A stretch of DNA of 37,516 nt from contig CANGGT010000015.1 of NCBI GenBank assembly GCA_947453375.1, positions 1-37,516 of the forward strand. The letters run 5' to 3'. A program made the translations under genes and the position numbers. Positions 1 through 37,516 of this stretch are shown here, in pieces (position 1 is the first letter of the stretch; each line of letters starts with the position of its first letter). Source of the stretch: Planctomycetaceae bacterium. Lineage in GTDB: Bacteria; Planctomycetota; Planctomycetia; Pirellulales; UBA1268. The notes beneath the pieces are model-generated. The model was not told the DNA's origin. It made no database searches and was given only the letters and a program-made list of their open reading frames with translations.

Positions 1-1
1 A

Positions 2-718
2 TCGCTCCGCGCTATCCACCTGCCGAACTGGATGAAACTCTTCGCGATCGCTGTCCTGGCCTGCACCTGGAAGATCGTCTACTACGCCCCCAACTCGCTG
101 TGCGTGCTCGACCCCGACAGCAAGAAGCGGTTGCAGCACGACAACATCACCTATCTGACGGTCTGGAATCTCGTCGACTTCCGCCGTCGGTCGGTGCGGC
201 GGTTGTGGCTGAGTTGTTATCTGCCGTACGGAATCGTCCACTTCGGACTGGTGCCGTTGGTCTTCCTTCCCCTGGGAACGACCGCCGTCTGGTACGTGCT
301 TTTCAACAAGCTCCTCGCCGAGGCGATCACCAACATCCACTCATTCCTCGTGATCGCTCCCAATCACACCGCCGACGACCTCTACCGCTTCTCCTTCCAC
401 TACGACCGCAAGGAGGAGTTTTACGTGACCCAGGTGATGGGCTCGGCCAACTACCACTGTGGCGGGGAATTCACCGACTACATGAGCTGTTGGCTCAACT
501 ACCAGATCGAGCACCACCTCTTCCCCGATCTGCCGATGCGGCAATACTCCCGCATCCAGCCGGAGGTGAAGGCGCTGTGCGAGAAGCATGGCATCCCCTA
601 CCGGCAGGAGAGCGTCTTCCGCCGCTTCGGGCGGCTCCTCGACGTGGCCGTCGGCAAGACCAGTATGCGGCAACTCGAGGCCTTCCCTCGGCCGGCGATG
701 GCCGGCCCCGGAGACTGA
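2..718 (+). CDS. Membrane fatty-acid desaturase, C-terminal part (5' end outside window)
   Basis: The frame is open from the first bases of the window, so the start lies to the left; about 238 C-terminal residues are visible. The third histidine box reads QIEHHLFP, the form with Gln replacing the first His that is typical of front-end (cytochrome-b5-type) desaturases. Upstream is an N-H-(T)-A-D-D-L segment (APNHTADDLYRF) and hydrophobic stretches that fit membrane helices. The family uses a di-iron centre held by three His boxes to introduce double bonds into acyl chains in the membrane; the first two boxes are not in the window. The stop lies three bases from the stop of the convergent glycosyltransferase gene, so there is no room for a separate terminator. 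The substrate position cannot be read from the sequence. Confidence 0.85.
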   Translation, partial: SLRAIHLPNWMKLFAIAVLACTWKIVYYAPNSLCVLDPDSKKRLQHDNITYLTVWNLVDFRRRSVRRLWLSCYLPYGIVHFGLVPLVFLPLGTTAVWYVLFNKLLAEAITNIHSFLVIAPNHTADDLYRFSFHYDRKEEFYVTQVMGSANYHCGGEFTDYMSCWLNYQIEHHLFPDLPMRQYSRIQPEVKALCEKHGIPYRQESVFRRFGRLLDVAVGKTSMRQLEAFPRPAMAGPGD

Positions 719-721
719 CGC

Positions 722-2041
722 TCACCGCCCCGCGGCCTCGACCTCATCCGCTGCGGCGGCGATCCCGTCGGCGCCGGCAAACCGGTCGGCCACGGCACGG
801 CAGCGGTTGGCCACGTTCTGATCCGCGATGAGCTTCCCGAGGAGGCCCGCCAGCGCCGGGCCGCGGAAGGCTTTCCGGGCGAGCGCCGCGCCGACGCCGA
901 GCCGCTCGATCCGCGCGGCGTTGTCGAATTGGTCGAATCCCATCGGCATCACGACTTGCGGCACGCCACCGACGAGCCCCTGCGAGAGGGTGCCGATGCC
1001 GCCGTGATGGACGAGCGCCGCCGAGCGGGGCACAAGCCAGCGGAACGGGACGAACGCGGCGTGACGCACGCCCGTGGGGAGCTCGGTCGGCACCTGATCG
1101 GGGAAGCGCGTGAGGAGGAGGCCGCGTTGCCCGAGCCTCTGGCAGGCATCGGCGGCAGCGGCGAAGAACTCGTGGCCATGGAGATGGGCGCTGCCGGGGG
1201 TGAAGAGGATCGGGGGCGATCCCTCCTCGAGCCACGCCCGCATGCCATCGTCGGCATCGCTCACCCCCTCCTCGCTGTAGAGGGGGAATCCGGTGAGCCG
1301 CACCTGTTGCGGCCACTCTGGCTTGGGCTCAGCGAACCATCCAGGAAAAAGACCGAGGGTCCGCAGGGGCGAATGGATCCAGTCGCGGAACAGCCCGCGG
1401 GCCGCTGGCAGGCCGAGGGAGGCGCGGAAGGGATTGAGCCAGCGGCCGATGAAGGGATCGATGAGGACACGGTCGGCGAGGCTCCACTGGAGCCTGCGGA
1501 ACCAGTGCGGGCCGCGGTGAACCAGGAGCCCGGGCACGCGCGGAGGATCGTCGAGGCTGCGGAACAGGACCGGCGAGAGGTGGGCCGTGACGAGCGTGAC
1601 GCCGAGGCGTTCCTGGGCGACGCGGGCGCCGAGCGCGAGGCTCGAGGCGACGACGACCGTCGCCTCGCCGGCGGCGGCATCGGCGGCAACGGCCCGCTCG
1701 ATCACGCGGTAGACCGGTTCGAGGAGGGGACGAACGAAGAGATCGAGGATCACAGGAGTGCCGCGAAGCGGGTCCCAGATCCGTTCGTCCTCGATCGAGG
1801 TCACGAAGTCGAGTTCGGGGAGCGGGTCGACAAACTCGAGGCCGGCCTTCTCGGCCACCTCGCGAAACCAACCGGCAGCGACGAGCGTGACGCGCATCCC
1901 GCGACGGCGCAGCTCCCGGCCGATCCCGATGAAGGGGTGGACATCGCCCGAACTTCCCAGGGCAACGAGGATCGCGTGCGTTTTTTCGCGTGGAAGCGTC
2001 ACGGGCGGCGCCTGGAGGGAGCGGGCAAGAGCTCTCATCAT
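722..2041 (-). CDS. GT1/GT28-like glycosyltransferase (UDP-glycosyltransferase fold)
   Basis: A 439-aa protein beginning MMRALARS. The N-terminal Rossmann half starts with a GSSGDVHPF motif (residues 29-37), matching the G-S/T-x-G-D-x-x-P motif of GT1 and MurG-like enzymes. The C-terminal half has the nucleotide-sugar-binding HHGGIGT motif (345-351) followed by GVPQVVMPMGFDQFDNA, the usual donor-site signature. It should move a sugar from a nucleotide donor to a lipid or small molecule in the cytoplasm; the acceptor is unknown. The frame stays open 133 codons upstream of this start, but that part has no family similarity and lies opposite a likely small gene, so I use the ATG pair at 2041/2038. 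No strong Shine-Dalgarno is visible. The convergent neighbour is a desaturase, so a role in lipid modification is possible but only inferred. Confidence 0.85.
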   Translation of the reverse strand: MMRALARSLQAPPVTLPREKTHAILVALGSSGDVHPFIGIGRELRRRGMRVTLVAAGWFREVAEKAGLEFVDPLPELDFVTSIEDERIWDPLRGTPVILDLFVRPLLEPVYRVIERAVAADAAAGEATVVVASSLALGARVAQERLGVTLVTAHLSPVLFRSLDDPPRVPGLLVHRGPHWFRRLQWSLADRVLIDPFIGRWLNPFRASLGLPAARGLFRDWIHSPLRTLGLFPGWFAEPKPEWPQQVRLTGFPLYSEEGVSDADDGMRAWLEEGSPPILFTPGSAHLHGHEFFAAAADACQRLGQRGLLLTRFPDQVPTELPTGVRHAAFVPFRWLVPRSAALVHHGGIGTLSQGLVGGVPQVVMPMGFDQFDNAARIERLGVGAALARKAFRGPALAGLLGKLIADQNVANRCRAVADRFAGADGIAAAADEVEAAGR

Positions 2042-2257
2042 GCCCGGTCTCTGGGAATCCGTCGCCCGGAGAACTGGCCAAGGCGGTTTGCTGGCACCAT
2101 CGCGCGTGAAACTGGTCGAGCGACGCGGGTTCTTCAAGGGTGCGAAGCGGGGGGAAACGGGCAACGAGGTTCCGGCGGCCAATTGTCCGCCACAAATGCG
2201 ATCCAGCTCCGCGGGCGGCTTGGCAGTGGCCAGCGGTGGGGGCTTGCCCGCCGCGCC

Positions 2258-2263
2258 TAGAAT
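2258..2263 (+). promoter_or_regulatory. Possible -10 element for the small ORF
   Basis: TAGAAT sits about 80 bases before the 44-aa ORF in an otherwise GC-rich divergent region (2042-2341). No convincing -35 is seen at normal spacing, so this is weak. The rest of that 300-base stretch shows no RNA gene or repeat that I can recognise; it must also hold the promoter of the glycosyltransferase on the other strand, which I could not locate. Confidence 0.25.
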
Positions 2264-2341
2264 CGTGGCAGGAAAAATCGCCGGATGGGCCTGCTCGAGC
2301 GAGCGGCTTCCGGCGGCCGCTTCCGCCACGGAGGGCCTGTC

Positions 2342-2476
2342 ATGAAAACCGTTCCCTGGAACACCGCCATCCAGGCGCTCGTCCTGATCCGCCTCGGCCA
2401 GGAACTCGGCACGCAGAGTCAGTTTGCCCGGGCCGTTCACGATCTCGTCAGCGCCGTCCTCGCTTTCGGGACGTGA
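2342..2476 (+). CDS. Small protein, 44 aa, unknown function
   Basis: ATG preceded by GGAGG with a 7-base gap, the ideal Shine-Dalgarno geometry in this window. Third codon positions are strongly G/C, as in real genes here. The product begins MKTVPWNTAIQALVLIRLGQ and continues with a stretch rich in Ala, Val, Leu, Gln and one His. It could form one or two amphipathic helices, with no signal peptide, Cys pair or recognisable DNA-binding motif. It lies between a divergent glycosyltransferase and a convergent phosphoesterase, with its own possible -10 upstream and a hairpin row about 100 bases downstream. I do not recognise a family. A chance open frame remains possible at this length. Confidence 0.5.
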   Translation: MKTVPWNTAIQALVLIRLGQELGTQSQFARAVHDLVSAVLAFGT

Positions 2477-2574
2477 CGGCGGGCCGGGGCGAAAAACGTT
2501 TCCCGAGTCCCCCGGTGGGCCCGAGAGAATGAAAGGGGAGCAGGGTCATCGCCCGTTCCCGCCGCCCCGATTTC

Positions 2575-2648
2575 CCTTGCAAATTCGGAGCGACGCTCCG
2601 AACTTGCAAGGATGATCTCCCCCGCGGGAGGAGGGCCTGTGGCCCCTC
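2575..2648. terminator. Row of three hairpins between convergent genes
   Basis: Three inverted repeats are nearly back to back. The first has 17-base arms with one mismatch and a GAC loop (2575-2591 with 2595-2611). The second is CTCCC/GGGAG (2617-2630). The third is GAGGGCC/GGCC(C)CTC with a TGT loop and one bulge (2631-2648), which includes the stop codon of the phosphoesterase. They lie downstream of both the small ORF (plus) and the phosphoesterase (minus). No T-run follows on either strand, so this is a terminator only by position and structure; a transcript-stabilising or repeat element is the alternative. Confidence 0.5.
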
Positions 2649-4212
2649 ACCCCACCGTGCCGCGGTCGAGGAGGCTCGCGATCAGGGCCGAGCGGGTGTC
2701 GATCGGGACGAGCGTGCGCTTCGCCTGCGGGGTCTCGAGGAGCGCCTGGAGCTTCGGCAACCGGCGGCCGCCCGACTGGGCGTCGTAGCTGTTGAAGGCG
2801 ATCCGGAAGCGGCGACTGGGATCGACCCGCTCCCCATCGCGCTCGAGACCTCCCGGCCGACCGGCCGAGTCCTTCACCACCGCAAACGGCCAGAGCGTCC
2901 GGTCACTCCGCGGATCGCCGGCATCCTCTGCCACCACCTCGACAAGCTCCGCCCCGGACAGCTCCGCGACGACGAGGAGATTTTCGTACGGGATCAGCTT
3001 CCAGCAATCGGCCACCGTCAGCGGCCCGGCTGCCAGATCGCCACTCAGGAACGTCCCGTGGAAGACACCGTCGACAGGCTTCCCATGCTTGGCAAGCGCC
3101 GCGGCGAACGACTCGCAGAAGATCGCCCCGAGCCGGCTCCCCCGTCCCTTCCCCTTGATCGGCGCCGTCACCGTCGCCACCGGGCGGGCGAGTTGCTCGT
3201 CGGCTGCGGCGAGATCGGGGCGGGCCAGCTCCATCACCTGCGGATCGAGCTCGTAACGATCGTCCATGAGGAGCGTGAACACGCGCCGGTCGACGAGCTT
3301 GCGGGCGTCGAGATCAAACGTCAGATCGACGCGGCCACAATGGACGCCGTAATAGCTCGCCTGGGTGCAGAGGACGTCGTCGACGAACCAGGCCGGCCTG
3401 TTCTGATGGGAATGCCCGGCAAGGTAGACGTCGACCCCCTTCATTCCGGTGAGTATGCCCCGAACCGGATTGGCGTAGTCGTCCTCGAAGCGCCAGCCCA
3501 TGTGGCCGAGGACGACGACCGCCTCGGCCCCGGCATCGCGACACTCGGCCACCGCTCGCGTGAGCGCCGGGCCAGGATCGGTGGCGGCGATGCCGCCGAG
3601 CGTTTCGGAATCGAGCCACGAGGCGAGGCCCGGCGTGATCAGGCCGACGAGGCCGATCTTGAAGCCGCCGACTTCCCGGATCGTCCACGGCACGACTTTC
3701 TCCCACGCCCCGTCGAACGCCCCGGCGGCCTTCCCGCCCCGTTCGAGATTCGCCGTGAGGACGGCGGCCTTCGTGAGGGCGAGATTCGCCTCGAGCTTCT
3801 CCGGTCCCCAGTCGAAATCGTGGTTGCCGAGCGTCCAGGCGTCGTACTGAAGCGCGTTGAACAGTTCGAACATCAACTGCCCACCGCGGGCCATGCTCGC
3901 CTGAGTTCCCTGGACGACGTCGCCGACATCGACGGTGAGCGAATGGGGGGATTCACGGCGCCACTGGCGGATGCAGGTGGCCGCGCGGGCAAAGCCGCCG
4001 ACGTCGTCGAGCCCTTCGTAGCTACTCGTCGGGAGGATCCGGCCATGGAGATCGGTGGTGTGGAAGATCGACACCGTTCGCGCCCGGCCCAGATCGGCGG
4101 CGCCCGCCACGCTCCCCACCGCTCCGGCGACGACGACGGCGCTGTCGGCGAGAAAACCCCGCCTGGGGATCCGCTGTCGGGTGAGGCGCGTGCGGGGATG
4201 GAACGAGTGCAT
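2647..4212 (-). CDS. Tat-exported bifunctional metallophosphatase / 5'-nucleotidase
   Basis: A 521-aa protein. The N-terminus has a twin-arginine signal (PRRGFLAD, residues 16-23) followed by a hydrophobic Ala/Val-rich segment, so it is probably exported folded with its metals. The calcineurin-like phosphoesterase domain shows TTDLHG (D54, H56), a GDVVQG block (D98), GNHDFDWG (N130, H131), a GHMGW His and GHSH, the full set of dimetal ligands. A C-terminal 5'-nucleotidase domain follows (ADCWKLIPYENLL, then AFNSYDAQSGGR near the end). The family hydrolyses nucleoside phosphates or related phosphoesters in the periplasm to recover phosphate and nucleosides. I chose the ATG at 4212 because GGAGAAG lies 7 bases before it; an in-frame start 30 bases upstream has no ribosome site. 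Confidence 0.88.
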   Translation of the reverse strand: MHSFHPRTRLTRQRIPRRGFLADSAVVVAGAVGSVAGAADLGRARTVSIFHTTDLHGRILPTSSYEGLDDVGGFARAATCIRQWRRESPHSLTVDVGDVVQGTQASMARGGQLMFELFNALQYDAWTLGNHDFDWGPEKLEANLALTKAAVLTANLERGGKAAGAFDGAWEKVVPWTIREVGGFKIGLVGLITPGLASWLDSETLGGIAATDPGPALTRAVAECRDAGAEAVVVLGHMGWRFEDDYANPVRGILTGMKGVDVYLAGHSHQNRPAWFVDDVLCTQASYYGVHCGRVDLTFDLDARKLVDRRVFTLLMDDRYELDPQVMELARPDLAAADEQLARPVATVTAPIKGKGRGSRLGAIFCESFAAALAKHGKPVDGVFHGTFLSGDLAAGPLTVADCWKLIPYENLLVVAELSGAELVEVVAEDAGDPRSDRTLWPFAVVKDSAGRPGGLERDGERVDPSRRFRIAFNSYDAQSGGRRLPKLQALLETPQAKRTLVPIDTRSALIASLLDRGTVG

Positions 4213-4261
4213 CGGGAAACTTCTCCGGGGATCGACCGGCACGGACGGAACGCCCAGGAAA

Positions 4262-4291
4262 AGTCTACGAGAGACGACGCCCCGCTCACCA
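4262..4291 (-). promoter_or_regulatory. Weak sigma70-like promoter for the phosphoesterase
   Basis: On the minus strand TAGACT acts as a possible -10, with TTGGTG (19-base gap) or TGGTGA (18-base gap) as -35. The expected transcript would start about 45-50 bases before the ATG. The same TAGACT -10 recurs before the metal-binding-protein gene in this window. The upstream hydrolase gene ends only 84 bases away on the same strand, so read-through is also possible. Confidence 0.3.
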
Positions 4292-4296
4292 AAAAC

Positions 4297-6129
4297 TCAC
4301 AGCCCGTTCTCACGGAGGTGATCGCCGAGGATCCGCTCCATCTCGAGGACCGTGATCGGGTGGTGATGGATCTCGGTGTGAACCGTCGGCACGTAGACCT
4401 CGCTGACCACCCCCGGTAGGCGGGCGCTCGAAACCGGGACGACGTTGTCGCCGGGGCCGCTCAGCGGCCAGACGACGCCATTGCCGATGATCGAGTGCAT
4501 CGTCACCCGGCACGATGGCCGCAGGCCGTGGAGCGCCTGGAGGATCGAGGACTTCGGCTCGAGGATGTCGATCGTCGTCGGCGGTGCACGCAGGTAGTCG
4601 TTGCGGAAGGCTCCCGGGTTGGCGGCGAGGACCTCGCGGTGGATGGAGAGTGACTCCTCCGGTTGCTGGACGGTCGCCGAGGCGACCCGCCCCACGGCGA
4701 GCGACGCCAGCGAGCTGCCGGCATGCGGCGTGGCGATGCAGACGACCCGGTTCACGAACGGGAGCGGCTTGAAGAAATACCCCGGTGCCACCTGGCGGCG
4801 GAGATTCGGCCGCATCCGCACCTCGTTGAAGGGGACGCAGGCGATCGAATCCCACAGCGCCGTCCCCGGCTCGACGACCTGGAGCTTGGCGTGGAGCCCC
4901 CCCATGCTGTGGCCGACGAGGATGAGGTGCTGCATCGCCGGATCCTTCCCCTCCGGATCGAAGCGGCGGACCGTCGCCGTCAGCTGGCGGCGGAGTTCGG
5001 CGGAGGTCTGGAGGAACGAGGCCCCGGTCGGGTAGTGGAAGAGCCAGGGCTCGAAACGCTTGAGAAACCAGGGGCGGACGCGGAGCTCATTGAGGAGATC
5101 GAACCAGGTCCCCTCGTCGCTGCCCAGGCCGTGGATGAAGACCACCGGGACGCGGCCGGGGCGATGGGGCTCGACGAGCTCGAGCCGCGGTCGCGTGTCG
5201 GCGCTGCCGTACGGCTGCAGGAAGTTCATCACGTTGTCGTTGGCCGGCATCCCGCCGAGCATGTCGAGGAGCGGCGCCGTCAGATCGGCGGCGAGGAGCG
5301 GGCGGGCGGGCCCGATGTCGACGGCGGCGATCTCCATCGGATTGACGAGGTCGAGGATCGCGGGGGCGTGATCGCGTGCGAGCGGGCCCGAGAAGGCCTC
5401 GAGGACGTTCTCGTCGGCAGGCTTCATGAAGCGGAGAACGGCCGTCGCCGCGAGGCTCTGACGCTTCGGCGCGAGGATCCGGTTTCCCTCCCGGTCGGCC
5501 GGTGTCGCCACGCGGACACTCACCGGAAGGCCGAAGCCCCCACGCTCATGGCGGCGCTTGATCCGTTTGTCGCCGGGGGGAGGCGTCGCCTCGACATGCT
5601 CGATCGCCGAAGCCGGAATCTGCATCCCCCGCATCTCGATCGGGACGACGATCGGCCCCCACTCCGGCCCGACAAGCAGCCCACGGCAGTCGAGCCGCCC
5701 GTGGGCCGTCGCCGACTCGAGCAGCCCCTGGAGCGAGCAGGCGTAGAGTTCGGCCGCCTCGCGGACGAGGTCGGGGTCGTTCGGACAGAGCCACATGGCG
5801 TTCCAGGCGGCTTCGGTGGCGGCGAAGTAGCCGTCGATCGCCCGGCAGTTTCCCTTCGAGGCCAGTTCCGCCGACTGCTTGGCGTAGTCCTGGGCCCGGG
5901 CCAAATGGCGGCAAGCCTTCTCGTGCGCCGGCACCTCGGCATCGGCTACCGGCAGCGAGAGCGACTTCGGCAGGCCGTCTGTCTTGAGAAGCCCCTGCGC
6001 CGCGGCATCACCGCAGGCACACGCCACGGCCATGGCCACGACCAGCACAAAGACTTGCTGCAGCCAGCCGCGCAACGTCGCGTCCTCCGACACCTGAAGC
6101 GGCCGCACCCTCTTCCAAGCGGCTCGCAC
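4297..6129 (-). CDS. Exported alpha/beta-hydrolase (lipase/esterase-like), 610 aa
   Basis: The N-terminus has a hydrophobic segment (about residues 25-45) ending in Ala-rich sequence, consistent with a signal peptide or anchor. Residues 60-320 are a large region without a family I recognise. The hydrolase domain starts at VPVVFIHGLGSD (328-338; HG oxyanion motif), has the nucleophile elbow GHSMGG (Ser408), an ATPHAGS block (466-472), a likely catalytic Asp in GPGDNVVP (Asp561) and a His in VHTEIHHH near the C-terminus. This is the order Ser-Asp-His of the fold, and HxGS-type blocks are common in triacylglycerol lipases and PGAP1-like esterases. The substrate is probably an ester outside the cytoplasm. 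The long N-terminal region suggests binding to the envelope or a partner. No close link to the neighbouring phosphoesterase is evident beyond shared direction. Confidence 0.8.
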   Translation of the reverse strand: MRAAWKRVRPLQVSEDATLRGWLQQVFVLVVAMAVACACGDAAAQGLLKTDGLPKSLSLPVADAEVPAHEKACRHLARAQDYAKQSAELASKGNCRAIDGYFAATEAAWNAMWLCPNDPDLVREAAELYACSLQGLLESATAHGRLDCRGLLVGPEWGPIVVPIEMRGMQIPASAIEHVEATPPPGDKRIKRRHERGGFGLPVSVRVATPADREGNRILAPKRQSLAATAVLRFMKPADENVLEAFSGPLARDHAPAILDLVNPMEIAAVDIGPARPLLAADLTAPLLDMLGGMPANDNVMNFLQPYGSADTRPRLELVEPHRPGRVPVVFIHGLGSDEGTWFDLLNELRVRPWFLKRFEPWLFHYPTGASFLQTSAELRRQLTATVRRFDPEGKDPAMQHLILVGHSMGGLHAKLQVVEPGTALWDSIACVPFNEVRMRPNLRRQVAPGYFFKPLPFVNRVVCIATPHAGSSLASLAVGRVASATVQQPEESLSIHREVLAANPGAFRNDYLRAPPTTIDILEPKSSILQALHGLRPSCRVTMHSIIGNGVVWPLSGPGDNVVPVSSARLPGVVSEVYVPTVHTEIHHHPITVLEMERILGDHLRENGL

Positions 6130-6320
6130 TCCTGGTATCGGCCCCCGCAGGGTCTGCCCAACAGGAAGAGTGGATCAGGGCACCGCAGCCCCCGCCGCCT
6201 CCGCGAACCCCGCAAGCTGCGCACCCAGGCCGGCCTTTGCGAACTGCCTGCCACCAGGCCCCCGCTCGAATGGCGACACTCGCGTTGCGGCCTCACGGCA
6301 TAGCGCGAAAGCAGCCCGCG

Positions 6321-6821
6321 TCAGCCGCGCGAGCCGCCATGCTCCTCGGCGACCAGTTCGAGGTCGGAGCCGAGATACTTCACCGTCGCGGTGGGGAGGA
6401 GATTGAAATAGACACGCCCTTCGGTGACCCACCGGTTGGTGTCGTAGAGAAACTCGGCGGTGGCGGCGCGGATCGTCGAGACCGCCTCCACCTCCTCCAT
6501 CCCTCCCCCTTCGATCGCCTCGAACGACACCTCGATCGCCACCAGGGCCTTGAGGCAACCGGTGCGCCGCTCGCGAACATAGAGGACGTCGTCGTCGAAG
6601 TTGACGTCGCTCCAGCGGAGCCCGCGGGGCTTCCCCGTGCCGGCGGCACGGTCGATGAACTTGGCCTCGAGTTGCTCGCGCTGGCGATGGAAGTCGCGCT
6701 GGGCGCGGGCGAGTTTTTCGGCCAGACGGGCCAGACGGATGGGGCGCATGGCAAGGGACGTGGCGACCCCTGCCAGGGCAGCCACCCCCACGGTGACGAC
6801 GAACCAGACCGCGTTCCCCAC
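6321..6821 (-). CDS. Membrane-anchored protein of unknown function, 166 aa
   Basis: One N-terminal transmembrane helix (residues 4-25), a charged helix likely to form a coiled coil (27-56), then a compact soluble domain (about 65-160) with alternating strands (DDDVLYVRERRTG, RVYFNLLPTATVKYLG). No catalytic motif is visible. Orientation is probably N-out with the domain in the cytoplasm, because basic residues follow the helix; this is inference. The start is a GTG with GGAG eight bases upstream and a good promoter behind it; the longer open frame (49 extra codons) runs through that promoter and is rejected. It is divergent from nfo. I do not recognise the family. Confidence 0.75.
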   Translation of the reverse strand: MGNAVWFVVTVGVAALAGVATSLAMRPIRLARLAEKLARAQRDFHRQREQLEAKFIDRAAGTGKPRGLRWSDVNFDDDVLYVRERRTGCLKALVAIEVSFEAIEGGGMEEVEAVSTIRAATAEFLYDTNRWVTEGRVYFNLLPTATVKYLGSDLELVAEEHGGSRG

Positions 6822-6852
6822 GTCGACGTCTCCAAGAGGTTCAAGCGGTCCA

Positions 6853-6880
6853 AGTGTACGACGGCGGGGAAATCCGTCAA
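6853..6880 (-). promoter_or_regulatory. Sigma70-like promoter of the membrane-anchored protein
   Basis: TTGACG (-35), a 16-base spacer and TACACT (-10), with an A/T-richer stretch just upstream. Transcription would begin about 25 bases before the GTG start at 6821, which supports that start. Confidence 0.6.
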
Positions 6881-6918
6881 AATCAATCGTTCGTCGGCAG
6901 CGCTTCTCCCGATCCAGG

Positions 6919-7016
6919 CGCCTTCGGGCGTCCACCGGACACCTCTTGATGTCCGTGGAAAAAGTCACCCTTGACCTTCATTCCACGCTGTCGACCACCG
7001 CCGCCTCCAGCGGCGG
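6919..7016 (+). other. Hairpin-rich leader upstream of nfo
   Basis: Three separate inverted repeats lie in the gap before nfo: CGCC-TTCG-GGCG (6919-6930), a UUCG tetraloop in the plus orientation; a 9-bp stem with one bulged C and an 8-base loop (6932-6958), followed by five A; and CCGCCGC/GCGGCGG with a 5-base loop (6998-7016). If transcribed from a promoter upstream they would form a structured 5' leader. I found no clear promoter for nfo: TTGACC at 6971-6976 has no -10 at the right distance. Confidence 0.4.
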
Positions 7017-7062
7017 AAACCCTCTCCACAACCTGCTGGCCCCGGATCGAGTCCGGTCATTC

Positions 7063-8022
7063 ATGCCCCGCAAGCCCACCACCGCCCCCGCTTCCCGATC
7101 GACTCTCGCCCCGCCGGCTTCGCTGCCCGCCGGCCTCCCGACGCGTCTCCTCGGCGCCCATCAGTCGGTCGCCGGCGGCCTCTCCAAAGCGGTCGAGCGG
7201 GCCGTCGAGACCGGCTGCCACTGCCTCCAGATCTTCACCCGCAACGTCAACCGCTGGGACGCGGCCCCGATCCCCCCCGCGGAAGCCGAAGCCTTCCGGG
7301 CCGCGGTGAGCGCGGCGGGGCTGGCCTGCGTCGTCGTCCACGATTCCTATCTCATCAATCCCGCTTCGGCCGATGACGCGCTCCGCGACAAGTCGATCGC
7401 CGGGCTTGTCCTCGAGCTCGAGCGCGCCGAGCAACTGGCGATCCCCTGGGTTGTGGCCCATCCGGGCGCGGCCGGCGCTCAAGCCCGGGACGTCGCCGTG
7501 GCCCGTGCGGCCGAGGGGATCGCCGCGGCCCTCGAAAAGACTCCGTCGCTCCGCGCCGGAATCCTCATCGAAACCACCGCCGGCCAGGGCTCCTGCCTCG
7601 GCGACACGTTCGAGGAGATCGCCGCGATGCTCGCCGTCATCGATGCCACCGGCTCGTGCGCTCGCCGCGTCGGCGTCTGCCTCGACACCTGCCACGTCTT
7701 CGCCGCCGGCTATCCCCTCGCCCCCGCCGCCGAGTTCGACACCACCCTCGTCACCTTCGACCGCCTCATCGGCCTTGCGCGTCTGAAGGTCATTCACGCG
7801 AATGATTCGAAGAAGCCGTTCGGTTCGCGGGTCGACCGGCACGAGGCGATCGGCGAAGGGGAGATCGGCCCGGAGGCCTTCAGGCTCCTCATGAACGACC
7901 CGCGCCTGGCCGCCGTCCCGGTGATCCTCGAGACGCCGAAGGAGGGGGCCGACGGAAAGGTCGATCCCGCCATCGACCGGAAAAACCTCGCGGTGCTCCG
8001 GGCGATGCTGCCGGTGGCATGA
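7063..8022 (+). CDS. nfo: Deoxyribonuclease IV (AP endonuclease IV)
   Basis: A 319-aa TIM-barrel endonuclease that cuts the backbone 5' of abasic sites and clears blocked 3' ends in base-excision repair. The sequence aligns with the family from LLGAHQSVAGGL (29-40) onwards. All nine residues equivalent to the E. coli zinc ligands are visible: H93, H133, E170 (IETTAGQG), D208 and H211 (LDTCH), H245 (IHANDSK), D258 and H260 (RVDRH) and E290 (ILETP). The three-zinc site therefore looks intact. The first 28 residues are a Pro/Ala-rich tail not needed by the family. ATG 7063 is the only nearby methionine, with a weak ribosome site; a start closer to the LLGAH block is possible. Confidence 0.93.
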   Translation: MPRKPTTAPASRSTLAPPASLPAGLPTRLLGAHQSVAGGLSKAVERAVETGCHCLQIFTRNVNRWDAAPIPPAEAEAFRAAVSAAGLACVVVHDSYLINPASADDALRDKSIAGLVLELERAEQLAIPWVVAHPGAAGAQARDVAVARAAEGIAAALEKTPSLRAGILIETTAGQGSCLGDTFEEIAAMLAVIDATGSCARRVGVCLDTCHVFAAGYPLAPAAEFDTTLVTFDRLIGLARLKVIHANDSKKPFGSRVDRHEAIGEGEIGPEAFRLLMNDPRLAAVPVILETPKEGADGKVDPAIDRKNLAVLRAMLPVA

Positions 8023-8042
8023 CACCGCGCGGCGCCGTGTCA
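8020..8042. terminator. Palindrome spanning both convergent stop codons
   Basis: A 23-base near-perfect palindrome with arms TGACAC/GTGTCA and an inner GCGC/GCGC, broken only by one C-C pair and the central base. It begins with the TGA of nfo and ends with the reverse complement of the TGA of the permease. It would form a hairpin in either transcript. No T-run follows on either strand, so termination activity is inferred from position and symmetry. Confidence 0.45.
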
Positions 8043-9338
8043 CCGCGTCGGCTCGTCGGCCGCGCGCCGGGGAAACTCCTCGGGGGGAATGTCTCGACCG
8101 TGCGGGTCGCCTTCGTCCCCTTCGAGATCGGCGGCGATCCGCCCGCGAACCTCTGCCCCGAGATGGTGTTCGATCCATTCCGCCGGTGGGTGGAGGTGAT
8201 CCAGCGGCAGGGCGACATGGCGCCCCAGCCACGCCTCCCAGAGGCGATGGGAGCGGACGATCACCCGCGCTTCCTCGCGACCGATGTCCGTGAGCCCCCC
8301 GGCACGGCCCGGGACGATCCTCCCCCCGAAGACAAGCCGGGCCTGCGCCAACCGATCGAGGAGCGTCCGGGGGGCGAGGGCCGCGGCGTCCCCCTCTTCC
8401 GCGCGCCACAAGCTCGCGAGCCGGTCTTCACAGGCCACGCGCCAGCGGAGTGACTCCCGGCTCACCACCCGCGCCACGACCCCGTCCCCCGGCGCCAACA
8501 GCGCTGCCAGGAGATACTCAATCCCGAGGACGACGGCGATCATCCCGGCGGCGTTGGTGTTGAAGTGCCAGGCGGCGAGATACCCGACGATGCTCCCGGC
8601 GATGCCGAGGGCCACCGCGACGACGAGCATGAGGTGGAAGCGGCGGACGAGCAGCTCGGCCGCGGCCGCTGGCACGGCGAGCATCGCCACGACGAGGATC
8701 GCGCCGACCGCCTCGAAGCTCGCCACCGTCGCCAGACTCGTGGCAACGAGGAGGCCGGCGGAGACGATCCCGACCGGGAGCCCCGCGGCGCGGGCCGCCG
8801 CCGGATCGAAGGCGGTGAAGACGAGTTCCTTCCAGCAGAGGGCCGCCGCGACGACGAGGACGGCTAGGACGGTCGCCGCCGCCAGGAGCGCCCGCGGCAC
8901 CTCGAGCCCGAAGATCGGCACCGTGTCGAAGGGGACGAGCTCGAGGATCCCGTAGAGGACGCACCCCGGATCGATGTCGACCTGCGATGCCAGGGCCGAG
9001 ACGAGCACCACGCCGATCGCGAACAGGGTCGTGAAGGCGACGCCTGCGCCGGCATCCTCGGCGAGCCCGGCATGGGTGCCGAGGAGGTTCGTGAGCCACA
9101 CCGTGACCAGCGCCGCGACAACGGCCCCGAGAAACACTCCCGCCCCGCCCGGACGGCCTCCGGCGAGCACGGCCAGGACGATGCCGGGGAGCACCGCATG
9201 GCTGATCGCGTCGCCGAGCAGGCTCAACCGCCGGACGACGAGGAACGAACCGACCAGCGCGCAGGCCGCCGACACGGTGGCGGCCGTGGCGATCGCCCAG
9301 AAGTGCATCCAGACGTGGGTGGTGTCGATCTCGATCAT
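8040..9338 (-). CDS. Metal ABC transporter permease fused to a DtxR/MntR-like sensor domain
   Basis: A 432-aa fusion. Residues 10-285 are an ABC-3 (ZnuB/MntB/TroC-type) permease with 8-9 helices and the RRLSLLGDAISHAVLPG signature (36-52). Residues 295-425 are cytoplasmic and resemble DtxR/MntR repressors: a winged-helix-like part (about 305-352, ending GGLTDIGREEA) and the dimerisation/metal domain with SHRLWE (H364), AEWIEHHL (E387, E390, H391) and DPHGRDIP. These match MntR ligands H77, E99, E102 and H103, so the metal site looks intact. The helix-turn-helix is poorly conserved and may not bind DNA. The likely role is import of Mn or Fe with internal feedback. It is the last gene of the operon, 13 bases after the second permease. 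Confidence 0.88.
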   Translation of the reverse strand: MIEIDTTHVWMHFWAIATAATVSAACALVGSFLVVRRLSLLGDAISHAVLPGIVLAVLAGGRPGGAGVFLGAVVAALVTVWLTNLLGTHAGLAEDAGAGVAFTTLFAIGVVLVSALASQVDIDPGCVLYGILELVPFDTVPIFGLEVPRALLAAATVLAVLVVAAALCWKELVFTAFDPAAARAAGLPVGIVSAGLLVATSLATVASFEAVGAILVVAMLAVPAAAAELLVRRFHLMLVVAVALGIAGSIVGYLAAWHFNTNAAGMIAVVLGIEYLLAALLAPGDGVVARVVSRESLRWRVACEDRLASLWRAEEGDAAALAPRTLLDRLAQARLVFGGRIVPGRAGGLTDIGREEARVIVRSHRLWEAWLGRHVALPLDHLHPPAEWIEHHLGAEVRGRIAADLEGDEGDPHGRDIPPEEFPRRAADEPTR

Positions 9339-9351
9339 CGGCCTGCCTCGT

Positions 9352-10653
9352 TCACGACATGCCCCCTGAGACCGGGCCTGAGGCGCTGCGGGCCGCCGCT
9401 GCCGATTCGCGGATCGCCTTCATCCGCGCCGCGCCCAGGATCGCCTCCGGCGAGGGGACATCGATCGTGAGATGCCCGCGGGCATCCTCCCGCGCGGCCT
9501 CGAGCACCTCCGTCCAGGCCGCCAGCCGCCGCGACCGCTCGGCTGCCAGTTCCCGCCCCCACACCGCAAGGCGCCAGGCATGGGTGCCGGCGCGCGTCAC
9601 CACCGGCTCGATCGCCGCCGTGCGGGCGAGCCGCTTGAAAGCTCTCTCGGCCGCAACGCCCGGCGCCTTGGCGAGGAGCTGCTCCCGGGTGAAGGGCCCT
9701 TCCCCCTCGAGGCGGAGGGCCACCTCGAGGAGCCGTCCCTCGGCCCACGCTGCCACCGTTCGCCGGGACCGCAGCCAGCGGGCAAGCCCGCCGCGCCGCG
9801 GGGCGAGAAGGAGCGAGATCGCAAGCAGGAGGGAGGCGGCGATCACGACCAGCGGCCCGGTCGGCATCCGTGGCACGGCGCTGCTGACGGCCACGCCGGA
9901 GAGCGCCGCGACGAGGCCGAACAGGCCGGCCAGCGGGAGCATCACCCCGACGCGGTCGGTCCATTGCCGCGCCGTCACCGGTGGGATCACGACCAGCGCC
10001 GTGACGAGCACCGCCCCGGCCGCCGGCAAGCCGACGACGACCATCACCGCCACGAGAACCACCAGCGCGTAATCGATGAGCGTCACCGGCCAACCGCTGG
10101 CCGCGGCGAACAACGGATCGAAGGCCACGAGGGTCGATTCCTTGAGGAACAGCGTCACGAGGGCGACGGCGAGGAGCGACAGGGCACCGAGGATCATGGC
10201 GTCGGCGGCCGTCAGTCCGGCCGTGTGGCCGAGGAGGAATTGCTCGAGCCCGGCACTTCCGGGGATCCCGCGGGCGGAGATCCCCGAGAGGAGCGTGATT
10301 CCGGCGCCGAACGACACCCCGAGGACGATCGCCGTGGCGGCATCCTCGCGCGTCCGTGTCCAGCGGCCGATGAGCACCAGGCCCGCAAGCGCCGCGATCG
10401 CCGTCGACAGCGCCCCGCCGAGGAGGAGCGGCAAGTCGCGCCGCCCGCCGCCGAGGAGGAAGGCAAGACCGACTCCGAGAAGCGTCGCGTGGGCCGCCGC
10501 GTCGCCGGCCAGCGCGCGGCGTCGGAGGACGGCGAAACAACCGACCACGCCGGCGGCGAATCCGACCGACGCCACCCCGGCGGCGACGACGAGGGTGTTG
10601 TAGGGGGGGATCCAGCCGGTGGGGAACGGGAGATCGGCAGCGGCGAGGATCAC
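9352..10653 (-). CDS. Metal ABC transporter permease with cytoplasmic winged-helix-like extension
   Basis: A 433-aa ABC-3-type permease. Residues 18-285 hold 8-9 helices with [20 protein letters not shown] (44-63), equivalent to the cytoplasmic-loop motif of the MntB/ZnuB family, and [20 protein letters not shown] (209-228), the typical late-helix motif. Residues 290-433 are a charged, helical cytoplasmic tail whose first part ([20 protein letters not shown], then [11 protein letters not shown]) looks like a winged helix; the metal ligands seen in the partner permease are absent. The GTG start overlaps the ATPase stop (GTGA), so translation is coupled. A much longer open frame upstream is the shadow of the ATPase. 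It probably forms a heterodimeric channel with the next gene product. Confidence 0.87.
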
Positions 10654-11429
10654 GACGTCCGCCCCCCTTCGGCGACGGCCCGCCCGATCTCGTCGAGGAC
10701 ATCGAGCCGGCCGGCGTACGTCCTCCGGAGATTCTCCGGCGTCAGCACCTCGGCCACCGGCCCGGTGGCGACGAGGCGCATGTCGATGAGGGCAACCGCG
10801 TCGAACCACTCGGCGACGCTGCGGAGATCGTGGTGGACGATGACGACCAGCCGCCCCTCGGCGCGGAGGTCGGAGAGGACCCGGAAGATCCGCTCCTGTG
10901 ACCGGGCATCGACCCCCGCCATCGGTTCGTCGAGAAAATAGACATCGGCCTGTTGGGCGAGCGCTCTGGCCAGGAAGACGCGCTGCTGCTGCCCCCCCGA
11001 CAGCCGGCCGATCTGCCGCTCGGCCACGTCGGCGAGGCCGACGCGATCGAGGCATTCAGCCGCCAGTGCCCGCTCGCGCGGGCCGGGCCGCCGCAGCCAA
11101 CCGAGCCGGGCGTAGGTCCCCATGAGGACGACGTCGGTGACACTCACCGGGAAGTCCCAGTCGACCGATTCCCGCTGAGGCACGTAGCCGACCCGGGCTC
11201 GCACCTGTTCGAGCGGGGCGCCGAGGATCCGCACTTCGCCGCCAGCCAGGGGCACAAGTCCCAGCGCCGCTTTGAGGAGCGTGCTCTTCCCGGCGCCGTT
11301 GGGGCCGACGATCCCGAACAGGCAAGCCCCAGGCACAGTGAGGTCGACATTCCAAAGCACGGGCCTGCGGCCATAGGCCACCGTGACGTCATGGAACTCG
11401 AGGCCGGCGGAGGTGGTCGACATCGTCAT
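10650..11429 (-). CDS. Metal ABC transporter ATP-binding protein
   Basis: A 259-aa ATPase of the Mn/Zn/Fe type (MntB/ZnuC/TroB group). It shows Walker [10 protein letters not shown] (42-50), a Q-loop in [20 protein letters not shown] (a tract characteristic of metal-type ABC-ATPases), signature LSGGQQQR, Walker [13 protein letters not shown] and the H-loop VIVHHDL. It powers uptake with the two permeases encoded immediately downstream. The ATG pair at 11429 and 11423 lies just after the binding-protein stop (11443); the frame is open further upstream into that gene but with no family similarity. No clear Shine-Dalgarno is seen, so translation may depend on reinitiation from the upstream gene. 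Confidence 0.92.
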
Positions 11430-11442
11430 TCCGATCGCACGC

Positions 11443-12402
11443 TCATTTCGATCCCGACGGGGCAGGCTGAGGCTTGGCGAGAGCTGCCACCATGGTCGCC
11501 ACATTCGCCCGCAGGGCTTCTTCGAGTGTCCCCGCCCCGCTCCCTGGCTTGTCGAGAGAGTCGGAATAGAGGCGCCCGCCGAGCCCGACGGTGTGCCCCC
11601 GGGCCCGGGCCCCCTCGCGAAGGGCCGTGACGTTGCGATCGGAGACGCTCGTCTCCACGAACACTGCCGGAAGCCGCCGCGTGACGACGAGCTCGACGAG
11701 CCGATTGATGTCGCCGAGGCCGGCCTCCGCCTCGGTACTCGTCCCCTGGATGCCGACGACTTCGATCCCGTAGGCCCGACCGAAATAGCGGAAGGCGTCG
11801 TGGGCCGTCACCATCACCCGACGCTCCAACGGGATTTCGGCAAGCGTCTCACGGATCTCATCGTCGAGGGCGAGGAGTTTCTCGGCGTAAACCCGCCCCG
11901 ACTCGCGGTAGGCCTCGGCGTGGGGTGGATCGAGCTTCGCCAATCGCTCCGCGACGGCCGGCACCCCACGGCTCCAAAGCGCCGCATCGAACCAAACGTG
12001 CGGATCGTGCATCCCGGCTCCCGCATCGAGGAGGCGGTCGGCGGGAAGCGAGTCCCCCACGGCGATCACCGGCACGCGGCGCGAGAGGCGTTCGAGGAGA
12101 TCGGCGAGTTTCCCCTCGAGATGGAGACCCGAGGCGACGACGAGATCGGCTCGGGCGAGCCGGTCGGCATCGCGCGGGGTGGCCTTGTAGCTGTGCGGAT
12201 CGATCCCCGGAGCCATCAGGCAGTCGAGACCGACCCGATCGCCGGCGATCTGCCGGACGAGATCAGCCACCACCGTCGTTGTTGCCACGACTTGGAGGCG
12301 ACGATCGGCGGCGTTGCAGCGGCCGTCCCCCAGCGGGAGAACGAGCGTGAGGAGCCCGAACACGAGCGTCACGACGTTCGAGAACCGCGACGGAATGCTC
12401 AT
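11443..12402 (-). CDS. Metal-binding protein of ABC transporter (TroA/MntA type)
   Basis: A 319-aa periplasmic cluster A-I solute-binding protein. A hydrophobic signal (about residues 8-30) is followed by [15 protein letters not shown] (38-52), typical of the family. Predicted ligands are H70 ([10 protein letters not shown]), H135 (MHDPHVWF), H201 ([10 protein letters not shown]) and D281 (YSDSLDKPG), the three-His-one-Asp set of Treponema TroA. There is no His-rich loop like that of ZnuA. This favours Mn or Fe (possibly Zn) over a dedicated Zn scavenger. The start is supported by GAGAG eight bases upstream; the earlier in-frame ATG would include the promoter. It is the first gene of the operon and probably lipid- or signal-anchored; no lipobox is clear. 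Confidence 0.92.
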
Positions 12403-12410
12403 TTTTGATC

Positions 12411-12432
12411 TCTCAAAAAACAATCTTTGAGA
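12411..12432. promoter_or_regulatory. Candidate operator upstream of the metal-uptake operon
   Basis: Perfect inverted repeat TCTCAAA ... TTTGAGA with an 8-base spacer, in a markedly AT-rich island of an otherwise GC-rich region. It lies between the predicted -10 and the ATG of the binding-protein gene and covers the ribosome-binding site. That is where a metal-dependent repressor (MntR, DtxR, Fur or Zur family) would block transcription. The bases do not match a published consensus that I can recall, so the regulator is unknown. Confidence 0.5.
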
Positions 12433-12451
12433 ACCCAAAATCTCTTTCAGC

Positions 12452-12481
12452 AGTCTACCGTCCCTCGGGGCGCCCGACCAA
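12452..12481 (-). promoter_or_regulatory. Possible promoter of the metal-uptake operon
   Basis: TAGACT (-10) with TTGGTC (-35) at an 18-base gap on the minus strand. The predicted transcript start is about 40 bases before the ATG, placing the palindrome in the 5' untranslated region. The -35 is a poor match. Confidence 0.4.
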
Positions 12482-12574
12482 ACCATCGAGCCATCACGGC
12501 CGATTTTGCCCCTCTCCCCGCTCCTCTCGGCCCTCGGCGGCATCGCCGGAACGACGATGCTTGCGACCGGCGCG

Positions 12575-12603
12575 TTGACCACCCTCGCGGAGCGACCTAT
12601 CGT
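12575..12603 (+). promoter_or_regulatory. Sigma70-like promoter of the acetyltransferase gene
   Basis: TTGACC (-35), 17-base spacer, TATCGT (-10). The expected start of transcription is about 20 bases before the ATG at 12629, leaving just enough room for the GGGGAG ribosome site. This fixes the start of the gene and excludes the upstream in-frame ATG. Confidence 0.6.
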
Positions 12604-12628
12604 CTGGGAAGGACGGGGAGAAAAGCGG

Positions 12629-13294
12629 ATGGACTCGGCTTACTTCAAACGATTCCGGATGGATCTGGCCCTCGAGGTCGGAGGTTCCCATACCGCGCGG
12701 CCGCCAGCCCCCGATGTTTCGGCCGCAGCGGCCGACCGCCTCCCGCCCGGCTACCGACTCGTTCCCTGGCACGAAGGGCTCATCGACGCCCACGCCCGGA
12801 CGAAGTTCCGCTCGTTTCGCAGCGAGATCGACGCCGTTGTTTTCCCCTGCCTGGGCGACCTCGAAGGCTGCCGACGGCTGATGCGGGAGATCCGCGGCAA
12901 AGGGGGGTTTCTTCCCGGCGCGACCTGGCTGATTGCCCGCTCTCGTCCCACGGCCCCCGGGCTCGGGCCCGATGCTCAAGGCTCGCGGCCGGCCGAAGTG
13001 GACTGGTGTGGGACGATTCAAGGGGTGATTGACGCAACCGGCGCCGGGTCGATCCAAAATATCGGCGTCGTCCCCGGCCACCGTGGCCTCGGCCTGGGAT
13101 CGGTCCTGATCGCGGCGGCGCTCCGCGGATTTACCGAGCAGAACCTTCCCCGGGCGACCCTCGAAGTCACGGCCGACAACGTCCGGGCCGTCAGCCTCTA
13201 CCAGCGTCTCGGCTTCCGCCGTGCCAAAACAATCTACAAGGTCGTCGACGGCACCTCCTGGCAATTCCGGGAGCGGGAACCGGCCCTCCTTTGA
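12629..13294 (+). CDS. GNAT-family N-acetyltransferase, 221 aa
   Basis: The C-terminal half is a GNAT domain: IQNIGVVPGHRGLGLGSVL (142-160) holds the acetyl-CoA pyrophosphate loop (R-G-L-G-L-G), and NVRAVSLYQRLGF (184-196) is the usual C-terminal motif B. The N-terminal half (about 1-130) begins MDSAYFKRFRMDLAL, an N-terminal tract I have seen in planctomycete GNAT proteins, then a variable region. The family transfers an acetyl group to an amine of a small molecule or protein; the substrate is unknown. A GGGGAG site eight bases before the ATG and a promoter just upstream support the start. It is divergent from the metal operon, separated by the operator region, but I see no sign that it shares its regulation. 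Confidence 0.85.
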   Translation: MDSAYFKRFRMDLALEVGGSHTARPPAPDVSAAAADRLPPGYRLVPWHEGLIDAHARTKFRSFRSEIDAVVFPCLGDLEGCRRLMREIRGKGGFLPGATWLIARSRPTAPGLGPDAQGSRPAEVDWCGTIQGVIDATGAGSIQNIGVVPGHRGLGLGSVLIAAALRGFTEQNLPRATLEVTADNVRAVSLYQRLGFRRAKTIYKVVDGTSWQFREREPALL

Positions 13295-13301
13295 CGTTGC
13301 C

Positions 13302-13322
13302 GGAGCGGATGCCGGCCGCTCC
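13302..13322 (+). terminator. Stop-proximal hairpin after the acetyltransferase
   Basis: GGAGCGG/CCGCTCC, a perfect 7-bp stem with a 7-base loop, starting 8 bases after the stop codon. There is no T-run. It may limit read-through into the M16 pair or protect the 3' end. Confidence 0.4.
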
Positions 13323-13533
13323 AGCCGCCCTGGCCGCCTCGTTTGCGGCACATTTTTCGCATGCTGCTATTCTTGGGGTGCGATCGGTCGGCCTGGCATC
13401 GCGCCGGGCTGCTGGTGGGGAAATGGCCAGGGGGCGGATTGGCCGGGACGGTTGGCCCCCCCGACATGTCCCTTCCCGTCCACTTCCCCCCGTGTCGCTT
13501 CTGCTCCCCATCGCCGCCAACCTGCCCGAGCCT

Positions 13534-14781
13534 GTGAAACAAACCCTCCATTCGACCACGCTCGACAACGGCATCGTTCTCCTGGGAGAAGACCTCCCCG
13601 GCCTCGAGTCGGTGGCCGTGGCCTTCCACACCCCCGCCGGCGCTGTTCATGACGGCCCCGGCCGCTGCGGACTGGCGACGCTTTCCGGGGAGATGATGCT
13701 CCGCGGAGCCGGCGACCGCACGAGCCGCGACATCGTCGAGGTTCTCGAAGGCTCGGGCATCCAGTGGGCGCAGTCGGTGTCGACGAGCCACGCGAGCTTC
13801 GCCGGGGCGATGGTCGCCCGGCAACTCCCCACCGCCCTGCCGATCTACGCCGACATCCTCCGCCGTCCCCGCCTCCCCGACGACGAACTCGAAAACGCGC
13901 GGCAGATGGTGCTCCAGAACCTCGCCGGCACCGAGGACGATCCAGCCCACCGGGCCATGTCGGCGCTCCGCCAACTCCACTATCCGCACCCCCTCGGCAT
14001 GCCTTCCGAGGGGATCAGCGCCGATGTGGAGGCGATCGGGATCGACGACGTGCGGTCGTTCGTCCGGGGCCATGTCGTGCCGAGCGGGATGATCATCGCC
14101 ATCGCCGGACGGATCGACTGGGACGACTTCGTCACCCGCGTCGAGCGGCTGTTCGGCGACTGGAGCACCGACGACACCTCGGCAGTGGCGATCGGGAATC
14201 GTGGCGAACGGATCCGCCATGTGCCTCACGATTCCCAGCAGACGCACATTGCCCTTGCCTGGTCGGTGCCCCCCTACCGGCACGACGAATCCTACGAGGC
14301 CTCGGCGGCGCTGTCGGTGCTCGGCGGGGGGTCGAGCTCGCGGCTGTTCTCGGAGGTCCGCGAGCGGCGCGGCCTGTGCTACAGCGTGTCGGCCGGCTAT
14401 CACACGCTCCGCGACTACGCCTCCGCCATCTGCTACTCAGGCACCTCGGCGGCGCGGGCCCAGGAAACCCTCGACGTCATGCTCGCCGAGATCGACCGGC
14501 TCCCCGGCACCATCGAGGAGGCGGAACTCGACCGGGTGAAGTCGCGGGCAAAGAGCGCGCTGGTCATGCAGCAGGAGTCGAGCGCGGCGCGGGCGGCCTG
14601 GATCGCCCGGCAGTGGTACCACCTCGGGACGGTGCGGAGCCTGGCCGAGGAGCTCGCCCGCTACGACCGGCTCAACGTGGCGTCGGTGGAGGGCTGGCTG
14701 GCGGCGAACCGTCCCGCCGGACTGACGGTCGTATCGCTGGGCAAGGAACCGCTGGAGGTGCCACGTGAAGTTTCTCCATGA
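13534..14781 (+). CDS. M16 peptidase-like subunit without the zinc site
   Basis: A protein of about 415 aa with the M16B fold: opening LDNGIVLLGEDLPG (10-23) and a middle glycine/serine-rich VLGGGSSSRLFSEVRERRGL tract. Where active members have HxxEH this one reads GLATLSGEMMLRG (46-58), so both zinc His residues and the catalytic Glu position are missing. Such non-catalytic subunits pair with an active partner (as in mitochondrial processing peptidase and bacterial M16B heterodimers), and the next gene is that partner. The two reading frames overlap by 17 bases. The start is uncertain: GTG 13534 fits the family N-terminus; GTG 13492 in the same frame adds 14 residues. The open frame continues further upstream without similarity. 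The gap 13295-13533 shows only a poor promoter match. Confidence 0.85.
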   Translation: MKQTLHSTTLDNGIVLLGEDLPGLESVAVAFHTPAGAVHDGPGRCGLATLSGEMMLRGAGDRTSRDIVEVLEGSGIQWAQSVSTSHASFAGAMVARQLPTALPIYADILRRPRLPDDELENARQMVLQNLAGTEDDPAHRAMSALRQLHYPHPLGMPSEGISADVEAIGIDDVRSFVRGHVVPSGMIIAIAGRIDWDDFVTRVERLFGDWSTDDTSAVAIGNRGERIRHVPHDSQQTHIALAWSVPPYRHDESYEASAALSVLGGGSSSRLFSEVRERRGLCYSVSAGYHTLRDYASAICYSGTSAARAQETLDVMLAEIDRLPGTIEEAELDRVKSRAKSALVMQQESSAARAAWIARQWYHLGTVRSLAEELARYDRLNVASVEGWLAANRPAGLTVVSLGKEPLEVPREVSP

Positions 14782-16036
14782 ACGACTTCCCAACGGGCTC
14801 GACGTGATCGCGGAAGTGACCGACACGGCCCTCTCCACGAGCATCGGCTTCTTCGTGAAGACCGGCGCCCGCGACGAGACCGACGCCGAGTGGGGGGTGA
14901 GCCACTTCCTCGAGCACATGGTGTTCAAGGGGACGAGCGACCTCTCCGCCGACGAGATCAACCGGCGCTTCGATTGGATGGGCGCCAGCGCCAACGCGTT
15001 CACCAGCGAAGAAGACACCGCCTACCACGCCGCCGTCCTCCCCGAGCAACAGATCGAGGCGACGGCACTGCTGGCGCGGATGATGCGCCCCGCGCTCCGT
15101 GAGGAAGACTTCGACACCGAGAAGCTCGTCATCCTGGAAGAGATCCGGATGTACGACGATCAACCTCCGTTCGGCGCCGACGACCGCTGCCGTGCAACCT
15201 TCTTCGGACATCATCCGCTGGCGCGGAGTGTGCTCGGGACCGTCGAATCGATCGAGCGGATGCCGGTCGAGACGATGCGCGACTACCACCGCCGCCGCTA
15301 CTCGCCGGGCAACATCGTGCTCTGTGCCACCGGCGCCGTCGACTTCGAGGCGCTCGTCGAATCGGCCCGACAGTGGTGTGGCGACTGGGAGCCGCTGGCG
15401 ATCCCCCCCCGTCGCGCCCCGCTCGACCTCCGCGCTTCGCGCGGGCCGACGCTCGAGCTCCTCACCCGTCCCACCTCGACGCTCGAGTATGCCGTGCGGA
15501 TGTCCCCCGGCCCGGCCGGCAACGACGACGACCGCTTCGCCGCCAAGCTCCTCGCGGCGATTCTCGGCGACACTTCCGGCAGCCGGCTCTACTGGGCGAT
15601 GGTCGATACCGGCCGGGCCGAGCAGGCCTCCTGCCACCATCAGGATTTCCTCGACGCCGGGATGTTCGCCACCCAGCTCTCCTGCGATCCGGAAGACGCC
15701 GAGGAGCTCCTCGGGATGATCGACGAGGTCTATCGGGGGGCGGCCGAGAAGGGGCTCGACCGGCGGGAGTTCGAGCAAAACCGCAACAAGCTTGCCGGCC
15801 GGTGGGTGCTCCTCGGCGAACGCCCGCGCCGCCGCCTCTTCGACGTGGGACCGGAGTGGGCCCACTCCGGCGACTACCGCTCCGTGGCCGATGATCTGCG
15901 AACCATCGAGAATCTCAGCCTCGAGGACGTCCACCGGGTGCTGGCCCGCTGGCCCCTCCACGGGACCGGCTCGACGGTGCTTGCCGGCCCGTTGCCGCTC
16001 GATCCTTCACTGGAGACCGCTTCCGAGGCACAATAG
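14765..16036 (+). CDS. M16 zinc peptidase, catalytic subunit
   Basis: A 423-aa pitrilysin/insulinase-family protease. The inverted zinc motif HFLEH is at residues 47-51 within VSHFLEHMVFKGT, with the third ligand in VILEEIRMYDDQP (E125 or E126). The C-terminal inactive repeat begins around residue 225 and includes ILGDTSGSRLYWAMVDTG. No signal peptide is seen, so it is probably cytoplasmic and degrades or processes short peptides in a chamber formed with the upstream subunit. The start is GTG, with GGAGG six bases before it, inside the end of the upstream gene, giving coupled translation and a 1:1 supply of the two chains. Confidence 0.92.
   Translation: MKFLHERLPNGLDVIAEVTDTALSTSIGFFVKTGARDETDAEWGVSHFLEHMVFKGTSDLSADEINRRFDWMGASANAFTSEEDTAYHAAVLPEQQIEATALLARMMRPALREEDFDTEKLVILEEIRMYDDQPPFGADDRCRATFFGHHPLARSVLGTVESIERMPVETMRDYHRRRYSPGNIVLCATGAVDFEALVESARQWCGDWEPLAIPPRRAPLDLRASRGPTLELLTRPTSTLEYAVRMSPGPAGNDDDRFAAKLLAAILGDTSGSRLYWAMVDTGRAEQASCHHQDFLDAGMFATQLSCDPEDAEELLGMIDEVYRGAAEKGLDRREFEQNRNKLAGRWVLLGERPRRRLFDVGPEWAHSGDYRSVADDLRTIENLSLEDVHRVLARWPLHGTGSTVLAGPLPLDPSLETASEAQ
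16006..16034 (+). promoter_or_regulatory. Possible promoter of the ABC-2 permease gene
   Basis: TTCACT (-35), exactly 17 bases, CACAAT (-10), at the end of the M16 gene. The leader would be about 155 bases long and contains a small GCGCC-CCGA-GGCGC hairpin (16062-16075). Both hexamers are moderate matches only. Confidence 0.3.
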
Positions 16037-16197
16037 TCGCCGCCGGAAAAGCCCCGGATCGGCGCCCCGAGGCGCTGGCCGTGGAACCGACCGGACCCGG
16101 CGTCCGTACAACCTCCGCCCGAGGCCTCCCGGGCCGTCCACCCCTCATCGCTTCTCATTCCTTCTCGTCCCCGTCCCCTCTTCTGCTGCCACCTCCC

Positions 16198-17694
16198 ATG
16201 ACGCCACTGTTCGCCAACCGCTGGTCGATCGCCCTCCCCCCGATCTGGTTGTTGGGCACGGGAGCGCTGATCGCTCTGGCCGTGATCCTCCTCGTCTGGG
16301 CGGTGCTGCGGGTCGTTCAGCCCCGGGCTGCGGCCGAGGCGCGCTCGAGCCTCGGCGACGGCTTCGCCGGGCCGTTCGCCTGGCTGCTGTTGACGCTGTC
16401 GGCAGTGGCGATCGCCTTCACGCCGCTGGTGCCTCTCAATCAGATCGGCCGGTCGCTGGCGCGGATGTCGTCGGCCGACCGTTTCGAACAGCGTCTCTCG
16501 ATTCCCGCCGGCGTCACGCTCGAGGAGTTCGAACTCAACCTCCGGCCGCAGGAGATCGAATCGCTCGACCTCGACACCGCGCAGCCGCTCGTCGTCCGCA
16601 CGCAGCAGCCGATCGAGGGCTTCGCTTTGGCCAAGCAGGCTGATATCGAACTCCTCCCCGGCGCCACCTGGACCTGGAAGCGAGGTGACGAGACCAACAA
16701 GCCGAATCCGTTCATCGGCCAGAAGGCCCGTATCGAGGTCAGCAATGCCGGCACGGCGCCGGTCGACCTCACCGTCCGCGCTCGGCTCGTTCCGGAATAC
16801 CCCCAGTCGGCGATCCTCCCCTGGACGGTGATCACGGTCCTCTCAATCAGTCTGGCCTACGCCCTCTTCCGGCTCATTCCCCGGCGGATGGCGGCCGTCG
16901 CCTCGGCGACGACGAAGGAGGCGATCGGCCAGCCGGTGTTCGCGGTGGCGCTGATCCTCGGCGCCGTCCTCCTCCTGGCCTTCATCGTCATCCCTTACAA
17001 CACGTTCGGCGAAGACGTGAAGATGCTCAAGGACAGCGGCCTGACCCTCATCAAGGTGTTGGCGCTGCTGGTCGTCGTCTGGACGGCGAGCGTCGCGGTG
17101 GCCGACGAGATCGAGGGGCGGACGGCCCTCACCGTCCTCTCCAAGCCGCTCACCCGCTGGCAGTTCGTCCTCGGGAAGTTCGTCGGCCTCGTCCTCGTCG
17201 CTCTGTTGGTGTTTCTCGTCCTCGGAACGATCCTCATGGCGACGACGAGCCTCAAGGTCGTCTACGACGCCCGCGAGGGGGGCAAGCTCGATCCGGTGTG
17301 GCGCGACTGCGCCGACGAGATGATCACCGTCGTTCCCGGGCTCGTCCTGTCGCTCCTCGAGACGATCCTCCTGGCGGCGGTGAGCCTGGCTGTCTCGACG
17401 CGGCTGGGCATGGTGCCCAATCTCATCATCTGCTTCACCGTCTACGCCCTCGGCCACCTCGTGCCGCTGATCGTCCAGTCGAGCGTGGGCAAGTTCGCGA
17501 TCGTGAGATTCGTGGGGCAGTTGTTCGCGACGATCCTCCCGGTGCTCGAACACTTCACGATCGAGGCGGCGGTCGTCGGCGGCGTGCCGGTGCCGTGGAG
17601 CTATCTGGGGTGGGCAGCGCTCTATTCGGCCCTTTACTCGGCGGTGGCGCTGCTGGTGGCCCTCGTCCTCTTCCAAGACCGCGATCTCGCCTGA
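16198..17694 (+). CDS. ABC-2-type transporter permease, 498 aa
   Basis: Two N-terminal helices (about 14-40 and 58-82), a soluble loop of about 120 residues (85-205), a helix (208-226) and then a C-terminal block of five or six helices from 245. The tract DEIEGRTALTVLSKPLTRWQ (303-322) is the coupling-region signature of ABC-2 permeases such as NosY. These proteins export or move an unknown substrate with a separate ATPase; no ATPase gene is next to it here. The extra soluble domain near the N-terminus is unusual compared with the short NosY form. The start is the ATG that opens MTPLFANRW; no Shine-Dalgarno is visible, only a pyrimidine-rich tract. The open frame extends 39 codons upstream without similarity. 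Confidence 0.8.
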   Translation: MTPLFANRWSIALPPIWLLGTGALIALAVILLVWAVLRVVQPRAAAEARSSLGDGFAGPFAWLLLTLSAVAIAFTPLVPLNQIGRSLARMSSADRFEQRLSIPAGVTLEEFELNLRPQEIESLDLDTAQPLVVRTQQPIEGFALAKQADIELLPGATWTWKRGDETNKPNPFIGQKARIEVSNAGTAPVDLTVRARLVPEYPQSAILPWTVITVLSISLAYALFRLIPRRMAAVASATTKEAIGQPVFAVALILGAVLLLAFIVIPYNTFGEDVKMLKDSGLTLIKVLALLVVVWTASVAVADEIEGRTALTVLSKPLTRWQFVLGKFVGLVLVALLVFLVLGTILMATTSLKVVYDAREGGKLDPVWRDCADEMITVVPGLVLSLLETILLAAVSLAVSTRLGMVPNLIICFTVYALGHLVPLIVQSSVGKFAIVRFVGQLFATILPVLEHFTIEAAVVGGVPVPWSYLGWAALYSALYSAVALLVALVLFQDRDLA

Positions 17695-17737
17695 TCGCCC
17701 CTGGGTGTGATGAAGCTGCCCCTATCGGGCGATTTTT
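17695..17737 (+). terminator. Rho-independent-like terminator after the ABC-2 permease
   Basis: TCGCCC directly after the stop codon pairs with GGGCGA, which is followed by five T (17733-17737). The loop is long (26 bases) but may contain an inner GGG/CCC stem. It lies in the 92-base gap between convergent genes. Confidence 0.45.
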
Positions 17738-17786
17738 CAGCGCGATACCGCGCCACGAAACTGCTTTTGATTGGCGAGGTCCGCCC

Positions 17787-18464
17787 TTACCGCATCAGGC
17801 CGGTGCGGCCCGTGACGCCGATCAGGCCGATGCCGTCGGACATCGGGCCAGCCAGCGGCTGCCGGGTCGAGCCCTGCGGGGCTGACTGCGCCTCCGCCTT
17901 GCCGTCGAAAAACAGCGTCATCCCGCCGGGGAGGCGGCGCTCGATCCGCGGCCCTAGCTCGAGCGCGATCTTCGCCGCCGTCGGAGCCTGAGCGATCGAC
18001 GTGCGGAGCTCGAGCGATTCGCGCCCCTTCGTGTGATCATGGGCCATCGCCATCCCGCCGACAAACTTCTGCGGCCCCGCCTCGATCACCATCCGATCGG
18101 CAAGCAAGCCGGCGGAGAGATCGATCCCCTCGATCCGCCCCTTGAGCTCCGCCTGGAGCGGGTTGGCCGCCTGCTCCGCGCCCGACGGCCCCTTCACGAG
18201 CACCCGCAGCGGTGTCGGGGCCCCGGGGGCTGCCAGGTCGCTGGCCCTCAGGCCAGAGGCCATCGAACCTGCCCCCTGGAAATCCTCGAGCCCAAAGCCT
18301 TCGAACTCGACCGGCTCTTCGGTTGCGAAGAGCGTTAGCCGCTCATCCCACCCCTCGACCACCGAGGGGGGATAGGCTGCCCCCGCGGCCGGCCGGGCGA
18401 GGCAGGCCGGGAAGAGGAACAGCAAAGACGGCAGGAAGGCCGGCAGGAACCGGGAATGGGGCAT
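17787..18464 (-). CDS. Exported protein of unknown function, 225 aa
   Basis: The N-terminus has a clear signal peptide (hydrophobic LPSLLFLFPACLA, then ARPAAGA, likely cut near residue 30). The mature part is rich in Gly, Ala and Glu, with no Cys-pair, catalytic motif or repeat that I recognise. A Cys at residue 21 sits in FPAC, a poor lipobox, so secretion or periplasmic residence is more likely than lipidation. ATG 18464 was chosen because the signal peptide begins there; 21 more codons upstream have no signal character. It follows the lipid A operon on the same strand after 158 bases and could be co-transcribed, but it probably has its own promoter. Confidence 0.65.
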   Translation of the reverse strand: MPHSRFLPAFLPSLLFLFPACLARPAAGAAYPPSVVEGWDERLTLFATEEPVEFEGFGLEDFQGAGSMASGLRASDLAAPGAPTPLRVLVKGPSGAEQAANPLQAELKGRIEGIDLSAGLLADRMVIEAGPQKFVGGMAMAHDHTKGRESLELRTSIAQAPTAAKIALELGPRIERRLPGGMTLFFDGKAEAQSAPQGSTRQPLAGPMSDGIGLIGVTGRTGLMR

Positions 18465-18575
18465 GGTGGGCGTGCGGTCGGCGGGGCCCGGCACAAGCCT
18501 CCGGGTCACCGTCGTATCGGACGGCACCGCCCCTCCGCTCTGATCCGCCCCGTGGCGCCGTCAGAGCCGCGTCAC

Positions 18576-18612
18576 ACTGGGAAACGCAGAGAGCTTCCCG
18601 GCAACTGGGAAA
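18576..18612 (-). other. Direct repeat able to form two competing hairpins
   Basis: ACTGGGAAA occurs twice, 28 bases apart, with TTCCC between the copies (18595-18599). On the minus transcript the single central GGGAA can pair with either flanking TTCCC, with loops of 7 or 11 bases. It lies between the Gfo/Idh gene and the exported-protein gene. Stems are only 5 bp, so function is uncertain. Confidence 0.25.
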
Positions 18613-18622
18613 GCCGTACCGA

Positions 18623-19681
18623 TCAGCCCGTCCGGCGGAGCCGGGAAGGAAGTGGCACGGTCGCCGGGACATGACTCCTCCCCAGCGTCGTGGTGCGGAG
18701 ACTGTCGACGACGCGATTGGCGATCTCGAGGGCCGCGGCCCCCGCCGTCGCCGGCACCAGCGGCTGCCGACCCTCGCGGAGGGCGCCGAGGAAGTCGTCG
18801 TGTTCGGAGGCGATCGCATTCGCCTCCGGAATCGCAAGCGTCTCACGCGGGAGAACGTCGGTGAAGAAGGCCTCCTTCATCGCCGCACGCTGCTCCACCG
18901 GGACATCGGTGGCCACGAACTCACCGCTCCGCACGGCGTCGGATGGCGACACGACCTCGACCGCCTTGGCGTGGAAGTCGACCGACACGACCCCTTCGCT
19001 CGACCAGAGCGTCAAGCCGCGGCGGAGCGTGGGATGGATCCGCGAGGCGGTGAGCGAGGCGACAAGGCCCGAGGAAAAGACGAGCTGCGCCCGCACGGCA
19101 TCCTCGTGGCCACCGGTGGCGTGGAGCCCCTGCGCGTCGACGCGCTCGAGCCGGCCCGGCTCGAGGGAGAGAACCAGATCGATGTCGTGGATCATGAGAT
19201 CGTGGATGACACCGACGTCCATCGAGCGGAACGTGAACGGGGCGAGCCGGAGCGATTCGATCGAGACGATCTTCCCCGCTCGCGACACGGCCATCTGCCA
19301 GGCCGGGTTGAAGCGCTCGACGTGCCCGACGGCGACCGTTCGGCCGCAGCGTCGGGCCGTGGTCACGATCCCGCGGGCCTCCTCGACGGTGGCCGCGATC
19401 GGCTTCTCGATGAGAAGGTCGATGCCCGCTTCGAGAAGCGGCAGCGAGACAGCCGAATGCCGACCGGTCGGCGCGGCGACGACGGCCGCCTCGACCAAGC
19501 CGATGAGCTCCTCAGGCTCCGCGAGCGCCCGGCAGCCATGGGCAGCGGCGACCTTGTCGCGCGACGCGGCGAACGGATCGACGACCGCCACGAGCTCGAC
19601 GTCGGGCCTGCCGGCGAGGAGCCGGGCGTGGATCGATCCGAGATGTCCGCAACCGACGACCGCCACCTTCGTCCGCTTCAT
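18623..19681 (-). CDS. Gfo/Idh/MocA-family oxidoreductase in the lipid A operon (GnnA-like?)
   Basis: A 352-aa NAD(P)-dependent sugar oxidoreductase. The Rossmann motif GCGHLGSIHA (10-19) is followed by EKPIA (92-96), the catalytic Lys motif of the family, then GHVERFNP (119-126) and a HDLMIHDIDL block (160-169) in the C-terminal domain. It starts inside the lpxA stop codon (ATGA), so the two are translated together. In Acidithiobacillus and Leptospira, GnnA of this family oxidises UDP-GlcNAc at C3 and GnnB transaminates it to UDP-GlcNAc3N, used by LpxA to make amide-rich lipid A. That fits the position, but no GnnB-like aminotransferase is in the window. Other sugar roles are possible. Confidence 0.85.
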   Translation of the reverse strand: MKRTKVAVVGCGHLGSIHARLLAGRPDVELVAVVDPFAASRDKVAAAHGCRALAEPEELIGLVEAAVVAAPTGRHSAVSLPLLEAGIDLLIEKPIAATVEEARGIVTTARRCGRTVAVGHVERFNPAWQMAVSRAGKIVSIESLRLAPFTFRSMDVGVIHDLMIHDIDLVLSLEPGRLERVDAQGLHATGGHEDAVRAQLVFSSGLVASLTASRIHPTLRRGLTLWSSEGVVSVDFHAKAVEVVSPSDAVRSGEFVATDVPVEQRAAMKEAFFTDVLPRETLAIPEANAIASEHDDFLGALREGRQPLVPATAGAAALEIANRVVDSLRTTTLGRSHVPATVPLPSRLRRTG

Positions 19682-20505
19682 GCCGCTCTCCGTCGGGGAA
19701 GGGCGCGTCCGTGCCGCCCCTCCTGCTGGTTGGATAGAAACTGGAGCACCGCCTCGACCTCAGGGACGAGCATCGATTGCGAGCGGAGGATCTCCCGGGC
19801 CTGCTCCTGGCCGACGCGCGCCCGGTAGAGGAGCCGGTGCGCCTCGGTGACGGCCTCCACCGTGCCCGGAGCGAATCCGCCCCGGCGCAGGGCGACGACG
19901 TTCACGCAGCGCGGTCGCGCCGGCGCCCCCTCGCAGAGCATGTACGGGGGCACGTCATGGAGCACCCGCGACAGGCCGGCGACGAACGCGTAGCTGCCGA
20001 TCGTCGCCCAGTGATGCACCGCCACGCCCCCGGAAAGCGAGGCATGGGAATCGATGCGGACATGCCCGCCGAGGAGCGTGCCGTTGGCGATGATCACGCC
20101 GTCGCCAATCCGGCAGTCGTGGGCAACGTGACAGCAGGCCATGAGGAAGTTTCGGCTCCCTACGATGGTCACACCCTCCTCCTTCTCGGAGGCCCGATTG
20201 ATCGTCACTCCCTCGCGGATGACGTTGTCGTCGCCGATCTCCACGCGCGTGTCGCTGCCGCGGTAGCTGACGTCCTGCGGGTCGGCGCCGATGACGGCGT
20301 TGGGGAAAATCCGGTTGCGGGCCCCGATCCGCACGTTCCCCATCACGGTGACATGATTCTCGAGAATCGTGTCCGGGCCGATCGTCGCGTTCCCTGAGAC
20401 GACGCAGTACGGCCCGATGACGACCCCCGGGCTGAGGCAAGCCCCGGCCGCCACGATCGCCGTGGGGTGGACCGCCGAAGACGCCAGTGGGGAGGGATCG
20501 GACAT
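19678..20505 (-). CDS. lpxA: UDP-N-acetylglucosamine acyltransferase LpxA
   Basis: A 275-aa left-handed beta-helix acyltransferase that adds a 3-hydroxyacyl chain from ACP to UDP-GlcNAc (or its 3-amino form), the first step of lipid A synthesis. Hexapeptide repeats run from about residue 11 to 180 (HPTAIVAAGA, GNVRIGARN, DCRIGDGVIIANG). Family landmarks are GADPQDVSYRG (73-83), GVTINRAS (99-106), the catalytic His129 in HVAHDCRIG, and DVPPYMLCEGAPARP (184-198), then RRGGF before the helical C-terminus. ATG 20505 matches the family N-terminus; a GTG 60 bases upstream overlaps the lpxC end. It lies 38 bases after lpxC and overlaps the next gene by four bases. Confidence 0.95.
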   Translation of the reverse strand: MSDPSPLASSAVHPTAIVAAGACLSPGVVIGPYCVVSGNATIGPDTILENHVTVMGNVRIGARNRIFPNAVIGADPQDVSYRGSDTRVEIGDDNVIREGVTINRASEKEEGVTIVGSRNFLMACCHVAHDCRIGDGVIIANGTLLGGHVRIDSHASLSGGVAVHHWATIGSYAFVAGLSRVLHDVPPYMLCEGAPARPRCVNVVALRRGGFAPGTVEAVTEAHRLLYRARVGQEQAREILRSQSMLVPEVEAVLQFLSNQQEGRHGRALPRRRAA

Positions 20506-20543
20506 GAGCGGGAAGGATCCGAGGGGCGGCAGGATTCCACTTC

Positions 20544-21422
20544 TCAGGCCGTCCGCCCCAACCACCGGGTGGCATCGCGAGCGACGAGTTCGCGCACGAG
20601 GCCGGCGTTGAGGGCGTGGCCGCTGCGGAAGGCGCGGACGTGGGCGTGGAGCGGGCGACCGGCGAGGGCGAGATCACCGACGGCGTCGAGGACCTTGTGG
20701 CGGACGCACTCGTCGGCCCAGCGGAGCTCGGTCCCGACCGGCCCGTCGGCCGAGAAAACGACGAGATCGCCGGGGGAGACGGTGGCGCCGAGCCCGGCCG
20801 CCCGGAGCCGGGCCGCGTCGTCGGTCGAGATGAACGTCCGCGCCGACGAGAGTTCGCTGCGGTAGGCGGCGGGGGTGATGTCGATGTCGAGGCGTTGCCG
20901 GCCGATCGGCCCGGGCCCGTAATCGAGGATGTAGTCGATCGAGAGGCCCGGGAACCTCGCCGGGCCGGCCTCGATCCAGCAGGCCGCGTCGCCGACGCGA
21001 ACCGTCTCGCTGACCGTGATCGGCTCTGCCGCGGCATCCTGCTCGACGATGCCGGCACGGTCGATCGCCGCGACGAAATCGCGCGACGAGCCATCCATGC
21101 CAGGCAACTCCTCGGCACTGACGACGACCGTGCAGTTGTCGACGCCCAGCCCAGCCAAGGCGCTCATGACATGCTCGATGAGATGGACGCTCGCCAGACC
21201 ACGGACGATCTGAGTGCGGTTGCGGGCCTCGACCACCGCCCCGACGACCGCCGGCACCGAGGCGGGGGGAACGAGGTCGCCGCGGACGAACACGATCCCG
21301 CTGCCGACGGCCGCGGGCTGGAGCTCGACGCGGTTTTCGCGGCCGCTCCAGTAGCCCCGGCCGTGGACGATGGCCGCGGTGCGGAGCGTGCGTTGCGGCC
21401 GCGCGGGTGGGGTTCGGGGCAT
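20544..21422 (-). CDS. lpxC: UDP-3-O-acyl-N-acetylglucosamine deacetylase LpxC
   Basis: A 292-aa zinc amidase that removes the acetyl group after LpxA and commits the pathway to lipid A. Zinc ligands are visible: H84 in HLIEH, H242 and D246 in HKVLDAVGD. Catalytic residues E83, K243 and H269 (SGHALN) also align with E. coli E78, K239 and H265. Unlike many relatives in the Bacteroidetes there is no FabZ fused to the C-terminus. The early G-x-G-x-H-S/T-G motif reads GRGYWSG (21-27), with Trp in place of the usual His. ATG 21422 fits the family N-terminus; the open frame upstream is a shadow of skp. Its expression may be tuned by the hairpin just upstream. Confidence 0.95.
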   Translation of the reverse strand: MPRTPPARPQRTLRTAAIVHGRGYWSGRENRVELQPAAVGSGIVFVRGDLVPPASVPAVVGAVVEARNRTQIVRGLASVHLIEHVMSALAGLGVDNCTVVVSAEELPGMDGSSRDFVAAIDRAGIVEQDAAAEPITVSETVRVGDAACWIEAGPARFPGLSIDYILDYGPGPIGRQRLDIDITPAAYRSELSSARTFISTDDAARLRAAGLGATVSPGDLVVFSADGPVGTELRWADECVRHKVLDAVGDLALAGRPLHAHVRAFRSGHALNAGLVRELVARDATRWLGRTA

Positions 21423-21459
21423 GGACGCTGCCGGGGAGTGGTTGGCGGAGGGACCAGGC

Positions 21460-21490
21460 CCCCGCGGCCGCCCCGAAGGCGGCCGCGGGG
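21460..21490 (-). other. Strong hairpin between skp and lpxC
   Basis: A perfect 13-bp, G/C-only stem with a 5-base loop, UUCGG on the minus transcript. It starts 8 bases after the skp stop and ends 38 bases before the lpxC ATG. No U-run follows, so it may act as a partial terminator, an RNase processing block or a 3' stabiliser that separates skp and lpxC expression. Confidence 0.55.
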
Positions 21491-21498
21491 CGCCCGAA

Positions 21499-22158
21499 TC
21501 AGCGGGTGCGGGGCTGCGCCGCGGCCGGCTGCGTCGCCACGGCCGGGGTGTTGAGCATCTTGAGGACATCCGGCGTGATGTCGATCCCGGGCTCGAGATA
21601 GACGATCGGCTTGGTGATCCCGCGGAGGATCTGGTTGCGGTCGCTGTTGTCGACCGGATCGCCGTCGAAGCGGTGGACGATGGCGATGCGGTGCTCGCGG
21701 GCGAACTGCTCGACGGCCTTCTCCACCTCGGTGTAGACGGTGAGGTAGACCTTCGCCTCGCGATCCATGAACTCCTTCTTCTGGAGCTGGGCATCGACGT
21801 TGAAGTCGCCCTGGGCCTTGGCGATCTCGGCCTCGAGCTTCTTGAACTCCGGGGTGCCCGGATTGAAGCCTTTGATCTGCTCCATCATGCCGTTGATCCG
21901 GTCACGGTCGGCCTTGAGGGTGTTCTCGGCGGCCATCACCTCTTCCTTCATCCGATCCATCGCCGCCTTGAAGCGGGCGTGGTTCTTGAAGATGTAGCCG
22001 ACGTCGATCACCGCCACGTGCGTCGCCGGGCTGGCGGCGGTCGGGGCCACCGGAGCGGCGGCTGCGGGGGGCGCTGCCGGACGCTGCGGGGCTTGGGCGT
22101 GAGCTGCGGCGGGAACCGCGAGGATTGCACAGAGAATCGCTGCCAGTTGCCACTTCAC
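21499..22158 (-). CDS. skp: Periplasmic chaperone Skp/OmpH
   Basis: A 219-aa exported protein. The signal peptide (residues 1-22) ends in AAAHAQA, followed by a Pro/Ala-rich linker (24-45) and the OmpH domain beginning VAVIDVGYIFKNHARFKAAM (48-67). A long charged helical hairpin (about 60-165) forms the tentacle of the trimeric chaperone that holds outer-membrane proteins in the periplasm. The start is GTG with AAGGAG eight bases upstream; a second GTG nine bases earlier sits inside that ribosome site and is rejected. Position ahead of the lipid A genes is as in many Gram-negative bacteria, joining outer-membrane protein and LPS assembly. Confidence 0.92.
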   Translation of the reverse strand: MKWQLAAILCAILAVPAAAHAQAPQRPAAPPAAAAPVAPTAASPATHVAVIDVGYIFKNHARFKAAMDRMKEEVMAAENTLKADRDRINGMMEQIKGFNPGTPEFKKLEAEIAKAQGDFNVDAQLQKKEFMDREAKVYLTVYTEVEKAVEQFAREHRIAIVHRFDGDPVDNSDRNQILRGITKPIVYLEPGIDITPDVLKMLNTPAVATQPAAAQPRTR

Positions 22159-22271
22159 GGATAGCACTCCTTGCTGGGTCGCACGCGCGGCCGCCGCGAC
22201 CGCGGCGGGGTCGGTCCGGGGCCTCCGTCGCGACCATCCGTGGCCGCGGCGCAGGGGCCGGTCGGGGCGGG

Positions 22272-22300
22272 ACTATGGCAGCGGAGTCGGCCCGGCTCAA
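22272..22300 (-). promoter_or_regulatory. Promoter of the skp-lpxC-lpxA operon
   Basis: TTGAGC (-35), 17-base spacer, CATAGT (-10) on the minus strand. It lies immediately downstream of the terminator of the M28 peptidase gene, which is where a new transcript would be expected. The leader would be about 105 bases. Confidence 0.5.
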
Positions 22301-22303
22301 GTC

Positions 22304-22327
22304 CAAAAACGCGGGCGTTTCGCCCGC
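22304..22327 (-). terminator. Rho-independent terminator of the M28 peptidase gene
   Basis: On the minus strand, GCGGGCG-AAA-CGCCCGC, a perfect 7-bp GC stem with a 3-base loop, is followed by GTTTTTGG. It begins about 20 bases after the peptidase stop. This is the only hairpin in the window with a classical T-run directly after a short-loop stem. Confidence 0.72.
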
Positions 22328-22346
22328 AGAACGCGAATTCCCCGGG

Positions 22347-24518
22347 TCAGCGTGGCGCGCCGAGCGTGACCTCGAGGGTGACTTCCTGCTCGCCCCGTTT
22401 GACGACGACCGGCACCGTCTCCCCCCCCTTGTGCTTCCGCAGAGCGCTGTCGAAGTCGTCGAGGCCGGTGACGGCGCTCTCCCCGATGCGAATGATGAGG
22501 TCGCCCCCGAGGAGCCCCCCCTTGGCCGCCGGGGAATCCTTCGACACTCCGGAGATCGCATACCCCTTCCCCGGCTTGGCGAAGTCGGGAATGCTGCCGA
22601 AGTAGGGGCGATCGCCGTCGCGCCGGGCCATCGTCTGCCGCCCAGCCACTTCGATGTAGGCCGGGGCCTGCGGCGCCCGCGCCAGCTCCTTCACCCCCTC
22701 GGCCACCATCCGGGCGATCCGCGTCATCCCGTCGTAATTGATCTTTTCGGCGGTGTCGGTGGGGCGGTGGTAATCGGCGTGAGTGCCGGTGAAGACGTGG
22801 AGCACGGGGATCTTCTTGGCATAGAAGCTCGCGTGATCGCTGGGGCCGAACCCCCCCGGATCCTTCGTGACGTCGAAGCCGTGGGTGGCGACGAGCCGAT
22901 CGACCATTCCATCGAGGCCGGTGCCGGTGCCGGTGCCATGGATGATCAGCTTTCCGCCGTCGAGCCGGCCGACCATGTCGAGATTCACCATCGCCACCGT
23001 GTCGGCCAGCGGCACCGCGGCATTGGCGGTGTAGTGGGCGCTGCCGAGGAGACCGCGTTCCTCACCGGAGAACGCCACGAAGAGAATGCTCCGCGGATAT
23101 GGCCCCTCCTCGGCGAGGATTCGGGCCACCTCAACGAGCATCGCCGTTCCGCTGCCATTGTCGTCGGCGCCTGCGTGGATCGTCGTATCCCCCGGCGCGG
23201 CGGAGTTGCTCCCGCCGTAGCCGAGGTGGTCGTAATGGGCGCCGACGATCACCGTCTCGGTGGGGAGGATCGGCTTCGGTGCCGCCTCGCCATGGCCCTG
23301 CCCCGCCCCATGCGGTCCCGTGGCATGCGGGTCCACGGCGGCATGCGGGTCGGCAGGTGTCTCTTCGGTGCCGGCCGGAGCCGCAGCCTGCTTTTCGAGA
23401 TCGCCGAGCGCCTTTGCCTCTGCCGGCGAGGCGGGGGGATCATCGTGCGGTCCGGCGGGAGCCGCGGGGCCATGGGCGGTGAGGAGGGCCGCGGCGTCGG
23501 CGGCGACGGAGGGGGGAACCACGGCCCCGATCCCCGGAAGGATCGCAAGGACGTTGCGGGCCTGGGTCTCGGAGCGGTCGATCGCCACGCGGCCGCGGAT
23601 CCGCCAGCCTTCGAGGGGAGCCGAACGCGGGGTTGGCCCGTCATCGATTTGCTTCTCGAGGTCGACGAGCGTCGACCCGAGCACCTTTTCCACGATGGCC
23701 TCGACCACCGGTCGCTTCACCTGGAGGATCGGCAGCGTCCGCTTGTCGGAGCCGTCGCCGGCCCGGGTGAAGGCCATCAGGGCGTCGTCGGTGTTCGACA
23801 CGTCGTTGCAAAACACCACCGCCCCGACCTCGTGCTCGGAGGCGTTGGCCACCTTCCGGCTGAGCGCGGCGTACTGCGAAGTCTGATTGCCGTCGAACTT
23901 GCTCTTGGGATCGTCTTTTTGAGGTTCCTGCCGGAGCACGATCACCGCGGCCCCCTTCGCCCCCGCGGGGCCGAGCGGAGCGTAGTCGTCATAATCCTCG
24001 GCCTTGGCCGTGATCCCATAGCCGGCGAAGGCGATCGGCAGATCGAACTCCCCTGCGCCCCCTGCCGCCAGCGGCGTCCAATCGGTGCCGAGGACGAGCT
24101 TGGTGACCGCCTGGCTCCCGTCAGCGGCAGGCGGCGCGATGATCTCCGCCACGTTCTCCTCCGCGGCCCCCAGCTTCGCATCGAGCGTGATCGGGAACGG
24201 CTGGAAGCTCGCTTCCCCGACAACCGACGTGTCGAGCCCGAGGGTGACAAACTGCCCGGCGACCCACTCGGCGGCCGCATCGATCCCTGCAGTTCCCGGG
24301 CCGCGCCCCTCGCGTTCCGGGGATGCGAGCCATTCGACACTCGTGCGGAGCCGGTCTCGTCTGGCGATCTCCGGAGGCGTGAGCGGCCGCGGTGCCGGCG
24401 CTGGCGGCGTAGCGGCGGGAGGCGCGGCGTCTTGAGCCAGAGCGATACGGTCGCCCGAGACTACCGCCGCCGCGACGACCAGCGTGATCACCATCGATCG
24501 CGGGAGCACGCCCCGCAT
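22347..24518 (-). CDS. Secreted M28 metallopeptidase with C-terminal PDZ domain
   Basis: A 723-aa protein. Signal peptide (about 1-29, ending ALAQD), an Ala/Pro-rich linker, a region containing a PA-like insert (about 140-330), a His-rich linker (350-416; five His in PHDD, DPH, DPH, GPH, GHG), the M28 catalytic domain (422-612) and a PDZ domain (about 638-720). Zinc ligands and catalytic residues: H428 and D430 (GAHYDH), D452 (AGADDNGSG), E486/E487 (FSGEERG), D514 (NLDMVG) and H584 (ADYHRPTD). It is an aminopeptidase-like enzyme acting outside the cytoplasm; the PDZ domain may hold substrates or partners. ATG 24518 opens the signal peptide; 100 more open codons upstream look non-coding. Confidence 0.9.
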   Translation of the reverse strand: MRGVLPRSMVITLVVAAAVVSGDRIALAQDAAPPAATPPAPAPRPLTPPEIARRDRLRTSVEWLASPEREGRGPGTAGIDAAAEWVAGQFVTLGLDTSVVGEASFQPFPITLDAKLGAAEENVAEIIAPPAADGSQAVTKLVLGTDWTPLAAGGAGEFDLPIAFAGYGITAKAEDYDDYAPLGPAGAKGAAVIVLRQEPQKDDPKSKFDGNQTSQYAALSRKVANASEHEVGAVVFCNDVSNTDDALMAFTRAGDGSDKRTLPILQVKRPVVEAIVEKVLGSTLVDLEKQIDDGPTPRSAPLEGWRIRGRVAIDRSETQARNVLAILPGIGAVVPPSVAADAAALLTAHGPAAPAGPHDDPPASPAEAKALGDLEKQAAAPAGTEETPADPHAAVDPHATGPHGAGQGHGEAAPKPILPTETVIVGAHYDHLGYGGSNSAAPGDTTIHAGADDNGSGTAMLVEVARILAEEGPYPRSILFVAFSGEERGLLGSAHYTANAAVPLADTVAMVNLDMVGRLDGGKLIIHGTGTGTGLDGMVDRLVATHGFDVTKDPGGFGPSDHASFYAKKIPVLHVFTGTHADYHRPTDTAEKINYDGMTRIARMVAEGVKELARAPQAPAYIEVAGRQTMARRDGDRPYFGSIPDFAKPGKGYAISGVSKDSPAAKGGLLGGDLIIRIGESAVTGLDDFDSALRKHKGGETVPVVVKRGEQEVTLEVTLGAPR

Positions 24519-24654
24519 TCCCCCGCCAAACAGACTCGCAAGCGACGGCACGGCACGGCCCTCCACGGTACGGACTCGACGGGTTTCGCGGACACTCGTC
24601 GGCAGTCCGCCGGGCGAGCGACAGCCCGGCATACCGCCGGAGATCACGGTGGAA

Positions 24655-24660
24655 ATTGTA
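24655..24660 (-). promoter_or_regulatory. Possible -10 of the M28 peptidase gene
   Basis: TACAAT on the minus strand, five of six bases matching the consensus, about 135 bases before the ATG. No good -35 is visible at 16-18 bases. Confidence 0.3.
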
Positions 24661-24710
24661 GCCGCATTTCCCGCCGTCGCTCGCCCCATCCCCGCAGTGG
24701 CACTGGCCGC

Positions 24711-24739
24711 TTCCCGCCTGAGTGGCCGTGTGCCAGAAT
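24711..24739 (+). promoter_or_regulatory. Possible promoter of the histidine kinase gene
   Basis: TTCCCG (-35), 17-base spacer, CAGAAT (-10), about 60 bases before the GTG start. The -35 is weak; the AGAATCG sequence at the -10 also occurs before the small ORF near 2.26 kb. Confidence 0.35.
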
Positions 24740-24798
24740 CGGGGTGGTCCCTGCGGACGGCCGCATCCGACGGCCCCCCCTTCCAGAGCGCCTCCACC

Positions 24799-26592
24799 GT
24801 GCCCTCGTTGTTCGTCATTCAGGGCCGCAACCGCGGCACCCGTTTCGATCTGGCTGCCCGCGAGGGGGCCGTGAGCATCGGCCGCGAGTCAGGGAATGTC
24901 GTCCAGCTCGACGACAACGAGGTCTCGCGGCGGCACGCCGAGATCCGCCAGGTCGGCGACAGCCTCGTCATCGGTGATCTCAAGAGCTCCAACGGCACGT
25001 TCGTCAACAGCCGACGCGTGGAGCGAGCGGAGCTCCATCACGGCGACCAGATCCTCATCGGGAGAACGGTCCTCTCCTATTCCGGCGACTCCGCCACAGA
25101 CGCCCCCGGCGATCAGGTCGAGATCGTCGCCCCCGTCTCCGAGGAGGGGTCGCGGATCGTCGCGGCGCTGAAGGACGACATCCTCGACGGCTCGTCCGGC
25201 GGCGCGCCCGGCGACACCGACGACCGCTGGCTCGCCCGGGCCCGCAGCAATCTCCAGGTGATGTACCGCACGGCGCTCGCCGTCAGCCACACGCTCGACA
25301 TCGACGAGCTCCTCGGACGGATCCTCCAGCTCGTCTTCGAGTGGGTCGAGGCAGACCGCGGGTGTGTCATGCTCCTCGACCCCGACACCGGGCAGCTCAA
25401 GACGAAGGCCCGCCGCGACCGGCGCTCGGCCAACGTCACCTCGATGGCGATCAGCCGCACGATCCTCGACTACGTGCTCGATCGCGGCGAGGGGGTGCTG
25501 ACGAGCGACGCCCAAGACGACGATCGCTTCAGCTCCGGCCACAGCGTCCTGCGGACCGGTGTCCGCGAGGCGATCTGCGTGCCGATGCAGGGGCGCTACG
25601 GCACGGTCGGCATCCTCTACGTCGACACCACGACGCCCCTGGCCGACGCGCTCGGCGCCGGCCAGCGCCGCTTCAGCGACGAGCACCTCAAGCTCATGGT
25701 CGCGATCGGGCATCAGGCCGCCCTCGCCGTCGAAGACACCACCTACTACTCCGCGATGGTCCAGTCGGAGCGACTCGCGGCGGTGGGACACACGATCGCC
25801 ACCCTCTCCCACCACATCAAGAACATCCTCCAGGGGATCCGCGGCGGCAGCTATCTCGTGGAGATGGGGCTGGAGAACGAGGATCTCGGCGTCATCACGA
25901 AGGGCTGGGACATCGTCTCCCGCAACCAAAACAAGATCTCCTCGCTCGTCATGGACATGCTCTCCTTCAGCAAGGAGCGCGAGCCCGACCCGGTGCCGAC
26001 CGACCTCGTGGCGCTCGTCACCGACATCGTCGAGACCGTCCACCACCGCGCCGCCGAGGGAGGAACGGCGATCCACTGGAGCGCCCCTGCCGATCTCCCC
26101 CGGATGCTCTTCGACCCGGAAGGGATCTCCCGGGCGGTCCTCAACGTCGTCACCAATGCCCTCGATGCCGTCGAGGGGCGTCCCGACGCCCGCGTGGAGA
26201 TCCGCGTTACTGCCGATGCCCCGAGCCGCAAGACGCGGATCACGGTCACCGACAACGGCGAGGGAATGTCGCCGGAGACGCTGGCGCGGATCTTCAACCT
26301 CTTCGTGTCGACGAAGGGCTCGCGCGGCACCGGGCTCGGGCTGACGGTAAGCCGGAAGATCCTCAAGGAGCATCACGGCGACATCCGCGCCGAAAGCCGC
26401 CTCGGTGAGGGGAGCACGTTCACCCTCGAGTTTCCCCTCCTCCTCGCCAGCGACGCGCCGGCCGGCCCCGATGATCCAGGCGACGAAGACGAGGATGGCA
26501 TCGGCCCGTCGACGATGCCCGGCGGCGCCGCAGGCACCTCGCAGCGGACGCTCCCCGGCGGGGATCGCGATCCCCGCCGCCCCCAGCCATGA
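24799..26592 (+). CDS. FHA-GAF sensor histidine kinase
   Basis: A 597-aa soluble kinase with three domains. The FHA domain (about 1-95) shows SIGRE (26-30), SRRHAE (43-48) and NGT (65-67), the phosphothreonine-binding set. A GAF domain follows (about 165-312). The kinase core has an H-box RLAAVGHTIATLSHHIKNIL (325-344; His338 likely phosphorylated), N-box VLNVVTNALDAVEG (447-460), DNGEGM (485-490) and STKGSRGTGLGL (504-515). The residue after the phospho-His is His rather than Glu/Asp. The C-terminus is a disordered acidic tail. No receiver domain or response-regulator gene is adjacent. It may read a Ser/Thr-kinase signal through FHA and pass it to a histidine phosphorelay. GTG 24799 fits the expected N-terminus MPSLFVIQG. 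Confidence 0.9.
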   Translation: MPSLFVIQGRNRGTRFDLAAREGAVSIGRESGNVVQLDDNEVSRRHAEIRQVGDSLVIGDLKSSNGTFVNSRRVERAELHHGDQILIGRTVLSYSGDSATDAPGDQVEIVAPVSEEGSRIVAALKDDILDGSSGGAPGDTDDRWLARARSNLQVMYRTALAVSHTLDIDELLGRILQLVFEWVEADRGCVMLLDPDTGQLKTKARRDRRSANVTSMAISRTILDYVLDRGEGVLTSDAQDDDRFSSGHSVLRTGVREAICVPMQGRYGTVGILYVDTTTPLADALGAGQRRFSDEHLKLMVAIGHQAALAVEDTTYYSAMVQSERLAAVGHTIATLSHHIKNILQGIRGGSYLVEMGLENEDLGVITKGWDIVSRNQNKISSLVMDMLSFSKEREPDPVPTDLVALVTDIVETVHHRAAEGGTAIHWSAPADLPRMLFDPEGISRAVLNVVTNALDAVEGRPDARVEIRVTADAPSRKTRITVTDNGEGMSPETLARIFNLFVSTKGSRGTGLGLTVSRKILKEHHGDIRAESRLGEGSTFTLEFPLLLASDAPAGPDDPGDEDEDGIGPSTMPGGAAGTSQRTLPGGDRDPRRPQP

Positions 26593-27398
26593 GCCCGCCT
26601 CCGCCGGGCCGAGCGATCGGCAGCCTGCCGATCTCGTGCGTCGTCATCACCCGCAACGCCGGCGACCGGCTCGCCGCCACGCTCGAAAGCGTAAAAGCGT
26701 GCGCCGAGCGCCTCGTCCTCGACTCCGGCTCGACCGACGACACGGTGGCGATCGCGCGGGAGAGGGGCGCGCGGGTCGAGCACCAACCGTTCCTCGGCTT
26801 CGGGCTCCAGAAGCGGCGCGCCGTCGAACTGGCCGCCCACGACTGGATCCTCTCGCTCGACGCCGACGAGGCGCTCGACGACGAGGCGGCCCGAGGGCTC
26901 TCGGCCCTCAATCTCTCCGATCCTGCCCGCTGCTGGGCCTGGCGACGGCGAACCTTCATCGGCAGCCGGGAGATGCGGCACGGCCCCTGGGGACACGAGC
27001 GGGTGCTGCGCCTCTTCAACCGCACGGCTTCCGGATTCACCGATCACCGCGTCCACGAACGGGTCGACGGGGCGACGGCGCCAAGGCTCGCGCCGGGCTC
27101 GATCCTCCACCACAGCTTCGAGGCTTGTGCCGACGTCATCGTCCGCTCGGCACGGTACTCAGGCCCCAAGGCGGCGATCCTCCGCGACAAGGGGGAGACG
27201 TCGCCGGCCTGGATGCTCCCGATCCGCGGGCTCGCCGCCTTCACCAAGAGCTATTGCTTCCAGGGGGGATGGAGGGACGGCGCCGCGGGCTTCGTCGTGG
27301 CCCTGTCGAGGGTCGTCGATTCGACGCTTCCCCGCGCCATCGTCAGCGTCGATCCGCCTCCGCCGGCCGATCGAGCGGACGCCCCGCCCCCTCGATGA
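26589..27398 (+). CDS. Glycosyltransferase family 2, WaaE/KdtX-like
   Basis: A 269-aa GT-A enzyme. It opens with ISCVVITRNAGDRLAATLES (15-34), has LDSGSTDDT (44-52) and the metal-binding LDADEA block (90-95), and continues with WGHERVLRLFNR and FTDHRVHERV, characteristic of the WaaE/KdtX group that adds glucose to the LPS inner core. It should therefore work at the inner membrane on LPS or another envelope glycan; the exact sugar is not determined. ATG overlaps the stop of the histidine kinase (ATGA), so the two are translationally coupled. The last 56 bases overlap the end of the convergent CRTAC1 gene. The C-terminal Pro-rich tail encoded there is probably dispensable. Confidence 0.88.
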   Translation: MSPPPPGRAIGSLPISCVVITRNAGDRLAATLESVKACAERLVLDSGSTDDTVAIARERGARVEHQPFLGFGLQKRRAVELAAHDWILSLDADEALDDEAARGLSALNLSDPARCWAWRRRTFIGSREMRHGPWGHERVLRLFNRTASGFTDHRVHERVDGATAPRLAPGSILHHSFEACADVIVRSARYSGPKAAILRDKGETSPAWMLPIRGLAAFTKSYCFQGGWRDGAAGFVVALSRVVDSTLPRAIVSVDPPPPADRADAPPPR

Positions 27399-29064
27399 GG
27401 ACGACGAGTCGGTCGATCCCGGCCACATCGAACGCCTCCCGACCGCCGCCGAGCCACCGGACCTCGACGCGTTCGACCGCCGTGCCGGCGCCGAGGCCGA
27501 AGTGGAGCCGGCTACCGAAGTGCCCCTGATAGCCGCGGCCCGAATGCACTTCATCGACGAGGACGCCCGCCGGGGTGACGACGCGGACATTCGCCCCGAC
27601 GCCGTCCCGGTTCGATCCCCGGCCGACGAGCCGCACCTGGAGCCAGTGGTGCTCCCCACCCCGTTCGCGCTCGAGATTCCGCAGGAGCGTCGGCGCCTCG
27701 CGGGCGTTGAGGATCACGCCGTCGATGTCGCCGTCGTCATCGAGATCGTCGAAGGCGGCGCCGCGGGCGCTGTGGCGGGGCATGGCATGGAGCCCCGCCG
27801 CGGCCGACATCTCCACGAACCGCTCCCCGATGTTGCGGAGGAGAACGTTGTGGTTGCGGTAAGCAGTTGCATCGTCGAACTGCTCGACGAGATCGTTGAT
27901 GTGGCCGCAGGCGACGAACAGATCGCGGCGACCGTCGTTGTCAAAGTCGACGATTCCACAGCCCCACTTCACCCACGGCACACTCCCGGCCCCGGCTCCG
28001 GTCCGCGCACTGACATCCTCGAAACCATGACCGGCGAGGTTGTGGTAGAGGACGGGCCGCTCCCCCTGGTAGGAAGTCATCCACAGGTCGAGCCAACCGT
28101 CGTTGTCGACATCCCCGCAATCGACCCCCATGCTGCCGTTGGGTTGCCCGATCATGTCGTAGGCCAGCCCCGTCTCCAGGCCGACTTCCTCGAACCGGCC
28201 GGTGCCGTCGTTGCGGAAGAGGAAGTTGGCGGCGACATCGTTGAGGACGAAGATGTCGGTGTCGCCGTCCCCGTCTTCGTCGAGGCACACCACCCCCATC
28301 CCCGGCCCTGCCCTCCCGGCGATCCCCGATGACTCGCTCTGATCGCTGAACCGGCCGTCCCCCTCGTTGCGGAAGAACGTATCGGGCCAGGCCTCGTAGT
28401 CGCGCGGCCCGTGGTAAAGCGGAACGCCGCGGATCCGCGGGGAGACATGCCCCTCGGGGGAGAAGCGAACGTAGTTGGCAGCGTAGAGATCGAGATCGCC
28501 ATCCCCGTCGGCATCGAGGAGGGCCAGCCCCGCGCCGAGTTTGTCGCCGTCGGCCGTCCCGGCCGCGGCGGTGACATCGAGGAACGTGCCGTCCCCCATG
28601 TTTTGCCACATCCGCTTCGGCCCGTAGTTGCTCGTGCAGAGGTCGGGAAAGCCGTCGTTGTCGAGATCGCCGACGGTCACCCCGACTCCGTACGCCTCGT
28701 GATCGAGCCCGGCGGCGGCAGTGACATCTTCGAACCGCCATCCCCCCCGGTTCCGCACGAGCATCGCCCGCGGCCGGCGCCTCGGCTCGGTGCCGGGGAG
28801 ATCGCTGCCATTGGGGAAGTAGAGGTCGATCCGGCCGTCGAGATCGTGGTCGAAGGTCGCCAGACCGGCGGTCACCGTCTCCGGGATGTAGCGGCGGCCG
28901 CTGGCGCCATCATCGTGAACAAACCCGATCCCGGCCGCGGCGCTTGCATCCTCGAAGAGAATCGGCGGCGGCTCGCCGTGGGCCGGCCGCGTGTCCAGGC
29001 TCGGCACCGCAGCGGCGACGAGAGGGAGCCAACAAGCCAGCCATCTCAGACAGCGCCGCGGCAT
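27343..29064 (-). CDS. CRTAC1/ASPIC (UnbV-type) FG-GAP repeat protein, exported
   Basis: A 573-aa protein with a signal peptide (residues 1-30, ending PAHG). The body is a beta-propeller of VCBS/FG-GAP repeats with calcium-binding loops: DHDLDGRIDLY, DLDNDGFPDL, DADGDGDLDLY, DEDGDGDTDIF, DVDNDGWLDLW, DFDNDGRRDLF and DLDDDGDID. The C-terminus is the ASPIC/UnbV domain (GRGSNRDGVGANVRV, SGRGYQGHFGSRLHFGLG). The family is frequent in planctomycetes and verrucomicrobia, and its role is largely unknown; it is thought to bind other proteins or glycans outside the cell. The ATG has GGAGG seven bases before it and starts one base after the TPR gene's stop, so the two form an operon. Confidence 0.9.
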   Translation of the reverse strand: MPRRCLRWLACWLPLVAAAVPSLDTRPAHGEPPPILFEDASAAAGIGFVHDDGASGRRYIPETVTAGLATFDHDLDGRIDLYFPNGSDLPGTEPRRRPRAMLVRNRGGWRFEDVTAAAGLDHEAYGVGVTVGDLDNDGFPDLCTSNYGPKRMWQNMGDGTFLDVTAAAGTADGDKLGAGLALLDADGDGDLDLYAANYVRFSPEGHVSPRIRGVPLYHGPRDYEAWPDTFFRNEGDGRFSDQSESSGIAGRAGPGMGVVCLDEDGDGDTDIFVLNDVAANFLFRNDGTGRFEEVGLETGLAYDMIGQPNGSMGVDCGDVDNDGWLDLWMTSYQGERPVLYHNLAGHGFEDVSARTGAGAGSVPWVKWGCGIVDFDNDGRRDLFVACGHINDLVEQFDDATAYRNHNVLLRNIGERFVEMSAAAGLHAMPRHSARGAAFDDLDDDGDIDGVILNAREAPTLLRNLERERGGEHHWLQVRLVGRGSNRDGVGANVRVVTPAGVLVDEVHSGRGYQGHFGSRLHFGLGAGTAVERVEVRWLGGGREAFDVAGIDRLVVLIEGAGRPLDRPAEADRR

Positions 29065-29065
29065 C

Positions 29066-30127
29066 TCAATTCCTCCGTTCCGGTGCGGGGCGAGCGGCGC
29101 CGGAGCGTTCCACGAGCGCTCGGGCGTCCTCCTGCCGCCCCTGCCGGCGGTAGAGATCGGCAAGTCCGGAGAGACTCTCGCGCTGGGCCGGCGCGAAATC
29201 GAGCGCCCGCAGCCAGTCGCGCTCGGCCGCGGCCGCGTCGCCACCGGCTGCATCGATCCGCCCGGCGCTCGCGTACCATCCCCCCATCGCCTGGAGAAAC
29301 GCCGGCATGTCGTCGAGCCGGGCCTTGGCATTGGCACGATCGCGCGCGAGGCTCTGCGCTTTGCGTTTGGCAAACTCGGCCTGATGCCGGGCCGCGGCCT
29401 CCGTCTCTCCGAGCCGGCTGCAGGCGGTGGAGAGCCCGTAGAGGGCGTGGGCCGATGCCGGATCGATCGCGAGGGCTCGCTCGAAATCCTCCTTCGCGCC
29501 GCCGTGGTCACCTCCCTGGAGGCGCGCGTGGCCAAGGAGCGTGAGCCGGTTGGGATTGCGGGCCGTGGCTGGGAACTCGCGGGCGAGCACTTCGACCGCT
29601 TCCCCGGCCCGACCGAGATTCGTGAGCGATTCCCCGAGGAGAACCTGAACGCCGGGGAGGTCGGGCCGGGCGGCAAACGCCTGCTCGAGATGCTCGACGG
29701 CGAGCGTCTCCTCTCCCTTCTCACGCGCATACTTCCCGAGGCGGAGGTGGGCCTCCGCCGAATCGGGATGCCCGTCGAGCCACTCCTCCCACAACCTCGT
29801 CGCCGCGGCGAGGTTGCCGAAACGATCGTGCATCGCCGCCTCGAGATCGATCGGCTCAGGGGCATCGGGATGACGTCCACGGAGCGCTGCGGCCAGCGTG
29901 AGCGCCTCCGCGCGGAGGCCATCAAACGATTCGGGAAGCGGTGGCCGCGCGGCGCTGGCAGGCGCCGGGCCACGCGGTGAATCGGGGGCGGCCGGAGAAA
30001 CCCGTGCCTTCCCCCGCGTGCGCGGCTCGGCGCCAGGCGGGAACGGCCCCGGTGCCGACCGTGGCGCGTCGTTGCATCCCGACAGCGCGAGCGCCGCGAT
30101 TCCCGCCGCCGTGATTCGGAGCCACAT
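29066..30127 (-). CDS. TPR-repeat lipoprotein
   Basis: A 353-aa lipoprotein. The signal ends in a textbook lipobox LSGC (residues 15-18), giving a lipid-anchored Cys18. After a Pro/Arg-rich linker (to about residue 65) come tetratricopeptide repeats covering most of the rest, with helix pairs such as HLRLGKYAREKGEETLAVEH, GESLTNLGRAGEAVEVL, HARLQGGDHGGAKEDFERAL and GLADLYRRQGRQEDARALVE. TPRs are scaffolds for protein contacts; the adjacent CRTAC1 protein is an obvious candidate partner. ATG 30127 begins the signal; a GTG 51 bases earlier gives no better signal. The gap 30128-30297 shows no clear promoter. Confidence 0.85.
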   Translation of the reverse strand: MWLRITAAGIAALALSGCNDAPRSAPGPFPPGAEPRTRGKARVSPAAPDSPRGPAPASAARPPLPESFDGLRAEALTLAAALRGRHPDAPEPIDLEAAMHDRFGNLAAATRLWEEWLDGHPDSAEAHLRLGKYAREKGEETLAVEHLEQAFAARPDLPGVQVLLGESLTNLGRAGEAVEVLAREFPATARNPNRLTLLGHARLQGGDHGGAKEDFERALAIDPASAHALYGLSTACSRLGETEAAARHQAEFAKRKAQSLARDRANAKARLDDMPAFLQAMGGWYASAGRIDAAGGDAAAAERDWLRALDFAPAQRESLSGLADLYRRQGRQEDARALVERSGAARPAPERRN

Positions 30128-30297
30128 GTCGAGGCAACGTCTCGCTGTGATGCGAGCCTCCCGGGCAACGATCCCCACGCCGTCGTCTCCCCCTCGCTAC
30201 GGGACGATCCTCTTGTCCGCCGCGGACTCTGAATCGTCGCGCCGTCGTTTCCGGTGAGGATACCAAGGGGGGGAAAGCGTCCGCCACGACCGTCCTG

Positions 30298-31446
30298 TCA
30301 CCCGCCGCGGAGGACGGTGAGGAGGCGGAGGATGTCGGCCGGTAGCGGCGCCTCGAAGAGCATCCGCTGCCGGGTGCCAGGATGATCGATGGCGAGGCTC
30401 GACGCGTGGAGAGCCTGGCGGGTGAGGAGCGGCGCGGCGTCCCCCCGCAGACCGAGGAACGACCGCTCGACGACGCCGCGGCCGCTGTAGAGGATGTCGG
30501 CGAGGATCGGGCAGCCGATGGCAGCCAGGTGAACGCGGATCTGGTGGGTGCGCCCCGTCTTCGGGGTCACCTTCACGAGCGACGCCCTGCCGAAACGTTC
30601 GAGGACTTCATAGCGGGTGACGGCATCCCGGCTCGTGGAGTGGTCGCGGCGGACGGCCATCCGCTCGCGTTGGTAGGGATGGATGCCGATGGGGAGATTG
30701 ATCTCGTCGCGGTCGAACCGCGGCTCCCCCTGCACGATCGCAAGGTAGGTCTTCTCGGTGGTGCGGCGCTCGAACTGCTTTGCGAGCGCGTGGTGGGACT
30801 CTTCATTGCGGGCGACGATGATCACGCCGCTGGTGTCGCGGTCGAGGCGATGGACGATCCCAGGGCGGGTCGGCCCGCCGACGGTGGAGAGGCCACCGGC
30901 CACCCGTTCGAGATGCCACTTGAGCGCCCCGGCGAGCGTCCCCTTCCAATTTCCCTTGGCGGGATGGACCACCATCCCGGCCGGCTTGTTGACCGCCCCC
31001 ATGACGTCGTCGAGGTAGAGGAACTCGAGCGGGATCTCCTCGGCCTCCGGCCCCGCCCGCGCCGGCTCCGGCACGGTGTAGGCGACGACCATCCCCGCCT
31101 TGAGTTGGAGCGATGCCTTCGCGACGACACCATCGACCCTCACCGCCGCGGCATCGATCGCCCGGGCCACGGCCGAGCGGCTCAAGCCCCCGGCATGACG
31201 GACGACAAATTGATCGAGGCGCATCCCCACCACGTCGCCATCGACGGTGAGGAGCAGAACCGTCCCGGGAACGAGCGTTGGGCTCGCCTCCCCAGGTGTC
31301 ACGGCCGCCGTGCCAACCGGTGCCGCACCGGGGTCGGCCGGCAACGCCCCCCCTGCCACCGGGCTCGGCTCGGCGCTGACGGGGATCACATCGTCATCCA
31401 CGTCGTCGCTGCGAGCGTCGTCCGGGGCAGGTTTTGCGTTGCTCAG
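30298..31446 (-). CDS. RluA/RluD-family pseudouridine synthase, probable CTG start
   Basis: A protein of about 382 aa that converts uridine to pseudouridine in rRNA or tRNA. An S4 RNA-binding domain (MRLDQFVVRHAGGLSRSAVA, about 75-94) is followed by the catalytic domain with HRLDRDTSG (199-207; Asp202 catalytic), PKTGRTHQIRVHL and a RQALHA block. Residues 1-70 are a disordered Asp/Pro/Ala-rich tail. No ATG or good GTG is at the right place: a CTG at 31446 has AGGAG seven bases upstream and lies just before the stop of the upstream gene (5-base overlap region), so I favour it. In-frame GTG codons at 31401 and 31389 are alternatives and would shorten only the tail. The best match is RluD-like, but the exact target cannot be read here. 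Confidence 0.85.
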   Translation of the reverse strand: MSNAKPAPDDARSDDVDDDVIPVSAEPSPVAGGALPADPGAAPVGTAAVTPGEASPTLVPGTVLLLTVDGDVVGMRLDQFVVRHAGGLSRSAVARAIDAAAVRVDGVVAKASLQLKAGMVVAYTVPEPARAGPEAEEIPLEFLYLDDVMGAVNKPAGMVVHPAKGNWKGTLAGALKWHLERVAGGLSTVGGPTRPGIVHRLDRDTSGVIIVARNEESHHALAKQFERRTTEKTYLAIVQGEPRFDRDEINLPIGIHPYQRERMAVRRDHSTSRDAVTRYEVLERFGRASLVKVTPKTGRTHQIRVHLAAIGCPILADILYSGRGVVERSFLGLRGDAAPLLTRQALHASSLAIDHPGTRQRMLFEAPLPADILRLLTVLRGG

Positions 31447-31450
31447 GCGA

Positions 31451-32374
31451 TCACTCCTGCGTGGCGGGCGTGGTGGCGGGAGCAGCTTCGACGGCCGGTG
31501 TTTCGGTCGCTGAAGCCGGTGCCTCGGACTCTGGAGCAGGTGCCGCCGCAGCGGGCGCTGCGTCATCAGAGCCGCCTGCCGGGGCCCCGAGGATCGGGCT
31601 GTTGTCGATCGGCGTCGGGGGCGTCATCTTCTGCGCGGCAAACCAGGTGTACCATTCGCGGGCCCGCTCCCCTTCGAGCGACCGAGACCGCTGCCGGGCC
31701 ATGCCGGCCAAGGCGCCGCCTGGATAATCGCTGGCGACGGCCTCGTAGCCCTGCCGGGCGTCGTCGATCTTTCCCAAGCTCTCGTTCGCCTTCGCGAGCC
31801 CGAACATCGCCCGTTCGGCGAGAAGCCCCTTCTGGCGGCCGACAAGGAGCGCCGCGTAGCCGTCGGCGGCAGCCTGAAGCTTGGGCATCGCCCGATCGCG
31901 ATCGACAAACAGCAACTCCGCCCCCTCGTCGAGGGCCATCTCGGCCTGAATGAGATCGGCCCATTCGCCGGCCGGCGTGCCGGAATGCTGCGTGGACACA
32001 TCGGCCAGCGCCGCCGGATCGACCGGCGAGATGGCAAACATGTAGTCGTCCCAGCTCTTGGCGACGAGCGACGCACGCTGCTGCTGGACCCACATCCAGC
32101 CGAGCGAGGCGAGGAACAGGCCGGCGATCCCCATGAGGATCGCCCGCAGGTGGGGGCGAATGGCATCGACCGCCGCGGCAATCCCGTCGGCCAGCGCATT
32201 CCCCTCGACCTCCTCGGCCACTTCCTCGGCAGAGTCGTTGGTGACGGGGAGACGGACCGGACGCCCCTCACGCGTGGCGAGATTGTCTTCGTCTTCGCTG
32301 CGCGAGGTCTGGCGCTCGCCGAAGCGGCGCTCGTGGTTGCGACTGTCGCCGGGCCTCGCCGAACGTTTCTTCAT
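31451..32374 (-). CDS. Membrane-anchored TPR-like protein, unknown role
   Basis: A 307-aa protein with a charged cytoplasmic N-terminus (1-75), one transmembrane helix (about 77-96) and a C-terminal helical domain (about 100-255) that resembles tetratricopeptide-type repeats (ADGYAALLVGRQKG, AMFGLAKANESLGKIDDARQ, GYEAVASDYPGG). The last 45 residues are an Ala/Pro/Glu/Thr-rich disordered tail. Topology is like YfgM (N-in, TPR domain outside), which assists periplasmic folding; this is an analogy only. The ATG is followed by AAG-rich codons and preceded by GGAAGAG and a good promoter. The pseudouridine synthase gene begins at or inside its end and is likely co-transcribed. Confidence 0.8.
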   Translation of the reverse strand: MKKRSARPGDSRNHERRFGERQTSRSEDEDNLATREGRPVRLPVTNDSAEEVAEEVEGNALADGIAAAVDAIRPHLRAILMGIAGLFLASLGWMWVQQQRASLVAKSWDDYMFAISPVDPAALADVSTQHSGTPAGEWADLIQAEMALDEGAELLFVDRDRAMPKLQAAADGYAALLVGRQKGLLAERAMFGLAKANESLGKIDDARQGYEAVASDYPGGALAGMARQRSRSLEGERAREWYTWFAAQKMTPPTPIDNSPILGAPAGGSDDAAPAAAAPAPESEAPASATETPAVEAAPATTPATQE

Positions 32375-32407
32375 GACTCTTCCAGTTCTTCAAAGCTTAA
32401 AAAACCA

Positions 32408-32436
32408 AATAGAAACGGCCTCGTCCGGGGCGTCAA
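32408..32436 (-). promoter_or_regulatory. Sigma70-like promoter of the TPR-like/pseudouridine synthase operon
   Basis: TTGACG (-35), 17-base spacer, TCTATT (-10), followed by an A/T-rich stretch. Transcription would begin about 27 bases before the ATG. On the other strand, TGG-TACGAT (32468-32476) is a possible extended -10 for the helicase gene. Confidence 0.55.
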
Positions 32437-32534
32437 GCCGATCTCAGCCGATGGCCCGGCGGGCATGTGGTACGATCCTGCCCCCCAGACTGCCGGGCGA
32501 TACCCGACCCCCCTCCGCACGGACGCTTTTCCAC

Positions 32535-34862
32535 GTGAACGGACTCCCTCCGGACGTTCCCGACACCCCCTCCGCCGCCCCCGACGACGAGGCGCTCGCC
32601 CCCACCTCCGCCGAGGCGCTCTCGGCGCCGGAGGAGATCTCGGACCAGCTTCCCGCCGCTCCCGCGGACGAAGCCGCGGACGAAGCCGCGGACCAGGACA
32701 ACGACGAGGCCCCGTTCGACGCCCCGGCAACGCTTGGCGCCTTCCCGGGGACCGCCGCCGTCCCCGGCCCCGCGGCCAGACCGACGCACGCGCCGTCGCG
32801 CACCGGCACCGGGCTCAATCCGGCGCAGACGCAGGCCGTGCAGGCGCCGATCGGGCCGCTTCTGGTGCTCGCCGGGGCCGGCACGGGGAAGACGCGCGTC
32901 GTCATCGCCCGGATGGCCCATCTCGTGTGGCGCGGATCGCGGCCGTCGCGGATCCTTGCGGTCACGTTCACGAACAAAGCCGCCCGCGAGATGATGGCCC
33001 GCGCCAAGGCTTATCTCAAGCCGAAGAAGGTGCCGCGCGGCCCTGGCGGGAAGCCCCAGGAGGATCTCCCCGAGATCTCCACGATCCACTCCCTCTGTGT
33101 CCGTATCCTCCGCCGTCATGCCACGCGCCTCGGCTACCCGGAGCGGTTTGCGATCATCGACCGCGGCGAGCAGGAGTCGACGGCCCGGAAGGTGCTCAAG
33201 GAGCTCAAGGTCCCCGACACGACGCTCTCCCCCGGCGATCTTGTCGATCGGGTGAGCCGCTGGAAGAGCGCCGCGGTCCGCCCCGACGGCGCCATCGAGA
33301 CCCTCTCGGCCGACGCCCCGGAACATTGGACGCTCGCCGCCGCCGGCTACCGCCGCTACCAGCACGATCTCCGCGTCGCCGGGGCGGTCGACTTCGACGA
33401 TCTTCTCATGCTCGTCGAGGAGCTCTTCGACAAGCACGAAGATGTCCGCCTCGCCGAGGCGGGGCGCTTCGACCACATCCTCGTCGACGAATACCAAGAC
33501 ACGAGCGGCATTCAGGAGCGGATCCTCTCGGCCCTCGCCCGCGATCACCGCAGCTTGTGTGTCGTGGGGGACGACGACCAATCGATCTATGCCTGGCGCG
33601 GCGCACAGATCTCACACATTCTCGAGTTCCCGGCGCGCTGGCCGAAGACGGTGACGGTGCGGCTGGAGGAGAATTACCGCTCGACGCCGGAGATCATCCA
33701 CGCGGCCAACACGCTCATCGCCTGCAACACCCGTCGCCACGGCAAAACGCTCGTCTCGAAGGCCCCTTCCGGCCCGGCGCCCGCGATCGTCCAGGCGCAG
33801 GACGAGCTCGACGAGGCCCGGCGGATCGTCGGCGACGTCGAGGCCCGGTTCGCGGAGGGCTCGGTCGATCCGCCGGAGGCGGTGATCCTCCTCCGCACCG
33901 GCGAACAGACGCGCGTCTTCGAACAGGAACTGCGCCGCCGCAACATCCCCTACGAGCTCGTCGGCAGCCGATCGTTCTTCGATCGCCGCGAGGTCAAGGA
34001 CGTGATGTCGTTCCTGCGGATGATGGTCGATCCCGACGACGACATGGCCCTGTCGCGGATCGCGAACGTCCCTCCGCGCGGCCTCTCCTCGTCGGCCGTC
34101 CTCCAGGCGCGGACGGCAGCCCAATCGGCGGGGCGGAGCCTGTGGCGGGAGTTGCTCGGGCGGCGCTCGGACGGGACCTTGAGCAACGCCGCGACCGGCG
34201 GGCTGACGGCCCTCGAGAAGCTGATCACGCTCGGCAGCGGCGAGGGCCGCCCGGACCCGGCCGTCGCGATCCGGGCCCTCCTCGATCAAGCGGGCTACCG
34301 GGCGTTTCTCGAACGCGAATACGAGGACGCAGAAGAGCTCGAGGCGCGTTGGCAGTGTGTCGAGCAGGTCGTCAACGGCTTGGCCGAGCACCAAGCTGAG
34401 CATCGTCAGGAGAAGGATGTCGGCCGGCTCGTCCGTGGTTATCTCGACGACCTCGTCCTCGACGTCAAGGAGGCGGAGCGTCCCAAGGACGACAAGCCGA
34501 CGAAGCGTCTCCTCCGTCTCATGACGCTCCACGCCGCGAAGGGGCTCGAGTTCGACAACGTCTGGATGGTGGGGCTCGAGGAGGGAATACTCCCGCACCA
34601 TCGGTCGCTGGCCGACGGCCTGAATGCGATCGCCGAGGAGCGACGGCTGGCCTACGTGGGGGTGACGCGGGCCCGCAAGCGGCTCGTGCTCTCGATGTGC
34701 CTGACGCGGATGAAGTGGGGGAAGAGCCGCCCCTGTCGCCCGAGCCGGTTCCTCTACGAGCTCACCGGCCAAGCCGACAAGTTCAGCGAAGAGCCACCGC
34801 AACCGAAGAACGCCCCGCCCCGCCCCGGCGCCAAGCGTTCCCAGCGCCGCGGCCGCCGTTGA
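32535..34862 (+). CDS. UvrD/PcrA-type DNA helicase
   Basis: A 775-aa superfamily 1 helicase that unwinds DNA 3'-5' in repair and in removing stalled proteins. Motifs in order: Q-motif LNPAQTQAV (94-102), Walker A AGAGTGKTR (113-121), FTNKAAREM, STIHSLC, DEYQDTS (motif II), GDDDQSIYAWRGA (III), RLEENYRS (IV), LMTLHAAKGLEF (V) and EERRLAYVGVTRARKRL (VI). The first 90 residues are an acidic Ala/Pro/Asp-rich tail with a short DEAADEAAD repeat, absent from classical UvrD, and the C-terminus is basic. GTG 32535 is the first plausible start; the frame upstream is a shadow of the divergent gene. It is convergent with the aldehyde-dehydrogenase-like gene, only eight bases away. Confidence 0.92.
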   Translation: MNGLPPDVPDTPSAAPDDEALAPTSAEALSAPEEISDQLPAAPADEAADEAADQDNDEAPFDAPATLGAFPGTAAVPGPAARPTHAPSRTGTGLNPAQTQAVQAPIGPLLVLAGAGTGKTRVVIARMAHLVWRGSRPSRILAVTFTNKAAREMMARAKAYLKPKKVPRGPGGKPQEDLPEISTIHSLCVRILRRHATRLGYPERFAIIDRGEQESTARKVLKELKVPDTTLSPGDLVDRVSRWKSAAVRPDGAIETLSADAPEHWTLAAAGYRRYQHDLRVAGAVDFDDLLMLVEELFDKHEDVRLAEAGRFDHILVDEYQDTSGIQERILSALARDHRSLCVVGDDDQSIYAWRGAQISHILEFPARWPKTVTVRLEENYRSTPEIIHAANTLIACNTRRHGKTLVSKAPSGPAPAIVQAQDELDEARRIVGDVEARFAEGSVDPPEAVILLRTGEQTRVFEQELRRRNIPYELVGSRSFFDRREVKDVMSFLRMMVDPDDDMALSRIANVPPRGLSSSAVLQARTAAQSAGRSLWRELLGRRSDGTLSNAATGGLTALEKLITLGSGEGRPDPAVAIRALLDQAGYRAFLEREYEDAEELEARWQCVEQVVNGLAEHQAEHRQEKDVGRLVRGYLDDLVLDVKEAERPKDDKPTKRLLRLMTLHAAKGLEFDNVWMVGLEEGILPHHRSLADGLNAIAEERRLAYVGVTRARKRLVLSMCLTRMKWGKSRPCRPSRFLYELTGQADKFSEEPPQPKNAPPRPGAKRSQRRGRR

Positions 34863-34870
34863 CCGCCGCC

Positions 34871-36577
34871 TCACCCGCGGAGGACCGACGGGAGCATCGC
34901 GAGCACCGTGCCCAGGCCGCTCTTTCCGGCCGCACACCGGCCGTAGAGATCGACGACGCCCCGCGCCAGCCGGGCGCCCGAGCGATGCCACGGGAACCAC
35001 GGTGGCCGGATGGCCGTGGAGAGCGGCGCGCGGATCACCGAGTTGTGGACGAGCGGCAACAGGAGCGGGTCGTGGACGAATCCGATCCCGCTCTTCGGTG
35101 ACGCGAGCGTTCCCCCGGGGAATCCCCCCCAGGGCACGTTGCCGAGGGCGTAAGCCATCGCCGACCACGTGTTCACCGCCACCACCCCGAAGGCGAGATG
35201 ATCGACGAATTGCTCGGCGTGACGGAGATCGACCGGCGACAGCCCGTTGGGAATCGTCACGCTCGCGGCGAGCGACCCCGGCAGCCGATGCGAAAACGCC
35301 AGGGCCCGGCTGCAAAAACCCGCCAGATCGTCGGCGGCGAGCGGCACCTCGGCCACCACCGGCACGAACCACTCCCGGGCGAGGAGGCGATCGTCGGTCG
35401 CCGGGTCGACGCCGGTGAACAGGCTCGAGGGAATCGTGCCATCGGCGGGAGCGACGCGCCCAGTCGCCGCCTCCCAGTCGCGCAGGGCGCCGGGATACCA
35501 GCCCGGCCGCGCCGGCAGCGAGGCGAGCCGACGCTCCACCTGGGCGAGAAAGTCTTCCCGCTGCGGCCACGACCGGCAGGTGACGATCCCCTTCGTGGCG
35601 ATGCAGTTGAAGGAGGTGTTATTGGCGATCGAGGCGGCGACGAGGTCAGCCTGACGGGCAAGCTCGGCCCGCGAATACCGCCCCGGGAGAATGAACCAGG
35701 GGGTGACGTTGCCGAGTTCACAGGTGATCGGCTTGGACAGGAGCGGTGCCGCGGAGCGATCGGGAGGGTCGGCAGATCCCCAGACGATCGCCCGGTAGGT
35801 CGCCTCGCCGCCGGTGACATGAACGTGGGTCGTCTCGGGGGCGGCGATCGCGGCCCGGGCCACGTCGGCGCCCCCTGCGGCAATGACGACGAGCCCCGCC
35901 TCGACCAGCGGTCCGAGGGCCGATTCCAGGAGCGGCCGGAGCGGGGCATGGAGCGGATGGGCCTTCAGAAACACCCCCCGGCCATGTTCGAAAATCTGCG
36001 CGAGGACGTCGGCGGCCGACAGGCCGGTGACATTCCCCGCCCCGAGAACCACGGCCACGCCGCCGGCCCGCGGACGCTCCTCCACCTCGCGCCGCCAGGC
36101 CTGTTCGAAGTTGGCCAGGCCGCCAGGATCGTGACAGCGGACGGTGGCGTGGAAGCCCTGGTGGATCATTCCGTCGTGGAGGGTGCCGAGCGGGCCACGG
36201 GCCGGAAGAAGGTCGAGGCCGACAAGCGCCGGAGGTGTCCCCCCCACCGAGCGCCGGCCGGCATGGAGGATTCGGGACGCCGAGGGGGCACGGGGGATCC
36301 CGCGGTCGGCGATGTCGAGCTGCGCCCTGGCCGTGAGGAGGCAGAGGCGCGCGGTCACCATCGGCCCCGTCGCCAGTTCCTCGGCGAGCGCCGGGCCTGC
36401 TCCCGGCGGGGCGCCCTTGATCGCCACGGCGGCCTCGGCCCACGGGCCCGCCAGAGCCACCGTCGAGAGCGCCGTGCGACGGGCGAGGTCGGCACGCTCG
36501 CGGGCGTCGGTGGCGGCGAAGCGGCGGGCGCCTGCCGCGAGCCGGCCGAGCACGGAAGACAACTCGGAGGTGTTCAC
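34871..36577 (-). CDS. Aldehyde-dehydrogenase-family protein, divergent, 568 aa
   Basis: The central part shows ALDH features: a cofactor-loop-like LGAGNVTG (178-185), HVTGGEATYRAIV (253-265), CELGNVTPW with the catalytic-type Glu (Glu287) and NNTSFNCIATKG with the catalytic-type Cys (Cys325). The family oxidises aldehydes to acids or acyl-CoA using NAD(P). Length and sequence are unlike the usual 480-aa enzymes: about 110 extra N-terminal residues precede the cofactor region, and the C-terminal part contains YALGNVPWGGFPGG and a GIGFVHDPLLLPLVHN tract. It is closer to a poorly described subgroup than to standard ALDHs. GTG 36577 is chosen; no strong ribosome site is visible. It is separated from mnmE by 88 bases on the same strand. 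Confidence 0.78.
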   Translation of the reverse strand: MNTSELSSVLGRLAAGARRFAATDARERADLARRTALSTVALAGPWAEAAVAIKGAPPGAGPALAEELATGPMVTARLCLLTARAQLDIADRGIPRAPSASRILHAGRRSVGGTPPALVGLDLLPARGPLGTLHDGMIHQGFHATVRCHDPGGLANFEQAWRREVEERPRAGGVAVVLGAGNVTGLSAADVLAQIFEHGRGVFLKAHPLHAPLRPLLESALGPLVEAGLVVIAAGGADVARAAIAAPETTHVHVTGGEATYRAIVWGSADPPDRSAAPLLSKPITCELGNVTPWFILPGRYSRAELARQADLVAASIANNTSFNCIATKGIVTCRSWPQREDFLAQVERRLASLPARPGWYPGALRDWEAATGRVAPADGTIPSSLFTGVDPATDDRLLAREWFVPVVAEVPLAADDLAGFCSRALAFSHRLPGSLAASVTIPNGLSPVDLRHAEQFVDHLAFGVVAVNTWSAMAYALGNVPWGGFPGGTLASPKSGIGFVHDPLLLPLVHNSVIRAPLSTAIRPPWFPWHRSGARLARGVVDLYGRCAAGKSGLGTVLAMLPSVLRG

Positions 36578-36665
36578 GGGAGGCTCACTGGGGCTTGGAA
36601 GGGAATCGATGGGAAAAACGGCGGAGCGGACGGGGCGGGAAATCCTCCCGGGCCCACGAGCCACG

Positions 36666-37516
36666 TTACTTGCCGACGCAATGCCGCGAGAATATCCGGT
36701 CGAGGAGATCGGTGCCGATCGTGTGGCCGGTGACCATGCCGAGAGCATCGATCGCCGCCAAGAGCGACTCCGCGAGCAGCGGCTCCTCCGCCGGTCCTCC
36801 GGCAAGCCCCACCGCTGCGATCGCATCCGCTTCGCTCAAGGCTTGCCGCGCCGCCACGAGCCCGGCCCGGATCCGCTCCGCCGCGCCACCGAAGCGGGGC
36901 AAGCTCGCCACCGCCGTGGCGATGTCGCGACGGAGGCGATCGAGCCCCAGGCCGGTGGTGGCGCTCGTGGCGATCGCGGCGCCACCGTCACCACTCGGAA
37001 GCCCGCGATCGCAGCGGGTGAGGATGTCGATCACGACCGCCCCGCGAGGCACGGCGATCTCTTCGGGCTCACCGGGCCCCGCCCCCGGATCGCGACAGCG
37101 AAGGACGATTTCGGCCCGACCGACCTCCCCGATCCCGGCTTCCACCGCCGCGGCGGCGAGCCCGGCCTCGGGCTGAGCGGGGCCCTCTCCTCCCCGATGG
37201 CCCACGCCGGCAGTGTCGACGAGGAGCCATTCGACCGCGCCCGGCTGGCCTGGGAGCCCCGGCGCATCGCCCCGGACGACCGCCTCGAGCCAATCGCGCG
37301 TCGTCCCCTCCTCGTCGGCGACGAGCGCCGCCTCGCGGCCGATCAGGGCGTTGTAGAGGCTGCTCTTGCCGATGTTCGGCGGACCACAGATCACGACCCG
37401 CGGCAGCCGCCCTCGGGCGCCGGCGTCGCGCGACTCGACCTTCGCCGTCGCGGCCTCGACGGCGCGGCGGATCTCCCCGAGCGCGGCGATCACGCCCCCC
37501 CAGAAGCTCGCGCTGG
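36666..37516 (-). CDS. mnmE: tRNA modification GTPase MnmE, C-terminal part (5' end outside window)
   Basis: The frame is open to the right edge of the window, so the N-terminal folate-binding domain is missing. The visible part has the G domain: GPPNIGKSS (G1), GTTRDW (G2), DTAG (G3), TRCD in place of the usual N/TKxD (G4) and TSATTG (G5). The protein ends in FSRHCVGK, corresponding to the conserved catalytic Cys motif F-C-I-G-K at the C-terminus of MnmE. With MnmG it makes the 5-carboxymethylaminomethyl modification on U34 of tRNAs. The Arg in G4 may affect nucleotide handling but the enzyme is otherwise typical. Confidence 0.9.
   Translation of the reverse strand, partial: SASFWGGVIAALGEIRRAVEAATAKVESRDAGARGRLPRVVICGPPNIGKSSLYNALIGREAALVADEEGTTRDWLEAVVRGDAPGLPGQPGAVEWLLVDTAGVGHRGGEGPAQPEAGLAAAAVEAGIGEVGRAEIVLRCRDPGAGPGEPEEIAVPRGAVVIDILTRCDRGLPSGDGGAAIATSATTGLGLDRLRRDIATAVASLPRFGGAAERIRAGLVAARQALSEADAIAAVGLAGGPAEEPLLAESLLAAIDALGMVTGHTIGTDLLDRIFSRHCVGK

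Follow-up and report, generated by a model that had tools for sequence, protein, structure and literature searches.

The window, i.e. the whole stretch of 37,516 nucleotides of planctomycete DNA that was analysed, carries an operon for a putative divalent-metal ABC importer. The genes lie in the order substrate-binding protein, ABC ATPase, permease A and permease B, so that permease B, which would be one of the two transmembrane subunits, is the last gene. The features at the locus are as follows, with the evidence in brackets where it is of several kinds.

8040..9338, minus strand: permease B with a C-terminal DtxR-type metal domain, 432 aa, stop included
8499..9302, minus strand: ABC-3 transmembrane domain, permease B residues 13-280 (Pfam, PsaC fold match, conservation)
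8394..8480, minus strand: predicted cytoplasmic tether helix, permease B residues 287-315, equivalent to DtxR alpha1 and carrying D305 (AlphaFold2 models, alignment)
8295..8390, minus strand: helix-turn-helix (HTH) remnant, permease B residues 317-348, i.e. a helix (326-337) and a wing-like strand without alpha2
8085..8291, minus strand: metal-binding and dimerisation domain, permease B residues 350-418 (PF02742, structure match, conservation)
9352..10653, minus strand: ABC-3 permease A, the second transmembrane subunit, start approximate (Pfam 1.4e-50)
9355..9798, minus strand: DtxR-like C-terminal extension of permease A, decayed and without the metal ligands (hhalign, ligand loss, dN/dS)
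10650..11504, minus strand: ABC ATPase of the metal importer, start approximate (Pfam, NCBIfam)
11443..12402, minus strand: ZnuA/TroA-type metal substrate-binding protein, whose ATG overlaps the operator (Pfam 1.8e-74)
12402..12441, no strand: candidate operator TTTTTGA-N4-TCAAAAA (12402-12419) with a degenerate second copy 22 bp upstream

The opposite-strand reading frames inside the permease B gene are mechanical ORFs of GC-rich DNA and were set aside as unsupported.

The membrane part of permease B matches the ABC-3 family (PF00950, residues 13-280, E 3.9e-45), and in the model it matches the PsaC structure 7kyp with E 3.5e-13 and a TM-score of 0.84 by target length. The Asp-His-Asp transport triad is complete (D43, H47 and D95). 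D43 and H47, the first two residues of the triad described for MntC (PMC8487065), are present in 46/46 permease-B proteins collected across the phylum, and D95 in 33/46. The transmembrane fold and the Asp-His pair of the transport site are thus shared with the importers PsaBC and MntBC (TroCD, SitCD type). PsaC and MntC, however, have no sensor domain, MntC ending in a short essential C-terminal helix, and the importer of permease B has two different permeases. The best NCBIfam matches are AztB/AztC (zinc) and MntA/MntC (manganese), all of them under their own cut-offs.

The extension of permease A matches the A-domains of other planctomycetes (hhalign probability 92.9, E 3.6e-7) and has no significant direct match to the separate DtxRs (hhalign probability 0.5). 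Its metal ligands are lost in 8/8 sequences, with a dN/dS of 0.25. The idea that it is an intact second sensor was rejected on the ligand loss and the missing match. Other genera of the family lack the extension, while in other planctomycete families the metal ligands are kept, and across planctomycetes it forms a graded series of domain loss. With the partner domain decayed in this genus and missing elsewhere in the family, a heterodimeric sensor is not conserved here.

The metal-binding domain and the reduced DNA-binding half

By its sequence permease B is an ABC-3 permease fused to the metal-binding and dimerisation domain of DtxR/MntR. Fe_dep_repr_C (PF02742) covers residues 350-418 with E 2e-15 and 57 bits against a cut-off of 27, and a PDB sequence search with the C-terminal 149 residues gave strong matches to DtxR-family repressors only, the best being the Mn repressor 8pvt (E 2.8e-11). 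The earlier note, made from the letters alone, had read this tail as a DtxR/MntR-like metal sensor, and the domain and PDB matches agree with it. So does the predicted fold: the AlphaFold2 model of the isolated C-terminal domain (pLDDT 78, pTM 0.72) matches DtxR, IdeR, DR2539 and others in a structure search, and superposes on DtxR 1p92 over 136 residues (Z 15.9, rmsd 2.5 A). In the full-length model (pLDDT 87) a PsaC-like membrane domain is combined with a DtxR-like tail; both models are monomers with fewer than 50 sequences in the alignment under each. The last transmembrane helix (263-281) is followed by a short turn and by helix 287-315, which is equivalent to DtxR alpha1. Helix 326-337 and a wing-like strand then lead on to the long helix 351-374, which belongs to the dimerisation domain. 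From the number of helices after the coupling region, we infer that the C-terminal domain is cytoplasmic.

The metal ligands are kept with great strictness. H364, E387, E390 and H391 align with MntR H77, E99, E102 and H103 as the earlier note had them, and all four are invariant in 34/34 non-redundant close orthologues and in 29/29 domains of the family. The two outcomes named in the earlier note as counting against it, a fold unlike DtxR/MntR and a lack of conservation of these four residues, were thus both looked for, and neither was found. Three more ligand positions are invariant in the same 29/29 domains: D305 (MntR D8, DtxR M10), E368 (DtxR E83) and H383 (DtxR H98). The positions shared with MntR and DtxR are therefore H77/H79, E83, H98, E99/C102, E102/E105, H103/H106 and D8/M10. 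Regulators of the Mn or Mn/Fe type typically have Glu or Asp where DtxR has C102. At the position of MntR E11, 29/29 family domains have Ala, and permease B therefore lacks the equivalent of the binuclear A/C site of MntR. Across the phylum, H364, E368, H383, E390 and H391 are each present in 46/46 permease-B proteins, D305 in 41/46 and E387 in 34/46. The metal domain has additional conserved histidines, i.e. H374, H381 and H413.

The DNA-binding half presents a very different picture. The Pfam HTH of DtxR (PF01325) is found in 0/46 of the fused permease-B proteins, all 46 of which have PF02742, whereas the separate DtxRs of the same phylum have both domains in 17/17; among the permease-A domains PF01325 is found in 1/25. 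The distance between the D8 and H77 positions has a median of 59 residues in the family against 69.5 in the separate DtxRs and 69 in MntR and DtxR. The HTH span is hence ~10 residues short, and the hhalign gap falls over alpha2, in keeping with the single helix (326-337) in the model where DtxR has two. A winged-helix-like segment had been noted after the last transmembrane helix: it is present, but as a remnant with one helix of the two. The impression that the DNA-recognition part is poor now has numbers behind it, and it speaks for direct control of transport. When HTH identity is divided by metal-domain identity, the fused classes give 0.28-0.40 and the separate DtxRs 0.79, with the caveat that the underlying alignment is not certain over the HTH. 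Comparisons within the genus gave a dN/dS of 0.017 in the metal domain, 0.083 in the transmembrane domain and 0.135 in the HTH remnant. Judged by these values, the sensor is kept under stricter selection than the transporter itself, whereas the part that reads DNA is not preserved. The truncated HTH of permease B probably no longer binds DNA, though the fused domain may do so by an unconventional surface. Compared with DtxR and MntR, which share the fold of the C-terminal domain as IdeR and DR2539 do, permease B differs in being fused to a transporter, in having neither HTH alpha2 nor an SH3/FeoA domain, and in having Ala for MntR E11.

The candidate operator and the separate DtxR

The palindrome TTTTTGA-N4-TCAAAAA overlaps the start codon of the gene for the substrate-binding protein, and several relatives have a second copy 22 bp upstream as well. 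At up to one mismatch it occurs a single time in the 4.5 Mb genome, and its chance expectation in the window at up to two mismatches is 0.00. We found it in 65/72 genomes of the family, mostly once or twice per genome. The genome of the window encodes one separate complete DtxR with HTH, metal domain and FeoA domain (contig C42, recognition helix SPGTVTSM), besides one Fur-family protein, and in almost every genome of the family a single separate DtxR accompanies a single fused domain. The gene of this DtxR (L001, contig C42, 1234-2145, minus strand) is not near the importer; by eye, it is flanked by a pterin-synthase-like gene and a methenyl-H4MPT cyclohydrolase-like gene.

The palindrome follows the separate regulator. 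Outside the family, counted at up to two mismatches with a gap of 0-4, it is present at 8/8 operons with an adjacent separate DtxR that has a (P/A)GTAT recognition helix; where the adjacent DtxR has another helix at this place, the count is 1/15. One of the eight GTAT-type operons (L160) has permeases without the fused domain. Within the family, no separate DtxR was found in genome G043 and only a different, MntR-type one in G050, and neither operon has the palindrome at up to three mismatches, although the metal ligands of the fused domains (L057, L058) are intact in both. These two genomes are related, so the loss of the palindrome probably counts as one event. Genomes G045, G053 and G060 keep the separate DtxR and have degenerate palindromes at the expected position; G034, which is 51% complete and has neither separate DtxR nor palindrome, was left out of the count. 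The sequence evidence suggests that transcription of the operon is probably controlled by the separate DtxR at the candidate operator 12402-12441.

In about eleven genomes of the family a further palindrome stands directly before a gene with a prepilin-type N-terminus (L193-L198, L200, L202, L203, L206, L207). Three of these genes were scanned, and 3/3 encode DUF1559 proteins, which suggests a metal-regulated DUF1559 surface or pilin-like protein. Because the palindrome also precedes these genes, the regulator acts in trans. Fused operons without an adjacent separate DtxR (L124, L129, L156, L147, L148) have other palindromes upstream, which are perfect in L124, L147 and L148 (AATGTAGCCTAGGCTACATT; TTTATTACCCTAGGGTAATAAA).

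Possible roles of the fused domain

Our preferred reading, to which we assign a probability of about 0.6, is that the fused domain is a cytoplasmic metal sensor without DNA binding that regulates its own transporter in a transinhibition-like manner. The kept ligands and the reduced HTH suggest an importer that senses internal metal and adjusts itself directly rather than via its gene. With ample Mn(II) or Fe(II) in the cytoplasm, the metal would be held by D305 of the tether helix on one side and by the ligands of the dimerisation core on the other. The hinge would then close and, as the last transmembrane helix passes directly into the tether helix, shift the C-terminus of the permease relative to the ATPase, so that import is slowed. 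The tether helix would be the natural transmission element between sensor and permease. In MntC of B. anthracis, deletion of the cytoplasmic C-terminal helix leaves the protein still made but transport completely lost (PMC8487065). The position of that helix is taken here by the sensor alpha1 with D305, and hence metal would pin the helix to the dimerisation core. The transcription of the operon would be left to the separate complete DtxR binding the candidate operator.

There are precedents for such an arrangement in MetNI and ModBC, where added C-terminal ligand-binding domains impose transinhibition (PMC10710835). These are also importers with an added C-terminal ligand-binding domain of a dimerising kind, cytoplasmic there and predicted to be so here. 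The fold is unrelated, however, inhibition has been shown there and would be predicted here, and as a counterpoint to the analogy it is the ATPase that carries the regulatory domain in MetNI and ModBC, and the permease here.

The nearest known system is YtgCR of Chlamydia trachomatis (CT069/CTL0325), in which YtgR is cleaved from the permease YtgC and autoregulates the operon (PMC6504234, PMC5599777). By analogy, the C-terminal domain of permease B could be released by proteolysis, or stay tethered, and repress its own operon in a metal-dependent manner. Set against permease B by its published description, YtgCR has the same domain order, an ABC-3-type permease with a C-terminal DtxR-like domain and conserved metal ligands, and the same type of operon (substrate-binding protein, ATPase, permease, permease). 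But YtgR keeps a functional HTH, is cleaved and represses, while here the HTH is truncated by the deletion of alpha2 and a separate DtxR is the probable repressor. The palindrome tracks the separate DtxRs, is present at an operon free of fusions, and also stands in trans before the DUF1559 genes. We therefore consider a YtgCR-like role very unlikely, and permease B, which would work differently if our preferred reading holds, does not belong among the YtgR-type repressors, since the DNA-binding domain that defines them is not recognizable in it. The alternative in the earlier note, a membrane-bound regulator of its own operon, fares no better: it is the separate DtxR that the operator suits, and the lost HTH together with the operator data led us to reject autoregulation by the fused domain.

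Three further explanations leave DNA aside. The domain might be structural, a constitutively bound ion holding together the C-termini of the permeases or the permease-ATPase interface without any sensing. This would accord with the metal domain being the most constrained part of permease B and with the loss of transport in the truncated MntC (PMC8487065). On the other hand, the ligands are those found in reversible Mn/Fe sensors, and the domain is lacking in ordinary members of this permease family (e.g. L159 and L160), so we regard a purely structural role as unlikely. It is less likely still that the domain is an acceptor or buffer that takes ions leaving the channel and passes them on, as its predicted place by the channel exit and the extra conserved histidines could be taken to mean; no conserved transfer motif was seen in it, and DtxR-type sites are, to our knowledge, regulatory in every characterised case. 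Finally, the fused domain could form mixed dimers with the separate DtxR at the membrane, or compete with it for metal. The dimerisation helices are retained, and the two proteins occur one to one in almost every genome of the family, but G043 has lost the separate DtxR while its fused domain persists with the ligands intact, which makes such cross-talk highly improbable in our estimate. Direct regulation of the transporter by a non-DNA-binding sensor remains our preferred account.

Accounts of how bacterial ABC importers adjust their uptake of Mn and Fe by feedback usually deal with transcription. If our preferred account is true, a DtxR sensor without DNA binding inside a permease would be a direct brake at the protein level, and would show clearly how a transcription factor can become a regulator of a transporter. 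It would also be a warning that not every permease-DtxR fusion is to be annotated as a YtgR-like repressor.

Distribution of the fusion in Planctomycetota

A search across planctomycete genomes, which had been proposed together with the fusion itself, found the architecture conserved and widespread in the phylum. Most genomes of the family have a strong match to permease B, and among the matches listed there are full-length or contig-truncated copies in all 12 genera except that of G032. Fusions are present in many further families of Planctomycetota, and many lineages have a DtxR-like domain on each of the two tandem permeases. L159 and L160 represent ordinary permeases of the same protein family without it. 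The genomes are mostly metagenome-assembled, so that absences carry some risk.

The statement that MntR and DtxR are normally separate repressors is incomplete, as permease-repressor fusions such as the chlamydial YtgCR have been known since 2011-2012 (PMC5599777, PMC6504234) and orthologues of the YtgCR type have been reported in 11 phyla (PMC5599777). The architecture is therefore not new, and the difference here lies in the DNA-binding half. Our literature search found no description of permease-DtxR fusions from planctomycetes. We speculate, at slightly less than even odds, that in Planctomycetota a metal ABC permease took over a DtxR, which then shed the helix that reads DNA and now serves as a direct allosteric brake on the importer. 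Control would then act at two levels, by the separate DtxR at the gene and by the fused domain at the protein, with a sensor dimer where both permeases carry the domain.

Two other arrangements were seen. Single-permease operons (L141-L146) encode a longer DtxR-type tail of ~220 aa, with a weak FeoA match in one of the two scanned. In L135-L139, L150 and L151 the order is reversed, with the metal domain on permease A and only a wHTH stub on permease B, hinting at a sensor/reader pair split across the two permeases.
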